From Rhizobium brockwellii (lineage in GTDB: Bacteria; Pseudomonadota; Alphaproteobacteria; Rhizobiales; Rhizobiaceae), in assembly GCF_000769405.2 (NCBI RefSeq), contig NZ_CP053439.1, forward strand, positions 4,324,501 to 4,388,500: DNA of 64,000 nt, in the 5' to 3' direction. The first letter of the stretch is position 1, and each line of letters starts with the position of its first letter. Made by a program: the position numbers and the translations under genes. The notes beneath the pieces are model-generated. The model worked only from the letters and a program-made list of their open reading frames with translations, did no database searches and had not been told where the DNA came from. This document shows, piece by piece, positions 1 through 64,000 of the stretch.

Positions 1-144
1 CAGCATCAGCGTCGAGACGGGATGAATGAAAGGCAGCAGATAGAAAAAGATCAGCGCATAGGGAAGAATCAGCAAGACCAGCACGGCCAGAATAATGCGT
101 TTCAACACACGCCCGTCTCCGAACCATCGCCGACGAGCCGGCAT
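1..144 (-). CDS. mtgA: Monofunctional peptidoglycan glycosyltransferase MtgA, N-terminal part only
   Basis: The window edge cuts this gene, leaving about 48 N-terminal codons. The visible protein has a short basic stretch (PARRRW), then one hydrophobic anchor ([20 protein letters not shown]) followed by [10 protein letters not shown]. This is the signal-anchor and juxtamembrane layout of MtgA, which polymerises lipid II into glycan strands at the inner membrane. The catalytic GT51 domain lies outside the window. I took the ATG at 144 because a GAGAGGA stretch precedes it. An in-frame TTG at 180 would add a dozen residues ([12 protein letters not shown]) and cannot be excluded. It is divergent from the prenyl synthase gene that follows, with about 170 bases between them. 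Confidence 0.75.
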
Positions 145-315
145 GTCGACGCTGTCCTCTCTCTCCGGCGCTATATCCAATGTCCCCAGTCCGATTTCGC
201 TCCTGTCGTTCTCATAACGCCTGCGCAGAGCTTATGCCAGAGTGCGCGGCGAATCTTGCTGCCGCCATCGACAATTCCGTTGCAAGCCCGGGGGCGCTCA
301 TGCCAAACAGCGCCC

Positions 316-1230
316 ATGGACGCGAACCGGGACACTTTCGAGACGAGGCTGAAGAACAACGCCCGCGACATCGAGGCGCTGCTCGACGCATTGCTTTCAC
401 CGAGTGCCCTTTCCGATGAAATCGCCAGGCCCGAGACGCTGCGCGATGCCATGCATTATGCCGTGCTGAACGGCGGCAAGCGGCTGCGCCCGTTTCTCGT
501 CGTCGAAAGTGCAGCCCTGCTCGGCGGCGACGCCGAGGCGGCACTTCGCGTCGGCGCCGCCCTCGAATGCGTCCACTGCTATTCCCTCGTGCATGACGAT
601 CTGCCGGCCATGGACGATGACGACCTGCGCCGCGGCAAACCAACGGTACATATCAAGTTCGACGAAGCGACGGCGATCCTCGCCGGCGACAGCCTGCTGA
701 CCTACGCCTTCGACATCATCGCCGCGCCGGAAACGACCCTTGCCGATACGAGCAAGGCATCGCTGGTGCTGGCCCTTGCCCGCGCAGCCGGTCTCGGCGG
801 CATGGCCGGCGGCCAGGCGCTCGACCTCGCGGCGGAAAAGCAGGCCCCCGACGAGGCCGGCATCATCCGCCTGCAGGCGATGAAAACAGGCGCGCTGATC
901 CGCTTCGCCTGTGAAGCCGGCGCCGTCATCGCGGCAAGCCGGCCGGAGGATCGCCGTCGCCTGCGCGCCTTCGGCGAAAAGATCGGCCTTGCCTTCCAAC
1001 TGGCCGACGACATTCTCGACCTGACCTCGGATGCGGCGACCATGGGCAAGGCGACCGGCAAGGATGCGGCCCGCGGCAAGGGAACGCTTGTGGCCCTGCG
1101 CGGCATGGAATGGGCCGAAGCCCAGCTCCGCGAGCATGTCCGCGATGCAGAGGCGTTGCTTGCCCCCTACGGCCCCCGTGCCTCGACCCTCATTGCTGCG
1201 GCGCATTTCATCGCCGACCGGAAGAGCTGA
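316..1230 (+). CDS. ispA: Farnesyl/geranyl diphosphate synthase (class I trans-prenyltransferase)
   Basis: This 304-residue polyprenyl synthase condenses isopentenyl diphosphate with allylic diphosphates to give farnesyl diphosphate, the precursor of undecaprenyl phosphate, quinones and hopanoids. The first aspartate-rich motif is DDLPAMDDDD at about residues 94-103, with the spacing typical of bacterial farnesyl synthases. The second is LADDILD near residues 229-235. GGKRLRP and MKTGALI, which bind the diphosphate, are also present. The reading frame stays open upstream to position 22, but the ATG at 316 gives the usual family length and N-terminus. It converges on hisC with only nine bases between the stop codons. 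ispG, an upstream step of the same pathway, lies 1 kb away on the other strand. Confidence 0.93.
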   Translation: MDANRDTFETRLKNNARDIEALLDALLSPSALSDEIARPETLRDAMHYAVLNGGKRLRPFLVVESAALLGGDAEAALRVGAALECVHCYSLVHDDLPAMDDDDLRRGKPTVHIKFDEATAILAGDSLLTYAFDIIAAPETTLADTSKASLVLALARAAGLGGMAGGQALDLAAEKQAPDEAGIIRLQAMKTGALIRFACEAGAVIAASRPEDRRRLRAFGEKIGLAFQLADDILDLTSDAATMGKATGKDAARGKGTLVALRGMEWAEAQLREHVRDAEALLAPYGPRASTLIAAAHFIADRKS

Positions 1231-1239
1231 AGCGGCAGG

Positions 1240-2301
1240 TCAGGCTGTCAGTATTTCTTTGAGGGCGGAAACCAGACGGGCACACTCCTCGCCCGTGCCG
1301 ATGCTGATCCGCAGGAAGTCCGAAATACGCGGTTTGGCGAAATGCCGGACGAGAATGCCGCGCTCCCGCAGAGCGGCTTGAAGCGCTGCCCCGGAACGGC
1401 TTTGGTGCCTCGCGAAAACGAAGTTCGCCTGGGACGGCAAGACCTCGAAACCCAAAACTTCAAGTTCAGAGTCGAGGCTTTCGCGGCTGGCGATGATGTT
1501 CCTCCGGCATGTCTCAAACCACGCCTCGTCCTTGATCGCCGCCGTCGCGGCAAGCTGCGCCAGACGATCGAGCGGATAGGAATTGAAACTGTCCTTGACC
1601 CGCTCCAGCGCCTCAATCAGCGGCCGCTGCCCCAGCGCGAAGCCGATGCGCAGACCGGCAAGCGAACGGGACTTCGACAGGGTCTGGATCACCAGTAGGT
1701 TGGGATAGGTTGAAACGAGCCCGGCAGCGCTCTCGCCGCCGAAATCGATATAGGCCTCGTCTATGACAACGACCGCATCCGGATGGGCGGCAAGAAGTGC
1801 TTCGATACTGGCAAGTGGCAAGCCGATGCCGGTCGGCGCATTCGGATTGGGGATGATGATCGCGCCGCAGGGCCTGTCGTAATCTTCCAGCCCGATCCGA
1901 AACCCATCGTCAACAGGCACCTCGATCGCTTCGACGCCGTATAGCAGGCTATAGGTCGAATAGAAGGCGTAGGTCACATCGGGGTAGAGAAGCGGCCGCT
2001 CGTGTTTCAGCAGCGCCTGGAACGTATGCGCGAGAACCTCGTCGGAGCCGTTGCCGACGAATATTTCTTCTGCGGTCAGGCCGAAATGGGCCGCGATCGT
2101 CTCGCGCAATTCCGCAGCAGTCGGATCGGGATAGAGCCGCAGACGATCGTCCGCCGCATCCCGGATCGCCTCAAGCGCCTTCGGGGACGGACCGTAAGGG
2201 CTCTCGTTGGTATTGAGCTTGACCATGTTCGCGATACGGGGCTGCTCGCCCGCGACATAGGGCCGAAGCTTACTGACGATAGGCGACCAGTACCGGCTCA
2301 T
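1240..2301 (-). CDS. hisC: Histidinol-phosphate aminotransferase
   Basis: A 353-residue fold-type I PLP aminotransferase that converts imidazole acetol phosphate and glutamate to histidinol phosphate in histidine synthesis. The N-terminus reads [11 protein letters not shown] and [13 protein letters not shown], the hallmark of HisC. The PLP lysine sits in [14 protein letters not shown] at about residue 209, and NPNAPTG supplies the cofactor-contacting asparagine. The ATG at 2301 was chosen over an upstream in-frame start, which would add 33 residues of ispG antisense-like sequence. It lies 16 bases downstream of ispG on the same strand and is probably co-transcribed with it. Rhizobia often carry several hisC paralogues, so a role with aromatic keto acids is possible. 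Confidence 0.88.
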
Positions 2302-2317
2302 CCGAACTTGCGGGCGC

Positions 2318-3568
2318 TCATTCCGCCGCCGTCCGTTGGCCGAAACGCTTCTCGATATAGTCGACAACCAGCGCCTCGAAATCGGCGGCGATATTGGCAC
2401 CGCGCAGAGTCAGCGCCTTCCGGCCGTCGATGAAGACGGGGGCGGCCGGCGTTTCGCCAGTGCCCGGAAGCGAAATGCCGATATCGGCATGTTTGCTTTC
2501 GCCCGGCCCGTTGACGATGCAGCCCATGACGGCGACGTTCAGCGCCTCGACCCCAGGATATTTCTCGCGCCAGACAGGCATGTTCTTGCGGATGTCGTTC
2601 TGGATATTCTGGGCAAGTTCCTGGAACACCGTCGACGTCGTGCGTCCACAGCCCGGACAGGCCGCAACGACGGGTATGAACTGGCGAAAGCCCATGACCT
2701 GCAGGATTTCCTGCGCCACCTGGACTTCGCGCGTGCGGTCGCCGTTCGGCTCCGGCGTCAGCGACACGCGGATCGTATCGCCGATGCCGTGCTGCAGCAC
2801 GAAGCCCATCGCCGCAGACGAGGCGACGATGCCCTTGGTGCCCATGCCGGCTTCGGTCAGGCCGAGATGCAGCGCATGATTGGAGCGTTCGGCAAGCATG
2901 GAATTGACGGCGATCAGGTCCTGCACCTGGCTGACCTTGGCCGACAGGATGATGCGGTTGCGCGGCAGGCCGATCTCTTCGGCAAGGGCTGCCGAAAGCA
3001 GCGCCGACTGCACGATCGCCTCGCGCGTCACCTGCCGGGCCGAAAGCGGCGATCCGGCTTCGGCGTTCCGGTCCATCAGCGCCGTCAGCAGATCCTGATC
3101 GAGCGAGCCCCAGTTGACGCCGATGCGCACCGGCTTGTCATAGCGGATCGCCATCTCGATGATCTCGGCGAACTGCTTGTCCTTCTTGTCCTTGAAGCCG
3201 ACATTGCCGGGGTTGATGCGGTATTTCGCCAGCGCTTCGGCGCAATCCGGATGATCGGCGAGCAGCTTGTGGCCGATATAGTGGAAGTCGCCGATCAAAG
3301 GCACGTCCATGCCGAGGCGCAGAAGCCGCTCGCGGATCTTCGGCACGGCGGCTGCACTCTCGTCGCGGTCGACGGTAATGCGCACCAGTTCCGACCCCGC
3401 CCGGTGGAGAGCGGCGACCTGCGCGACGGTGGAATCGATATCGGCCGTATCGGTGTTCGTCATGGACTGCACGACGACCGGCGCCCCGCCGCCGACGATG
3501 ACGCCGCCGACATCGACGGCAACGGAAGCGCGGCGCGGTTTCGGATCAAAATCGGCGGCTGACAACAT
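2318..3568 (-). CDS. ispG: 4-hydroxy-3-methylbut-2-enyl diphosphate synthase (GcpE)
   Basis: IspG is the penultimate enzyme of the MEP isoprenoid pathway, a [4Fe-4S] protein that reductively opens MEcPP to HMBPP. The TIM-barrel half contains [20 protein letters not shown] and INPGN. The cluster cysteines are visible in ACPGCGRT (about residues 303 and 306) and GCIVNGPGE (about residue 350). The ATG at 3568 gives a 416-residue protein; an in-frame GTG five codons upstream (3583) is the alternative. It is the first gene of a likely two-gene unit with hisC. A mosaic palindromic repeat lies directly upstream and must be in or beside its 5' untranslated region. Confidence 0.95.
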
Positions 3569-3585
3569 GGAGAGTTCTTGCACCC

Positions 3586-3693
3586 CTAAAGCATGTCGCG
3601 CAAAAGTGTGCAGCGGTTTTGCGATAACGACATGCGAAAAATAAAAACCTAAAGCGTGAGGAGCAAATCTGAAAGATTGCGACGCGCTTTAGA
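3586..3693. repeat. RIME-like mosaic palindromic element, copy 1
   Basis: Two adjoining palindromes. The first pairs GCATGTCG with CGACATGC around the core CAAAAGTGTGCAGCGGTTTTG. The second pairs CTAAAGCG with CGCTTTAG. The same core (AAAAGTG..AGCGGTTTT) recurs at 9.47, 13.97 and 49.78 kb. This resembles the Rhizobium-specific intergenic mosaic elements. It sits immediately upstream of ispG. Confidence 0.75.
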
Positions 3694-3767
3694 AACGGTG
3701 CTTTTCAGGTGGATCAAGGCCGGCTGCTTGTCAACCGCCCCTGATATCACTTTTGTTGGGAGGCGGC

Positions 3768-4958
3768 TCAGTGACCGCCTCCGGAGGTCTCATCGGCATA
3801 ATGGGCCAGGTTGGAGAGCAGCAGAACGACGATGAGCAGCACCGGCAGCGCCATGAAAACGACGGCAAAACCGATATGCTCGGCGACGAAGCCGATCAAC
3901 GATGGCGCAACCAGCATGCCGGAATAGCCCATGGTCGTGACCACCGAGATGCCGATGCCGGGCTTGAGTCCGGGAATATTGCCCGCCGCCGAGAAAGCGA
4001 TCGGCACCATGTTGGAAATGCCGATACCGCAAAACGCAAAGCCCAGGATGGCAAGCTCGGCATTGGGCGCCAGGCCGGCAAGCAGCATGCCGACAATGGC
4101 AAACAAAGTGCAGATGCGTAGCGTCTTGACGCCGCCCAGGCGGTCGCGCACCAGGTCGCCGGCAAAGCGCATGATTGCCATGGTGGCCGAAAAGGCTGCG
4201 AAACCAAGGCCGGAAAGCGCCACGGATGCACCCATTTCCTGCCGGAGATAGAGCGCGCCCCAGTCGAGAACAGCGCCTTCAGGCACCATGCTGAACAGCG
4301 CCATCAATCCGAGCAGCCACGGCAGCGGCACCATCGGCAGCTTCGTCTTTTCCTTCTTGGCGTCGGGATGCGGCGGATCCGCAAGGATCATCGGCCAGGC
4401 GACGGCAAGGAAGATCGCCGCCAGCACCGTCGCCAGTTGCGCATGGCCGAGAATACCGAGCTTGGAGATCACGATGCCGCCGAGACCTGAGCCGATCAGT
4501 CCGCCAAGGCTCCAGAAAGCGTGGCAGGACGACATGATGGCGCGGCGCATGGATTTCTCGACCGAGACCGCATTGGCATTCATCGCCACATCCATTGCAC
4601 CGATGAAGCCGCCGAACAGGAAGAGCGTGATCGCTCCAGTCAGCACATTTGGCGCCAGCGTCAATGCCAACAGCAACGGTAGCACGCAGACGGCCAGTAT
4701 CTGAACGACGATACGCGAACCGTGTTTGGCGATCTGTGCACCGGCGATCGGCATCATGACCAGCGAGCCGACGCCGAAAACCAGGATCATCAGCCCAAGC
4801 TCGAACTTGGTCAGCGCCAGACGCTCGGCAAAATCAGGGATCTTCGGCGCCCAGCAGCCGACGACAAAACCGTTCATGAGAAAGAGCAGGGAAACCGCCG
4901 CTCTGCTTCTGGTAATGAAGCCGCTCCGGGCTCCCGGCGTACTCACATGACTATCCAT
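3768..4958 (-). CDS. Major facilitator superfamily transporter
   Basis: A 396-residue inner-membrane protein with about twelve hydrophobic segments. It shows the MFS-type start RAAVSLLFLMNGFVVGCWAPKIPDFAERL and a loop after helix two like the family A-motif region. It resembles the sugar-efflux/fucose-permease-like branch of MFS, but the substrate cannot be read from sequence. A GAGGAAAG ribosome site precedes the ATG at 4958. It lies about 60 bases downstream of a DeoR-family gene on the same strand, so the regulator may control it and the two may share a transcript. Confidence 0.85.
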   Translation of the reverse strand: MDSHVSTPGARSGFITRSRAAVSLLFLMNGFVVGCWAPKIPDFAERLALTKFELGLMILVFGVGSLVMMPIAGAQIAKHGSRIVVQILAVCVLPLLLALTLAPNVLTGAITLFLFGGFIGAMDVAMNANAVSVEKSMRRAIMSSCHAFWSLGGLIGSGLGGIVISKLGILGHAQLATVLAAIFLAVAWPMILADPPHPDAKKEKTKLPMVPLPWLLGLMALFSMVPEGAVLDWGALYLRQEMGASVALSGLGFAAFSATMAIMRFAGDLVRDRLGGVKTLRICTLFAIVGMLLAGLAPNAELAILGFAFCGIGISNMVPIAFSAAGNIPGLKPGIGISVVTTMGYSGMLVAPSLIGFVAEHIGFAVVFMALPVLLIVVLLLSNLAHYADETSGGGH

Positions 4959-5021
4959 TTCCGGTCTTTCCTCATTGCCGGGCTTGCTTGGCCCGGTTTC
5001 CCTAAACTCTATGACGTCGCC

Positions 5022-5798
5022 TCAGTTCGTTTTCTCGGCGAGAACAGTCCTGCATCCGCGCTCGCGGTAACGGGCGAGAATGGCCGGATCGGCATCGTGC
5101 TCGACGACCAGGCATTCGCAATGCGCAACCGGCAGGATGCTATGGGGGGCAGCGGTGCCGAATTTCTCCGAGGTTGCAGCCACCAACACCCTTTTGCTCC
5201 TGGATGTCGCAAACCGCTTGAACTCCGCATCCTCGAAGCCGAACACCGTGATGCCGGCCTCGAGATCGACGCCGCAGGCGCCGAGAATGCAGAGATCGGG
5301 CGAAATCTGCTCCATATCCCGCAAGGCCTTGGCGCCGAGCGAGCCGCCCGTCTGCCGATCCACCATCCCGCCGATCAGAATGACGTTGACGGCAGGCTTG
5401 TCGATCAGAGCTGCGGCAATCGCCGGCGCATTGGTCGCAGCCGTCAGTGCAAGTTCGACCGGTAATGCGTGGGCAATCGCCAGATTGGTGCTGCCGGCAT
5501 CGAAGAACACAGTCGAACCGCCGGCAATCTGCTTTGTCGCAGCGCGCGCCAGCGCCTGTTTTCGGTCAGCGGCAAAGCCGATGCGCTGCGTCAGGCTTCC
5601 GTGCGCCGGCGAGACCGGCAATGCGCCGCCGTAGACCCGCTCACAGAGCCCTGCCGCCGCCATCTCCCGCAGATCCCGCCGCACCGTATCCTCGGAGACG
5701 CCGAATTCGAGCGCAAGCTCCGTCGCCAGCACGCGGCCATTCAGCCGCAGCCTCTCGGAAATCACGCCTTGGCGCTCTCGCAACAGAAAATCCTGCAT
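5022..5798 (-). CDS. DeoR/GlpR-family transcriptional regulator
   Basis: 258 residues. The N-terminal winged helix-turn-helix (about residues 5-58) has the DeoR signature: RQGVISERLRLNGRV, then ELALEFGVSEDTVRRDL. The C-terminal DeoRC sugar-phosphate sensor domain contains FFDAGSTN and LIGG. These regulators usually repress sugar or polyol metabolism genes and are released by a phosphorylated intermediate. The ATG at 5798 follows GGTAGGAAC and places the helix-turn-helix at the usual distance from the N-terminus; a longer reading frame upstream is not convincing. It is divergent from the EamA transporter and upstream of the MFS gene, the two obvious candidate targets. Confidence 0.92.
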   Translation of the reverse strand: MQDFLLRERQGVISERLRLNGRVLATELALEFGVSEDTVRRDLREMAAAGLCERVYGGALPVSPAHGSLTQRIGFAADRKQALARAATKQIAGGSTVFFDAGSTNLAIAHALPVELALTAATNAPAIAAALIDKPAVNVILIGGMVDRQTGGSLGAKALRDMEQISPDLCILGACGVDLEAGITVFGFEDAEFKRFATSRSKRVLVAATSEKFGTAAPHSILPVAHCECLVVEHDADPAILARYRERGCRTVLAEKTN

Positions 5799-6010
5799 GT
5801 TCCTACCGGATCGAGACCTCACAAACCGAAAACGTGCATAAACGCTTACGATCATGCAGGCAATATGCACGGTCACACGTTTTCTGACGTTCGGAAATAA
5901 AGCTCCACCACCAGAGCGAATATGCCCTATTGACCGGCCCGGGAGGCGGGAATATCGATTGGTCATTCCCGATTCCCGCCGGCATATCCGCCACCTGGTC
6001 CGTTCTCCCC

Positions 6011-6877
6011 GTGAAAAACTCCGTCAGCCTGGGCATCCTGCTCACGAGCCTCGCCTATATGGCGTTCACCTTCCATGACGCGATCATCAAGATCCTGGCT
6101 TCAAGCATTCCCGTCTGGCAGATCCTGTTTTTCCGCAGTCTCACCATCCTCGTCGGTTGTCTCGCCTATGGTCGCGGCAAGCTCGTCCACCAGACGATGA
6201 CATCGCCGATCAAGCCGATGATTGCCCGCAGCATCCTTCTTCTCTGCGCCTGGCTTTCCTACTATTCCGCCGCAAGCCGCCTGCAGCTTGCCGAAGTGAC
6301 CACGCTCTATTACGCCGCACCTGTTGTCGGCACCTTGCTTGCCTGGTTCATCCTGAAGGAGAAGGTCACGCCGGCGCGTTGGCTGGCGGTCGGCGTCGGC
6401 TTCGTCGGCGTCCTCATCGCCTGCAATCCGGTCGGCCTCACCATCTCCTGGCCGGTCTATCTGGCGCTGCAGGCGGCCGTGCTCTGGGCCTCTGCCATGG
6501 TGCTGCTGCGCAAGACCTCGCTGCATGAGAAGACGATTATCCAGCTCACCGTTTCCAACGTCTTTTTCCTTGCCATGACCGGCGTTGCGGTGATCTGGAC
6601 ATGGCAGACCCCCGATATGACGCAGCTCGCGCTCCTCATCGCCACCGGCATCGTTGCCGGCTGCGCCCAGTTCGCCCTTTTCGAGGGCATGCGTCAGGCG
6701 CCCGTCTCCGTGCTTGCGCCATTCGAATACAGCTCTCTCATCTGGGCCTTCCTCTTGGGCTATCTGATCTGGGCCGACATCCCCACGCACAATGTGGTCG
6801 TCGGCGCGGCGATGATCCTCGGCGCCGGATTGATCATCATCGTCAGCGAAAAACTGCGCCGGCGCATCACCGCCTGA
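6011..6877 (+). CDS. EamA-type drug/metabolite transporter (DMT superfamily)
   Basis: About 288 residues with ten predicted membrane helices in two EamA repeats. The first begins at SVSLGILLTSLAYMAFTFHDAIIK; the second begins near WPVYLALQAAVLWASAMVLL. The LAEVTTLYYAAPVVGTLLAW segment is typical of the S-adenosylmethionine-uptake/permease-like branch of EamA proteins. Substrate unknown. The GTG at 6011 places the first helix near the N-terminus; a TTG at 5930 would add 27 residues without a helix. Neither start has a strong ribosome site. It is divergent from the DeoR regulator, with about 210 bases between them. Confidence 0.85.
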   Translation: MKNSVSLGILLTSLAYMAFTFHDAIIKILASSIPVWQILFFRSLTILVGCLAYGRGKLVHQTMTSPIKPMIARSILLLCAWLSYYSAASRLQLAEVTTLYYAAPVVGTLLAWFILKEKVTPARWLAVGVGFVGVLIACNPVGLTISWPVYLALQAAVLWASAMVLLRKTSLHEKTIIQLTVSNVFFLAMTGVAVIWTWQTPDMTQLALLIATGIVAGCAQFALFEGMRQAPVSVLAPFEYSSLIWAFLLGYLIWADIPTHNVVVGAAMILGAGLIIIVSEKLRRRITA

Positions 6878-7029
6878 TGCCTGATTCTGCGGGATTCATG
6901 GTTCGAGCGGCCGTTTGAGAAAAATATTTGCAGTTGCTGCTTTTATTCGCAGTTTTCTACGCTTCCGGCGCCGTAATTTTCTGCCAACTATCCCCATCCG
7001 ATAACAACCTCCCAAGGATGGATGAAACA

Positions 7030-7803
7030 ATGAACTGGTTGAAAACCGTCGCCGCCGCCGCCCTCATTCAAGCCGCGGCCCTCCTGCCTGCCCATGCCGG
7101 TGAAAACCTCGCCGCCATCAAATCGGCCGGCGTCTTCAAGATCGGCACCGAAGGCACTTATGCGCCCTTCACCTATCATGACGAAAGCGGCAAGCTCGTT
7201 GGCTTCGATGTCGAGATCGGCGAAGCGATCGCCGCCAAGCTCGGTGTCAAAGCCGAGTTCGTCGAAGGCAAGTGGGATGGCCTGATCGCCGGCCTCGATG
7301 CCAAGCGCTACGATACCGTCATCAACCAGGTCGGCATCACCGAAACCCGCAAGCAGAAATACGATTTCTCCGAGCCTTATATCGCCTCCAAGGCCGTACT
7401 GATCGCCCGCGACGGCGACGACAGCATCAAGTCTTTCGCCGACCTGAAGGGCAAGAAGGCCGCCCAGTCGCTGACCAGCAACTTCGGCAAGCTCGCAACC
7501 GAAGCCGGTGCCGAGCTCGTCGGCACCGACGGTTTCGATCAGTCGATCCAGCTGGTGCTGACCAAGCGCGCCGACGCCACGATCAACGACAGCCTCTCCT
7601 TCCTCGATTTCAAGAAGCACAAGCCGGACGCGCCGGTGAAGATCGTGGCCGAGCAGGAAAACGCCGATTACTCCGGCGTCATCATCCGCAAGCACGAGCC
7701 GGAGCTTCTCGCCGAAATCAACAAGGCGCTTGCCGATATCAAGGCCGACGGCACCTATAAGAAGATCGCCGACAAGTATTTCGGCCAGGATGTTTCCAAG
7801 TAA
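7030..7803 (+). CDS. Cystine/polar amino-acid ABC transporter, periplasmic binding protein
   Basis: 257 residues with a cleavable signal peptide (MNWLKTVAAAALIQAAALLPAHA) and a family 3 solute-binding fold. FKIGTEGTYAPFTYHD, VGFDVEIGEAIA, and RYDTVINQVGIT followed by KYDFSEPYI are close to the cystine-binding FliY/TcyJ proteins. The ATG at 7030 follows CCCAAGGATGG at a good distance; an ATG four codons upstream is possible. It opens a three-gene unit (binding protein, permease, ATPase). The 213-base gap before the permease holds a strong inverted repeat. Confidence 0.92.
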   Translation: MNWLKTVAAAALIQAAALLPAHAGENLAAIKSAGVFKIGTEGTYAPFTYHDESGKLVGFDVEIGEAIAAKLGVKAEFVEGKWDGLIAGLDAKRYDTVINQVGITETRKQKYDFSEPYIASKAVLIARDGDDSIKSFADLKGKKAAQSLTSNFGKLATEAGAELVGTDGFDQSIQLVLTKRADATINDSLSFLDFKKHKPDAPVKIVAEQENADYSGVIIRKHEPELLAEINKALADIKADGTYKKIADKYFGQDVSK

Positions 7804-7835
7804 GTTCAACTGAAGAAAAGTCCCTTCCCAAACTC

Positions 7836-7962
7836 CTCCCCACAAGGGGGAGGGGCTTAGCCGGCGGGCCGTCTCATCTTCAAATAAACGTTTCGGCCTG
7901 CCGCTCGGTCGCTATTTCGTGTGAGCCGGCACCTGGATAAGTCCCTCCCCCTTGTGGGGAGG
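7836..7962. repeat. Perfect 20-bp inverted repeat inside the amino-acid ABC operon
   Basis: CCTCCCCACAAGGGGGAGGG at 7836-7855 is exactly complementary to CCCTCCCCCTTGTGGGGAGG at 7943-7962, with 87 bases between. A transcript across this gap can form a very GC-rich stem behind the binding-protein gene and before the permease. Each arm is also partly self-complementary (CCTCCCC..GGGGGAGG). C-rich elements of this type recur between genes in rhizobia. Confidence 0.85.
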
Positions 7963-8016
7963 GGTGGGGGAGGGGTATTTCGGATATCACGACCCAACTG
8001 ACGAGAGGCAACTCCC

Positions 8017-8697
8017 TTGGCGCACTGGCTCCAACTGATGGCGGAATCGCTACCCTCGCTCCTGTGGGCGGGGCTGATCTTCACCATTCCGCTGACCCTG
8101 CTATCCTTCGTCTTTGGCCTGGCCCTCGGGCTCGCCACCGCAATCGCCCGGCTCTTCGGGCCGATGCCGCTTTCGGCCGTCGCGCGCTTCTATGTCTGGG
8201 TCATCCGCGGCACGCCGCTGCTGGTGCAGCTCTTCGTGATCTTCTACGGCCTGCCGAGCCTCGGCATCCTGCTCGATGCCTTTCCGGCCGCCCTCATCGG
8301 CTTCACGCTGAATATCGGCGCCTACAGCTCCGAGATCATCCGCGCCGTCATTTCTTCGGTGCCGAAGGGCCAATGGGAAGCCGCCTATTCGATCGGCATG
8401 AGCTGGCGCCAGGCGATGAGCCGCACCATCCTGCCGCAGGCCGCCCGCGTCGCCGTGCCGCCTTTGTCGAACACCTTCATCTCGCTGGTCAAAGACACCT
8501 CGCTTGCCGCCGCCATCACCGTGCCCGAGCTCTTCCAGGCGGCGCAGCGCATCGTCGCCACCACCTACGAGCCGTTGATCCTCTATATCGAGGCGGCGCT
8601 GATCTATCTCGTCCTGAGCTCCGTCCTCTCGCAGTTGCAGGTGCGGCTGGAACGCCGCTTCGCGCGTTATGGCGGCATGCTGGAGGCAAATGCATGA
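8017..8697 (+). CDS. Cystine/polar amino-acid ABC transporter, permease
   Basis: 226 residues, a HisM-type permease. The His/Glu/Gln/Arg-opine TM start is LPSLLWAGLIFTIPLTLLSFVFG. YVWVIRGTPLLVQLFVIFYGLP and the EAA loop (GQWEAAYSIGMSWRQAMSRTILPQA) contact the ATPase. It has about five membrane helices. Translation probably starts at TTG 8017, because ACGAGAGGCAAC lies just upstream and the next in-frame ATG would cut into the N-terminal region. Its stop overlaps the ATPase start as ATGA. Confidence 0.93.
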   Translation: MAHWLQLMAESLPSLLWAGLIFTIPLTLLSFVFGLALGLATAIARLFGPMPLSAVARFYVWVIRGTPLLVQLFVIFYGLPSLGILLDAFPAALIGFTLNIGAYSSEIIRAVISSVPKGQWEAAYSIGMSWRQAMSRTILPQAARVAVPPLSNTFISLVKDTSLAAAITVPELFQAAQRIVATTYEPLILYIEAALIYLVLSSVLSQLQVRLERRFARYGGMLEANA

Positions 8698-9455
8698 TCG
8701 AGCTTTCCAACATCGAAAAGCGCTTCGGCGACGCCGTCATCCTCAAGGATATCAGCATCCGTATTCCCGAAAGCAGCGTCACCGCGCTGGTCGGGCCTTC
8801 GGGCGGCGGCAAGAGCACACTGCTGCGCTGCATCAACCTACTCGAAATTCCGACCGCCGGCTCCATCCGCCTCGGAGAGGAGAAGCTGGCCTTTGCACCG
8901 GGCAAACGAACGAGCTGGCCGGCGATCCAGAAGATCCGCCGCCAGACCGGCATGGTCTTCCAGAATTTCCAGCTCTTCCCGCATCAGACCGCGATCGAGA
9001 ATGTCATGGAAGGCCTGGTGACGGTACTGCGATGGCCGAGGGAAAAGGCCCGCGAGCGTGCGATGGAATTGCTGACAAAGGTCGGCATGACCCACAAGGC
9101 CGATGCATGGCCTTCGACGCTGTCGGGCGGCCAGCAGCAGCGCGTCGCGATCGCCCGCGCGCTGGCGCCGTCGCCGCGCGTGCTTCTCTGTGACGAGCCG
9201 ACATCCGCCCTCGATCCCGAGCTTTCGGCCGAAGTGGTCGATGTACTCGGCAAGCTGGCCAGCGAAGGCACGACGATGGTGATGGCGACCCACGATCTCC
9301 GGCTCGCCTCGAAGATCGCCAATGACGTGGTTTTCCTGGAAGCCGGGAGCGTCGTGGAAACGGGCAGCGCCAGAGCGATCTTCAGCGCGCCGGAGCGCGA
9401 ACGCACCAAACGTTTCATCTCGACGATCAACGCCGCCCATACTTACGATATCTGA
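8694..9455 (+). CDS. Cystine/polar amino-acid ABC transporter, ATP-binding protein
   Basis: 253 residues and a complete nucleotide-binding domain: Walker A GPSGGGKST, Q-loop in VFQNFQLFPH, signature LSGGQQQRVAIARAL, Walker B VLLCDEPTSALD, switch histidine in MVMATHDL. It powers uptake together with the permease just upstream (four-base ATGA overlap implies translational coupling). It ends in a convergent arrangement with an FMN reductase gene, with a mosaic repeat and a terminator between them. Confidence 0.95.
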   Translation: MIELSNIEKRFGDAVILKDISIRIPESSVTALVGPSGGGKSTLLRCINLLEIPTAGSIRLGEEKLAFAPGKRTSWPAIQKIRRQTGMVFQNFQLFPHQTAIENVMEGLVTVLRWPREKARERAMELLTKVGMTHKADAWPSTLSGGQQQRVAIARALAPSPRVLLCDEPTSALDPELSAEVVDVLGKLASEGTTMVMATHDLRLASKIANDVVFLEAGSVVETGSARAIFSAPERERTKRFISTINAAHTYDI

Positions 9456-9464
9456 GCTAGAGAT

Positions 9465-9573
9465 GATGCCGAAAAGTGTGAGCGGTTTTCGGACGACATC
9501 ATGCTCTATTTCTTTGATTTAGATCCGGATGCAGATTTTTAGGCCGACCTGGCCTAAAATCATCCGGATCTAA
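9465..9573. repeat. RIME-like mosaic palindromic element, copy 2
   Basis: Module one pairs GATGATG with CATCAT around CCGAAAAGTGTGAGCGGTTTTCGG. Module two pairs TTAGATCCGGAT (9519-9530) with ATCCGGATCTAA (9562-9573) around TTTTAGGCC/GGCCTAAAA. It shares its core with the elements at 3.6, 13.97 and 49.77 kb and fills the gap between two convergent genes. Confidence 0.8.
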
Positions 9574-9598
9574 TGCCGGGATGCGAAGATCCCGGCAT
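9573..9598. terminator. Hairpin between convergent genes
   Basis: ATGCCGGGAT and ATCCCGGCAT form a perfect 10-bp stem with a six-base loop. It lies between the ends of the ABC ATPase (plus) and the FMN reductase (minus) and could terminate either transcript, although no long T-tract follows. Confidence 0.55.
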
Positions 9599-9612
9599 GG
9601 CTGGAACTCCAA

Positions 9613-10185
9613 TCAGGAGGCCGTGACGACGGCACGCGCCGCCTTCAGCGCATTACCCCACCAGATGAGCTGATCGAGCTGGTTCTTCGCCGCTTCGTTG
9701 AGATGGGCGTAATCGCTGAGGCTCTTGCCTTCCTTGAGGACGCCGAGATATTCGCCAAGCGCGATATGCACGCCCGTTTTCACCGAAGCCGCCCCCATTT
9801 CCACGAAGATCAGGCGAAGATGCTCGACCGCACGTGCGCCGCCAACGCCGCCGTAACCGACGAAACCGACCGGCTTGTGGATGAACTCGCCGAGGTCGAT
9901 GGCGTTCTTCAAAACCGCAGTCGGCGCGTGATTGTACTCGGCAACTGTGAAAATGAAGCCATCGAATTCACGCAGCTTCTTTTTCCAGCGCTCTGCCGTT
10001 TCGCTTTCAGCGGTCGTGGCACGCTGCTCACCGAAAAAATGCATGGGGTAGTCGAGCAGGTCGAGAACCTCGACCTCAATGTCCTGCCGTTCGGCGGCGA
10101 TAGCGGCAATCCACTTGGCCGGATGCTCGGAAAAACGGCCAATACGCGTGCTGCCGACGATAACGGCAATCTTCAACTTGCTCAT
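9613..10185 (-). CDS. NAD(P)H-dependent FMN reductase / flavodoxin-fold oxidoreductase
   Basis: 190 residues of the NADPH-dependent FMN reductase family. The N-terminal phosphate-binding loop is VGSTRIGRFSEHPAKW. The flavin-contacting loop contains FTVAEYNHAPTAVLKNAIDLG, and KPVGFVGYGGVGG follows. Such proteins reduce flavins, quinones or azo compounds; the physiological substrate here is unknown. The ATG at 10185 was chosen because CAGGAA lies nine bases upstream; a second ATG at 10194 overlaps that ribosome site. Single gene, with the pyc terminator behind it. Confidence 0.85.
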   Translation of the reverse strand: MSKLKIAVIVGSTRIGRFSEHPAKWIAAIAAERQDIEVEVLDLLDYPMHFFGEQRATTAESETAERWKKKLREFDGFIFTVAEYNHAPTAVLKNAIDLGEFIHKPVGFVGYGGVGGARAVEHLRLIFVEMGAASVKTGVHIALGEYLGVLKEGKSLSDYAHLNEAAKNQLDQLIWWGNALKAARAVVTAS

Positions 10186-10242
10186 TGATATCATTTCCTG
10201 ATTGGTCTTGGGGGCGGATGGTGGGAGCGCAAGCTTATGAGA

Positions 10243-10274
10243 AAGCCTCCGCGCCGGGCAAGGCGCGAAGGCTT
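10243..10274 (-). terminator. Hairpin downstream of pyc
   Basis: AAGCCTCCGCGCC and GGCGCGAAGGCTT form a 13-bp stem with one mismatch and a six-base loop. On the minus strand it is followed by a short T-rich stretch, so it is a likely terminator for pyc, whose stop lies about 100 bases upstream. Confidence 0.6.
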
Positions 10275-10375
10275 CGAAAAATCAGCTTTTTGACAGGCCG
10301 ATCGTACACAATCGAGTGAATGGAGCCCGCTCGAAAAGCCGGCCGATGGGCGCCTTTGCCAAGGATGGCAGCGCT

Positions 10376-13300
10376 TCAGCCTGCGTAGACGACGAGCAGG
10401 TCCTTGGCATCGATCTGATCGCCGGCCCGTACCAGCACTTCGGAAATCGTGCCATCCTTTTCCGCATGCAGCGCCGTTTCCATCTTCATCGCCTCGATCG
10501 AGACGAGCACGTCGCCGGCATTGACGGCCTGGCCGGGCGAGACGAAGACACGGCTGATGACACCCGGCATCGGCGCGCCGACATGAACGGCATTGCCCGG
10601 TTCGGCCTTGCGGCGGACGGCCGCACCCGTCGCCCCATGGGCCCGGTCCGGCACCTTGATGCGGCGCGGCTGGCCATTGAGCTCGAAGAAGATGGTCACC
10701 ATGCCCTGGCTGTCGGTGGCGCTCATCGCCTGGTTGACGATGACGAGCGTCTTGCCGCGCTCGATATCGGCAAACAGTTCCTCGCCGTCCTTGAGACCGT
10801 AGAAATAGGCGGGCGTCGGCAGCACCGAGACCGGGCCGTAGGTATCGGAGGCGAGCGCGAAGTCGGTGAAGACCTTCGGATACATCAGGTAGGAGGCAAA
10901 TTCGAAGTCGCTGACCTCGCGCTCGAGTTTCGTCTCGATAACTTTGCGCTCCGCATCGAGATTAGCCTCCTTGAGCAGCGAGCCGGGGCGCACGGTATAG
11001 GGCTTGTCGCCCTTCAGCGCCTTCTTCTGCAGCGCTTCGGGCCATCCCGACGGCGGCTGGCCGAGATCGCCCTTCAGCATCGAGACCACCGATTCCGGGA
11101 AGGAGACTTCCTTGTCAGGGCTGACGACGTCGGCAACCGTCAGGTCCTGGGACACCATCATCAGCGCCATGTCGCCGACGACCTTGGAAGACGGCGTCAC
11201 CTTGACGATATCACCGAACATCTGGTTGGCGTCGGCATAGGCTTGCGCCACCTGATGCCAGCGGGTCTCGAGGCCGAGCGAGCGGGCCTGTTCCTTGAGG
11301 TTGGTGAACTGGCCGCCCGGCATTTCGTGCAGATAGACTTCGGATGCCGGACCCTTCAGATCGCTTTCGAAGGCGGCATATTGGTTACGCGCCGCTTCCC
11401 AATAGAAGGAGATACGGCGGATCCATTCCGGATCGAGGCCCGGATCACGCTCCGTACCGCGCAGCGCCTCGACGATCGAACCGAGACAGGGCTGCGAGGT
11501 ATTGCCGGAAAGCGCGTCCATGGCCGCGTCGACGGCATCGACGCCGGCATCGACGGCGGCAAGAACGGTCGCGGCCGCGATACCCGATGTATCATGCGTG
11601 TGGAAGTGGATCGGCAGGCTGGTCGCCTCGCGCAGCGCCTTGAACAGAACCTTCGCAGCCGCAGGCTTGAGGAGCCCCGCCATATCCTTGAGCGCGATGA
11701 TATGCGCGCCCGCCTTTTCGAGCTCGACCGCAAGGTCGGTGTAGTATTTCAGATCGTATTTCGGACGGGCCGAGTTGAGGATATCGCCGGTATAGCAGAT
11801 CGCCGCCTCGCAGAGCTTGTTTTCCTCGGCAATGGCATCCATCGAGACACGCATGTTCTCCACCCAGTTCAGGCAATCGAACACGCGGAACAGATCAATG
11901 CCGCCTCTGGCCGCCTGGCGGACGAAATATTTGACGACATTATCGGGATAATTGGTATAGCCGACGCCGTTGGCACCGCGCAGCAGCATCTGCAGCAGAA
12001 GGTTAGGCGCGCCCTCGCGGATCAGCGCCAGGCGCTCCCACGGGTCCTCGGTCAGAAAGCGCATGGAGACGTCAAAGGTCGCGCCGCCCCAGCATTCGAG
12101 CGACAAAAGGTTCGGCAGCGCATGCGCATAGGTATCGGCAATACGGGCGATGTCATAGGTGCGCATGCGGGTGGCGAGCAGCGACTGGTGGCCGTCGCGC
12201 ATCGTCGTGTCGGTCAAAAGCACGCGCTTCTCGTTGCGCATCCATTCGCCGAATTTATTCGGGCCGAGCGTGTCGAGGAGCTGCTTCGTACCATCCTTGA
12301 CCGTATTGCCGTTGGCGTAGGGAACCACCGGCTCGGCAGCGTTTTCCAGCGGCCTCGGCCTATCCTTGGCCTCGGGATGGCCATTGACGGTGACGTCGGC
12401 GAGATAGGTCAGGAGCTTCGTGGCACGATCCTGGCGCTTGACCTGCTGGAAGAGTTCCGGCGTCGTGTCGATGAAGCGGGTCGTGTAGCTGTTGTCCCTG
12501 AACTTGGGATGGCCGATGATCGCTTCGAGGAAGGTCAGGTTGGTTGCCACGCCGCGAATACGGAATTCGCGCAGCGCCCGGTCCATGCGGGCGATCGCTT
12601 CGGACGGATTGGGCGCCCATGCCGTGACCTTGACGAGAAGCGGATCATAAAAGCGGGTGATGATCGCACCTGAATAGGAGGTACCGCCATCGAGGCGGAT
12701 GCCGAAACCGGACGCCGAGCGATAGGCGGTGATGCGACCGTAATCCGGAATGAAGTTATGCTCCGGATCTTCCGTGGTGATGCGGCACTGCAGCGCATGG
12801 CCGTTGAGACGGATATCTTCCTGGCGCGGCACGCCCGATTCCGGCGTGCCGATCGCAAAGCCGTCGAGGATGTGGATCTGCGCCTTGACGATGTCGATGC
12901 CGGTGACGACTTCGGTCACCGTATGCTCGACCTGGATGCGTGGATTGACCTCGATGAAGTAGAATTTGCCGGTGTCGGCATCCATCAGATATTCGACGGT
13001 GCCGGCGCCGATATAATTGGTCGCGGCCGCGATCTTCAGCGAATAGGCGGCGAGTTCCTGGCGTTGCGCCTCCGAGAGATAGGGCGCCGGCGCGCGCTCG
13101 ACGACTTTCTGGTTGCGGCGCTGGATCGAGCAGTCACGCTCGAAGAGATGCACGACATTGCCGTGCGTATCGCCGAGAACCTGGCTTTCGACATGGCGGG
13201 CGCGCTCAACGAGCTTTTCCAGATAGACCTCGTCCTTGCCGAAGGCCGCCATCGCCTCGCGTTTGGCTTCCGTCACCTCGCGGGCGAGATCCTTTGGATC

Positions 13301-13840
13301 GCGGATCGCGCGCATGCCGCGCCCGCCGCCGCCCCAGGAGGCCTTCAGCATGACGGGGTAGCCGATCCCCTCCGCCATCTTCGCCACTTCGGCCATGTCC
13401 TCCGGCAACGGCCCGGTGGCCGGCACCACGGGAACGCCGACCGAGATCGCCAGGTTGCGCGCCGCAACCTTGTTGCCGAGCTGGCGCATCGTATCGGCCC
13501 TCGGGCCGATGAAGATGATGCCGGCCTTGTTGCAGGCATCGACGAATTCGGGGCTTTCCGACAGCAGGCCGTAGCCGGGATGGATGGCATCGGCGCCGGA
13601 GAGTTTCGCAACGCGGATCACCTCCTCGATCGACAGATAGCTTTCGATCGGACCCATATCCTTGGAAAGATGCGGGCCGCGGCCGACCTGATAGCTCTCG
13701 TCCGCCTTGAAGCGGTGCAGCGCCAGCTTGTCCTCTTCCGCCCAGATCGCCACGGTTTTTATTCCAAGCTCGTTGGCCGCGCGGAACACGCGGATGGCAA
13801 TTTCAGAGCGATTGGCAACGAGAATCTTGGAAATGGGCAA
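10376..13840 (-). CDS. pyc: Pyruvate carboxylase
   Basis: 1154 residues, the full single-chain length. It carboxylates pyruvate to oxaloacetate with ATP and bicarbonate to refill the TCA cycle. Order: biotin carboxylase with ILVANRSEIAIRVFRA and the glycine-rich WGGGGRGMR (about 1-460), carboxyltransferase with TTMRDGHQSLLATRMRT (about 540-840), and the C-terminal biotinyl domain with EAMKMET, whose lysine is near residue 1119. Translation appears to start at TTG 13840, since CGAGGAGACC precedes it and PISKILVANRSE is the normal N-terminus. The gene is monocistronic. pyc next to expR and ndvA is the gene order known from Sinorhizobium meliloti. Confidence 0.97.
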   Translation of the reverse strand: MPISKILVANRSEIAIRVFRAANELGIKTVAIWAEEDKLALHRFKADESYQVGRGPHLSKDMGPIESYLSIEEVIRVAKLSGADAIHPGYGLLSESPEFVDACNKAGIIFIGPRADTMRQLGNKVAARNLAISVGVPVVPATGPLPEDMAEVAKMAEGIGYPVMLKASWGGGGRGMRAIRDPKDLAREVTEAKREAMAAFGKDEVYLEKLVERARHVESQVLGDTHGNVVHLFERDCSIQRRNQKVVERAPAPYLSEAQRQELAAYSLKIAAATNYIGAGTVEYLMDADTGKFYFIEVNPRIQVEHTVTEVVTGIDIVKAQIHILDGFAIGTPESGVPRQEDIRLNGHALQCRITTEDPEHNFIPDYGRITAYRSASGFGIRLDGGTSYSGAIITRFYDPLLVKVTAWAPNPSEAIARMDRALREFRIRGVATNLTFLEAIIGHPKFRDNSYTTRFIDTTPELFQQVKRQDRATKLLTYLADVTVNGHPEAKDRPRPLENAAEPVVPYANGNTVKDGTKQLLDTLGPNKFGEWMRNEKRVLLTDTTMRDGHQSLLATRMRTYDIARIADTYAHALPNLLSLECWGGATFDVSMRFLTEDPWERLALIREGAPNLLLQMLLRGANGVGYTNYPDNVVKYFVRQAARGGIDLFRVFDCLNWVENMRVSMDAIAEENKLCEAAICYTGDILNSARPKYDLKYYTDLAVELEKAGAHIIALKDMAGLLKPAAAKVLFKALREATSLPIHFHTHDTSGIAAATVLAAVDAGVDAVDAAMDALSGNTSQPCLGSIVEALRGTERDPGLDPEWIRRISFYWEAARNQYAAFESDLKGPASEVYLHEMPGGQFTNLKEQARSLGLETRWHQVAQAYADANQMFGDIVKVTPSSKVVGDMALMMVSQDLTVADVVSPDKEVSFPESVVSMLKGDLGQPPSGWPEALQKKALKGDKPYTVRPGSLLKEANLDAERKVIETKLEREVSDFEFASYLMYPKVFTDFALASDTYGPVSVLPTPAYFYGLKDGEELFADIERGKTLVIVNQAMSATDSQGMVTIFFELNGQPRRIKVPDRAHGATGAAVRRKAEPGNAVHVGAPMPGVISRVFVSPGQAVNAGDVLVSIEAMKMETALHAEKDGTISEVLVRAGDQIDAKDLLVVYAG

Positions 13841-13949
13841 AACGGTCTCCTCGGACGTTCAGACGCGGGAATGCTGCACCCGCGAAGGAAATTCTTAACT
13901 TCTTGTCACAGAAAGTTCAATTTATCTTGCGACTGCGAAATGCAATTTT

Positions 13950-14055
13950 TCGACATGCTGGAGCAACTCCAGGAAAGTGCGAAGCGGTTTTCCGTCCGGA
14001 GTTGCGCAAAAATAAAAAACCAGAGCAACTCCGCTTCGATGAGAAGCGGAATTTC
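13950..14055. repeat. RIME-like mosaic palindromic element, copy 3
   Basis: The first palindrome pairs GGAGCAACTCC with GGAGTTGCGC around GGAAAGTGCGAAGCGGTTTTCC. The second is CCGCTTCGATGAGAAGCGG. AAAAATAAAAA joins them, as in copy 1 near 3.65 kb. It ends against the stop codon of expR and lies upstream of pyc. Confidence 0.75.
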
Positions 14056-14056
14056 T

Positions 14057-14812
14057 CTAACTTATCAGGCCATGACGGAAGGCAAGCGCCACCGCCTGCT
14101 GCCTGTTTTTCGCCTTCAGCTTGTCCTGCAAGCCGTTCATATACCAGTCTACGGTGTGATTTGAGATCTTCAGCATCTTACTGATCTCCATCGAAGTCAT
14201 GCCTTCGGCGAGATAATGCAGGATTTCCATCTCGCGCCGTGTCAGCGGCGTGTCGGCCGGCAGCACGGTTTCCAGTGCCTGCGCCTCGTCTTTCAGATCG
14301 AGCAACCGCCAGAAGGCCTTGCGCGCCACCGCCTCCAGCAATGCGATTTCCACCGGCGACAGCTCGATCGGCTTGCCCGCGAGACTAAGGCTGGCGAGAA
14401 TGCCGCTACGTCCGTGGATGGGAAAGATATAGCCATCCTCCAACCCGTGCCCGAAGGCATCGACCATCATCTGCTCCATGCGGCGATGATAGGCGTCCTT
14501 GCGGAAGGCGGCCATCGCCTCCCGCCAGCGGAAAGGGCGCTGCGCATGGGCGAGATAGCGCACCATCGGATCGATCAGCGCATATTTTTTCGCGGTGTAT
14601 ATCTGCGGCCATTGTTCCGGCCAGCCGCCGGCAAGCGCCGAAGCCCAGGGCTCTGGACTCTGCTGCACCGGGCTCTGCGGCAAATGGCGCAGCAGGCCGT
14701 AATATTCGAAGCCGCAACCGTGGAGGATCTGCTCCAGCTCGGTGACGACAGCTTCAGGATTTGAGCATTCTTCCAGAATTACAAGTAATTGAATTAACGA
14801 ATTAATATTCAC
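14057..14812 (-). CDS. expR: LuxR-family quorum-sensing regulator, ExpR orthologue
   Basis: 251 residues. The N-terminal autoinducer-binding domain (about 1-165) has the conserved acyl-homoserine-lactone pocket pattern IYTAKKYALIDPMV with a downstream tryptophan in RPFRW. The C-terminal GerE-type helix-turn-helix (about 185-245) reads LTRREMEILHYLAEGMTS then MEISKMLKISNHTVDWYM. No luxI homologue is in the window, so it works as a solo regulator here. Position between pyc and ndvA matches expR of S. meliloti, where it responds to long-chain AHLs and controls exopolysaccharide and motility. In R. leguminosarum ExpR coordinates the cin and rai systems. Start is GTG 14812 preceded by AAGGGGC. Confidence 0.9.
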   Translation of the reverse strand: MNINSLIQLLVILEECSNPEAVVTELEQILHGCGFEYYGLLRHLPQSPVQQSPEPWASALAGGWPEQWPQIYTAKKYALIDPMVRYLAHAQRPFRWREAMAAFRKDAYHRRMEQMMVDAFGHGLEDGYIFPIHGRSGILASLSLAGKPIELSPVEIALLEAVARKAFWRLLDLKDEAQALETVLPADTPLTRREMEILHYLAEGMTSMEISKMLKISNHTVDWYMNGLQDKLKAKNRQQAVALAFRHGLIS

Positions 14813-15130
14813 AAAAATGCCCCTTGCCCGGACCTGATGCCCGTATGAGGCCGTCGGCGGCTGGTCAAACTGGTCGCGAAACGGTCTTCAATAAATGCAG
14901 TCTGTAATTTAATGCTGCGCTAAACATTTAATAAAATGCAAGCGCAAATTGTTGCGAGATATCGCCGAACGGCAATTTCAGCGCCATGGCCATCTCGTCG
15001 CATTCTGCCATAATACGATCGCGGCGATAATCACATCGATCGAACCCTGAATACTCCGTTAATCGCCCGTTCAGGTAGCCTTTTGTAGCATCGCATCATC
15101 CCGTTTTCGCAGATGCACAAGAGGTTCGAC
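14813..15130. other. Divergent expR-ndvA intergenic region
   Basis: 318 bases with no supported gene. The half next to expR is AT-rich (runs such as AATTTAATG and ATTTAATAAAATG) compared with its surroundings, as expected for a region holding two divergent promoters. I did not recognise a convincing lux-box palindrome. Confidence 0.5.
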
Positions 15131-16894
15131 GTGACGTTATTCAAGGTCTATGCAAGGGCTCTGCGCTATCTTGGCGCCTACAAGCTGCGCGTATCCCTGG
15201 TCGTTGTCGCAAACATTGTTCTTGCGACGATCACCATCGCGGAGCCGATCCTGTTCGGTCGCATCATCGATGCGATTTCGGGCAAGGGTGAGGTCAAGCC
15301 CATCCTCTTCATGTGGGCGACTTTCGCCGTCTTCAACACCATTGCCTTCGTTCTGGTGGCCCGCGAGGCCGACAGGCTGGCCCATGGCCGGCGAGCGACG
15401 CTGTTGACGGAAGCCTTCGGCCGCATCATTTCCATGCCGCTCGGCTGGCACCATCAGCGCGGCACCTCCAACGCGCTGCATACATTGCTGCGCGCCTGCG
15501 AGACACTGTTCGGCCTCTGGCTGGAATTCATGCGCAACCACCTGTCGACGGTCATCGCGCTTGCCCTTCTGATACCGACCGCAATGTCGATGGATCTGCG
15601 CCTTTCCGCCGTACTCATGGTGCTCGCCATCGCCTACTGGCTGATCGGCCGCGTCGTCATGAGCCGCACCAAGGATGGCCAGGCTTCGGTCGAGAACCAT
15701 TATCACACCGTCTTCTCGCATGTCAGCGACTCGATCAGCAACGTTTCTGTCCTGCACAGCTACAACCGCATCGAGGCCGAAACCAGGGCGCTGAAATCCT
15801 TCGCCGACCGTTTGCTCGAAGCCCAGTATCCGGTGCTCGACTGGTGGGCGATCGCCGGCGCACTGAACCGCATGGCGTCAACCATCGCGATGATGGTGGT
15901 TTTGATCATCGGCACCATGCTCGTCCAGGCCGGCCAGCTGCGCGTCGGCGAGGTCATCGCCTTCATCGGCTTTGCCAACCTGTTGATCGGCCGTCTCGAC
16001 CTGATGCGCCAGTTCGCTACGCAGATTTTCGAGGCCCGTTCCAAGCTTGAGGAATTCTATGCGCTGGAAGACTCGGTGCGTGAACGTGAAGAGCCGGCCG
16101 GCAACGGCGAGATCAAGGACGTCAAGGGTGCGATCGAATTCCGCGACGTCTCCTTCGGCTTCGGCAACAGCTCACAGGGCCTGCACAACGTCTCCTTCTC
16201 GGTGAAGGCAGGCCAGACGGTCGCGATCGTCGGCCCGACCGGCGCCGGCAAAACGACGCTCGTCAACCTGCTGCAGCGTGTCTACGATGCCCAGGGCGGC
16301 AAGATTCTCGTCGACGGCACCGATATCACCAAGGTGACCCGCAAGTCGCTGCGTCGCCACATCGCCACCGTCTTCCAGGATGCGGGCCTGCTGAACCGTT
16401 CGATCAGTGACAATATCCGCCTTGGCCGCGAGGGCGCCAGTGAAGAGGAAATGCGCCGTGCGGCCGAAGCCGCCGCCGCTGCCGACTTCATCGAGACCCG
16501 CGAGGATCGCTACGATACGCATGTCGGTGAACGCGGCAACAAGCTCTCCGGCGGCGAGCGCCAGCGCATCGCGATTGCCCGCGCCATCCTCAAGGACGCG
16601 CCGATCCTAGTGCTCGACGAGGCGACCTCGGCGCTCGACGTCGAAACCGAAAACCGCGTCAAGGCCGCAATCGACAATCTGCGCCAGAACCGCACCACCT
16701 TCATCATCGCCCACCGCCTGTCGACGGTCCGCGAAGCCGATATGGTGCTCTTCCTGGATGACGGCCGTGTAGTCGAACAGGGCAGCTTCGACGAACTCAG
16801 CCACAGCAACGGCCGCTTCGCCGCCCTGCTGCGCGCCAGCGGCATCCTGACGGACGAAGAGGTCCGCAAGGCCCATACCACCGAAGCCGCCTGA
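15131..16894 (+). CDS. ndvA: Cyclic beta-1,2-glucan exporter, ATP-binding/permease protein
   Basis: 587 residues, a half-transporter with an N-terminal six-helix membrane domain (about 1-300) and a C-terminal nucleotide-binding domain. It carries Walker A GPTGAGKTT, signature LSGGERQRIAIARAI, Walker B ILVLDEATSALD and the H-loop in FIIAHRLSTV. NdvA/ChvA moves cyclic beta-1,2-glucan made by NdvB across the inner membrane to the periplasm, which matters for hypo-osmotic adaptation and nodule invasion. The start is GTG 15131, because AAGAGG lies six bases upstream and TLFKVYARALRYLG is the NdvA N-terminus; an ATG 18 bases earlier overlaps the ribosome site. It is followed by a clear terminator, so it is probably monocistronic. 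Confidence 0.96.
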   Translation: MTLFKVYARALRYLGAYKLRVSLVVVANIVLATITIAEPILFGRIIDAISGKGEVKPILFMWATFAVFNTIAFVLVAREADRLAHGRRATLLTEAFGRIISMPLGWHHQRGTSNALHTLLRACETLFGLWLEFMRNHLSTVIALALLIPTAMSMDLRLSAVLMVLAIAYWLIGRVVMSRTKDGQASVENHYHTVFSHVSDSISNVSVLHSYNRIEAETRALKSFADRLLEAQYPVLDWWAIAGALNRMASTIAMMVVLIIGTMLVQAGQLRVGEVIAFIGFANLLIGRLDLMRQFATQIFEARSKLEEFYALEDSVREREEPAGNGEIKDVKGAIEFRDVSFGFGNSSQGLHNVSFSVKAGQTVAIVGPTGAGKTTLVNLLQRVYDAQGGKILVDGTDITKVTRKSLRRHIATVFQDAGLLNRSISDNIRLGREGASEEEMRRAAEAAAAADFIETREDRYDTHVGERGNKLSGGERQRIAIARAILKDAPILVLDEATSALDVETENRVKAAIDNLRQNRTTFIIAHRLSTVREADMVLFLDDGRVVEQGSFDELSHSNGRFAALLRASGILTDEEVRKAHTTEAA

Positions 16895-16913
16895 TCGGTT
16901 TGGGTTCAAGATA

Positions 16914-16947
16914 AAGGCCGGAAGGGTAACTCCTTCTGGCCTTTTTG
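16914..16947 (+). terminator. Rho-independent terminator of ndvA
   Basis: AAAGGCCGGAAGG and CCTTCTGGCCTTTTT form a stem of about 12 bp (one G-T pair) around GTAACT, directly followed by a T-tract. It lies 20 bases after the ndvA stop codon. Confidence 0.85.
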
Positions 16948-17038
16948 TTTGCGCTGGGACTGAGGACCGATCGACATTCAGGATTCCCAAATCGATTGAT
17001 CACTGATTTATAGGGTACCGTGTGCAGCACGGAGACCT

Positions 17039-17640
17039 TTGGTGGGCGTGAAGCGATACGAGTTGAACGAGGCGCAATGGTCGAGAATTGTGCCTTTATT
17101 GCCAGACAAATCCAGCGATCCGGGTCGAACGGGAGTAGACAACCGGACGTTTGTGAACGGGTGTTTGTGGATACTGCGCTCGGGCGCACACTGGCAGGAC
17201 CTGCCGGAGCGCTACGGGGAAGACGGTCCACCGCCAGTTCAGTCGCTGGTGCCATGCCGGCGTATGGGAGCAAGTCTTTGATGCCCTCATTGCTGACCGG
17301 GACAATCGGTACCTAATGATCGACAGCACCATCATGCGTGCCCATCAACAGGCTGCGAGCGGAAAAGAGGGGCAAAGGATCAGGCGCTGGGGCGTTCCAC
17401 AGGTGGACTGACGACCAAGGCCCATATGCCGGTCGATACGCTCGGGCGTCCCATGCTCTTTATCGCGATGGCCGGCCAGGTCGCAACATCGCTCAAGCTC
17501 AATAACCAGACAGCTCAAGCCATCTGGGCGATAAAGCGTATGACAGCAACGCCTTGCGCGCAACGATCGCAAAGACGGAGGCCGAGGCGGTCATAGCCTC
17601 AAGCCGTTCCCGAAAAACCGAGAGACGGTGTCGCGCCCTG
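17039..17640 (+). pseudogene. Decayed IS5-family transposase
   Basis: Pieces of an IS5-family (IS427-like) DDE transposase are spread over all three frames. The first piece starts near 17045 with KRYELNEAQWSRIVPLLPDK and runs through NGCLWILRSGAHWQDLPERYG. A frameshift near 17218 leads to WKTVHRRFSRWCHAGVWEQV and MIDSTIMRAHQQAASGK, which includes one catalytic aspartate. After more shifts come GGLTTKAHMPVDTLGRP and GDKAYDSNALRATIAKT. At least three frameshifts make it non-functional. I could not find flanking terminal inverted repeats or a target duplication. It lies between ndvA and a VOC gene. Confidence 0.85.
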
Positions 17641-17751
17641 CCGGGCATCTCTCCGCCAAACCATGCCGACCTCCCGACAAATCATATCTCCGAACATTTG
17701 TCAGCAGTTATGTATCCGGGCTTTACACCTGTGGGGGAGATGCCCGGCAGG
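17637..17751. repeat. 15-bp inverted repeat behind the transposase remnant
   Basis: CCTGCCGGGCATCTC at 17637-17651 is the exact complement of GAGATGCCCGGCAGG at 17737-17751. About 85 bases lie between. It could be the relic of a mobile element end or a separate palindromic repeat, and it begins exactly where transposase similarity stops. Confidence 0.7.
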
Positions 17752-17863
17752 ACAGAGCGGGGGTACCGCACGGCACAACATCTCCGCTCCAACCCACACG
17801 ATTGATCACCCCGCCGATCTCCCCTAACCTTCACCAGTCAAACGGAGCATAGGGAGAAAACCC

Positions 17864-18217
17864 ATGAAGGTCCTGCGCATCGTCGCCAATATCCAGGGAG
17901 CTGATATCACCCCGGCCCGGCGCTTCTATCAGGATATCCTCGGTCTTGACGTCATCATGGACCACGGCTGGATCACGACGTTCGGCGCCGCGCGCTCGAT
18001 GAACGTTCAGCTCAGCATCGCGAGTGAAGGCGGTTCCGGAGCGGAGGTGCCGGACCTCTCGATCGAGGTTGATGATCTCGATGCCGCTTTCGAGGCGATG
18101 TCTGCCTCAGGCTTCCCGATCGAGTACGGCCCGGCCGACGAGCCTTGGGGCGTCAGACGCTTCTATGTCCGAGATCCCTTCGGCAAGCTGGTGAACATCC
18201 TCATGCATAAAAATTGA
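17864..18217 (+). CDS. VOC (glyoxalase/bleomycin resistance) superfamily protein
   Basis: 117 residues, a single vicinal-oxygen-chelate module pair. It starts VLRIVANIQGADITPARRFY with the usual first beta strand and helix and ends GVRRFYVRDPFGKLVNIL, the typical last strand with DPFG. The family includes glyoxalases, dioxygenases and resistance proteins; the substrate cannot be inferred. A GGGAGAAAACCC ribosome site precedes the ATG. It is a single gene that converges on opgC, with a hairpin terminator overlapping its stop codon. Confidence 0.85.
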   Translation: MKVLRIVANIQGADITPARRFYQDILGLDVIMDHGWITTFGAARSMNVQLSIASEGGSGAEVPDLSIEVDDLDAAFEAMSASGFPIEYGPADEPWGVRRFYVRDPFGKLVNILMHKN

Positions 18218-18246
18218 GCCGACGGCCATCGGCCACCGGCTCTTTC
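18216..18246 (+). terminator. Hairpin after the VOC gene
   Basis: GAGCCG/CGGCTC and GGCC/GGCC form a two-part stem with small symmetric bulges, starting inside the stop codon and followed by TTTC. It lies between the convergent VOC and opgC genes. Confidence 0.55.
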
Positions 18247-18266
18247 ATGTCCGGCAAATCCGAGCC

Positions 18267-19505
18267 CTATTTCCGATCGTTCTGGCGATAGGCATTTGCC
18301 GTTCTGCCAATGCGGACGGGAACGGGGATAGAGGCGGTATCGGTGACAAGTTTCCCCTTGAGCCTGCCCTGCTGGCGCTTGCGTTCGAGATAATAGGCAT
18401 AGGCGAATTGTATCGCGATCCCTGTAATCACGAAGAGCGGACCGACCAGTTGGTCCTTGTTGGTAATGTAGAGCACCACCTGGCCGATCATGGCGAGGAT
18501 CGTGCCGGCGACGAAGATGTTCAGCGAATGGCGGCCGAGGATCGTCAGCGGATGGTCCGCAGGACGGCGCAGGATACGCGAGAGGGCCGGGATACTGATG
18601 ACGAGATAGGTCAGCGCCAGCACGTGCAGCAGCCGCGGCAGCGACAGGAAGGTCTTGTCGAAACCAGTGATAACAGGCGGCAGGCCGAGTGCTGCCAGCG
18701 AGTTGCCGAAAATCCAGAGATGGCCGGTCACCCAAATGAAGGACAGCACGACGTAACCGGCAGCGGCCGTCAGCAGCAGCGGATGCTGCGGGATGGTGCC
18801 GCCACGCTTGATATGCAGCATCGAGACGATGCCGATCGCAAACAGGAACTGCCAGGAGAGCGGATTGAGGAACCAGTAGCCCTCGATCAACATGTTGTGC
18901 GGCGCCACTTCATAGATGCCCGCAAGCAGCCAGACCGTGGCCGATACGCCGAGCGCCAGCCAGGGGCTGCGCGCATTCAACAGCAGGATGATCGGCACGG
19001 TCAGCATCAGCGCGCCATACATCGGCAGGATATTGTTGTAGCCGATCTGGTGGCCGAGCAGCAGCAGCGCCGGAATGCCTTCCTTCAGGTTCATCAGAAC
19101 CGCCAGGATATTGATTTCGACCAGCAAGCCCGGCCGATGGAACAGCCAGGCACCGCAGATGAAGAGCGCCAGCGTCATGAAGGTGGTGATCATATGGGCG
19201 AGATAGAGCGTGAAGGCGCGCTTTACCGCCTTGATCGCCACTGTGAGCCGGTTGCCCGGCTGGAAGCGGGATCCATAGGCAAGGCCGACGGCGATGCCCG
19301 AGATCAGCACGAAGGCTTCGGCGGCATCGGAGAAACCGAAATTCTTCGTCGTCACATATTCAAAGATTTGTCCGGGAACATGATTGATGAAGATCATGAT
19401 CAGCGCCACGCCGCGCAAGACGTCGAGCCTCGTGTCACGCACTGGCGCAGCTGCGGATAGGGAGCTGCGCCCCGTGACGATGGCTTGGGTCGGCGTGCTT
19501 GCCAT
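18267..19505 (-). CDS. opgC: OpgC-like acyltransferase, probable succinylation of periplasmic cyclic glucan
   Basis: 412 residues with about ten membrane helices. It begins RDTRLDVLRGVALIMIFINH, the OpgC signature with the catalytic-region histidine, followed by PGQIFEYVTTKNFGFSDAAE. OpgC proteins transfer succinyl groups to osmoregulated periplasmic glucans. Location directly downstream of the cyclic glucan synthase ndvB on the same strand makes the cyclic beta-1,2-glucan the probable acceptor (inference). The ATG at 19505 follows AAGGAGAGACC, a strong ribosome site. A stable hairpin separates it from ndvB and may reduce read-through. Confidence 0.9.
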   Translation of the reverse strand: MASTPTQAIVTGRSSLSAAAPVRDTRLDVLRGVALIMIFINHVPGQIFEYVTTKNFGFSDAAEAFVLISGIAVGLAYGSRFQPGNRLTVAIKAVKRAFTLYLAHMITTFMTLALFICGAWLFHRPGLLVEINILAVLMNLKEGIPALLLLGHQIGYNNILPMYGALMLTVPIILLLNARSPWLALGVSATVWLLAGIYEVAPHNMLIEGYWFLNPLSWQFLFAIGIVSMLHIKRGGTIPQHPLLLTAAAGYVVLSFIWVTGHLWIFGNSLAALGLPPVITGFDKTFLSLPRLLHVLALTYLVISIPALSRILRRPADHPLTILGRHSLNIFVAGTILAMIGQVVLYITNKDQLVGPLFVITGIAIQFAYAYYLERKRQQGRLKGKLVTDTASIPVPVRIGRTANAYRQNDRK

Positions 19506-19540
19506 TGGTCTCTCCTTATTATCCGATTTGCAAACGCGAC

Positions 19541-19570
19541 GACGGCCAAAAGGGTTCCCTTTTGGCCGTC
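19541..19570 (-). terminator. Perfect hairpin between ndvB and opgC
   Basis: GACGGCCAAAAGGG and CCCTTTTGGCCGTC pair over 13-14 bp with a minimal loop. It lies 36 bases after the ndvB stop and 36 bases before the opgC start. It could be a terminator or attenuator; there is no clean T-tract, so partial read-through is likely. Confidence 0.65.
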
Positions 19571-19605
19571 GCGAATCGCCGTGTTTTTCAGCGTGGAGAA
19601 CGCTG

Positions 19606-22600
19606 TTATCCGAGCGGATATCCCTCTTCGGGATCGGTGACTTCGCGACCGTTGATCGACAGAGTGTAGCCGCTGTCATTGGACGCTTTTGAGACCGAAA
19701 TGCGGTATTTCCCGCCGCCTTGCTCCACCTCTGCCGCAAAACCGTCCCATTCCGACGGGAGCGACGGGCGCACATAGAGCCGACCGTCCTTCAGTCGGAT
19801 ACCGAGGATGCCCTCGACGGCGGCGCGGTAGAGCCAGCCGGCTGACCCGGTATACCAGGTCCAGCCGCCGCGTGACGTATAAGGCTCGTTTCCGTAGACG
19901 TCGGCCGCCACGACATAGGGTTCGACGCGGTATTGCTCCGCTGAAGCCTTGTCGAGCGCATGGGTGATCGGATTGAGGATCTGGAAGCAGCGGAAGGCAT
20001 CGTCGCCCCGCTTCAGCTCCGCCAGCGCCATCACCACCCAGGTCGCCGCATGGGTATATTGCCCGCCATTTTCACGCACACCCGGCGGATAGGCCTTGAT
20101 ATAGCCGGGATCCCTGGCGGAATTGACGAAAGGCGGCGTGAACAGCCGGATGATGCGGGCATCCTCGTCAACCAGCTGATCGAGCACCGCATCCATCGCC
20201 GTGACGGCGCGGGCCGGATCGCCCTCGCCCGACAGCACGCTCCAGGACTGCGCGATCGAATCGATCCGGCATTCCGGGCTTTCCCTGGAGCCGAGCAGTG
20301 CACCGTCGTCGAACGTGCCGCGGCGATAGTAGCCGCCATCCCAGGCCGCGGTTTCGAGTGCCTTCTTCAGCTCGGTGAGATGCGCCGACCAGCGCTCTGC
20401 GCGGGCCGTGTCGCCGCGCTCTTCGGCATAGGGAATGAAGGAGCGCAATGCCCCCGCCAGGAACCAGCCGAGCCAGACGCTGGTGCCACGCCCGCCGATG
20501 CCGACGCGGTTCATGCCGTCGTTCCAGTCGCCGCCGAGGAACAGCGGCAGGCCGTTTGCCCCCTTGCGGACGATAGCGAGATCGAGCGCCAGCGCCGCAT
20601 GTTCGTAGACGCTCGCCTTGTCCTCGGAAATCTCCGGCTTGTAGAACGAGTCGTGCTGGCCTTCGAGCAGTGCCGGCCCTTCCAGGAAGGCGATCTCCTC
20701 GTCGAGCACGTTTTTGTCGCCGGTGACACTGCAGTAGTGATGGATCGCGTAAGCGAGCCAGACGACATCGTCCGAGATCAGCGTGCGCACGCCGGCACCC
20801 GTTCCGGGCAGCCACCAATGCTGTACATCGCCTTCACGGAATTGCCGCGAAGCGGCATTCAGGATCTGCCGGCGGGCAAGCGAGGGTTCGTGCAGCACGA
20901 AGGCCAGCGTGTCCTGCAGCTGGTCGCGGAAGCCGAAGGCGCCGCTTGCCTGGTAGAAGGCGGTGCGGGCCATGATGCGGCAGCCGAGGCTCTGATAGGG
21001 CAGCCAGGTGTTGACGAGATTGTTCATCCCGCGATCCGGAGTCGATATCTGCAGCCTGCCGGTGAAATCCCGCCAGAAGGCGCGGTTTGCCTCGACGGTC
21101 TCGTCGAACGAAGCCTTGCGGATATCGGCGATAACAGTCCGCGCTTCTTCTTCCGTCGGGGTATCGCCGAGGAAGAAGGTGAAGTCGCGCTCCTCGCCGG
21201 CACCGAGCTCGATGTCGATAGCAAGCGCCGCGGCCGGATCACCGTCAAGTTCGGTCGCGCCGGAAAGGGCGGCGGCGGAAATGACGGCCTGCGGTGCCTG
21301 GATCGTCCCCGCCTTGCCGATGAATTCGCGCCGGCTTGCCGAGAAACTCGAAAGCGTCTCGCTCGCCGCGAAGAAGGCAGTACGGTTGGAAAAATCGATG
21401 CTGTAGGGATTGGTGGCAAATAGCGCCCCCGTCTCCTCATCATGGCTCGACAGGATGAAAGGCACCGTGCGTCCCGGATTGCTGCCGAGGATCCATTCGA
21501 CATAGCCGTAGAGACGCAGCTTGCGACTGGTCGAACCGGTGTTGCGCAGGCGCAGGCGTTGCAGTTTCACCGGCTTTTCGCGGTCGATCGTCTGCGTCAG
21601 CTCGAGCGCGATATCGTGCTGAACGCTGGAGAAGACGGAATAGCCGAGCCCGTGGCGGGCTTCGAAACGGATGTCCGGACGGCGGGAAAGCGCTGCGAAC
21701 GGCGTCATGACAGCACCGCTGTCCAGATCGGTGAGATAGAACGCCTCGCCCGAACGGTTGACCACTGCATCGTTCGACCAGGAGGTCAGCTGATAGTCGC
21801 GCGAATTGACGCTCCAGGTGAAGCCCGAGCCCTCGGCCGACACGTGGAAGCCGAAGCTGTCGTTGGAAATGACATTGATCCAGGGCTGCGGCGTCGCATG
21901 ACCTCCCGGCAGCCGAACGACATATTCGCGTCCGTCGCGGGCAAAGCCGCCGATGCCGTTCCAGAAGTCGAGATCGCCTTCCTCCTCGATGACGACGGCG
22001 GGCACGACAGGTGGCGGCACCGGCGCAATACGCTTGACGGGGGCCTTGTTGCGCTCGGCCCGTTCCATCTCCTGCAGTTCCTCCTTCGAGGGTGCAAACA
22101 GCGCGACGGCGCGGTTGATCTGGTCGACCACCTTGCCGTTCTTGGTGTGCAGCGTGACGCGGGAAGCCGCGATCAGCGCATGATAAGTGGCTTCCTCCAT
22201 CAGGTCCTTGCGAACCGCAAAGATATGCTGGCGCAACCCGTCGGCCTGGCCCATGCGACGTACGTTTTCGCACATGGCGTCAAGCGCATGCTGCATGTCC
22301 TGCGCATAGGACGAAGCGCGTTCGTTCATGATGACGAGATCGGCGGTGACGCCGCGCGAGCGCAGATATTCCTGCGCCAGCAGCGCCTCGCGGGCGATGT
22401 CGAGATCCATGTCGTCGTTAATGCGCAGCGTGAAGATCGGGAAGTCACCGGAGATTGCCAGCGGCCAGAGCGCTGATTGCGACTGCAGGCCAGCCTCGAC
22501 GGTCGCCTCGTCCTTGCGCAGTTGCATGTCGGGATAGACGAGATAGCGTCCAAGATGCTGGAAGGCCGCCGCCTGCTGGGAGGTGACGCCGACATGGCGC

Positions 22601-25600
22601 ATCTGTACCTGCGTGCGTGTCCAGGCCTGGACGAGCTCGTGGGTGAAGGCGTCGGGATGACGGTAGCGATTGACCGCCTTGTCGACTTCCTCGCGGCTTG
22701 GCGCCGCAATCGTCCAGAAGATCACGCTGACTTTCTTGCCGGCCGGTACGCGGACGGTGCGACGCAGCGACATCACGGCATCGAGCATGAAGCCGTCGCT
22801 GCCGGAAAGCGTAGCGCCCGGGTCGAAGGCGGCCGCATCGGCAAGACTGCGGCCACGGCCGATGAACTTGCGCCGGTCGGTCTCGAATTCGGTATGGCGG
22901 GTGTCGCCGGCATTGTCGACGATCAGATGTGCGATGCTGATGTTCGGCTCGTTCGGATCGCGCTTGTTGCGTTCGGCACGGATGACGTCGCCGCGCTTGC
23001 CGATCTCTGTCTTGACGAACATGCGGGCAAATGCCGGATGCGCATTGTCGGTATCGTCGGAGGTGATCACCGGCTCGAGATAGGAAGTGACCTCGATGAA
23101 ACGGTCTTCCGTGCCCATGTTGAGCAGCGTAACACGACGGGCCTCGGCATCATGCTCGGTGGCGACGATGCACTCCACCTCGCTTGTGAGGTCGCCGACA
23201 ATCTTGGTGAACTGCGCCTTCTCGTCGGCGAATTCGACCATGGTCTTTTCGCCTTCGACGCCCTTCGGCTCTGATGTCGCCGACCACCATTCGTTGGTGG
23301 CGGTATCACGCAGGAAGATGAAACTGCCCCAGCGGTCTTCAGTCGGATCAGGCTTCCAACGGGAAACGGAAAGATTGTTCCAGCGGGAATAACCTGCGCC
23401 CGTCGCCGTCAGCATCACCGAATAATGGCCGTTCGACAGGAAGACGAGTTCGCGGTCGCGCGAAGCCGGATCGCTGATCTTCCTGAGTTCCGGCCGCAGG
23501 AGATCGTCCTGGATGCTGGCGGGCGTATCGGATTCGTGCTTGCCGCTCATGACGGGAATGTCGCGCGGCGCCTTTTCCTGCAGCAGCAGTTCCGCCGCCT
23601 CGATGACAGGATCGGCGTGGAAGAGTTCGCGCAGATGACCGTTGAAGGCGACATTGGCAACCGCCGCGATCGACATGCCGTGATGGTGGGCATAATAATT
23701 GTAGACCACCGCGCATTTCTTGCCTTCCGGCACGCGCGTCGGCGTGAAGTCGACGGCGTCGTGGAAGCCGAACTTGCCGAGTGCGCCAAGCTTGCGCAGC
23801 CTCTGCAGGTTTTCCAGCGCAGCCGGCGGATCGTACTGGCTGGCAAGCAGCGAGGCATAGGGCGCGATAACGGCATTGTGGCCGAGACCGCGCTTCAGGC
23901 CGAGCGTCGGCACGCCGAAATTCGTGTACTGATAATTGAGGTTATGGTCGCGGGCATTGAAGGCCGCTTCCGAAATGCCCCAGGGAATGCCGAGCTTGCG
24001 AGCGTAATTCATCTGCTCGACGACAACCAGATTGTTGGTCTGGTTGAGAATACCCCCGCCGCGCTCCTGCATGACGAGTGGCGGCATCAGATATTCGAAC
24101 ATCGAGCCGGACCAGGAGACCAGCGCACCGCGCGAGCCGACGGGCACGACCTGGCGGCCGAGGCGGTACCAGTGTTCCGTCGGCAGGTCGCCCTTGGCGA
24201 TGCCGAAGAGGCTGGTCAGGCGGCATTCCGAGGCGAGAAGGTCATAGCAGGCCTGATCGAGTTCACCGCTTTCGACGCGATAGCCGATCGACAGCAGACG
24301 CCGCTCCGGCCGGAACAGGAAGCCGAAATCCATCGAGAAGGCGAGGTCGCGCGCCTTGTCGCGCAGCGCCACCAGACGCGGCCTTAGTGCATCGACTTTG
24401 GAAAGGTCGAAGGTGCTGTCGGAAATATGCGCCTCGCAGACCTTCACCAGCGATGCCGCCCATTGGGTGACCTCTTCGCTCTGCTTCGACTTGACCTCAT
24501 GGTCGAGATTGGCGGCGAGCTTCTCGATGTCGCGCGCGAGAACCGCAAGGTTGATGATTCGGATCGAGGCAAATTCGTGCTCGCGTTTGACGGCGGCAAG
24601 CGCGTTCTGGAAGCCAACGATGCGCTCCTCCAGGCGGCGGCGCAGCGGGCGCACGGTCTTGCGGTCATCGGGCAGGTCCGCCAGCACTTCGCGGAGAATG
24701 CCGGCCGTGTCGCCGACGCCGTCGAGATTGCCCTGCATATGAGCGGACGGCGCCTCGGCCCAGTTGCGGCAGGCCGACGAAATGGCGATCAGATGGCCGG
24801 CGAGATTGCCGCTGTCGACGGCCGAGACGTAACGGGGCCCAAGCGTCTGCAGCGTATCGGTGTGGTACCAGTTGAACAGGTGACCGCGGAATTTCTCCAT
24901 TTTGTCGATCGTCGCGATCGTCTGCTCCAGCCGCTCGAGCGTCTCCTCGAAGGAGAACCAGCCGAAATGCCGGCCGGAAACGACGGAAAGCAGATAGACG
25001 CCGATATTGGTCGGCGAGGTGCGCGCCGCGACGATCACATGCGGCGTTTCCTGGATATTGTCCGGGGGCAGATAGTTCTGCTCGGCCGTCGTGAAGGTCT
25101 CGAAATAACGCCAGGTGCGCCGGGCGATCTTGCGCAGTTCGCTCGACACGGAATCGGCGACCTCGAGCCGGTCCTCGGTCTCCGCCGACTGGCTGACATA
25201 CCAGGCGACAACAGGCGACAGGATCCACAGCAGCGCGAAGGGAATGCCGACGAGGAAGGCGTTGTCGCCGGGAAGAGCGGCAAAACCGAGCGCCAGCAGC
25301 GCCAGCGCCGGTGCATGCCACATCGCCTTGTAATAGGAAATCAGCGTGCCCTGGCCGCCGGCCTGAACGCTGGCGGCGGTCCGCCACTGCAGCATCAGCT
25401 TGCGGCTGAAGAACAAGCGGTAAAGCGAACGGCCGATCGCATCTGCCATCATGCAAGCCGAATCGGCGATGAAGACGATGCGCAGTGCTACCTGAGCATT
25501 GGCGGCGGTGATATCGGACCAGACCGTATAGAGATGGGCGCGGGCGATGATGTCGCTCGTGCGCGGGATGATGCCGTTGATGAGCGACAGCGTCGGCGCG

Positions 25601-28125
25601 ACGAAGAGGCAGAAGATCAGCAGAATCTGCCAGATCAGCGCGCCGAGCGGACCCATGAAATACCAGCCGAGCACGGAGGCGAAGAACCAGGCGATCGGCG
25701 TCAGCGAGCGGCGCAGATTGTCGAACATCTTCCAGCGGCCGAGTGCCGTGACGCCGTATTTCGGATTGAACATGTAGGGGAGAAGCTGCCAGTCGCCGCG
25801 CGCCCAGCGATGCTGGCGCGAGGTTTCCACCTCGTAGCGGATCGGGAAATCCTCCACCAGTTCGAGATCGGTGACGAGCGCGCAACGCGCCATCGAGCCT
25901 TCGAGAAGATCGTGGCTGAGCACGGAGTTCTCGTCGATCCGGCCCTTCAACGACGCTTCGAAGGCATCGACATGGTAAAGGCCCTTGCCGGTGAAGGTGC
26001 CTTCGCCGGCGAGATCCTGATAGACGTCGGAAACGGTGAAGACGTAAGGATCGAGGCCACGGTTGATGGAAAAGACGCGCTGGAAGACCGACGCGTCCTT
26101 GCCCGTCGTCAGCGACGGGGTGACCCGCGGCTGCAGCACGCCATAGCCGCTTTCGACGCGGCCGGTTTTCGGATTGATGACCGGGCGGTTGATTGGATGA
26201 TAGAGCTTGCCGACGAGCTTGGTGACGGCATCGCGCATCAGGCGCGTATCGGCATCGAGCGTCATGACATATTGCACATTGGCCGGCACGGTATTGGCGC
26301 CCGGCAGATAGGTCGTGTCGCGGTCGCCGCGCAGAAGCATGTTCAGCTCGTGCAGCTTGCCGCGCTTGCGCTCCCAGCCCATCCAGACGCCTTCCGAGGG
26401 ATTGTAGAGGCGGCGGCGATGCAACAGATAGAAACGCGTCTTGCCGTCATAGGCATAACGGGCGGAAAGATTGGCGATCTCGCGCCTGGCATAATCGAGA
26501 ACCTCGAGATCGGCGGGCGTTTCCTCGACCTCGCTGTCCGGCCAGTCGCTGAGCATCGCGAAATAGATCTCGCCGCGGGGATTGGCGAGATAGTGGACCT
26601 CGAGATTGCGCACGTGGTCGTCGACGCTGTCGCGGTTCGAGATCAGGCAGGGCACGACGAGCAGTGTCCGCGCATCTTCCGGAATGCCGTCCTTGAACTC
26701 GTAACCGACGAGGCGCGCCGGCGTCACGAAGAAGGATAGCAAGGTGTTGAAGAGACCTGTCGCCCCCTCCGACGCCGGCACCGAGAACATGATCAGCAGC
26801 AGTGCGATTTCAAACGCACCCATGCCGGCATTGGCCATGAATTTGCCGACGATCGCCATGGCAATGACCGTCAGCAGCATGACGGGAACGGCAATCGCCA
26901 GCCAGTTGAACCGGCGCACGGCGCGCACGAAATGCTGGATGATCGTCGGGCGATAGTTCGCCCGCGCCTCGAGCTTCGGCCGCTGCGCGCCCGACAGGAA
27001 GCCGCCGACATTCGGTTCATGCGGCTGCGGCTCGTCGGAGGCCTTGGCGGCATCGGTCATATCGAGCGCCAGCTGGGCGATTTCCATTTCCGACAGCGGC
27101 GAGCGCTTGGCCAGCTTCTCGATCTGTTTGCGATATTTGTTGCGCGAGCCGGAATCGAGGATGCCGTAATCCGAATGCTCCCAGAGCAGCTTGTCGACAT
27201 GGCTGACCTGCTCGACCCAGACCGACCATTCGGCATCGTCGATCTCGCGAAGGCTGCGGATGATGTTGCCCATCGTCACGTTGCCGGAAGAGAGCCGGCT
27301 GTGTTCGGCCGCCGTCGTCTCTTCGGTGTTGCGGCCGAGCTCTTCCAGCCGCGCGTCGAGCCAGGTGATCGCCAGGCTCGACGTCTGCGAGCCGTCGCGC
27401 AGGCGATAGAGGAACTGCGTCGAGAAGGTATTGTCTTCGGCAAGCGGTTCCAGCGTCTTCAGATAGGCGGTCGCCCCGGCTGGATCGGTCAGGCGCACCA
27501 ATTCGTCGGCCGCCTCGTTGGCGCGGCGGCGCAGCCGGCGGCTGGCTTCGACACGGCTCGAAATGCGGCGAAGATTTTCCACGAGCACGTAGCGCACCAG
27601 AGAGGGCAACGCCCACAGTTCGCCGATCCTGAGCGTTTCGCTGGCCTGGAAGCCGTCGACCAGCGCCGTCAGGCTTTCCTGCGAGATCGTGCTATGGGTA
27701 TGAGCGACATAGAGCCAGGCAAGCACGAGGGTGCGCGGCACCTCGACGCCGCCGACGACCATGGTCGGCAATTCGCGATAGAAGCGCCGGGGGAAGTCGC
27801 GCCGCACCTCCTGGATCGCCTCTTCGACAATATAGTGATTGTCCAGAAGCCATTCTGCCGCCGGCGTGATCGTCTCGCCGGCCTCGACGTCGGTCGCCGT
27901 GGTCCGGTAGACGCGCAGGATTTCCTTCTCGTTTTCCTTATGGCGCGCGAAGAAATCGAAGGGGGCGAAAGCCGGTAGCTGATCGACGCCGTTGCGGGCG
28001 ACCGCATCGCCCATCGCCTTGATGTCTTCGATCGACAGATAGGTCGAACGGATCGAACCATTGTGATCGATCTGCTTCATATCGGGTTCGCGCGGAAGGC
28101 TCGGAGAAAGATGAGAAATAGACAT
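19606..28125 (-). CDS. ndvB: Cyclic beta-1,2-glucan synthase
   Basis: 2839 residues, full family length. It builds cyclic beta-1,2-glucan from UDP-glucose on a protein-bound intermediate at the inner membrane. Membrane helices are at about residues 400-455 and again near 805-975. The glycosyltransferase (GT84) part between them has TLDADTRLMRDAV near residue 623 and the RQHRWARGDWQLLPY motif (QxxRW) near 775. The long C-terminal half has glycoside phosphorylase-like GH94 domains that control ring size; FLGGDWNDGMNRVG near residue 2535 contains the general-acid aspartate. The ATG at 28125 has only a weak ribosome site. NdvA, 3 kb away, exports the product and OpgC next door probably decorates it. 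Confidence 0.97.
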   Translation of the reverse strand: MSISHLSPSLPREPDMKQIDHNGSIRSTYLSIEDIKAMGDAVARNGVDQLPAFAPFDFFARHKENEKEILRVYRTTATDVEAGETITPAAEWLLDNHYIVEEAIQEVRRDFPRRFYRELPTMVVGGVEVPRTLVLAWLYVAHTHSTISQESLTALVDGFQASETLRIGELWALPSLVRYVLVENLRRISSRVEASRRLRRRANEAADELVRLTDPAGATAYLKTLEPLAEDNTFSTQFLYRLRDGSQTSSLAITWLDARLEELGRNTEETTAAEHSRLSSGNVTMGNIIRSLREIDDAEWSVWVEQVSHVDKLLWEHSDYGILDSGSRNKYRKQIEKLAKRSPLSEMEIAQLALDMTDAAKASDEPQPHEPNVGGFLSGAQRPKLEARANYRPTIIQHFVRAVRRFNWLAIAVPVMLLTVIAMAIVGKFMANAGMGAFEIALLLIMFSVPASEGATGLFNTLLSFFVTPARLVGYEFKDGIPEDARTLLVVPCLISNRDSVDDHVRNLEVHYLANPRGEIYFAMLSDWPDSEVEETPADLEVLDYARREIANLSARYAYDGKTRFYLLHRRRLYNPSEGVWMGWERKRGKLHELNMLLRGDRDTTYLPGANTVPANVQYVMTLDADTRLMRDAVTKLVGKLYHPINRPVINPKTGRVESGYGVLQPRVTPSLTTGKDASVFQRVFSINRGLDPYVFTVSDVYQDLAGEGTFTGKGLYHVDAFEASLKGRIDENSVLSHDLLEGSMARCALVTDLELVEDFPIRYEVETSRQHRWARGDWQLLPYMFNPKYGVTALGRWKMFDNLRRSLTPIAWFFASVLGWYFMGPLGALIWQILLIFCLFVAPTLSLINGIIPRTSDIIARAHLYTVWSDITAANAQVALRIVFIADSACMMADAIGRSLYRLFFSRKLMLQWRTAASVQAGGQGTLISYYKAMWHAPALALLALGFAALPGDNAFLVGIPFALLWILSPVVAWYVSQSAETEDRLEVADSVSSELRKIARRTWRYFETFTTAEQNYLPPDNIQETPHVIVAARTSPTNIGVYLLSVVSGRHFGWFSFEETLERLEQTIATIDKMEKFRGHLFNWYHTDTLQTLGPRYVSAVDSGNLAGHLIAISSACRNWAEAPSAHMQGNLDGVGDTAGILREVLADLPDDRKTVRPLRRRLEERIVGFQNALAAVKREHEFASIRIINLAVLARDIEKLAANLDHEVKSKQSEEVTQWAASLVKVCEAHISDSTFDLSKVDALRPRLVALRDKARDLAFSMDFGFLFRPERRLLSIGYRVESGELDQACYDLLASECRLTSLFGIAKGDLPTEHWYRLGRQVVPVGSRGALVSWSGSMFEYLMPPLVMQERGGGILNQTNNLVVVEQMNYARKLGIPWGISEAAFNARDHNLNYQYTNFGVPTLGLKRGLGHNAVIAPYASLLASQYDPPAALENLQRLRKLGALGKFGFHDAVDFTPTRVPEGKKCAVVYNYYAHHHGMSIAAVANVAFNGHLRELFHADPVIEAAELLLQEKAPRDIPVMSGKHESDTPASIQDDLLRPELRKISDPASRDRELVFLSNGHYSVMLTATGAGYSRWNNLSVSRWKPDPTEDRWGSFIFLRDTATNEWWSATSEPKGVEGEKTMVEFADEKAQFTKIVGDLTSEVECIVATEHDAEARRVTLLNMGTEDRFIEVTSYLEPVITSDDTDNAHPAFARMFVKTEIGKRGDVIRAERNKRDPNEPNISIAHLIVDNAGDTRHTEFETDRRKFIGRGRSLADAAAFDPGATLSGSDGFMLDAVMSLRRTVRVPAGKKVSVIFWTIAAPSREEVDKAVNRYRHPDAFTHELVQAWTRTQVQMRHVGVTSQQAAAFQHLGRYLVYPDMQLRKDEATVEAGLQSQSALWPLAISGDFPIFTLRINDDMDLDIAREALLAQEYLRSRGVTADLVIMNERASSYAQDMQHALDAMCENVRRMGQADGLRQHIFAVRKDLMEEATYHALIAASRVTLHTKNGKVVDQINRAVALFAPSKEELQEMERAERNKAPVKRIAPVPPPVVPAVVIEEEGDLDFWNGIGGFARDGREYVVRLPGGHATPQPWINVISNDSFGFHVSAEGSGFTWSVNSRDYQLTSWSNDAVVNRSGEAFYLTDLDSGAVMTPFAALSRRPDIRFEARHGLGYSVFSSVQHDIALELTQTIDREKPVKLQRLRLRNTGSTSRKLRLYGYVEWILGSNPGRTVPFILSSHDEETGALFATNPYSIDFSNRTAFFAASETLSSFSASRREFIGKAGTIQAPQAVISAAALSGATELDGDPAAALAIDIELGAGEERDFTFFLGDTPTEEEARTVIADIRKASFDETVEANRAFWRDFTGRLQISTPDRGMNNLVNTWLPYQSLGCRIMARTAFYQASGAFGFRDQLQDTLAFVLHEPSLARRQILNAASRQFREGDVQHWWLPGTGAGVRTLISDDVVWLAYAIHHYCSVTGDKNVLDEEIAFLEGPALLEGQHDSFYKPEISEDKASVYEHAALALDLAIVRKGANGLPLFLGGDWNDGMNRVGIGGRGTSVWLGWFLAGALRSFIPYAEERGDTARAERWSAHLTELKKALETAAWDGGYYRRGTFDDGALLGSRESPECRIDSIAQSWSVLSGEGDPARAVTAMDAVLDQLVDEDARIIRLFTPPFVNSARDPGYIKAYPPGVRENGGQYTHAATWVVMALAELKRGDDAFRCFQILNPITHALDKASAEQYRVEPYVVAADVYGNEPYTSRGGWTWYTGSAGWLYRAAVEGILGIRLKDGRLYVRPSLPSEWDGFAAEVEQGGGKYRISVSKASNDSGYTLSINGREVTDPEEGYPLG

Positions 28126-28700
28126 GGGTTCGGTTCTGGATCCAAACGAAGTTACGGCTGTTTTGCTCAGCCTTTTGCACTGCTTATCATGACTGCTACA
28201 TGAACGGAGCCCTATTCTTCAAAGATCGATGAAGCCGGGGTGAACGACACTCGGGCCAAGCGATGCAAACAGGCTAAGCCCTGGTTCAGGACGTGGCCCG
28301 AAGGGATCGAGACCATCGATACCCTCTCCGCCAAAGCTATGTCGGAAATTTGGACACTATCGGGATAATTCAAGTCAAGAAGCGTTCGCCACTCGCCCGG
28401 CGAGCTTGTCTGGGCGGTGGGAATGACGAAAATGCCGGCACCTTGTCCCGGCGATCAACAGCTTCGATTTCAGAAAAAGGAAGGAAGAATCGCCAGATCC
28501 TGCGCCTGGCAGCGAAATGGGTGGGCCGCCGCCGCACGCATGAACAAGTTCGCCGTGGCGCACTTTAGGATGGCGTGAAAAAGTACAGAAGAATGATGAT
28601 GAAGAGTATTGAAAAGCCGAGACAAATTAATGTTCCGGAATTCAATAAAAGCGGAAACCGCCGCAGCGCCGGCACCTGCCGACGCCAATCATCCGCCGGA
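28126..28700. other. Non-coding stretch upstream of ndvB
   Basis: 575 bases between ndvB and a small membrane-protein gene. Several short open frames exist (for example plus strand 28293-28568), but none has a ribosome site, family resemblance or codon use that supports it. It probably carries the ndvB promoter and a long leader. No recognised repeat. Confidence 0.45.
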
Positions 28701-28865
28701 TTACCCGACGACGCCGCAAACCATGGCTACGACGAACAGGAATGCTGCGGTGAAGATCGCGCCATGCAGCATCGTCTGAAGCCTGTGGCGCGCCGTGAGC
28801 GGCTTCTTGGTCGGTACGGAACCATATTGGTTCACGTGAGCATGCGAAATACCCAGATCTGCCAT
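28701..28865 (-). CDS. Small single-helix membrane protein (54 residues), unknown function
   Basis: The protein begins MADLGISHAHVNQYGS, followed by a basic stretch (TKKPLTARHRLQ), then one hydrophobic segment (IFTAAFLFVVAMVCGVVG) that ends at the stop, which suggests a C-terminal anchor with the N-terminus in the cytoplasm. The ribosome site GGAGGCGAC lies directly before the ATG, which is among the best in the window. No known family was recognised. It is too short for usual gene-length cutoffs. It shares strand with ndvB 575 bases downstream and with the 62-residue gene upstream. Confidence 0.7.
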   Translation of the reverse strand: MADLGISHAHVNQYGSVPTKKPLTARHRLQTMLHGAIFTAAFLFVVAMVCGVVG

Positions 28866-28992
28866 ATGTCGCCTCCGTTGTTCTCGTGCGGCCGGTTGTG
28901 CGGCTCGCGCTTATATTCTTATTTTCTCTATCAAGTAGGTAGAGATAAATTTCCGTCCAGAGCGAGCGGAAGAGAAAATTCAACCAGCCCTT

Positions 28993-29181
28993 TTAGCAGA
29001 GCGTGCGCCATGCCCAGATCAACGAGCGCTCGACAGCGTTCTCGGTCTGGGGCGGGTTGGAGGAAGTCACGATCAGCCGACGGTCCTTTTCCGCAGGAAT
29101 GGATGCCGAAATCTGTTCCCGGCGATCGGCTTTAACAGGAGGATCGAGGTAACCCATGGTCATCCCACCGAGAAAGAACAT
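28993..29181 (-). CDS. Small hypothetical protein (62 residues)
   Basis: Begins MFFLGGMTMGYLDPPVKADR and ends RSLIWAWRTLC. It is soluble-looking, with a charged centre (REQISASIPAEKDRRLIV) and a tryptophan-rich end. The ATG at 29181 is preceded by GGAGG with eight bases spacing; an ATG 15 bases earlier overlaps that site. A promoter-like TTGACA-N17-ATGATC pair lies about 45 bases upstream. No family recognised, and function unknown. It lies between the dipeptide transporter operon and the 54-residue membrane protein gene, all on the minus strand. Confidence 0.6.
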   Translation of the reverse strand: MFFLGGMTMGYLDPPVKADRREQISASIPAEKDRRLIVTSSNPPQTENAVERSLIWAWRTLC

Positions 29182-29225
29182 GCAATCAACCTCCATCGAT
29201 CACGAAAGCTAACAAACGTTAACAG

Positions 29226-29254
29226 GATCATGACAGAAGCAAGGCAGCTGTCAA
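29226..29254 (-). promoter_or_regulatory. Candidate sigma-70 promoter of the 62-residue gene
   Basis: On the minus strand TTGACA (29249-29254) is followed after 17 bases by ATGATC (29226-29231). The -35 match is perfect and the -10 match is poor. The predicted transcript start is about 38 bases before the ATG. Confidence 0.4.
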
Positions 29255-29344
29255 TAGTCTAGTTGAATGGTCGTCTTTTAGGAAAACATTATCCTTAACA
29301 CCGCCGCCGGTCTTTTCTTTTCAAAGGTTTGAAAAGATTGGCTT

Positions 29345-30094
29345 TCACGCTTTGACGAAACCCTTGCTCGCGATCATCAAATTTCTCGTATAGTCCTCGT
29401 GAACCGCACCCGTTGCCAGTTCCTGCGAGCTCAACCGCTCGACGACGGCGCCGTTGCGCATCACGGCGAGCCTTTCACACATATGGGTGACGACCCCGAG
29501 ATCATGACTGACCATCACAAAGGTGAGCTTGCGGTCGCGTCGGATCTCTTCCAGCAGGTTCAGCACCTCGGCCTGCACCGAGGCGTCGAGCGCCGATGTC
29601 GGCTCGTCGAGCAGCAGGATCGACGGTTCCACGATCAGCGCCCGGGCGATCGCGACGCGCTGGCGCTGGCCGCCGGAGAGCTGGTGCGGGTAGCGGAAAC
29701 GGAAACCATTGCCGAGGCCGACCTCGTCGAGCGCGCGGGCGATGCGCTTCTCGCCGTCGGCGATGCCGTGGATTGCAAGCGGTTCGAGCAGAAGCCGGTC
29801 AATCGTCTGGCGCGGATGCAGCGAACCATAAGGATCCTGGAAGACCATTTGCACGCGCCGGTAGAAGGCTTTGCTGCGCTTCGAACCCTTGAGCGGCTCA
29901 CCGTCGATATTGATCGCGCCGCCGCTGATCGGCGCAAGTCCAGCAACGGCCCGCAGCAAGGTCGATTTTCCCGAGCCGGATTCACCGACGAGACCGAAGG
30001 ATTCGCCGCTTTCGATGGCGATGCTGACATCCTTCAGCGCATGAAAATGGTCGTAGACGACGCTGAGATCGTCGATCTCGAGAGCTGCGCTCAT
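29345..30094 (-). CDS. Dipeptide/oligopeptide ABC transporter, ATP-binding protein (DppF/OppF type)
   Basis: 249 residues with a complete nucleotide-binding domain: Walker A GESGSGKST, Q-loop in VFQDPYGSLHPRQT (typical of the DppF/OppF branch), signature LSGGQRQRVAIARAL, Walker B ILLLDEPTSALD, and the switch histidine in MVSHDLGVV. The usual C-terminal oligopeptide extension is short. The ATG at 30094 overlaps the stop of the preceding ATPase gene as ATGA. It is the last gene of a six-gene peptide-uptake operon. Confidence 0.93.
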   Translation of the reverse strand: MSAALEIDDLSVVYDHFHALKDVSIAIESGESFGLVGESGSGKSTLLRAVAGLAPISGGAINIDGEPLKGSKRSKAFYRRVQMVFQDPYGSLHPRQTIDRLLLEPLAIHGIADGEKRIARALDEVGLGNGFRFRYPHQLSGGQRQRVAIARALIVEPSILLLDEPTSALDASVQAEVLNLLEEIRRDRKLTFVMVSHDLGVVTHMCERLAVMRNGAVVERLSSQELATGAVHEDYTRNLMIASKGFVKA

Positions 30095-30924
30095 GCCGCC
30101 CACTCCGGTTTGCGGTCGAGCACCGGCAGCGGATGGCGGTTTGCACCGATCTCGGGCATGCAATTCAGCAATCCCTGCGTATAGGGATGCTGCGCATGTT
30201 TGAGATCGGCCGCCGCCAGCTCCTCGACGATCTTTCCGGCATACATGACGATGACGCGGTCGCAAAAGGAAGAGACCAGCCTCAGATCGTGTGAGACGAA
30301 GATCAGCCCCATGCCGCGCTCGGACACCAGCTTGTCCATGATCCTCAGCACATCGAGTTGCACCGTCACGTCAAGCGCCGAGGTCGGCTCGTCGGCAATC
30401 AGCAGCTCAGGCCCGGCAATCAGCATCATGGCGATCATCGCACGCTGCCCCATGCCGCCCGAAACCTCGTGCGGATGCAGGTCGAAGACGCGTTTCGGGT
30501 CGCGGATCTGCACCGCTTCCAACATGGCGAGCGCGCGCTCGCGCGCCTCCGCCTTGCCGACCTTCTCATGCGTCCGCAGCGTTTCGCAGATCTGCCGTCC
30601 GATCGACATGACGGGATCGAGCGAATATTTCGGATCCTGCAGGATCATGGCGATACGCTTGCCGCGCAGCCTGCGTCTTTCGCCCGCGGAGGCGTTGATC
30701 AGATCGATGCCGTTGAAATTAAGCCTGTCGGCCGTGACGATGCCGTGTTTCGGCGTCAGGCCCATGATCGCCCGTCCAGTCTGCGACTTGCCGGAACCGG
30801 ATTCGCCGACGATGCCGAGCCTTTCCTTGCCGAGCGTGAAGGAGACGCCGCGCACGGCCTCGATCACGCCGGTGCGCGTGGGGTAGCTGACCTTGAGCTT
30901 GTCCACGGTCAGAAGTGTCGTCAT
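30091..30924 (-). CDS. Dipeptide/oligopeptide ABC transporter, ATP-binding protein (DppD/OppD type)
   Basis: 277 residues. Walker A GESGSGKSQ (threonine or serine replaced by SQT context), Q-loop in MILQDPKYSLDPVM, signature VSGGMGQRAMIAMML, Walker B LLIADEPTSALD, and the switch histidine in FVSHDLRLV. The signature is GMGQR instead of the more common GMRQR. It pairs with the following ATPase to drive the two permeases. The start overlaps the second permease's stop as ATGA, so all four membrane-side genes look translationally coupled. Confidence 0.92.
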   Translation of the reverse strand: MTTLLTVDKLKVSYPTRTGVIEAVRGVSFTLGKERLGIVGESGSGKSQTGRAIMGLTPKHGIVTADRLNFNGIDLINASAGERRRLRGKRIAMILQDPKYSLDPVMSIGRQICETLRTHEKVGKAEARERALAMLEAVQIRDPKRVFDLHPHEVSGGMGQRAMIAMMLIAGPELLIADEPTSALDVTVQLDVLRIMDKLVSERGMGLIFVSHDLRLVSSFCDRVIVMYAGKIVEELAAADLKHAQHPYTQGLLNCMPEIGANRHPLPVLDRKPEWAA

Positions 30925-31856
30925 TGGCCGCTCTCCTTCGGATCGAGCGCGTCGCGCAGGCCGTCGCCAAGGAGATTGAAGCCGAGGCTGACGATGAGGA
31001 TGGCGATGCCGGGCATCGCTGCGACCCACCATTGATCGAGGATGAAGCGCCGTCCCGAGGCGATCATCGCACCCCATTCCGGCAGTGGCGGCTGCGCACC
31101 GAGACCGAGGAAACCAAGACCGGCCGCCGTCAGGATGATGCCCGCCATATCGAGCGTCACGCGCACGATCAGCGAGGAAATGCAGAGCGGCATGACATGG
31201 CGCACGACAATGCGAAGCGGCGAGGCGCCCATCAGCTTCACCGCCGAAATATAGTCGGAACGCCGGACCGCCAGCGTCTCGGCGCGGGCGATGCGCGCAT
31301 AGGGCGGCCAGGAGGTGATGGCGATGGCGATGATCGCATTCTGGATGCCGGGCCCGAGGGCTGCGACGAAGGCGAGCGCCAGCACCAGCTTCGGAAAAGC
31401 GAGAAAAATATCGGTGATACGCATCAGCGTCGCATCCACCCAGCCTCCGGCATAACCGGAGACCGTACCGACGATCAACCCGATCGGCGCCGAGATGACG
31501 GCGACGAGCGCAACGACAAGGAGCGTCAATCGCGATCCGTAGATCAGCCGCGAATAGATATCACGGCCCTGGTCATCCGAACCGAGCCAGAATTCCCCCG
31601 TGCCGGGCGGCAGCAGGCGAGCATTGCGCAGATCGCCGATCACCGGATTATGCGTTGCGAGCACATCGGCAAAGGCGGCGATGAAAAGCAGCGCCACGAT
31701 GATGAGCAGACCAAGGACGGCAAGTCGGTTTGCCGTGAACTGCCGCCAGGTAACATAGGTGCGGCCCAGGCGGGCCTGCAGGCGCGATTGCGGCCGGTCG
31801 GAGAGCAGCCATTCGCGGCGGCTCATCGGCTGGGATGGGCTGGCGGTCACCGTCAT
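30921..31856 (-). CDS. Dipeptide/oligopeptide ABC transporter, permease 2 (DppC/OppC type)
   Basis: 311 residues. The cytoplasmic N-terminus with RRTYVTWRQFTANR-like sequence precedes the first helix LAVLGLLIIVALLFIAAFAD. HNPVIGDLRNARLLPPG and FWLGSDDQGRDIYSRLIYGSR are the DppC hallmarks, and the EAA loop is SDYISAVKLMGASPLRIVVRH. About six helices. The ATG at 31856 overlaps the stop of permease 1 by four bases. Confidence 0.93.
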   Translation of the reverse strand: MTVTASPSQPMSRREWLLSDRPQSRLQARLGRTYVTWRQFTANRLAVLGLLIIVALLFIAAFADVLATHNPVIGDLRNARLLPPGTGEFWLGSDDQGRDIYSRLIYGSRLTLLVVALVAVISAPIGLIVGTVSGYAGGWVDATLMRITDIFLAFPKLVLALAFVAALGPGIQNAIIAIAITSWPPYARIARAETLAVRRSDYISAVKLMGASPLRIVVRHVMPLCISSLIVRVTLDMAGIILTAAGLGFLGLGAQPPLPEWGAMIASGRRFILDQWWVAAMPGIAILIVSLGFNLLGDGLRDALDPKESGQ

Positions 31857-32929
31857 CGGTTTCGCGTCCTCGGGTCGAGCGTCCGGTAGAGAAGATCGGA
31901 CAGAAGGTTGATGCCGATGAAGACCGTACCGATGACGATCGTGCCGCCGAGCACGGCATTCATGTCGGCATTCTGCAGCGAATTGGTGATGTAGAGCCCG
32001 ATGCCCGGCCAGGAAAAGACAGTCTCGGTCAGCACCGATCCTTCCAGCAGGCCGGCATAGGAAAGCGCAATGACGGTAACGAGCGGCACGGCGGCATTGC
32101 GCAGCGCATGGCCCCAGATCACCCGCGTTTCCGAAAGCCCCTTGGCACGCACGGCGACGATATATTCCTGGGAAAGCTCGTTCAGCATGAAGCTGCGCGT
32201 CATGCGGCTGATATAGGCGAGCGAGAAGTAGCCGAGCAGTGAAGCGGGCAGGATGATGTGGCGGAACACGTCGTAGAAGACATCCCATTGCCCCTGCCAG
32301 GCACTGTCCAGCAGATAGAAGCCCGTGATCGGCGTGAACGTATATTCGAAGACGATATCGATGCGGCCGGGAAAGGCCACCCAGCGCAATTGCGCATAGA
32401 AGATGACGAGCGAGATCAGCGCCAGCCAGAAGATCGGCACTGAATAACCGATCAGACCGATGACGCGCACCACCTGGTCGACGATGCTCCCGCGACGCAC
32501 CGCGGCGAGAACACCGAGCGGCACGCCGACGAAAGCGCCAATCAGCGTTCCGAGCGTCGCAAGCTCGACCGTCGCCGGAAATGCACGGCGAATATCGACC
32601 ATGACGGGATTGGTCGTCAGGACCGAATTACCGAAATCGCCGGACAGGATGCCTTTGATATAGATGAAGAACTGCTGATAGAGCGGCAGGTTGAAGCCCA
32701 TTTCCTGGCGTACACGCTCGACGACATGGTTGGGCGCGCGGTCGCCAAGGATGGCGAGCACGGGATCGATCGGCACGACGCGGCCGATGAAGAAGGTGAC
32801 GGCCAGCAGGCCGAGATAGGTGGTGACGGCGGCAAACAGAAACCGCCCTAACGCCTTCGCAAAGGCCCTAGCACGGCCCTTCCGGGGCCGCGCCTCCTGC
32901 GTTGTTTCGACGGTGCTCAAGTCACTCAA
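31853..32929 (-). CDS. Dipeptide/oligopeptide ABC transporter, permease 1 (DppB/OppB type)
   Basis: 358 residues. The N-terminal charged tail is longer than usual (about 30 residues). It then shows the DppB layout: FLFAAVTTYLGLLAVTFFIGRVVPIDPVLAILGDRAP, periplasmic NLPLYQQFFIYIKGILSGDFG, and the EAA loop SQEYIVAVRAKGLSETRVIWGHALRNA, with ETVFSWPGIG near the end. About six helices. It follows the binding-protein gene after ten bases and overlaps permease 2. Confidence 0.93.
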   Translation of the reverse strand: MSDLSTVETTQEARPRKGRARAFAKALGRFLFAAVTTYLGLLAVTFFIGRVVPIDPVLAILGDRAPNHVVERVRQEMGFNLPLYQQFFIYIKGILSGDFGNSVLTTNPVMVDIRRAFPATVELATLGTLIGAFVGVPLGVLAAVRRGSIVDQVVRVIGLIGYSVPIFWLALISLVIFYAQLRWVAFPGRIDIVFEYTFTPITGFYLLDSAWQGQWDVFYDVFRHIILPASLLGYFSLAYISRMTRSFMLNELSQEYIVAVRAKGLSETRVIWGHALRNAAVPLVTVIALSYAGLLEGSVLTETVFSWPGIGLYITNSLQNADMNAVLGGTIVIGTVFIGINLLSDLLYRTLDPRTRNR

Positions 32930-32939
32930 TCCTGCCGGA

Positions 32940-34583
32940 CTATTCCTTGGCGATCGGACCGACGAAATTGGTGTCGAAGCTCGGACCCAGTTTGAAGTCC
33001 TTCAGGCTCTTGCGGTAGCCGGCCACCTCGATCTGCTGGAAAATGAAGACGAAGGGGCTGTTTGCCAGGTACTTCTTCTGGATATCCTGGTACATGGCGG
33101 CGCGCTTGGCGCCATCGCGTTCCAGAAGTGCGGCCTTGGCCTGCTTGTCGAGTTCCGGCGCTTCCCAGGTGTTGCGCCATGCGAGCGTCTTCACCGTGCC
33201 GGCATCGGAATTGTCGGGGTTGCCGGTAAAGGTGTCGGCATTGGAATTCGGGTCGAAATAATCAGAGCCCCAGTTGCCGATATACATATCGTGGGTGCGG
33301 GCACGATATTTGGTCAGCGTCTGCTTGCCGTCGCCGGGGATGATTTCCATCTTGACGCCGGCCTGCGCCAGCGTCTGCTGCATGGATTCGGCAATGCCCG
33401 TCACCGGCTGCGTGTTGCGCACATCCATGGTGATCGAGAACCCATCGGGTACGCCGGCCTTGGCCAGCAGTTCCTTGGCCTTGGCGACATCGAGCTTGTA
33501 GGGATTTTCGTCGAGCTCACCGAGCTGCCCCTTCGGCAGGAAAGTCTGGTGGATTTCGCCAATCCCCTTGATCAGCGTTGCGCCGATCGCATCGTAGTCG
33601 ACCAGATACTTGAAGGCTTCCTGGACTTCCGGCTTCTTCAGGTTCTCGTTCTTGTTGTTCAGGCTGACATAATAGATCGTGCTCTTCGGTGCACTCGTCG
33701 TCGCCAGATCGGCATTCTTCGACACCGCATCGAGGTCGCCCGGCTCAAGGTTGCGGGCGATATCGATGTCGCCAGCTTCGAGCGCCAGGCGCTGCGCCGA
33801 ACTTTCCTTCATGTAGCGGTAGATGACGCGGTTGAGCTTCGGCTTGTCGCCGTAATAATTGTCATTGCGCTCCAGCACGACGACTTCGTTGGCGCGCCAT
33901 TCGCGCATCTTGTAGGCGCCGGAGCCGGCATAGCCCGTCTTCAGCCACTCATTGCCGAAATCATTGTCGTATTTGTGCTCGGCATCTGGCGTCACCGCCT
34001 TCGTATGCTCCAGCACCAGCTTCTTGTCGACGACGGAAGCGACGGTTGCCGTCAGGCAGTTGAGCACGAAGCTCGGCGCGTAGGCCTTGTCGACCGTGAA
34101 GACGAAAGTGCCGGCATCGGCGGCCTTGGCCTTTTCCGTGACGTTGTCGCCGGTCAGGCCGAACTGGGTGAGGATGAAGGCCGGGCTCTTGTCGAGCTTG
34201 ACGGCACGCTCGAACGACCAGGCAACGTCTTCGGCCGTGATCGGGTTGCCGGAGGCGAATTTCAGGCCTGACTTCAGCTTGAACGTATAGGTGAGGCCAT
34301 CATCGGAAACGCTCCAGCTCTCGGCCAGATCGCCCTTCACCTTCGACGTATCGTCCATGTCGAGACGAACAAGCAGGCTGTAGCTGTTGGTGGTGATTTC
34401 AGCCGTCGAAAGCTCGAAAGCCTCGCCCGGATCCATCGTGATGATATCGTCGATGGCGAAGCCTTCGACCAGCGTATCCTTCGGCGTCTCGGCGAAAGCG
34501 GAGGGTGCCGCCATCATCAGGAGCGAAAGAGCGGCTCCCGCGGAAAGCATGCGAAAATTGCGGCTGAGTTTGGTCATCATCAT
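32940..34583 (-). CDS. Dipeptide/oligopeptide ABC transporter, periplasmic binding protein
   Basis: 547 residues of the family 5 solute-binding proteins. The signal peptide is MMMTKLSRNFRMLSAGAALS through to the AFA-ETPKD cleavage region. Family features: GFAIDDIITMDPGEAFE, AESWSVSDDGLTYTFKLKSG, ITAEDVAWSFERAVK and EAFKYLVDYDAI. The ATG at 34583 follows AGGGGAACAGACC. It binds peptides in the periplasm and hands them to the permeases encoded next. A dipeptidase gene 37 bases upstream supports a dipeptide-like ligand (inference). Confidence 0.93.
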   Translation of the reverse strand: MMMTKLSRNFRMLSAGAALSLLMMAAPSAFAETPKDTLVEGFAIDDIITMDPGEAFELSTAEITTNSYSLLVRLDMDDTSKVKGDLAESWSVSDDGLTYTFKLKSGLKFASGNPITAEDVAWSFERAVKLDKSPAFILTQFGLTGDNVTEKAKAADAGTFVFTVDKAYAPSFVLNCLTATVASVVDKKLVLEHTKAVTPDAEHKYDNDFGNEWLKTGYAGSGAYKMREWRANEVVVLERNDNYYGDKPKLNRVIYRYMKESSAQRLALEAGDIDIARNLEPGDLDAVSKNADLATTSAPKSTIYYVSLNNKNENLKKPEVQEAFKYLVDYDAIGATLIKGIGEIHQTFLPKGQLGELDENPYKLDVAKAKELLAKAGVPDGFSITMDVRNTQPVTGIAESMQQTLAQAGVKMEIIPGDGKQTLTKYRARTHDMYIGNWGSDYFDPNSNADTFTGNPDNSDAGTVKTLAWRNTWEAPELDKQAKAALLERDGAKRAAMYQDIQKKYLANSPFVFIFQQIEVAGYRKSLKDFKLGPSFDTNFVGPIAKE

Positions 34584-34620
34584 GGTCTGTTCCCCTGTTT
34601 TTTGATTGGATACGAAAGGC

Positions 34621-35679
34621 TTAGGCGTGGTCCTCCCGCCAAGCTTGGGCCAGAATGCGAAGCCAGTTTTCACGGGCAAGTTTTGCCAGGTCGGCGTCAG
34701 CATAGCCAACCTCTCTGAGAGCGGCAATCAGCTTCTGATTACCCGCCGCATCACCGATTTCCTCCGGAATGGTGGCCCCGTCGAAGTCCGATCCGAGCGC
34801 CACGCAGTCGATGCCGATGCGGTTCACAAGATAGTCGATGTGGCGGATCATGTCGGCAAGCGGCGTATCGCTGTCCGAGCGGCCGTCGGCACGCAGCATG
34901 GCGGTGGCATAATTGATGCCGACGAGCCCGCGGCTTTCGCGGATCGCATCGAGCTGCCTGTCCGTCAGGTTGCGCGCGACCGGCGTCAGGGCGTGAGCAT
35001 TGGAATGGCTGGCGACCAGCGGCTGGTCCGTCTTCTTCGCCACGTCCCAGAAACCCTTCTCGGTGATATGGGCAAGGTCGATCAGGATACCGAGACGATT
35101 GCATTCCCTGACCAGCGCGAAGCCGGCATCGGTGAGGCCCGGCGCCGTGTCCGGCGACATCGGGAAGGCGAAGGGCACGCCGTGACCGAAGACATTGTGC
35201 CGGCTCCAGACCGGACCGAGCGACCGCAGCCCTGCCGCGTAGAATACCTCGAGCGCCGAGAGATCAGCGCCGATCGCCTCGCAGCCTTCCATATGCATGA
35301 CGGCGGCAAAAATGTTATCCGCCATGGCGCCGCGGATATCCTTCACCGTCCGGCAGAGCCGCCAGGCGCCCGCCTGATCGAGCCGCAGCGCGATCGCCGC
35401 CATTTCATTGGCGATGGCAAGGGACGGCAACGGATCGAGAGGGGCCGCCATCGGCGTGATATAGCGACCGTCGGCATCCGGATCGGCGAAGACGAGATCG
35501 CCCGAGGGAATATAGATGGCGCACAGACCGCCCGAAAGACCGCCCTCTCTGGCGCGATGCGCATCGATATGGCCGACCGTCGTGCCGTCTGCGAATTCCG
35601 CGATCGGGTCGCTGCCGTCTTTTGAATGTGTCCAGAGTCGAAGGAGAACGTCGTTGTGACCGTCAAATACGAATTGCAT
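34621..35679 (-). CDS. Membrane dipeptidase (peptidase family M19)
   Basis: 352 residues, a zinc amidohydrolase-fold dipeptidase. The first metal pair is FDGHNDVLLRLW. The bridging glutamate lies in MHMEGCEAIG. The active-site histidine is in VASHSNAHAL, and the last metal-site aspartate is in ALGSDFDGA. No signal peptide, so it is probably cytoplasmic and splits dipeptides after uptake. The ribosome site CAGGAAGACAG precedes the ATG. It is the first gene of the peptide-uptake operon. A 100-bp interspersed repeat lies only about 20 bases upstream of its start, so the promoter is within or beyond that repeat. Confidence 0.93.
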   Translation of the reverse strand: MQFVFDGHNDVLLRLWTHSKDGSDPIAEFADGTTVGHIDAHRAREGGLSGGLCAIYIPSGDLVFADPDADGRYITPMAAPLDPLPSLAIANEMAAIALRLDQAGAWRLCRTVKDIRGAMADNIFAAVMHMEGCEAIGADLSALEVFYAAGLRSLGPVWSRHNVFGHGVPFAFPMSPDTAPGLTDAGFALVRECNRLGILIDLAHITEKGFWDVAKKTDQPLVASHSNAHALTPVARNLTDRQLDAIRESRGLVGINYATAMLRADGRSDSDTPLADMIRHIDYLVNRIGIDCVALGSDFDGATIPEEIGDAAGNQKLIAALREVGYADADLAKLARENWLRILAQAWREDHA

Positions 35680-35700
35680 CTGTCTTCCTGCGCTGCCCTA

Positions 35701-35803
35701 CTGCATAATTCCTTAAATCGGAATCGATTTAAGGATAAAATTATGCAGCATTCAAATTGCTACAGCGTCCTTTGCGCGTCTTTTCAGACGCGCGGCGCTG
35801 TAG
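35701..35803. repeat. Interspersed 100-bp palindromic repeat, copy A
   Basis: Two palindromic modules: CTGCATAATTCCTTAAATCG with its counterpart TCGATTTAAGGATAAAATTATGCAG, then ACAGCG and GCGCGTC..GACGCGC with CGCTGT. Copy B at 49664-49764 is nearly identical over its whole length. Here it lies between the dipeptidase start and the end of the sugar transporter operon. Confidence 0.88.
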
Positions 35804-35886
35804 AGGGCGAATGAAGCGGCAGAATAGAAAAGCTGACGGAATTCGCCACCTCTTTTTTTTAAAAATCCGTCGATGCTTAAAATGAA

Positions 35887-35906
35887 ACGGGAGCCGAAGC
35901 CCCCGT
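35887..35906 (-). terminator. UUCG-tetraloop terminator of the sugar ABC operon
   Basis: On the minus strand ACGGGGGC-TTCG-GCTCCCGT forms an eight-bp stem (one G-U pair) with a very stable UUCG loop, followed by TTCATTTT. It lies 23 bases after the permease stop. Confidence 0.75.
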
Positions 35907-35929
35907 AAAAAATCATCGCATGCCAGAGA

Positions 35930-36955
35930 TCAGTGCTTGCGGCGTTTCTTCTGTCTGTAGACGTCGATGACGACAGCCGCGATGATAATGAGACCCTTGA
36001 CGATCTCCTGGTAATAGGCGTCGATCCTGAGGAACGTGAAGCCGGAGGTCATGACGCCGAGAATGATGGTGCCGATGACGGTGCCGGTGATGCGCCCGAC
36101 GCCGCCCGTGAGCGAGGTGCCGCCGATGACGGTCGCGGCGATCGCGTCGAGTTCATATCCGACACCCATGCTGGCCTGTGCGGTTTCCGCACGGGCCGCC
36201 GTGACGATTCCGGCAAGGCCGGCAAGCAATCCCGCAATCACATAGACCTTGACGAGATGCGCCTCGATGTTGATGCCGGAAACACGCGCAGCCTGCGGGT
36301 TGGCGCCGATGGCATAGGTGAACTTTCCATAACGTGTATAGCGCAGCGCAATATGAAAGATCAGTGCCACGACCAGGAAGACGACAACGGGCCAGGCTTT
36401 GGTTCCGATGAAATGAAACTGCTCGGTGATACCGGAAACCGGCTGTCCCTTCGTATACCACTTCGCGACACCCCTGGCCGAAACGAACATACCAAGCGTG
36501 GCAATGAACGGCGGGATCTTCGTGTAGGCGATGAGCGCGCCGTTCGCGAGACCGGCGGCGGCCCCGATCAGCAGACCAACGACGATGGGCACGAAAGCCG
36601 GCAGGTCGGTCAGCGAGGGAAAGACGGCCCGTCCCCAGGTCGAGGACTGGGCGAAGCTTGTTGCGATCATCGCCGTCATGCCGACGACCGACCCTGATGA
36701 AAGGTCGATGCCGCCGGTGATGATGACCTGCGTGACGCCGACGGCGATGATGCCGATGACGGAGACCTGCAGGATCATGATCGTCAGACGCTGCCAATTC
36801 ATCAGGAAGCTTTGGCCGATGAACATCCAGCCAAGCACTTCGTAAATGAGCGCGATGCCGACGAGCACGAGGAAAATGCTGAGTTCCGTCGGTATGCGCC
36901 GCCGCCTTTGCCGGGTTGCGAGCGGAGCCGCGCCCTCTGCTGCCTTGGTAGTCAT
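35930..36955 (-). CDS. CUT2-type sugar/inositol ABC transporter, permease
   Basis: 341 residues of the RbsC/MglC-like permease family with about eight to ten helices. Typical segments are VSVIGIIAVGVTQVIITGGIDLSSGSVVG, ANGALIAYTKIPPFIATLGM, and AIGANPQAARVSGINIEAHLVKVYVIAG. The ATG at 36955 follows GGGAGGTTTGAC. It is the last gene of an order binding protein, ATPase, permease. The closest family by memory is the rhizobial IntABC inositol transporter, but that is an inference. Confidence 0.93.
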   Translation of the reverse strand: MTTKAAEGAAPLATRQRRRRIPTELSIFLVLVGIALIYEVLGWMFIGQSFLMNWQRLTIMILQVSVIGIIAVGVTQVIITGGIDLSSGSVVGMTAMIATSFAQSSTWGRAVFPSLTDLPAFVPIVVGLLIGAAAGLANGALIAYTKIPPFIATLGMFVSARGVAKWYTKGQPVSGITEQFHFIGTKAWPVVVFLVVALIFHIALRYTRYGKFTYAIGANPQAARVSGINIEAHLVKVYVIAGLLAGLAGIVTAARAETAQASMGVGYELDAIAATVIGGTSLTGGVGRITGTVIGTIILGVMTSGFTFLRIDAYYQEIVKGLIIIAAVVIDVYRQKKRRKH

Positions 36956-36989
36956 GTCAAACCTCCCTTGGGCGATCGCCGTCAACGCA

Positions 36990-38531
36990 TCACTGCGCAG
37001 CCAGCTCCATCACCTTGATCTGCGTTGCTTCGTCGCGATTGAGGAAACCGGTCACGCGTCCCTCGTGCATGACCATGATGCGGTCGCTCATCCCGAGAAC
37101 CTCGGGCATTTCGGACGAGATCATCACCACCGCCACACCGTCTCGCGCCATCTCCGTGACCAGCCGGTGGATTTCCGCCTTGGCGCCGACATCGATGCCA
37201 CGCGTTGGCTCGTCGAGGATGAGTATCCGTGGATTGGTGAGCAGCCAACGCCCGATCAGCACCTTCTGCTGATTGCCGCCCGAAAGATTTTCTACCCGCT
37301 CGTAGAGGTTGGGCGTTTTCACCCGCAATTTTTTTGCCATGTCTTCGCAGGTTGCCTCGACTGCGCCCTGCTGCACGAAGCCACCCTTGACATATCTGTC
37401 CTGCAGAACGGCGATCTGCATATTCTCGAGAATATCGAGGATCAGCAGGCAGCCGGTATCTTTCCGGTCCTCGGTCAGGAACGCCATCCGATTGCGGATG
37501 GCCTCGGTCGGCGAAGAAATGGTCACCGGCTTGCCGTAGAGCTCGATAGAGCCGGAGCTTGCCGGCGTCACCCCAAACAGCGTTTCGGCAACATTCGACC
37601 GGCCGGAGCCGACCAGGCCGGCCACGCCGAGGATTTCGCCGGCCCTGACCTCGAAGGAGACGTTGTTGAATACGCCCTTAAGACAAAGATCCTTGACGGA
37701 GAGCACGACCTCGCCGATCGGCACCTCTTCCTTGGGAAACATCTGGGTGATCTCGCGCCCGACCATCATGCGGATGATGTCGTCGCGGGTGACGTCGGTC
37801 GAGGCATGCGTGCCGATATATCGGCCGTCACGGAAAACGGAGAACTCGTCGGCGATCTCGAAAAGCTCGTTCATCTTGTGGGTGATGTAGACGATGCCGA
37901 TACCCTGGGCCTTGAGGTCGCGGATAATACGGAAAAGATGCTCGACCTCGCGCTCCGTCAGCGCCGAAGTTGGCTCGTCCATGATCAGCACGTCGGAATT
38001 ATAGGAAACCGCCTTGGCGATCTCGACCATTTGCCGGTTAGCGACCGACAGGAACCGGACCTCGATATCGGGATCGATTGCGATATTGAGCCGAGTAAAC
38101 AATTCCTCGGTCATGCGGTGCATCACGCCGTGATCGATGAAACCGAGGCGGTTCTTCGGTTCGCGGCGAATCCAGATATTTTCGGCAACCGTCATGAACG
38201 GCATCAGGTTCAGCTCCTGATGGATCATGGCAATGCCGTTTTCGAGTGCGTCGAGCGGAGATTTCAGCTGGATCTCGATCCCCTTCAGGCGAATATCGCC
38301 CTTATCCGGCGTGTAGATGCCAGCGAGGATCTTCATCAATGTCGATTTGCCGGCGCCGTTTTCGCCCATCAGCGCATGTACGGAGGCGCGCTTCAGCCGG
38401 AACTGCACGTCGTCAAGTGCGACGACGCCAGGAAATTCCTTGCGGACACCCTCAGCGCTCAAGAGATATTCCGCATTCGGGACTGCACCGCTCGCGCGCA
38501 CGGCGGCCATGGTTGTCGGGCTGACGGCCAT
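36990..38531 (-). CDS. CUT2-type sugar/inositol ABC transporter, ATP-binding protein (two domains)
   Basis: 513 residues with two nucleotide-binding domains in one chain, as in RbsA and MglA. The first has Walker [10 protein letters not shown] and Walker [11 protein letters not shown]. The second has a degenerate P-loop GLVGSGRSN and [16 protein letters not shown] with [14 protein letters not shown]. The ATG at 38531 follows GGAGGAG. It lies 35 bases before the permease and 71 bases after the binding-protein gene; that gap holds a strong hairpin. Confidence 0.95.
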
Positions 38532-38561
38532 ATCATCTCCTCCGGATACGGGTAGGCGAAA

Positions 38562-38588
38562 AGGATGCGGGCAAAGAGCCCGCATCCT
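38562..38588 (-). promoter_or_regulatory. Intercistronic hairpin between binding-protein and ATPase genes
   Basis: AGGATGCGGGC and GCCCGCATCCT form a perfect 11-bp stem with a five-base loop, 14 bases after the binding-protein stop. No T-tract follows. It probably stabilises the 3' end of the binding-protein message or causes partial termination, giving more binding protein than membrane components. Confidence 0.7.
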
Positions 38589-38602
38589 GTGTGGCGTTCG
38601 CC

Positions 38603-39532
38603 TCAGTTCTTGGTGACGAAGTCCTTGACGTTGGCAGGCGTCACGAGCTGGAAGGGAATGTAGACCTTCTTGTCGATCTTCTCGCCCTTGGCGAGCTTGA
38701 GCGCTGCATCGAGCGAGCCCTTGCCCTGGCCGGCGGCATCCTGGAACACCGTGACGTCGAGATCGCCCGCCTGCATGGCGGCAAGCGCGTCCTGCGTGGC
38801 GTCGACACCGCCGACGACAACCTTGGTCATATCCTTGCCGGCTGCCTTCAGCGCCTGGATGGCGCCGATTGCCATTTCGTCGTTGTTGGCGATCACGGCA
38901 TCGAATTCGATGCCGCTGGAGAGCCAGTTGGTCATCAGGTCGGCGCCCTGGGTGCGGTCCCAGTTGGCCGTCTGCTCTTCGACGATTTCCAGGCCCTTGC
39001 ATTCATCTGTCTTGATGACGTCGTGAACGTCCTGGGTCCGCATGCGCGCAGCCTGGTTGGAGAGCTCGCCCATGATGACGACGGCCTTGCCCTTGCCGCC
39101 GAGAATGCGGCAGATTTCCTTGGTTTCCAGCGTGCCGGATTCCTGCTCGTTGGAAGCGACGAAGGCCTGATTGTCCGGCAGTGTGTCGACGTTGACCGGC
39201 TGACGGTTGACGTAAACCAGCGGAATGCCGGCATCGGCCGCGAGTTTCGACATTGCCGTGGTCGCATCGGTATCGACAGGGTTGACGATGATTGCATCGA
39301 CCTTGGAGGCGATGAAATTCTGGATCTGGCTCTGCTGCTTGGAAACGTCGTTCTGTGCGTCTTCGACCTGCAGCGTCACACCGCTCAGTGTCTTTGCATA
39401 ATCGGTCATGCCGTTGCGCAGAACCGTCAGGAAATTGTCGTCGAATTTCGCCATCGAGACGCCGACAGTTTCCGCGTGAGCCGCCGTCGACATGACGAGC
39501 GCCATCGCAGTGCCCAGGATAAACTTTTTCAT
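38603..39532 (-). CDS. Sugar/inositol (rhizopine-type) ABC transporter, periplasmic binding protein
   Basis: 309 residues with signal peptide [20 protein letters not shown] and a periplasmic-binding fold of the ribose/galactose type (Peripla_BP_4). [24 protein letters not shown] N-terminus, [16 protein letters not shown], and [18 protein letters not shown] are characteristic. The sequence is close to my memory of rhizobial inositol/rhizopine binding proteins (IntA, IbpA, MocB class), but the ligand is not proven. It is the first gene of the three-gene operon, and the probable promoter is in the 375 bases upstream. Confidence 0.93.
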
Positions 39533-39907
39533 TTTACTTCCTCCACAAAGCGGTGCCCGGCTGCACCCTCCTCACGCCGGAGCTCCAGGCATTTGCTCTG
39601 AAGCCGCAATTCCCCGCGCCACCTCTCCCGCGGCGCTCCACAAAAACGGAACAAACAAACCGTCAAATCCGTTCTGCGGAATATTCATTCCATTTTCTGG
39701 GAACGGCGTCAAGTCTCTTTAGCGGCGACAGGATATGGATGAGAGCGCAATGCCATGCGGGCTTCAGGACCAACGCCCGCATTGTCGGTGTTGTGAAAGG
39801 CGAAACGAGCATCCATCTATGAGAGGGTCGAAGACAGGCTCACGGCCGCAGGCGCCTTCGACCTCTCGCTGCGACCCAATCATTTGAAGATTTTGGAGAC
39901 AGGACAC
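39533..39907. other. Divergent intergenic region (sugar ABC operon / DUF1993 gene)
   Basis: 375 bases with no supported gene. It must contain promoters for both flanking transcripts. I see no recognised repeat, riboswitch or clear operator in it. Confidence 0.4.
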
Positions 39908-40405
39908 ATGTCCATTTCGATGTATCGCCTCACCGTACCGATGTTCCAGCGCGGCCTCGCCAGCCTGAAAACCTACCTTGACAAGGCCGAAGCCTATGCG
40001 AAGGAAAAGAATATCGATCCTGCCATATTGGTCGCCGCTCGCCTCGCGCCCGATATGCTGCCGCTCTCCGGCCAGTATCAGCGCGCCAGCGACACCGCCA
40101 AATTTGCGCTCGCCCGCCTGACGGCAACCGACGCCCCGAAGTTCGAGGATAACGAAACGACGTTCGACGACCTGCGCGAGCGCCTGGCAAAGACCGACGC
40201 CTATCTCGCCGGCTTCTCCACGCAAGCACTGGAAGGCACAGAAACCCGCCAGATCACCCTGCCGGGGAAGAGTGGTATCGTGCTGCCGGGTGACGAATAT
40301 ATCGCCACCTTCGCCCTGCCGAACTTTTATTTCCACGTCGCGACGGCCCACGCCATCCTGCGTAGCCAGGGTGCGCCGATCGGCAAGCGCGATTATCTCG
40401 GCTAA
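39908..40405 (+). CDS. DUF1993-family protein
   Basis: 165 residues. It starts MSISMYRLTVPMFQRGLASL and is helical, with a DinB-like four-helix layout; ARLAPDMLPLSGQYQRASD and the final NFYFHVATAHAILRSQGAPI followed by KRDYLG are typical of the DUF1993 family. The biochemical role is unknown. The ATG at 39908 is preceded by GGAGACAGGACAC. Monocistronic; its terminator lies inside the end of the convergent sulfatase gene. Confidence 0.85.
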   Translation: MSISMYRLTVPMFQRGLASLKTYLDKAEAYAKEKNIDPAILVAARLAPDMLPLSGQYQRASDTAKFALARLTATDAPKFEDNETTFDDLRERLAKTDAYLAGFSTQALEGTETRQITLPGKSGIVLPGDEYIATFALPNFYFHVATAHAILRSQGAPIGKRDYLG

Positions 40406-40411
40406 GTGATA

Positions 40412-41971
40412 TCAGGGCCGGTGCGTCACCGGCCCTCTTTCCGTCAGTTCGGTATAGGCGAGCGTCTGATCGAGATGGCGTGCTCGGAGCGACAGCAGCT
40501 TCTCGGCATAGTCGAGCCGTATCGCCGCATAGGCCGGATCCGCCGCGACATTGTCGAGCTCCATCGGATCGTCGGCAAGATTGAAGAGCAGCGGCGGCAA
40601 TGCCGTAAAATGCACATATTTGAACCGCGCGTCGCGGATCACCGCGAGATTGCATTCGTTGGACCGCAGCCGGAAATGCTGCTCGGCCTCGCCATGCGCA
40701 ATGTCGCGGAAATCGAATTCCCAGAATGCCGCGTCCCGCCAGCCCTGTCCGCTGCCACCCCTGACAAACGGCATGAGCGACCGGCCATCGAGCCCGTTCT
40801 TCGCGTCGATGCCGAGCCTTTGGCAAAGTGTCGGAAAAATATCGGCAGCGCTGGTGAATTTGTCGACGACCCCACCCGCAGCACTGCTTGCGGGATCGCG
40901 GATCACCAGCGGAATATGATAGCTGCCGTCGAAGAAACCGCCCTTGCCAAGAGTCCAGTGGTCGCCCGCCATTTCGGCGTGATCAGAGGTGAAGACAACA
41001 ACCGTATCGTCCCAGGCGCCCGCATTCTTGAGGGCCTGCCAGATGCGGCCGAGCTGCGCATCGACCTCTGATATCATGCCGTAATAGATCGCCCGGATCG
41101 CGGCGAAATCCTCGGCGTTCCAGCCGCTGAGCGGCCCCGTTGCGCCGTGGATAAAGCTGCCCTTGTCAGCGCGCGGCATGGCATAGGCGAGGTAGGGATG
41201 GCCGACCTGTTCCGCTTCGCGGTTTGTCGCGCGGGCAAAAGCCGGTCCCTCGCCCGGCTTGAACATCCGGTTGAACGGCTCCGGCACAGAGAACGGCGGA
41301 TGCGGACGCAAGAAAGAGACATGCGCAAACCACGGCCCGTCCTGTTCGCCCACCCAGCGAATGAACTCGCTGGCCAGGAAAGCCGTCTGGGTCTCGTCGC
41401 GCGAATAGGCCGGCGCCGCATTTGAAATTTCTCCGGCTCTGGCACCGACGGGAATATGGATATCGCGGCTGACGGCATCGGCATGGCCGCGAGACCTGAG
41501 CCAGGAGAGCCACTGTCTTTCGTGCTCCGGCAGAAGCTGGCGGGCCGTAAAGCCCGGCAGCACGCCTTCGTAGCTCGTCAGATGCGGATCGCCGGCATCC
41601 ATCCCGCGCGGATCGGGCGCCGTATCCGTGTAGCCGAACAGCGTCGGGTCGTATCCCGCCCGCCGGGCGGCCAGGGCCAGATTGTCGAAGCGGGCATCGA
41701 GCGGCGAACCGTTGCGGCAGACGCGGTGGTTCATCTGATAGAGACCGGTATAGAGCGTGGCCCGCGCCGGCGAGCAGGGTGCCGCGCCGGCATAGTGCCG
41801 TCGGAAGAGGGTGCCGTCGCGCGCCAGCGCATCGACACCCGGCGTCTTTACGCAAGCATGACCGACAGCCGACAGGCAATCGCCGCGCCACTGATCCGCC
41901 GTGATCAGCAGGATGTTCGGCCGGCGCGCTTTCACGATGCTGGTTGGCTCAATGCTGGTTGGATTTTGCAT
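40412..41971 (-). CDS. Sulfatase / phosphonate monoester hydrolase family protein
   Basis: 519 residues of the alkaline phosphatase superfamily. PNILLITADQWRGD carries the first metal aspartate pair. The sulfatase motif APCSPARATLYTG (C66-S-P-A-R) marks the cysteine converted to formylglycine, and FTSDHAEMAGDH has the second metal site. GYTDTAPDPRG, FVRPHPPFS-like and FKYVHFTALPPLLFNL segments resemble the R. leguminosarum phosphonate monoester hydrolase, so it may hydrolyse phosphodi- or monoesters as well as sulfates. The cytoplasmic location is likely (no signal peptide). It overlaps the end of galE by 23 bases on the same strand and probably forms an operon with it. Start ATG 41971 has a weak ribosome site. 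Confidence 0.9.
   Translation of the reverse strand: MQNPTSIEPTSIVKARRPNILLITADQWRGDCLSAVGHACVKTPGVDALARDGTLFRRHYAGAAPCSPARATLYTGLYQMNHRVCRNGSPLDARFDNLALAARRAGYDPTLFGYTDTAPDPRGMDAGDPHLTSYEGVLPGFTARQLLPEHERQWLSWLRSRGHADAVSRDIHIPVGARAGEISNAAPAYSRDETQTAFLASEFIRWVGEQDGPWFAHVSFLRPHPPFSVPEPFNRMFKPGEGPAFARATNREAEQVGHPYLAYAMPRADKGSFIHGATGPLSGWNAEDFAAIRAIYYGMISEVDAQLGRIWQALKNAGAWDDTVVVFTSDHAEMAGDHWTLGKGGFFDGSYHIPLVIRDPASSAAGGVVDKFTSAADIFPTLCQRLGIDAKNGLDGRSLMPFVRGGSGQGWRDAAFWEFDFRDIAHGEAEQHFRLRSNECNLAVIRDARFKYVHFTALPPLLFNLADDPMELDNVAADPAYAAIRLDYAEKLLSLRARHLDQTLAYTELTERGPVTHRP
40414..40440 (+). terminator. Terminator of the DUF1993 gene, inside the sulfatase 3' end
   Basis: AGGGCCGGTG and CACCGGCCCT form a perfect 10-bp stem with a three-base loop followed by CTTT. 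It starts nine bases after the DUF1993 stop and overlaps the last codons of the convergent sulfatase gene. Confidence 0.7.
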
Positions 41972-42932
41972 GCCAGTCCCAGGCGGAGCGGATGATCTCG
42001 GACAGATCATACTGCGGCACCCAGCCGAGCACGTCACGCGCCTTGTCGTTATTGGCGACCAGCGTATGCGAATCGCCTTCGCGACGGCCGATATATTCGA
42101 CCGGGAAGGGCCGGTTCGACACGTCCTCGATCGCGCCGAGCAATTCCTTGACTGTCGTGCCGGTGCCGGTGCCGAGGTTGAGCGCGACGGAATCGCCGCC
42201 CTTCAGCAGATATTCGACGGCGCGCACATGTGCATCGGCAAGATCCAGCACATGGATATAGTCGCGCACGCAGGTGCCGTCGCGGGTCTCGTAGTCGCTG
42301 CCGAACACCTTGAAACCCTGGCGGCGGCCGAGCGCCGCGTCGATCGCCAGGGGTATCGCATGCGTTTCTGGCTGATGCCATTCGCCGATCCGGCCCTCGA
42401 AATCGGCGCCGGCCGCATTGAAATAGCGCAGCACCACCGAGCGCAGGCTCCTGTACTGGTCGTAATCGGCAAGCGCCTGCTCGACGATATATTTCGTTCG
42501 CCCGTAGGGATTGATCGGCACCTGCCGGTGCGTCTCGTCGAGCGGCACGCTCTGCGGCAGGCCGTAGGTCGCGCAGGTGGAGGAGAAGACGAAGGCATTG
42601 ATGCCGGCCGCCTGTGCCGCCGAAAGCAGCGTCAACGTGCCGATCACATTGTTTTCGTAAAAGGAAACCGGATCCTTGACCGATTCGCCGACCTCGATCA
42701 GCGCCGCGAAATGCAGGATCGCCGCCGGCTTGTGTTTCGCCAGCACCTCGTCCAGCCGGGCGCGATCGCGAATATCGCCCTCCTCGGCCGGCCCCCATTT
42801 GACGAACTCGCGATGGCCGTTCGAAAAATTGTCGAAGACGACAGGCGTATAGCCCTTGTTCGCCAGGTCGAGGCACGTATGCGAGCCGATATAGCCGGCG
42901 CCGCCGACGACAAGAACCGTTTCACCTGCCAT
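41949..42932 (-). CDS. galE: UDP-glucose 4-epimerase (GalE/ExoB)
   Basis: 327 residues, a short-chain extended dehydrogenase. The NAD-binding GGAGYIGS is at about residues 10-17. The catalytic Y-x3-K (YGRTK) is at about 143-147, and the serine lies in FSSTCATYG. It interconverts UDP-glucose and UDP-galactose for exopolysaccharide and lipopolysaccharide synthesis; rhizobia call the exopolysaccharide-linked copy exoB. AAGGGTGG precedes the ATG. It forms an overlapping pair with the sulfatase family gene downstream. Confidence 0.95.
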   Translation of the reverse strand: MAGETVLVVGGAGYIGSHTCLDLANKGYTPVVFDNFSNGHREFVKWGPAEEGDIRDRARLDEVLAKHKPAAILHFAALIEVGESVKDPVSFYENNVIGTLTLLSAAQAAGINAFVFSSTCATYGLPQSVPLDETHRQVPINPYGRTKYIVEQALADYDQYRSLRSVVLRYFNAAGADFEGRIGEWHQPETHAIPLAIDAALGRRQGFKVFGSDYETRDGTCVRDYIHVLDLADAHVRAVEYLLKGGDSVALNLGTGTGTTVKELLGAIEDVSNRPFPVEYIGRREGDSHTLVANNDKARDVLGWVPQYDLSEIIRSAWDWHAKSNQH

Positions 42933-43198
42933 GCACCACCCTTATTCTTCACGAGAGATGGGAGAAACCTAGACGAGATACACGTCAATAAAAAGAAGGA
43001 ACTGCGATCGCCGTCAACGGACAATACGTCAAATGCCGAAGCCACGCTCGACCGGGTGCGATCCGCCGCCTGCGCATTTGTGCCGGATCAGAAAGAAACA
43101 GGAATTATTCGCGTGATTTGCATAACGGCCCGATCTAATGCGCTTGCACCACCATGTGATGATCAACGGTCCGCAGCCATCAGCCAGGGAGAGCGCGA

Positions 43199-43843
43199 AT
43201 GAGGAAGGCATTGGTCGTTTGGGGCGGCTGGCAAGGTCACGAACCGGAGCAATGCGCCGATATCGTCGCCGATCTCTTACGCGAGGACGATTTTACCGTC
43301 GAGGTGACCGGCGATCTCGGCGTGTTCGGATCTTCGACGCTGGCGAAAGCCGATCTGCTGGTGCCCATCATTACCGGCGAAACGCTCGAAAAGCCTCATG
43401 CCGCTGCCCTGGTCGAAGCCGTGCGCGGCGGTCTCGGACTTGCCGGCCATCACGGCGCACTCGCCACGTCCTTCAAGGAAAGCGCCCCTTTCCGTTATGT
43501 CTCTGGCGTCACCTGGGTCGCCCATCCCGGCAACATCATCGACTTCCGCGTCGCCGTCACCCGCCAGGACGATCCCGTCATGGAGGGCATTCCCGATTTC
43601 GACTATCGTTCGGAGCAATATTATCTCCATTATGATCCGACCGTCGAAATCCTCGCGACCACCACCTTCACCGGCGCCTACGATCCGGCGGCCCGCAATG
43701 TGGTGATGCCCGTCGTCTTCAAGCGCCATTTCGGCGCCGGCCGCATCTTCTATTCCGCCCTCGGCCATGTCGCGGCCGAATTCGACCATCCCTACATGCC
43801 CCTCATCCTGCGGCGTGGCCTGAGCTGGGCCGCACGCCAGTAG
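43199..43843 (+). CDS. ThuA-like protein (trehalose utilisation family)
   Basis: 214 residues of the ThuA family (class I amidotransferase-like fold). It opens KALVVWGGWQGHEPEQCADI, then GLAGHHGALATSF, HPGNIIDFRVAV and YHVHYDPTVE-like segments ending HVAAEFDHPYMPLILRRGL. ThuA proteins take part in sugar oxidation (the thuAB genes in Sinorhizobium), but many copies have no known role. The ribosome site GGGAGAGCG precedes the ATG. It is a single gene divergent from galE. Confidence 0.88.
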   Translation: MRKALVVWGGWQGHEPEQCADIVADLLREDDFTVEVTGDLGVFGSSTLAKADLLVPIITGETLEKPHAAALVEAVRGGLGLAGHHGALATSFKESAPFRYVSGVTWVAHPGNIIDFRVAVTRQDDPVMEGIPDFDYRSEQYYLHYDPTVEILATTTFTGAYDPAARNVVMPVVFKRHFGAGRIFYSALGHVAAEFDHPYMPLILRRGLSWAARQ

Positions 43844-43982
43844 CGCCAGGACGATGCCCGCGGATGAGAATTGGCAGCGACATCCGGACGGCGGCGGCGG
43901 TTAAAGAACGGGCAGCCCCGCCTGATCGGCCGGCATGGGGCCGGCCGCTTGCCGATCGTCGCCCGCGCCATAACTTGCCCGG

Positions 43983-44552
43983 ATGCCGGATCGCTTCACT
44001 TTCTCCCCCGCCACCGCCACCCGCCTGACCGACATAGAAGCGGTCTTCGACGATTGCGCCGACGGCCGGAATTGTCGCTGCGCCTACTGGTATCTCCCGA
44101 ATGCCGACTACAAGGCAGGATGGGGCGAGGGAAATCGCAACTGGTTCCGAAGCCTGCTCACCGAACCGCGCCCGCCCGGCATTCTGGGCTATCATGAAAA
44201 CGAGCCGGCCGGATGGTGCGGTGTCGCGCCGCGCATCGTTTTCGACCGGCTGCGCCGTTCAAAACCCTTTGCGCCGGTCGATGACAGGCCGGTCTGGTCG
44301 ATCAATTGCTTCATCGTCCGCAAGCCGTTCCGGCGGCAGGGATTATCGCAACTATTGCTGAAAAATGCCGTCGAATTTGCGACGGCAAACGGAGCCGAAT
44401 GTCTCGAGGCCTATCCCGTCGACCAAGCAGCCCGCGCTTCGAACGTAGCCGAGCTTTATCCGGGAACGCTCTCGATGTTTCTGGATGCCGGTTTCACCGA
44501 AGTGGCAAGACGCCTGCCGGCAAGACCGGTCGTTCGCCTGGAATGCCGCTGA
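43983..44552 (+). CDS. GNAT-family N-acetyltransferase
   Basis: 189 residues. The acetyl-CoA-binding region is INCFIVRKPFRRQGLSQLLL (the R/Q-x-x-G-x-G/A pattern with RRQGLS), preceded by PAGWCGVAPR. Substrate unknown. Cysteine-rich N-terminal part (DDCADGRNCRCAYWYL), as in a group of small GNAT proteins common in soil bacteria. A direct ribosome site is poor. It is convergent with the DUF2934 gene. Confidence 0.85.
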   Translation: MPDRFTFSPATATRLTDIEAVFDDCADGRNCRCAYWYLPNADYKAGWGEGNRNWFRSLLTEPRPPGILGYHENEPAGWCGVAPRIVFDRLRRSKPFAPVDDRPVWSINCFIVRKPFRRQGLSQLLLKNAVEFATANGAECLEAYPVDQAARASNVAELYPGTLSMFLDAGFTEVARRLPARPVVRLECR

Positions 44553-44585
44553 ATATTTCGGCAACCCAGGGATTGATAATATGGC

Positions 44586-44840
44586 TTAGCGGGCCGCCTT
44601 GATCTGCCGGTCGTTCTCCAAGGTGGGAGCCGCCTCGTCATAGACCCGCATCAGCCGCCCGGCTGCCTTCAGCTTCTCGATGAGATCGTTTCCATCGGGT
44701 GAGGCCTTCGTCAGCTCCAGCTGCACGAACTCCCTCATCGCCTGCGCCCAATGGCTTTCCCCACGCCCATCCGGCCTGCCTTCCGATTCCCATAGTGAAT
44801 AAGCGCGCTGGCTGACCCAGGCGTCTTTATTATGGCTCAT
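44586..44840 (-). CDS. DUF2934-family small protein
   Basis: 84 residues. The N-terminal half has the DUF2934 core, AWVSQRAYSLWESEGRPDGR followed by ESHWAQAMRE, also seen in many short rhizobial proteins. The C-terminal half is charged and helical. No function is known for the family. The ATG at 44840 was preferred over one ten codons upstream because GGGG lies at the usual distance. Confidence 0.82.
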   Translation of the reverse strand: MSHNKDAWVSQRAYSLWESEGRPDGRGESHWAQAMREFVQLELTKASPDGNDLIEKLKAAGRLMRVYDEAAPTLENDRQIKAAR

Positions 44841-45041
44841 AATCAACCCCAGCGAGAAATTTGGAAGCAATATTCGACAAGCAACAAGGTGCCAAAACCG
44901 GCTTTAGGAGTCGTTACGAGGCAGCGTTAGTTTTTAGCTAATCCGAGGTGCCCGAGGGATTATCCCGTGCACACATTCCGGGACCTTGGCCTCGTATCGC
45001 CTGCAGGGTAGGGTCACCCGCAGAAACGACAGCGATGACCG

Positions 45042-46478
45042 ATGGCAGCCAAGACGACACTCAATGCGAAGAATCTCGAATCCCTTGGTGCGCAGCGCCT
45101 TGCCGAGCTGCTGATCGAGGTCAGCATGGGCAGCGCTGCCCACAAGCGACGGCTTCGAATGGAGCTTGCCGGCAATCACGGCGGCGCCGAGGTGGCGCGT
45201 GAGGTGCGAAAGCGGCTTACCAGCATTGCCCGCGCCCGCACCATCATCAACTGGCGCAAAGTGAAAGCGCTGAAGAGCGATCTGGAAACACAGCGCAAGA
45301 CGATCGCAGAGATCGTTGCCGCCGATGATCCCCAGGAGGCGTTCGAACTGATATGGCAGTTCCTGGCACTGGCGAATTCGATCTTTGAGAGATCCAACGA
45401 GAGCAGCGGCTCTGTCATCCAAAGTTTTCATCAGGCTTGCGAGGATGCTGCCGCAATCGCCGCGTCCGCCAGGATCGACTCCAATGTCCTGGCCGAGAAG
45501 GTGTTCAAAGCCGTGCAAGACGATGGTTACGGCCAGTACGACAACCTGATTGCGGCGATGGCGCCGGCTCTCGGCAAGGATGGTCTCGATTGCCTGAAAA
45601 GGCTCTTCGTCCAATGGTCCAAGGAGCCGAAAGACAAGCCGGCTAAGGATGAGCGCAAGGTCATCGGCTGGGGTAGCGCAGGCCCCCTTTACGAAGATGA
45701 GATCTACGGCACGCACCGGGATCTGACGGTGCGCATAGCCTTGCAGGAAATTGCCGACGCCCAGGGTGATGTTGATGCCTACATCGCTCAGCAACCCGAG
45801 AAAGCGCGCAGGATGCCGATGATTGCGGCCGACATCGCCAATCGCCTGGTCTCGGCCGGCCGGGCGAGGGAAGCCCTTGAGGTGCTGAATGAGGTCGATG
45901 CGACAGGCCGGGCCGACATGCCATTCGAATGGCAGCTCGCGCGCGTCGAGACGCTCGAGGCCCTGGGGCGGCGAGAGGAGGCTCAAGCCTATAGATGGAC
46001 GTGCTTCGAGCAGTCGCTGCACGATCAGCATCTCCGCGCCTTCCTCAAGCGACTGCCGGATTTCGACGATCTCGAGGCCGAGGAGAAAGCATTCGGCCAT
46101 GCCCAGGCTTTCCCGGACGTCCATCAGGCACTTGGATTTTTCCTGAATTGGCCGGCACCTGCCGAGGCAGCGAAACTCGTGATGAGGCGGAAGGCGGAAC
46201 TGGATGGCAATCTCTATGAGCTGATGCCGCCGGCGGCCGAAGTTCTGGCGGAGAAACATCCGCTTGCGGCAACCATCCTCTTGCGCTCCATGATCGATTT
46301 CGCGCTCGATAGCGGCCGGTCCAGCCGCTATAAGCATGCGGCGAGGCATCTTGCGGACTGCGCATCGCTTGCGCCTCATATCAATGACTTCGGCAACACG
46401 AGATCCCATGACATCTATGTCGCAGAACTTAAGCGTCGACACGGCAAGAGGCATGGCTTCTGGAGCCTGGTGACCTAA
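45042..46478 (+). CDS. DUF6880-like protein, unknown function
   Basis: 478 residues, mostly helical and without membrane segments or signal peptide. It starts with a helix LESLGAQRLAELLIEVSMGS, then EVRKRLTSIARARTIINWRK, and a repetitive helical middle resembling TPR or HEAT repeats (QPEKARRMPMIAADIANRLV, GRAREALEVLNEV, EALGRREEAQAYRW). I recognise it as a member of a conserved proteobacterial hypothetical family (DUF6880) but cannot assign a role. No operon partner is evident; the DsbA-fold gene follows after 36 bases and may be co-transcribed. Confidence 0.8.
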   Translation: MAAKTTLNAKNLESLGAQRLAELLIEVSMGSAAHKRRLRMELAGNHGGAEVAREVRKRLTSIARARTIINWRKVKALKSDLETQRKTIAEIVAADDPQEAFELIWQFLALANSIFERSNESSGSVIQSFHQACEDAAAIAASARIDSNVLAEKVFKAVQDDGYGQYDNLIAAMAPALGKDGLDCLKRLFVQWSKEPKDKPAKDERKVIGWGSAGPLYEDEIYGTHRDLTVRIALQEIADAQGDVDAYIAQQPEKARRMPMIAADIANRLVSAGRAREALEVLNEVDATGRADMPFEWQLARVETLEALGRREEAQAYRWTCFEQSLHDQHLRAFLKRLPDFDDLEAEEKAFGHAQAFPDVHQALGFFLNWPAPAEAAKLVMRRKAELDGNLYELMPPAAEVLAEKHPLAATILLRSMIDFALDSGRSSRYKHAARHLADCASLAPHINDFGNTRSHDIYVAELKRRHGKRHGFWSLVT

Positions 46479-46514
46479 GTCGCTGCGGATGCTTTACCTT
46501 CAGAGAGGAATCCC

Positions 46515-47075
46515 ATGACGACCACTTCCTGGCACGCCGATCCACTGACCTGGGGCAATGGACCCCGCATCTTCGAAGCCTTTTTGGAGCCGACTTGCCC
46601 CTATTCGGTCAGAGCGTTCAACAAGCTTGACGACCTGCTCGGCCAGGCCGGCGAAGACAAGATCACCGTGAAGATCCGGCTGCAGTCGCAACCTTGGCAT
46701 ATGTATTCGGGCGTCCTCGTCCGCTGCATCATCGCAGCCTCAACGTTGGAAGGCGGCAAGCAGACTGCAAAGAAGGTGATATCAGCCATTGCAGCCCATC
46801 GCGAAGAATTCGAATTCGAGCGTCATGCCGGCGGCGCGAATATGGATGTGACGCCGAACCAGATCATCGAGCGCCTGGAAGGCTACAGCGGCGTCAAGCT
46901 GAAAGAGGCCTTCGCCATCCCGGATCTCGACCGGGAAATCAAATGGCACTGCAAATATGCCCGGCAGAACGGCATCCACGTCTCGCCGACCTTCATGATC
47001 GACGGGCTGGTGCAGCCCGACATGAGCAGCGGTGATGAGGTTGGCGCTTGGGTGAAGAAGGCGCTGGGCAATTGA
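46515..47075 (+). CDS. Thioredoxin/DsbA-fold protein with a CPYS motif
   Basis: 186 residues. The thioredoxin fold has the active-site region EAFLEPTCPYSVRAFNKL with a single cysteine (C-P-Y-S, the C-terminal cysteine is replaced by serine), a helical insert, and the cis-proline region NGIHVSPTFMIDG. A monothiol DsbA-like reductase, isomerase or glutathione-linked enzyme is possible; it has no signal peptide, so it is probably cytoplasmic. AGAGAGGAATCCC precedes the ATG. It probably follows the DUF6880 gene in one transcript. Confidence 0.82.
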   Translation: MTTTSWHADPLTWGNGPRIFEAFLEPTCPYSVRAFNKLDDLLGQAGEDKITVKIRLQSQPWHMYSGVLVRCIIAASTLEGGKQTAKKVISAIAAHREEFEFERHAGGANMDVTPNQIIERLEGYSGVKLKEAFAIPDLDREIKWHCKYARQNGIHVSPTFMIDGLVQPDMSSGDEVGAWVKKALGN

Positions 47076-47281
47076 CGCCGGCCGTGTGCCAGAGACGGTC
47101 GCACCTGCTTATTTGTCTCCTGCCGTGAATACCATGCAGGAATCAGTGCAAGCAGTAGGCATTTTCCAACTTTGGACTTCAGGAAACACCGCGGGTGTGG
47201 CCCTGGGGTGGATGCGATCCTACCGGCCAGCCACGGAAGTATCCCGGCAATCACAAAGCGCTGATAATCCCGGGAAGCTTA

Positions 47282-47371
47282 TGGCGGAGAGGGTGGGATT
47301 TGAACCCACGATACCCTTGCAGGTATGCCGCATTTCGAGTGCGGTGCATTCGACCACTCTGCCACCTCTCC
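47282..47371 (-). tRNA. tRNA-Ser (anticodon CGA)
   Basis: 90 nucleotides. The minus strand starts GGAGAGGTGGCAGAGTGG and ends CCTCTCC-G-CCA with the encoded CCA. The anticodon loop CTCGAAA gives CGA, reading UCG serine codons. The long variable arm (CATACCTGCAAGGGTAT) is typical of serine tRNAs. The T arm contains GGGTTCAAATCCC. No integrase or direct-repeat attachment site follows. Confidence 0.97.
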
Positions 47372-47465
47372 GCGGTCTGGTCGGCGCTTGTTCGGCGCGG
47401 GCGTTCTCATAACGGGCAAATGACAGGCTGGCAAGCCGAAAAGTCGAAGCATTCCATCCTTTTGC

Positions 47466-47495
47466 CTTGACACCTTTTTGTCACTCGCGTATCCC
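47466..47495 (+). promoter_or_regulatory. Candidate promoter of rplU-rpmA
   Basis: CTTGACA at 47466-47472, a 17-base spacer and TATCCC at 47490-47495. It fits the rhizobial CTTGAC-N17-CTATAT-like pattern with a weak -10. The transcript would have a leader of about 175 bases before rplU, and the whole 47372-47675 gap shows no gene. Confidence 0.5.
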
Positions 47496-47675
47496 GGCTG
47501 CGCAATAGGTTTGGAGAAATCCGCGCCTTGGCAATCCCGCGCTCGCGCGGGGCTTCACCGGCAGGACGAGTTCGAGGATTAGACCTCTGAAATCCCTGCT
47601 TAACTTCGACTGATAAAAAGACAGCCACCTGCTCAATTAGCGGGGAGCGCTGGAACGAACATGAAAGGATAAAAA

Positions 47676-47993
47676 ATGTTCGCAGTCATCAAGACCGGCG
47701 GTAAACAGTACCGTGTGGCAGCCAACGACGTGCTGACCATCGAAAAGCTGGAAGCCACCGCTGGCGACTCCATTGAATTCACCGAAGTGCTCGTGATCGG
47801 CGAAGGCGCCGACGCTGCGATCGGTGCGCCCTTCGTAACCGGCGCCTCTGTCAAGGCAGAAGTCGTCGAACAGAACCGCGGCAGGAAGGTCATCGCCTTC
47901 AAGAAGCGCCGTCGTCAGAATTCGAAGCGTTCGCGCGGCCATCGTCAGCATCACACGGTCGTCCGTATCACGGACATCGTGGCTGCCAAGTAA
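47676..47993 (+). CDS. rplU: 50S ribosomal protein L21
   Basis: 105 residues. The beta-barrel starts [20 protein letters not shown] and ends with the basic [16 protein letters not shown] segment and TVVRITDI. It binds 23S rRNA in the large subunit. It is followed by rpmA after 33 bases, the usual bacterial arrangement, and obgE lies 2.5 kb downstream, a common neighbour. Confidence 0.98.
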
Positions 47994-48026
47994 GATCAAC
48001 GGGACAAGGTTTAAAGGAGAACTCCA

Positions 48027-48296
48027 ATGGCACACAAAAAAGCTGGCGGTTCATCGCGCAACGGTCGCGATTCTCAGTCCAAGCGCCTTGGCGTGAAGAA
48101 GTTCGGCGGCGAAGCCGTCATCGCAGGCAACATCATCGTGCGTCAGCGCGGTACTGAGTGGCATCCGGGTTCCAACGTCGGCCTCGGCAAGGATCACACG
48201 ATTTTTGCGCTTACCGCCGGCAATGTGAACTACCGAACCAAGGCCAACGGTCGCGTCTACGTGTCTGTCATGCCGAAAGCCGAAGCAGCGGAATAA
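48027..48296 (+). CDS. rpmA: 50S ribosomal protein L27
   Basis: 89 residues. The N-terminus [20 protein letters not shown] has the usual glycine/serine-rich arm reaching the peptidyl-transferase centre; [20 protein letters not shown] follows. AAAGGAGAAC precedes the ATG. A Rho-independent terminator lies 70 bases downstream and ends the rplU-rpmA unit. Confidence 0.98.
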
Positions 48297-48366
48297 GCCG
48301 GTAGCGCTCAAAAACAGCCGGCGTCTCATCGACCCGGCTGGCCGTATCAGGTTCAGTCTAGAAAAC

Positions 48367-48397
48367 AGGGGAGATGGGGCGCCATCTCCCCTTTTTC
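48367..48397 (+). terminator. Rho-independent terminator of rplU-rpmA
   Basis: AGGGGAGATGG and CCATCTCCCCT form an 11-bp stem with a short loop and an immediate TTTTTCTTT tail. Confidence 0.9.
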
Positions 48398-48422
48398 TTT
48401 ACCCCTCAAGGAGGACTGAACC

Positions 48423-49079
48423 ATGCAAGGCGAATTGTTAAGGGTAGACCAATCACGGTCTCCCCGGGAAGACCAGCGGTCTTCCGAAGAACGGCTGAGG
48501 CCGGAACGGTTAAGGACCGATTGCCCTGTCTTGTTATCGGAAAGGCTCGTCATGCGCGCGCCCCACGAAGAAGACATCGACGCCCTTGCCCATCTCGCCA
48601 ATAACGCCAAAGTCGCCACCATGGTATCGCGTATGCCGCACCCTTATACCGCCGATGATGCTGCCGACTTCGTGCGTCGCACGAAAAATGGCGAGATTGG
48701 CAAGTGCGTCTATGCGATCACCAAGGCTGAAAATGGCGCCTTTATCGGCTGCTGCGGTGTGGAGCCGCAGACCGACGGCAAGACCGTCGAGATCGGCTAC
48801 TGGTTGGGCGAGCCCTATTGGAACAAGGGTTATATGACCGAGGCCTGCCATGCCCTGGTCGATATGGTGTTCAGAACCCGTCAGGACGTCGATCAGATCG
48901 ACGCCCGTTGCCGGGTCATGAACGTCGCCTCGCGCCGCGTCATCCAGAAGTGCGGCTTCCAGTTCCAGGGTTCGGGGCTCGCAGCCTCGCTGGCGCTCGG
49001 CAGCAACGTGCCGGTCGAATGGTACAGGCTCGACCGCAAGACCTGGATGTCCCTCCGAAGCTGGGGGAACATCGCATGA
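48423..49079 (+). CDS. GNAT-family N-acetyltransferase (RimJ/RimL type), first of a pair
   Basis: 218 residues. After a charged 30-residue leader comes the RimJ/RimL-type domain: LLSERLVMRAPHEEDIDALA, IGYWLGEPYWNKGYMTEACH (acetyl-CoA-binding region) and NVASRRVIQKCGFQFQG. It may acetylate a ribosomal-protein N-terminus or small amines. CAAGGAGGACTG precedes the ATG, one of the best ribosome sites here. Its stop overlaps the start of a second GNAT gene as ATGA, so the two are coupled. Confidence 0.92.
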   Translation: MQGELLRVDQSRSPREDQRSSEERLRPERLRTDCPVLLSERLVMRAPHEEDIDALAHLANNAKVATMVSRMPHPYTADDAADFVRRTKNGEIGKCVYAITKAENGAFIGCCGVEPQTDGKTVEIGYWLGEPYWNKGYMTEACHALVDMVFRTRQDVDQIDARCRVMNVASRRVIQKCGFQFQGSGLAASLALGSNVPVEWYRLDRKTWMSLRSWGNIA

Positions 49080-49663
49080 GCACGACTGCGCTGCAAAGGC
49101 CGGAGGCCAGGCCGATGATGCCCGGCCCCGCGCCGGTTATCTCGACCGCCCGGCTGACGCTCCGCCCCCACAGGCTGAGCGATGCGCCTGCGATCGCGGA
49201 ATCGCTTTCCGATTTCGCGGTCACGCGCATGCTGTCCCGCGTACCCGCGCCGTTCGACCGGCAGGATGCGCTGGACTGGCTGATCCCGGTCACCTCGGGC
49301 ACCCTGCCCGACTGGCCGCTGGCGATCACCGATAAGGACGACGTCCATATCGGCAACGTCTCGATCGAGCTGCGCCACGGTCGCTGGCACCTCGGCTACT
49401 GGCTGAACCGCTATTACTGGCGGCGCGGCTATATGAGCGAGGCGGTGGCAGCGATCATCGAGCGCTTCTCGCGCCGCATGCCGGAGACGCCGGTTCATTC
49501 CGGCGTCTTCGCCGACAACCCGGCCTCGCTGCGACTGCAGGAGAAGCTCGGTTTCCGCATGACGGGTTGCGGCGAAATCTATTGTTTCGCCCGCAACACG
49601 ATGGTGTCGCACATCGAAACCGTGCTGCAGCCGGGCATGCTGCAGCCGCGGAAGGTCGCCTGA
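49076..49663 (+). CDS. GNAT-family N-acetyltransferase (RimJ/RimL type), second of a pair
   Basis: 195 residues. ISTARLTLRPHRLSDAPAIA, LGYWLNRYYWRRGYMSEAVA and NPASLRLQEKLGFRMTG repeat the layout of the preceding gene, so the two are probably tandem paralogues. The shared order rpmA, GNAT, GNAT, then obgE is also recalled from other rhizobia. The substrate is unknown. The start overlaps the previous stop by four bases. A palindromic repeat begins directly after its stop codon. Confidence 0.92.
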   Translation: MSTTALQRPEARPMMPGPAPVISTARLTLRPHRLSDAPAIAESLSDFAVTRMLSRVPAPFDRQDALDWLIPVTSGTLPDWPLAITDKDDVHIGNVSIELRHGRWHLGYWLNRYYWRRGYMSEAVAAIIERFSRRMPETPVHSGVFADNPASLRLQEKLGFRMTGCGEIYCFARNTMVSHIETVLQPGMLQPRKVA

Positions 49664-49764
49664 CTGCATAATTCCTTAAATCGGAATCGATTTGAGGATA
49701 AATTATGCAGCATTCAAAGTGTTACAGCGTCCTTTGCGCGTCTGAAAAGACGCGCGGCGCTGTA
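49664..49764. repeat. Interspersed 100-bp palindromic repeat, copy B
   Basis: Nearly identical to copy A at 35701-35803: CTGCATAATTCCTTAAATCG opens both, and the second module has CAGCGTCCTTTGCGCGTCT with a loop TGAAA in place of TTTC. It starts at the base after the GNAT stop codon and abuts a RIME-like element. Confidence 0.88.
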
Positions 49765-49810
49765 AGCATGATGCCGAAAAGTGTATGCGGTTTTCGGACA
49801 ACATCATGCT
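49765..49810. repeat. RIME-like mosaic palindromic element, copy 4
   Basis: AGCATGATG and CATCATGCT flank CCGAAAAGTGTATGCGGTTTTCGG. The core matches copy 2 (9465) with two or three differences. It is fused directly to the 100-bp repeat, forming a mosaic between convergent genes. Confidence 0.85.
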
Positions 49811-49853
49811 CCAGGTCTAGAAAGCAGACGTCGCCGCACCGGCGGCGTCTCCA

Positions 49854-50720
49854 TCAATCGCCGATCTCGACCCATAGGGGAAAGTGATCGGAACCCTCGG
49901 ATTGCGTATCGATCCGGGCGGATTTCAACCGGCTCTGCAGGCCGCAACTGACGAAGCAATAATCGAGATGCATGCGTTTGCCGTGATCTTCGGGATCCAT
50001 CCAGCTGTAGCTCTTCGGAGAGTAAGCCTTCAGCGCCGCAAAGGCGTCGACCGGCGTGCCGATCCTCGCCACCCGGCCGTAATATCCGCCGCCGGCACCG
50101 GCAAGCGCGCAATATTCCGGCGATTCCGGCTCCAAATTGAAATCGCCCATGATGACGTAATCCTCCGGCAGCGGCGGCTCCGGCAGATCAAATTCACCAC
50201 CCCCCGTCAGCGACCCACCCTCCTGGACGAAGGCATTGATATGCGCGTTCAAGAATTCCAATTGGCGGATGCGCTCGTCGGCGGAGACGTGGTCGAGATG
50301 CACGGAGTAGACGCGGATCGCACCGCCGGGTGCGGCAATCACAGCCTCGGTTGCGCCGCGCTGCAGGTTGATCTTGCCGATCGTGCGGCTGCGCGGCAGA
50401 AGCAGCGTCCGGGTCGAGACAACAGGCCAGCGCGACAGCACCATGTTGCCGAACTGGAAACGGGTCCCGCGCACCGGCTGGAGCCCGCCTTCATCAGCTT
50501 CGACATGCATGTCGCAGGCCGGCCCATACACCCAGAAATAGTCGGGAAAAAAGGCTGCAACATCGGCTGCCATGTCGGCAAAACCGTTGCGGGAGAAGCC
50601 TCGGGTCACCTCCTGCAGCGCGATGACATCGGCACCCTCGAGACTCCGGGCAATGCGCGCCAGATCGTATCTGCCGTCGAGACCGAAGCCGTACTGTATG
50701 TTATAGCTCGCAAAATTCAC
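49854..50720 (-). CDS. Endonuclease/exonuclease/phosphatase-fold protein
   Basis: 288 residues. The fold's metal and catalytic segments are visible: NFASYNIQYGFG (first asparagine), DVIALQEVTRGFSRNG (metal glutamate), VYSVHLDH, VIMGDFNLEP (aspartate and asparagine) and GSDHFPLWVEI (catalytic aspartate-histidine). Members include nucleases, sphingomyelinases and inositol phosphatases, so the substrate stays open. The start GTG 50720 follows CGGAGGTC; the long open frame upstream is antisense to obgE. It is divergent from obgE with 84 bases between the start codons. Confidence 0.9.
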   Translation of the reverse strand: MNFASYNIQYGFGLDGRYDLARIARSLEGADVIALQEVTRGFSRNGFADMAADVAAFFPDYFWVYGPACDMHVEADEGGLQPVRGTRFQFGNMVLSRWPVVSTRTLLLPRSRTIGKINLQRGATEAVIAAPGGAIRVYSVHLDHVSADERIRQLEFLNAHINAFVQEGGSLTGGGEFDLPEPPLPEDYVIMGDFNLEPESPEYCALAGAGGGYYGRVARIGTPVDAFAALKAYSPKSYSWMDPEDHGKRMHLDYCFVSCGLQSRLKSARIDTQSEGSDHFPLWVEIGD

Positions 50721-50732
50721 GATAATCTTTGA

Positions 50733-53041
<2,309 letters not shown>

Positions 53042-53049
<8 letters not shown>

Positions 53050-54325
53050 TACCGTTGCGCCAGGCCCTGACATTGCCGTGCTGATGAACGATATCGGCCG
53101 CAAGGCAAAGGCCGCCGCACGACCGCTGGGCTTTGCGTCCACCGAGGCCAAGAACAGCGCGCTGAATGCCATGGCCGATGCGATCTTGGCGAACAAGGCG
53201 CATATTCTTGCCGAGAACGCCAAAGACCTGAAGGACATCGAAGGCACCGAGATGCTTGCCTCCTTCGTTGACCGGCTGACGTTGAACGACAAACGCATAG
53301 CCGAAATGGCCGAGGGAATCCGCGCCATCGCCGCTCTTGCCGATCCGGTCGGCGAAGTCATCGCCGCCTGGGACCGGCCAAACGGGCTGAAGATCGAGCG
53401 TGTCCGTACGCCACTCGGCGTCATCGGCGTGATCTTCGAAAGCCGGCCGAACGTCACCGCAGATGCCGGCGCCCTCTGCCTCAAGGCGGGCAATGCCGTC
53501 ATCCTGCGCTGCGGCTCGGATTCGCGCCGTTCATCGCAGGCTATCCATGCCTGCCTGGTCGAGGGCCTGAAGGCGGCGGGACTTCCAGAGCATGCTATCC
53601 AGCTCGTGCCGGTCACCGATCGTGCCGCCGTCGGCGCCATGTTGCGTGGCCTCGACGGCGCCATCGACGTCATCGTGCCGCGCGGCGGCAAGAGCCTGGT
53701 TGCCCGGGTGCAGAGCGAGGCCCGCGTGCCGGTTTTTGCCCATCTCGAAGGCCTCTGCCATATCTATGTCGATGCCTCGGCCGATATCGAGATGGCCAAG
53801 AAGATCATCGTCAACGCCAAGATGCGCCGCACCGGTATTTGCGGTGCGGCCGAAACCCTGCTCGTCGATGGTGCTGCGATCGGCACGCATCTGACGCCGC
53901 TGCTCGAGGTTCTGACGGAGGCCGGCTGCGAAATCCGCGCTTCGCCAACAGTGCTGAAGGCCGCACCGGGTTTGAAGCCCGCGACCGAGGAGGACTGGTC
54001 GACGGAATATCTCGACGCGATCATCTCGGTTGCCGTCGTCGACGGCATATCAGGCGCCATCGCCCATATCCAGACATATTCCTCGAACCACACCGAGGCG
54101 GTCATCGCCGAGGACCCCGCCGTCGTCGCGCGTTTCTTCACCGAAGTCGATTCGGCGATCCTGCTGCACAATGCCTCGACGCAGTTTGCCGACGGCGGCG
54201 AGTTCGGCATGGGTGCGGAAATCGGCATCGCCACCGGCAAGATGCACGCCCGCGGCCCTGTCGGCGTCGAACAGCTCACCTCTTTCAAATATCGGGTGCA
54301 TGGTGCCGGACAGACGCGGCCCTGA
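53042..54325 (+). CDS. proA: Gamma-glutamyl phosphate reductase
   Basis: 427 residues of the aldehyde dehydrogenase superfamily. [19 protein letters not shown] and [15 protein letters not shown] bind NADPH; the catalytic cysteine lies in [15 protein letters not shown], and [20 protein letters not shown] closes the domain. It reduces gamma-glutamyl phosphate to the semialdehyde after ProB. nadD begins right after its stop. Confidence 0.97.
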
Positions 54326-54326
54326 C

Positions 54327-54980
54327 GTGACGACCGAGCCTGACGTGGCGATCGAGAAACTGGACCGGCACTATCTCCGCATGCCGCACAGCGAGCGCGG
54401 CATGGTCGTCGGTCTGTTCGGCGGCTCGTTCAATCCGCCGCATCAGGGCCACGCGCTCGTCGCTGAAATCGCCATCAAGCGGCTCGGCCTAGACCAGCTC
54501 TGGTGGATGGTCACCCCGGGCAATCCGCTGAAGAGCCGCAACCAGCTCGCCCCGCTTGCCGAGCGCATTGCCGAAAGCGAGCGTGTTGCCGCCAATCCGC
54601 GCGTCAAGGTCACCGCCTTCGAACAGACGCTCGGCACCAGCTACACCGCCAACACCCTTGCCCGCGTCAAGGCCCGCAATCCGCATGTGCATTTCATCTG
54701 GATTATGGGCGCAGACAGCCTGCAGACCTTTCACAAATGGCAGAAATGGCAGGAAATTGCCCGCACCTTCCCGATCGCGGTGATCGATCGGCCGGGCGCG
54801 ACGCTGTCCTTCCTGTCATCGAAAATGGCCAGGACCTTCGATTTCGCCCGTGTCGACGAGGATGATGCGCGTGTTCTCTGGAAGAAACGTGCGCCGGCCT
54901 GGACCTTCATCCACGGACCACGCTCCGGCCTGAGCTCGACGGCAATCCGCAACGGCTCGTCGCACGGCGACGCCGAATAG
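54327..54980 (+). CDS. nadD: Nicotinate-nucleotide adenylyltransferase
   Basis: About 217 residues. GLFGGSFNPPHQGHALVAEI is the nucleotidyl-transferase (T/H)xGH motif region, and SGLSSTAIRNG is the ISSTxIR motif. It makes deamido-NAD from nicotinate mononucleotide and ATP. The start is uncertain: GTG 54327 directly after the proA stop, ATG 54300 (overlapping proA) and ATG 54381 are all in frame, none with a good ribosome site. It is the last gene of obgE-proB-proA-nadD; a hairpin terminator follows. Confidence 0.93.
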   Translation: MTTEPDVAIEKLDRHYLRMPHSERGMVVGLFGGSFNPPHQGHALVAEIAIKRLGLDQLWWMVTPGNPLKSRNQLAPLAERIAESERVAANPRVKVTAFEQTLGTSYTANTLARVKARNPHVHFIWIMGADSLQTFHKWQKWQEIARTFPIAVIDRPGATLSFLSSKMARTFDFARVDEDDARVLWKKRAPAWTFIHGPRSGLSSTAIRNGSSHGDAE

Positions 54981-55029
54981 AGCGCCGCGCGCCCAGCAAG
55001 ACGCATGCGCCGGCCTGATTTCAGAAGAT

Positions 55030-55158
55030 CCCGAAAACGAGAAAGCCCGACGGGGGAGGATCCGTCGGGCTTATAAACTCGATCGACAACTGGGAGGAGG
55101 AGTGTTGTCGACCCTATCGAACGGCTATGGGAGGAGGAGAAGCCGTTTCGATGAGTAT
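55030..55158 (-). ncRNA. Trans-acting sRNA candidate with two anti-Shine-Dalgarno loops (alpha-r14/NfeR1, 'cuckoo' type)
   Basis: Read on the minus strand, hairpin 1 (55152 to 55116) pairs ATCGAAACGGCT with AGCCGTTCGAT and shows the loop TCTCCTCCTCCCAT. Hairpin 2 (55111 to 55083) pairs TCGACAAC with GTTGTCGA around ACTCCTCCTCCCA. Hairpin 3 (55072 to 55042) is an 11-bp GC-rich stem (AAGCCCGACGG/CCGTCGGGCTT) followed by a T-rich tail (TTTCTCGTTTTC). Two repeated CUCCUCCUCCC loops, able to pair with ribosome sites, plus a Rho-independent terminator are the known plan of alpha-r14 (NfeR1) and cuckoo sRNAs of alpha-proteobacteria. The size is about 125 bases. The exact 5' end and promoter are not clear to me. 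Confidence 0.8.
55042..55072. terminator. Terminator hairpin shared by the sRNA (minus) and possibly nadD (plus)
   Basis: AAGCCCGACGG and CCGTCGGGCTT form an 11-bp stem with an eight-base loop. The minus-strand side is followed by the better T-rich tail. It lies 62 bases after the nadD stop, so it may also end the obgE-nadD transcript. Confidence 0.75.
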
Positions 55159-55418
55159 GTTCTACCATATTCGACAAAAAGGAGAATATCGATTGGTGCA
55201 TTGCAGCAATGCATCAGATGCAAATCTCGAGGTGAATTTGGCTTTCCCATTGCCGTTTTTATTAGCAAAAATTAAAGAACCAGTCCCGGTCGCCGGGAGT
55301 CCTTGCCGTTTGCAAACTGACTCCCAGGTATTTTCGAACTGCTGATCTCACTTTCGGCGGAAGCCATGCACCTCACGAATGCGTGAACATTGCCCGCTGC
55401 GAACGCGAGCGCCCGATA

Positions 55419-55486
55419 GGGTTATATTTTCCTGGATATATCCCTAGCCAAGGCGAGCGGCTCGTTATATTCGTCGCAATATTTCG
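55419..55486 (+). promoter_or_regulatory. Candidate molybdate-regulator (ModE) boxes upstream of modA
   Basis: CGTTATAT (55463-55470) and ATATTTCG (55479-55486) are separated by eight bases, similar to the CGTTATAT-spacer-ATATAACG style of ModE sites. A second AT-rich palindrome, GGATATATCC, is at 55434-55443 next to GGTTATAT. Both lie just before modA. The matches are imperfect. Confidence 0.35.
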
Positions 55487-55504
55487 AACCCTGGGGAATA
55501 AGTC

Positions 55505-56296
55505 ATGCAAAACCGCCGCCAATGGATGAAACTGGCAACCGCCGCGATCGCGGCCCTCTGGCTTGGCGCGACAGTGCTTTCGACGCCTGCCGCCGCCGCC
55601 GAAAAGCTCACCGTCTTTGCCGCGGCGAGCCTTAAGGATGCGCTCGACGCTGCCAATGCCGCGTGGGCAAAGGAAAGCGGCAAGGAAGCCGTCGCCTCCT
55701 ATGCGGCGAGCGGGGCGCTGGCCAAGCAGATCGAAAACGCGGCACCCGCCGATATCTTCATCTCGGCCGACCTCGACTGGATGGACTATGTCGCCAAGAA
55801 GAACCTGATCAAGGCCGATACCCGCTCCAACCTGCTCGGCAACAAGATTGTGCTCGTTGCCGAAAAGGCCAAGGCAAAACCAGTCGAGATCAAGCAAGGC
55901 TTCGATCTCGCCGGGCTTTTGGGTGACGGCAAGCTTGCCATGGGTGAACCGAAATCCGTTCCGGCCGGCAAATACGGCATGGCGGCGCTCGAAAAGCTCG
56001 GCGTCTGGAAATCGGTCGAAACCAAGGTCGCCGGCGCCGAAAGCGTCCGCGCCGCCCTTGCCCTCGTCTCGCGCGGCGAAGCGCCCTTTGGCATCGTCTA
56101 TCAGACGGATGCCGCAGCCGATAAGGGTGTCGCCATCGTCGGCACTTTCCCCGCCGATTCCCACCCGCCGATCGTCTATCCGGTCGCAATCCTTGCCGAG
56201 AGCAAGAACCCGGATGCGTCAGCCTATCTCGATTTCCTGAAATCCGACGAGGCCGCCGCTTTCTTCACGGCGCAGGGTTTCACCATCCTGAAATAG
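55505..56296 (+). CDS. modA: Molybdate ABC transporter, periplasmic binding protein
   Basis: 263 residues. The signal peptide ends ALWLGATVLSTPAAAA. Then come LTVFAAASLKDALDAANAAW (oxyanion-binding serine/alanine loop), ADIFISADLDWMDYV, and FGIVYQTDAAADKGV, as in the ModA family. It binds molybdate or tungstate in the periplasm. First gene of modABC; candidate ModE boxes lie within 90 bases upstream. Confidence 0.95.
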   Translation: MQNRRQWMKLATAAIAALWLGATVLSTPAAAAEKLTVFAAASLKDALDAANAAWAKESGKEAVASYAASGALAKQIENAAPADIFISADLDWMDYVAKKNLIKADTRSNLLGNKIVLVAEKAKAKPVEIKQGFDLAGLLGDGKLAMGEPKSVPAGKYGMAALEKLGVWKSVETKVAGAESVRAALALVSRGEAPFGIVYQTDAAADKGVAIVGTFPADSHPPIVYPVAILAESKNPDASAYLDFLKSDEAAAFFTAQGFTILK

Positions 56297-56390
56297 TCGG
56301 GAGCCTGAAATGATTGCGGAATCGACTGCCGCAGCTTAGCGTGAAGGCTCGCCTTGGCCAGCTTTCAATTTTCTGAGGAGACGGCTGAAT

Positions 56391-57092
56391 TTGGATATGT
56401 TGGGCTTGAGCAATGAGGAATGGACGGCGATCCTGCTCAGCCTGCGCGTCTCGATTGTCGCCATGTTGGCGAGCCTGCCTTTCGGCATCCTCGTCGCCCT
56501 CCTGCTTGCCCGCGGCCGCTTCTGGGGCAAGTCGGTGCTGAATGGCGTCGTTCATCTGCCGTTGATCCTGCCTCCAGTCGTCACCGGTTTTCTTCTCCTC
56601 ATCCTGTTTGGCCGCCGCGGTCCGATCGGCAGCCCACTCGACCAGTATTTCGGCATTGTTCTCTCCTTCCGCTGGACGGGCGCGGCCTTGGCCTGCGCCA
56701 TCATGGCCTTTCCGCTGATGGTGCGCAGCATCCGCCTGTCGATCGAGGCGGTCGATCGCAAGCTGGAAGAGGCGGCCGGAACCCTCGGCGCCGGCCCTGT
56801 CTGGATCTTCCTGACGATCACCCTGCCGCTGACCCTGCCCGGCATCATCGCCGGCATGATCCTTTCTTTTGCCAAGGCGATGGGCGAATTCGGCGCGACG
56901 ATCACCTTCGTCTCCAACATTCCCGGCGAAACCCAGACGCTGTCGGCGGCGATCTACACCTTCACCCAGGTGCCGGGCGGCGATGCCGGCGCGCTCCGCC
57001 TGACGCTTGTCGCCGTCGTCATTTCGATGGCCGCCCTGCTCGCCTCCGAATTCCTCGCCCGTCTCGCCGGCCGGAGGATCGATCCCGAATGA
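56391..57092 (+). CDS. modB: Molybdate ABC transporter, permease
   Basis: 233 residues with about five helices. [51 protein letters not shown], and the EAA loop [21 protein letters not shown] are standard ModB features. Start at TTG 56391 is supported by CTGAGGAG eleven bases upstream; ATG 56397 is the alternative. Its stop overlaps the modC start as ATGA. Confidence 0.95.
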
Positions 57093-58156
57093 CGCTGATC
57101 GTCGAGGCAAAACAGAGGCTCGGCGCCTTTTCGCTCGATGCCGCCTTCATCTCCGAGCGTGGCGTCACCGCGCTGTTCGGCCGCTCCGGCTCCGGCAAGA
57201 CCTCGATGATCCGCATCATCGCCGGCCTCGCCCGCCCGGACGAAGGCCGCGTCGTCCTCGACGGCGAGCCCCTGACCGAAACCGCAACCGGTATCTTCGT
57301 CCCGAAACATCGCCGCCGCTTCGGTTACGTCTTCCAGGAGGCCCGGCTTTTCCCGCATCTGAGCATTCGCGCCAATCTCTCCTATGGCCGCTGGTTCGCA
57401 GCAAGACCGGCACACGGCGAGAGCTTCGACCGCATCGTCGACCTGCTCGGCATCGAGACGCTGCTGGAGCGCAGCCCCTCGAAACTTTCCGGTGGCGAGA
57501 AGCAGCGCGTCGCCATCGGCCGCGCGCTTCTCTCCTCGCCCCGCCTGCTGTTGATGGACGAGCCGCTCGCCGCCCTCGATGAGGCGCGTAAGGCCGAGAT
57601 TCTGCCTTATCTCGAGCGATTGCGCGACGAAACCGACATCCCGATCGTCTATGTCAGTCACTCGATCGCCGAGGTGGCGCGGCTGGCAAACCAGGTCGTC
57701 GTCATGCGTGACGGCAAGGTGGAAGCGACAGGCCCCGCCATCGACATATTGAGCCGCCCCTCCACCGCCTCCGACCGGCGCGAGGCCGGCGCACTGCTGG
57801 AAGGCACGGTGAAAAGCTTCGATGCGCGACACCGTCTATCGACGGTCGCGCTGAAATCGTGCCAGCTCCATATTCCGGGCGCGACCCTTGCGCCCGGCAA
57901 ATCGGTCCGCATCCGCATTCCCTCCCGCGATGTCATGCTGGCGACCGCAAGGCCCGAGGGGCTGAGCGCGCTGAATATCCTGGAAGCAAGGATAGACGGG
58001 ATGTCCTCGACCGAGGACGGAACGGTGGAAATCCGGCTCGATTGCGGCGGCGATATCATTCTTTCCCGGATCACCACATTGTCCTGCGAGCGTCTCGATC
58101 TTCGACCGGGAAGGGCGGTCTTCGCCGTCATCAAGACAGTTGCCCTGGAGGCCTGA
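57089..58156 (+). CDS. modC: Molybdate ABC transporter, ATP-binding protein
   Basis: 355 residues. The nucleotide-binding domain (about 1-215) has Walker [11 protein letters not shown]-loop in [12 protein letters not shown], signature [16 protein letters not shown], Walker [13 protein letters not shown] and the switch histidine in [10 protein letters not shown]. The C-terminal part (about 285-350) is a TOBE/MOP-like domain ([18 protein letters not shown]) that senses molybdate. It ends one base before the convergent modE stop, so no room is left for a terminator. Confidence 0.95.
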
Positions 58157-58534
58157 TCAGCCGCGCTCGCCCTGCTGCAGGTTGCGCTTGCCCTCGAGCC
58201 AGGCGAGATCGTCGGCAAGGCTCATGCGCATCGTCCTTTCCATCCGGCGGAAACGCCCGAGCAATTCCTCGCCGAACGGCGTCAGCGCCGCGCCGCCGCC
58301 CTTCTGCCCGCCGCGCTGCGATTCCACCACCTGTTCGTTAAACATCCGGTTCATCTCGCTGACCAGCAGCCACGCCCGCCGATAGGACATGTCCATCGCC
58401 CGCCCCGCCGCCGAGATCGATCCGGTCTGGCGGATATGCTCCAGCAGTTCCATCTTGCCGTGGCCAAGACGATCCTCGTCCGGGAAGCTGATTCGCAGGA
58501 CAGGCACGAGTGTTTTTGCGGCTGAGTCGGTCAT
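58157..58534 (-). CDS. modE: ModE-like regulator, DNA-binding domain only
   Basis: 125 residues. The winged helix-turn-helix of the ModE/LysR type is present: LGHGKMELLEHIRQTGSISA, RAMDMSYRRAWLLVSEMNRM, and QRGGQKGGGAALTPFGEELL. The C-terminal di-MOP molybdate-binding domain of E. coli ModE is missing, so this short form either senses molybdate differently or acts with ModC's MOP domain. Start ATG 58534 gives the compact form; an ATG at 58579 would add 15 residues. It is convergent with modC. Confidence 0.88.
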   Translation of the reverse strand: MTDSAAKTLVPVLRISFPDEDRLGHGKMELLEHIRQTGSISAAGRAMDMSYRRAWLLVSEMNRMFNEQVVESQRGGQKGGGAALTPFGEELLGRFRRMERTMRMSLADDLAWLEGKRNLQQGERG

Positions 58535-58723
58535 TGAATCTGGAGATCGTGGAATTTCCCGCACTTTACGCTGCGGCATGGAAACTGTACACCGCCCGCA
58601 CGAGGCCGCCCCGAGCAGCCAAATACTTCAATTCGAACGGCAGATCGGATTTTCGGCCGTTCCGTACCTTAGCATGTCTTGAAACATTAATGGTTTGATG
58701 CCTATCTTAACCATGATCCGGTC

Positions 58724-59188
58724 GTGATCGGATCTGTGTTGTGCATAGTTTGTCATTCCAGGAAAGGGAAAGCACTGACAACAGTACACGCCAAGGGAAA
58801 GACGCTCGCCGTTATCCCGAAGAGTGCGGAACGTGGCGCCGATGCCGCCGCCCGTGCCCTAGAAACCGTCCTCGCCAGCCTCGAGGACTCCAAAGCTGAA
58901 GATATCGTCACCATCGACATTGCCGGAAAATCGGCGCTGGGAGACTACATGATCGTCGTCTCCGGCCGCTCGAACAGGCATGTCATGGCGATCTCGGATC
59001 ACCTGCTCACCGATCTTAAGGACGACGGCCTCGGTACGGCCCGCGTCGAAGGTCAAGAAGGCGGCGATTGGGTCCTGATCGACACCGGTGACATTATCGT
59101 GCATGTGTTTCGTCCCGAAATCCGCGAGTTCTACAACATCGAAAAGATGTGGGCGGCTCCGGATATGGATGAAGAAACACGGCACTGA
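58724..59188 (+). CDS. rsfS: Ribosomal silencing factor RsfS (Iojap)
   Basis: About 137-154 residues depending on start. The core ALETVLASLEDSKAEDIVTI, DYMIVVSGRSNRHVMAISDH and VEGQEGGDWVLIDTGDIIVH with HVFRPEIREFYNIEKMW is that of RsfS, which binds L14 and blocks subunit joining in starvation. GTG 58724 and GTG 58736 have no ribosome site. The only good one (AGGAAAGGG) precedes a CTG at 58775, which would start the protein at TTVHAKGK. It is the usual gene next to rlmH and near nadD. Confidence 0.92.
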   Translation: MIGSVLCIVCHSRKGKALTTVHAKGKTLAVIPKSAERGADAAARALETVLASLEDSKAEDIVTIDIAGKSALGDYMIVVSGRSNRHVMAISDHLLTDLKDDGLGTARVEGQEGGDWVLIDTGDIIVHVFRPEIREFYNIEKMWAAPDMDEETRH

Positions 59189-59306
59189 CAGGCGAGCCGG
59201 CATTCTGTCCGGCGCCTGAGACGTGGCATTGGCTGGCCGGCAGACATCTTAAGCCGGCCGGTGGCGTAGTGTGCGCCCGATGTGCCGCATGAGCGGGAGC
59301 GGATGA

Positions 59307-59789
59307 ATGCGAATAGGTCTTTTTACGGTGGGGCGGCTGAAGTCCGGCCCAGAAAAGGATCTTGCCGCCCGTTATTTCGACCGTTTCGCCAAGGCCGGCC
59401 CTGCCGTCGGCCTCGAATTGACCCGCGTTGCCGAAGTTGCCGAAAGCCGGGCCTCCAATGCGGAGACCCGCAAGCGCGAAGAGGCGGCGATGCTTCTGAA
59501 ATCGCTTGCCGATGGCAGCATCCTCATTCTTCTCGATGAACGCGGCAAAGCGCTCGACAGCGAAGCCTTCGCAAACCTGCTCGGCTCCTATCGCGACCAG
59601 GGCAAACGCGAGCTGACCATCGCGATCGGCGGTGCCGACGGCCTCGATCCCTCCCTTTACGACCGTGCCGACGCCACGTTGTGCCTGGGTAAGATGACCT
59701 GGCCGCACCAACTCGTGCGCACGCTGATCGCCGAGCAGCTCTATCGTGCCGTCACCATCCTGTCCGGTCATCCCTATCACCGCGTCTGA
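59307..59789 (+). CDS. rlmH: 23S rRNA pseudouridine-1915 N3-methyltransferase
   Basis: 160 residues of the SPOUT methyltransferase family. It starts MRIGLFTVGRLKSGPEKDLA; LLDERGKALDSEAFANLL, TIAIGGADGL and LCLGKMTWPHQLVRTLIAEQ form the trefoil-knot AdoMet site; the tail is YRAVTILSGHPYHRV. It methylates helix 69 of 23S rRNA. It follows rsfS after about 120 bases, the common order. Confidence 0.97.
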   Translation: MRIGLFTVGRLKSGPEKDLAARYFDRFAKAGPAVGLELTRVAEVAESRASNAETRKREEAAMLLKSLADGSILILLDERGKALDSEAFANLLGSYRDQGKRELTIAIGGADGLDPSLYDRADATLCLGKMTWPHQLVRTLIAEQLYRAVTILSGHPYHRV

Positions 59790-59947
59790 TACTGCATCAG
59801 CCTGATGCGTCGGCCCGATACCCCGGCAATGCGTCGCAATGTCACGCAGCCGTGTTTGCTTGGCCACCCGTTCTCCCGCAATCCTTATGGCAAAGTGCAC
59901 CAAATCAGCTTAGTCTCCGCGCGATTTGAGAAAGTGCCCCAACACGC

Positions 59948-61396
59948 ATGACGAGAGCATCCACCAGGCGACACCGCATGATCCTGCCGGCTATCGCGGC
60001 CGGCTTCGGTGTGGCGGTGATTGTGGTGTCGGCAAATCCGTTCATCGTCCGGGCGCAGGATGCCGCGCCCGAGGCGGCACAGCCTTCGACCGAGCTGGCC
60101 GCACCTCCGCCGGCAGCCGAGCCGGCGCCGCCGCTCGATCCGGCGGCCGAACTTGCCGCCAAGCGTGATCAGACCCGTGCCGAACTCGAAACCCTGTCGA
60201 AAACGATCAACCTCTCCACCGACAAGGTGAGCGCGCTTCAGCAGAGCATCGCCAATCTGGAAAAGAGCACGGAAAGCGTCCGCCAGGCACTGATCGATTC
60301 CGCAGCCCGCCGCAAAGCGCTCGAAAAGCAGATCCTCGAAAGCGAGAAGAAACTTGCCGATCTCGGCGTCAAGGAGGATGGCATCCGCCGTTCCCTGCAT
60401 GAGCGCCGCGGATTGTTGGCCGAGGTGCTGGCAGCACTCCAGCGCATGGGCCGCAACCCGCCGCCGGCTTTGCTCGTCACCCCTGATGACGCGCTCGCCT
60501 CCGTGCGCAGCGCCATTCTGCTCGGCGCCGTCGTGCCCGGCATCCGCAAAGAGACCGACAAGCTTGCCGCAGACCTCGCAAGCCTTGCCGCATTGCAGAC
60601 CGCAAGTGCTGCCGAGAAGGCCTCGCTGACCGGGACGATGACTGATGGCATCGAGGAAGAGCGGCGCATGGACCTGCTGCTTGCCGAAAACGACAAGCTC
60701 AGCCGCAGCAACGCCGCCGAGCTCGGGGCCGAAAGGAAACGTTCCGAGGAGCTTGCCGGCAAGGCGACCAGCCTCGAAGGCCTGGTCGCCTCGATGGAAT
60801 CCGAGATCGCTTCGGTGCGGGATGCTGCCGCTGCCGCCCGCCAGGCGGAGGAGAACCGCAAGCTTATGACGGACGAGCAGCGCGCCCAGGCCAAGGCGCT
60901 TGCCGACAGCGGCGTGCCCGATAAAAACCGCATTGCGCCCGCATATCCGTTCGGAGAATTGAAGGCGAAATTGGAGGTGCCCGTTACGGGTGATATCCTG
61001 CGCCAGTTCGGCGATGCCGACGGCACCGGGCACGAGGCCATGGGAATGACGGTCGCCACCAATCCAGAGACAGTGGTGACGGCGCCTGCGGATGGTCTGG
61101 TGGTTTTCGCCGGCGCATTCCGCAGTTACGGCCAGATGATCATCCTCGACACGGGCGATGGATACCACCTGGTTCTCTCGGGAATGGATACGATCAATAC
61201 CCGTCAGGGAAAATTCGTTTTCTCCGGCGAGCCGCTTGCCGTGATGGGCGCGAAAAGAGTGGCAAGCGCAACTGCATTGGCGCTGGAAACGAACCGGCCA
61301 ACGCTTTACATTGAATTTCGAAAGGACGGTAAACCGGTCGATTCCCGACCGTGGTGGACCGCCAAAGACACTGGAAAGGCACGCAATGATTCGTAG
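59948..61396 (+). CDS. EnvC-like murein hydrolase activator (coiled coil plus degenerate LytM domain)
   Basis: 482 residues. An N-terminal membrane segment or signal (MILPAIAAGFGVAVIVVSAN), a proline-alanine stretch, then a long coiled coil (about 75-330; ALQQSIANLEKSTESVRQAL and so on), then a C-terminal M23/LytM domain. The zinc-ligand positions look changed: GHEAMGMTVATNP in place of HxGxD, and YIEFRKDGKPVDSRPW in place of the HxH motif. Such degenerate LytM proteins activate amidases for daughter-cell separation. It overlaps ctpA by 11 bases, as in many alpha-proteobacteria. Confidence 0.9.
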   Translation: MTRASTRRHRMILPAIAAGFGVAVIVVSANPFIVRAQDAAPEAAQPSTELAAPPPAAEPAPPLDPAAELAAKRDQTRAELETLSKTINLSTDKVSALQQSIANLEKSTESVRQALIDSAARRKALEKQILESEKKLADLGVKEDGIRRSLHERRGLLAEVLAALQRMGRNPPPALLVTPDDALASVRSAILLGAVVPGIRKETDKLAADLASLAALQTASAAEKASLTGTMTDGIEEERRMDLLLAENDKLSRSNAAELGAERKRSEELAGKATSLEGLVASMESEIASVRDAAAAARQAEENRKLMTDEQRAQAKALADSGVPDKNRIAPAYPFGELKAKLEVPVTGDILRQFGDADGTGHEAMGMTVATNPETVVTAPADGLVVFAGAFRSYGQMIILDTGDGYHLVLSGMDTINTRQGKFVFSGEPLAVMGAKRVASATALALETNRPTLYIEFRKDGKPVDSRPWWTAKDTGKARNDS

Positions 61397-62708
61397 GGCT
61401 TCTCTTGTTCTGGTCGGCGCATTGATGGGTGCGACCGCAATGAGCGTCATTTACTCGGCGGGTGTGCCGGCAGAAGCGGCCGGATCCTCGACCTACAAGG
61501 AACTTTCGGTTTTCGGGGATGTCTTCGAGCGTGTGCGTGCGCAATATGTGACGCCGCCTGCGGAAGACAAGCTGATCGAGAACGCCATCAACGGCATGCT
61601 CTCCTCGCTCGATCCGCATTCGAGCTACATGAATGCGAAGGACGCCGAGGACATGCGCACCCAGACCAAGGGTGAGTTCGGCGGCCTCGGCATCGAAGTC
61701 ACGATGGAAGACGAACTCGTCAAGGTCATCACCCCGATCGACGATACGCCCGCCGCCAAGGCCGGTGTTCTCGCCGGCGACTACATCTCCGAGATCGACG
61801 GCCAGTCCGTGCGCGGCCTGAAGCTGGAAGACGCCGTCGAGAAGATGCGCGGCGCCGTCAACACGCCGATCAAACTAACGCTGATCCGCAAGGGTGCCGA
61901 CAAGCCGATCGAGCTGACGATCGTCCGTGACGTCGTCGCCGTCCAGGCAGTCAAGTCGCGTGTCGAGGACGATGTCGGCTATCTCCGCATCATCTCCTTC
62001 ACCGAGAAGACCTATCCCGACATGGAAAAGGCGATCAAGAAGATCAAGGACACCGTTCCGGCCGACAAGCTGAAGGGTTATGTTCTCGACCTGCGCCTCA
62101 ATCCGGGCGGTCTGCTCGACCAGGCGATCAACGTCTCCGATGCCCTGCTGCAGCGTGGCGAAGTCGTTTCGACCCGCGGCCGCAATCCGGATGAAACCCG
62201 CCGCTTCAATGCCGGCCCGGGCGACCTGACGGATGGCAAGCCGGTGATCGTGCTGATCAACGGCGGTTCGGCTTCCGCATCGGAAATCGTCGCCGGCGCT
62301 CTTCAGGATCTGCGCCGTGCCACCGTTCTCGGCACGCGCTCCTTCGGCAAGGGTTCTGTCCAGACGATCATCCCGCTCGGCGAAAACGGCGCGCTGCGCC
62401 TGACCACGGCGCTCTACTACACGCCGTCGGGCCGCTCGATCCAGGGTACCGGCATCACCCCCGACATCAAGGTCGAGGAGCCGCTGCCGCAGGAACTGCA
62501 GGGCAAGATGGTGACCGAAGGCGAATCCAGCCTGCGCGGTCACATCAAGGGTCAGAGCGAGACCGACGAAGGTTCGGGCTCCGTTGCCTACGTCCCGCCG
62601 GACCCGAAGGACGACGTTCAGCTGAACTACGCGCTCGACCTTCTGCGCGGCAAGAAGACCGATCCGGCCTTCCCGCCGAATCCGGACAAGGCCGTCGTCG
62701 CCAAGTAA
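61386..62708 (+). CDS. ctpA: Carboxyl-terminal processing protease (family S41)
   Basis: 440 residues with an N-terminal signal or anchor (ASLVLVGALMGATAMSVIYS). The PDZ domain spans FGGLGIEVTMEDELVKVITP to about residue 185. The catalytic serine lies in GGSASASEIVAGAL, and the lysine in TRSFGKGSVQT. It is a periplasmic protease that processes or degrades envelope proteins. It overlaps the EnvC-like gene upstream, and a terminator follows. Confidence 0.95.
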   Translation: MIRRASLVLVGALMGATAMSVIYSAGVPAEAAGSSTYKELSVFGDVFERVRAQYVTPPAEDKLIENAINGMLSSLDPHSSYMNAKDAEDMRTQTKGEFGGLGIEVTMEDELVKVITPIDDTPAAKAGVLAGDYISEIDGQSVRGLKLEDAVEKMRGAVNTPIKLTLIRKGADKPIELTIVRDVVAVQAVKSRVEDDVGYLRIISFTEKTYPDMEKAIKKIKDTVPADKLKGYVLDLRLNPGGLLDQAINVSDALLQRGEVVSTRGRNPDETRRFNAGPGDLTDGKPVIVLINGGSASASEIVAGALQDLRRATVLGTRSFGKGSVQTIIPLGENGALRLTTALYYTPSGRSIQGTGITPDIKVEEPLPQELQGKMVTEGESSLRGHIKGQSETDEGSGSVAYVPPDPKDDVQLNYALDLLRGKKTDPAFPPNPDKAVVAK

Positions 62709-62718
62709 TTGATCCCCT

Positions 62719-62745
62719 CAAGGCCGGGCACCTCGCCCGGCCTTG
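62719..62745 (+). terminator. Hairpin terminator after ctpA
   Basis: CAAGGCCGGGC and GCCCGGCCTTG form a perfect 11-bp stem with a five-base loop, 11 bases after the ctpA stop, followed by a moderately T-rich tail. It may only partly stop transcription into the next gene. Confidence 0.75.
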
Positions 62746-62785
62746 ACCCTTTCTGCTGTTTCCCGGTTTTGGAGCGGGCGAAAAA

Positions 62786-63982
62786 TTGGGAACGGACCTG
62801 CATACGCCTCTAGGCCGCAACCGCAAAACCGGCCGCAAGCGTCCGGGTTTTTTGCGCCTGGGCCGTATGGCCGCCAGTCTTTGCCTTTTCGCGATAGGCG
62901 GCTTTTCCCTCTATACGGCATTTCGCGGCGATGGGCTGGAACGCACCAAACCGCCGGCGGCCGAACAAGCCGCAACACCCCCTGCCAATACGCCTCAGCC
63001 ACCGACGGCCACCACGGGCCAAGCTGCCGACGGCATGCCCCGCGCCGATCCGCGCTCGGGCGCCAATGTCGAGCAGATGGTCACCGGCGACGGCTCGGTC
63101 GTCACCAAATACAGTCCCCGCCCTCGTGACGGCGGCGGGCCGGTGCTGGTCGACGCCATGCAGATCGGCCAGGATCCGCGCATGGCAGCCCAACCCAATG
63201 ATGCGCTGCTCGAAGAGACGCCTTTTGGCAGGCTGCCGATCATCGGCCCCGATGGCCGGCGGCCGATGGATCAATATGCGCGTCCCTCACCTGGCGCGCG
63301 CGGCGTCCGCATCGCCATCGTCGTCAGCGGCCTCGGGCTCAGCCAGACCGGAACGCAGCGCGCCATCGCGGAGCTTCCGGAGGAGATCACCTTCGCTTTT
63401 GCCGCAAGCGGCAACAGCCTGCAGCGCTGGATGCAGGAGGCCCGCCGCGGCGGTCACGAGATCCTTCTCCAGGTGCCGCTCGAACCCTTTGATTATCCGG
63501 CGAACGATCCGGGGCCCGAAACGCTACTGACCACGAAACCTGCCGCCCGCAACATCGAGAACCTGCACAAGGCGATGGGCGAGATCACCAACTATACCGG
63601 CGTCATGAATTATCTCGGCGGCCGTTTCCTGTCCGATCCCGCCGCCATGGAACCTGTCATGCGCGACATCGGCAAGCGCGGGTTGCTGTTTCTCGACGAT
63701 GGCACCTCAGCGCAGTCGAAGACGGCGGCAATCGCCAAGGGAACCGAACTGCCCTATGCCTTCGCCGACCTGCAGCTCGACGGCCAGCTTGATATCAACG
63801 CTGTCCTGAAGAAGCTCGACGAACTTGAGCGCATCGCCCGCAAGAACGGCCAGGCAATCGGCGTCGCCTCGGCTTTCGATGAGAGCGTTGACGCCATCGC
63901 CAAATGGAGCGAGGAGGCCGCGATGCGCGGTATCGAGATTGTCGGCGTTGCCGCCCTTTCCAACGACCCCCGGAATCCTTGA
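62786..63982 (+). CDS. Divergent polysaccharide deacetylase family protein
   Basis: 398 residues. One N-terminal membrane segment (MAASLCLFAIGGFSLYTAF) is followed by a proline-rich linker, then the YibQ/DUF610-type domain: VRIAIVVSGLGLSQTGTQRA, FAFAASGNSLQRWMQEARRG, GHEILLQVPLEPFDYPANDP and NYLGGRFLSDPAAM. The family keeps the deacetylase fold, but its activity is unproven. The start is TTG 62786, supported by TTGGAGCGGG upstream. The usual rhizobial neighbour rppH would begin just beyond the window. Confidence 0.9.
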   Translation: MGTDLHTPLGRNRKTGRKRPGFLRLGRMAASLCLFAIGGFSLYTAFRGDGLERTKPPAAEQAATPPANTPQPPTATTGQAADGMPRADPRSGANVEQMVTGDGSVVTKYSPRPRDGGGPVLVDAMQIGQDPRMAAQPNDALLEETPFGRLPIIGPDGRRPMDQYARPSPGARGVRIAIVVSGLGLSQTGTQRAIAELPEEITFAFAASGNSLQRWMQEARRGGHEILLQVPLEPFDYPANDPGPETLLTTKPAARNIENLHKAMGEITNYTGVMNYLGGRFLSDPAAMEPVMRDIGKRGLLFLDDGTSAQSKTAAIAKGTELPYAFADLQLDGQLDINAVLKKLDELERIARKNGQAIGVASAFDESVDAIAKWSEEAAMRGIEIVGVAALSNDPRNP

Positions 63983-64000
63983 GAGTATCCTTGAGACGGA

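Follow-up and report, generated by a model that had tools for sequence, protein, structure and literature searches.

An ar14 small RNA between nadD and modA of Rhizobium brockwellii with a start region that looks wired into nitrogen control

Analysis of 64,000 nucleotides of the Rhizobium brockwellii genome (contig NZ_CP053439.1, hereafter the window) showed that the minus-strand RNA lying between nadD and modA is a true member of the ar14 family with NfeR1-like wiring, and that it is not NfeR1 by position or by core promoter. The RNA probably blocks the translation of many mRNAs by masking the sites at which ribosomes bind, while the region around its start looks connected to the nitrogen-control system.

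Identity and structure of the RNA

The segment at 55156-55038 (minus strand) matched Rfam family RF02344 (ar14) with 107.8 bits against a gathering score of 58.8, and the covariance match was full length (model positions 1-123 of 123, E 5.9e-19). The original prediction had placed a minus-strand RNA at 55030-55158, within 8 nt of the Rfam span, and had proposed a search against the ar14 model, which was clearly positive. The predicted fold had an energy of -50.4 kcal/mol (z -7.58), and none of 200 shuffles was equally stable.

Three hairpins were identified on the minus strand. By Rfam match, motif scan and fold, hairpin 1 (55116-55152) and hairpin 2 (55081-55113) carried the exact anti-Shine-Dalgarno (anti-SD) sequence CCUCCUCCC in their loops, at 55137-55129 and 55100-55092, respectively. 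Hairpin 3 (55043-55072) was a Rho-independent terminator, as in ar14 members; it corresponded to a site of 11 pairs at 55072-55043, one of 2 terminator-like sites within 54950-55520 against 0.9 expected. The family is recognised by CCUCCUCCC unpaired in all three loops, and loop 3 of the window copy retained CCUCC alone, from 55059; most relatives, by eye, had a longer CUCCUCCC or CCUCCUCCC in the terminator loop, unlike the window copy. As first described, the sequence contained two stems with CUCCUCCUCCC in their loops ahead of a terminator; the two anti-SD loops stood, while the third, shortened anti-SD segment in the terminator loop had been missed. Elsewhere in the window, a tRNA gene was located at 47371-47285 (minus strand).

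The exact 9-mer GGGAGGAGG occurred 2 times in the window against 0.63 expected, and its count alone was rejected as proof of a small RNA, since at least 2 occurrences were reached in 11 of 100 shuffles. The strength of the feature lies in the arrangement scored by Rfam and in its conservation.

Conservation of the RNA

An alignment of 41 nadD-linked copies (the window copy and 40 of 80 named loci) showed CCTCCTCCC invariant in loops 1 and 2. The invariance of CCUCCUCCC in both loops of all 41 copies is the loop conservation in relatives that the original prediction had called for. The three-helix structure was paired in 97.6% of cells, and two-sided changes were found at 13 of 31 pairs, a number reached by none of 500 shuffles, while slid structures gave 1-4. 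Helix 1 was the weakest (92.7% paired). For the structure as a whole, the number of further pair types stood out less, being reached by 5 of 500 shuffles. The variable stems stayed paired and the loops were conserved, as is characteristic of ar14. If the feature were simply a terminator separating convergent nadD from the mod genes, with no regulatory RNA, the terminator-like hairpin 3 on the minus strand would be accounted for; the full-length Rfam match, the covariation in helices 1 and 2 and the invariant loops make this explanation extremely improbable.

Copies and genomic position

The RNA is flanked by nadD (54378-54980, plus strand, convergent; PF01467, start codon approximate) and modA (55505-56296, plus strand, divergent; PF13531). 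The position between nadD and modA was as predicted, and the Pfam domains of the neighbours fit the names nadD, modA and modB. The same genome (7.12 Mb, 7 contigs) contained nine ar14 matches, eight of them over the cut-off, on six of the seven contigs. Among the matches listed, all 60 genomes of the Rhizobium genus sample had one over the cut-off, and across the Rhizobiaceae family 97 of 101 genomes gave a match with an E value no higher than 0.001, the cut-off being exceeded in 91 of the 101. The surroundings of one plasmid copy, L004, matched a plasmid record of Rhizobium leguminosarum at 99.9% along their whole length.

The nadD-linked RNA was found by pattern just after nadD, on the opposite strand, in 80/80 named Rhizobium loci, these being the best 80 of 549 confirmed relatives, in which near relatives are favoured; all 20 loci given to Rfam were over the ar14 cut-off. 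In other Rhizobiaceae genera the pattern was found at nadD in 0/28 loci, and Rfam detected ar14 in none of the 18 of them that it was given; loci L139-L148 were covered by the pattern scan. The fetched flank contained modA in 78/80 Rhizobium nadD loci (exceptions L074 and L076), while in other genera the flank (within about 1.5 kb of nadD) contained rsfS in 20/28 loci and neither rsfS nor modA in 8/28. The stretch between nadD and rsfS, often short in the other genera, is thus the place where Rhizobium has the RNA and, in most cases, the mod genes. In L074 (Rhizobium mongolense) a large adenylate cyclase-like open reading frame (ORF), judged by eye, replaced modA after the small RNA (4176-5963).

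A pattern scan anchored on modA in 30 loci found ar14-like clusters in 2 Rhizobium loci and in L260, L266 and L286; the cluster of L260 was clear and in a different orientation, and those of L266 and L286 were weak. General travelling of the RNA with modA was unsupported, with clusters in 5 of the 30 loci, 2 of them Rhizobium. The ar14-like copy of L260 (genome G133, another genus) had four motifs and preceded modA, with both on one strand.

Promoter and upstream elements

An extended -10 element, TGGTAGAAC, was located at 55159-55167 (minus strand). It was conserved as TGnTAnAAC in 74/81 nadD-linked copies, which places the putative transcript start near 55152. The scan of the upstream region revealed no consensus sigma-70 pair, and the NfeR1 core CTTAGAC-N17-CTATAT was absent, with the extended -10 standing in its place.

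Two upstream motifs on the same strand agreed in position with those of NfeR1. An LsrB-type box, TGCATCTGATGCAT (TGCA-N6-GCAT), was found by motif scan at 55209-55222, at about -70 to -57 from the putative start, and an NtrC-type dyad, TGCTAATAAAAACGGCA (TGC-N11-GCA), at 55251-55267, at about -115 to -99. A second dyad, TGCATTGCTGCAATGCA, at 55197-55213 (minus strand), overlaps the LsrB-type box and also fits TGC-N11-GCA. The available part of PMC10746234 gives -72 to -60 for LsrB and -116 to -101 for NtrC in NfeR1; counted from the putative start, both motifs of the window copy lie within about 3 nt of this published Sinorhizobium placement.

The strict LsrB box was present in 41/81 nadD-linked copies and its core GCAT[TG][GA]CTGC in 77/81. 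The NtrC-type dyad was present in 48/81 copies, 53-55 nt from the GCAT core and with diverging flanks, where chance would give about 0.1% per sequence; by itself TGC-N11-GCA is frequent, with 39 occurrences in the window. A dyad at the same place was found in none of the other ar14 matches of the genome, L005 having TGC-N11-GCA elsewhere, at -71. Among 36 pattern-found copies in L001-L038 the dyad was present in 3, all within the 6 with a nadD-type first stem. Another element, GCGTTTTTTGGGC, was found near the dyad place in 17/81 nadD-linked copies and never together with the dyad; it was conserved about 122 nt before the first anti-SD motif (L078, L081, L082, L084, L088, L104 and others). The remaining 16/81 copies had neither; of three examined, two kept five of the six dyad bases with unchanged spacing and the third kept four. 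At that offset L051, L056 and the locus of genome G023 retained 5/6, and L076 had 4/6 at best.

NtrC was over its cut-off in the same genome, which also has a LysR-type gene next to two suhB/AbcR-type RNAs in tandem, an arrangement described for lsrB in Sinorhizobium meliloti. According to PMC10746234, NfeR1 homologues of Sinorhizobium and Rhizobium show the NtrC signature, which is not evident once Agrobacterium or Brucella sequences are added; the nadD-modA locus may be among the Rhizobium copies in the supplementary alignment of that paper.

The nadD copy might be a silent or near-silent duplicate among eight to nine ar14 copies, with another copy doing the work. The nine matches in the genome are compatible with this, and an ar14 copy can be near-silent, given that northern analysis detected only one of six S. 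meliloti copies (PMC7143759). We regard it as unlikely, since across 41 copies the stems covary and the loops are fixed, and the promoter elements are retained (-10 in 74/81, GCAT core in 77/81).

Candidate targets

The ntrB gene of the same genome begins CCGGGAGGCGGCATG, with a GGGAGG start. The predicted pairing of the loop with ntrB was -15.6 kcal/mol. For 41 ORFs of the window, which were picked by a simple composition rule and have uncertain starts, the median was -8.3 and the strongest value -12.8 kcal/mol. Located elsewhere in the genome, ntrB is the best candidate target found, a better one by complementarity than the ABC operons of the window. A GGGAGG start would serve any ribosome too, which counts against an ntrB-specific reading.

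The original prediction had named the ABC operons of the window as possible targets, and this part was not borne out: modA gave -9.0 and modB -10.5 kcal/mol, 16th and 9th of the 41 ORFs. With loop pairing this weak, targeting of the mod ABC operon looks weak and the operon was rejected as the main target. A local role, in which the RNA would regulate nadD or the adjacent mod operon, was judged very unlikely for the same reason, even with modA adjoining the RNA in 78/80 named loci; L074 and L076 retain the RNA without a nearby modA, and the modA-anchored scan returned few clusters. Before modA, at 55465-55488, the window contains a dyad-like CGTTATATTCGTCGCAATATTTCG (by eye), which could be a ModE site. 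A small protein with a LysR-type helix-turn-helix (PF00126) is encoded after the mod genes at 58157-58579 (minus strand); it is probably ModE.

Association of the dyad with the ntrB start

Among 30 Rhizobium ntrB starts, 19 had GGGAGG and 11 a CAGGAGG form, which paired at -9.7 to -11.8 kcal/mol. In 29 genomes (the rows of G003 and G029 filled by eye), the dyad and GGGAGG occurred together in 17, neither in 11, GGGAGG alone in 1 (G023) and the dyad alone in 0. On a tree of the 17 genomes from which both genes were extracted (12 of the 29 were dropped), the ntrB trait showed a single change and the dyad two; with so few genomes, comparison by independent pairs cannot reach significance. The link may be one historical split, as the tree fits one split plus one loss, and the association is suggestive only.

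Alternatively, the RNA could be a general repressor of the ar14 kind, acting on transport and metabolic mRNAs with no special tie to nitrogen control; the dyad would then be something other than an NtrC site, or ntrB just one of many targets. The anti-SD loops fit many Shine-Dalgarno sites, the predicted NfeR1 targets are mostly ABC transporters in the part of PMC10746234 available, and the dyad-ntrB link is compatible with the single split. Against this stand the dyad at a fixed place in 48/81 copies despite diverging flanks and an ntrB start that outpairs all 41 window ORFs, and we hold the general repressor to be possible but the less probable account.

The likely NfeR1 locus

Genome G129 resembles Sinorhizobium: part of its second contig matched a Sinorhizobium chiapasense plasmid at 96.2%. 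It contained two tandem ar14 copies, the second of which carried both motifs, 44 nt apart. The flanking ORFs on both sides matched those around L002, a copy of the R. brockwellii genome that adjoins trmFO/gidA-like and DUF2157 genes, and the two-motif copy sits in a locus matching L200 (trmFO/gidA-like, DUF2157 genes). We infer that the trmFO-DUF2157 locus is the NfeR1 locus of S. meliloti.

At DUF2157-anchored loci, counted by pattern, 30 Rhizobium loci had one copy in 25, none in 5 and two in 0, while 19 loci of other genera had two or more copies in 10, one in 8 and none in 1. The count leaves out L251-L256, which are poor DUF2157 matches, and the 20 of the 49 loci rechecked with Rfam agreed. 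The arrangement of G129 is not general, as a strict paired-motif test was passed by 0/49 of these loci. In G112, G115, G070, G131 and other genera, two to four ar14 copies stood in tandem, either at the trmFO-DUF2157 locus or at other sites.

Taken together, these observations allow a tentative reading, which we rate as possible rather than probable. The NfeR1 role would have moved in Rhizobium to the NtrC/LsrB-wired copy between nadD and the mod genes, with the likely NfeR1 locus shrunk to one copy or none. The mutual NtrC-small RNA loop would be kept or lost as a unit, present in dyad genomes with GGGAGG at ntrB and lacking in tropici-type genomes without both, which often have GCGTTTTTTGGGC.

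Discussion

The sequence data favour, as the likely account of this locus, a trans-acting ar14 small RNA activated by LsrB, repressed by NtrC and silencing ntrB and other mRNAs. The promoter with the extended -10 would drive a three-hairpin transcript of some 115 nt. Activation would come from a LysR regulator of the LsrB type at about -70 to -57, and repression from NtrC at about -115 to -99. The exposed anti-SD loops would pair with GGGAGG-type ribosome-binding sites and block translation. Silencing of ntrB, the sensor kinase gene of NtrBC, would leave NtrC and the RNA repressing each other, as published for NfeR1, which acts in a double-negative loop with NtrBC (PMC10746234, available part).

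This account draws on the Rfam match, the stable fold, the presence in 80/80 loci, the covarying stems and the invariant loops, and further on the NfeR1-like motif positions, the dyad at a fixed offset in 48/81 copies and the pairing with ntrB, with NtrC encoded in the genome and a LysR-type gene in an lsrB-like setting. Counting against it are the non-NfeR1 core promoter, the limited share of copies with the strict LsrB box (41/81) or the dyad, the commonness of TGC-N11-GCA and the shortened third anti-SD segment; other ar14 copies could also do the same job.

NfeR1 (Smr14C2/SmelC397) is described in the available part of PMC10746234 as the founding ar14 member, Hfq-independent, 123 nt long and with three redundant anti-SD motifs. 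The window copy, known here from sequence, shares with it the family, nearly the same distances of the LsrB- and NtrC-type motifs and ntrB as a candidate target; it differs in lying between nadD and modA, in its -10/-35 and in a shorter third anti-SD segment. With the ar14 family at large it shares the full-length covariance match, three hairpins, anti-SD loops and terminator, and it departs from the family in the shortened third loop.

The kinship to NfeR1 and the cuckoo RNAs, which the original prediction had proposed, agrees with the published accounts as far as these were available, and its interpretation is supported except for the loop count and the local ABC target. Cuckoo RNAs such as SmelA075 and SmelA099 (three and four anti-SD hairpins, in the accessible accounts) have the same loop motif and several copies per genome; a 2011 paper (PMC3927594) had already described multiple copies per genome, and forms with three as well as four hairpins. 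The window copy has three hairpins, whereas the plasmid copies L004-L006 and partly L007 of the same genome have four by eye, owing to a further CCTCCTCCC hairpin before the Rfam span. CcsR1-4 of Rhodobacter sphaeroides are likewise cuckoo-type stress RNAs, but are reported, in the sources as available, to be co-transcribed with and processed from the mRNA of CcaF1 (DUF1127). No such gene was seen beside the window copy: by eye, none of the ORFs of at least 30 aa overlapping 55140-55520 resembled a DUF1127 gene. In other genera, ar14 copies following a DUF1127-like frame (by eye), the CcaF1-CcsR arrangement, were observed in L182, L183, L184, L193, L194, L195 and L197, and plasmid records matching L004 were annotated with DUF1127 genes. 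AbcR1/AbcR2 (ar15) are also trans-acting RNAs with anti-SD motifs, LsrB-linked in S. meliloti in the part of the literature available; they form a separate family, with 5 suhB-family matches elsewhere in the R. brockwellii genome.

Most of this is known biology, and the relocation and clade-linked wiring may be new; the available main text of PMC10746234 mentions neither nadD, nor tropici, nor copies. Of the nine matches, the window copy is the likeliest to be tied into nitrogen control in Rhizobium of the leguminosarum and etli types, which makes the nadD copy the first choice for knock-outs, ahead of the copy that corresponds to NfeR1 by position. Should the linkage of the dyad with the ntrB site hold, it would offer a natural comparison between species with and without the double-negative loop in symbiotic nitrogen regulation.
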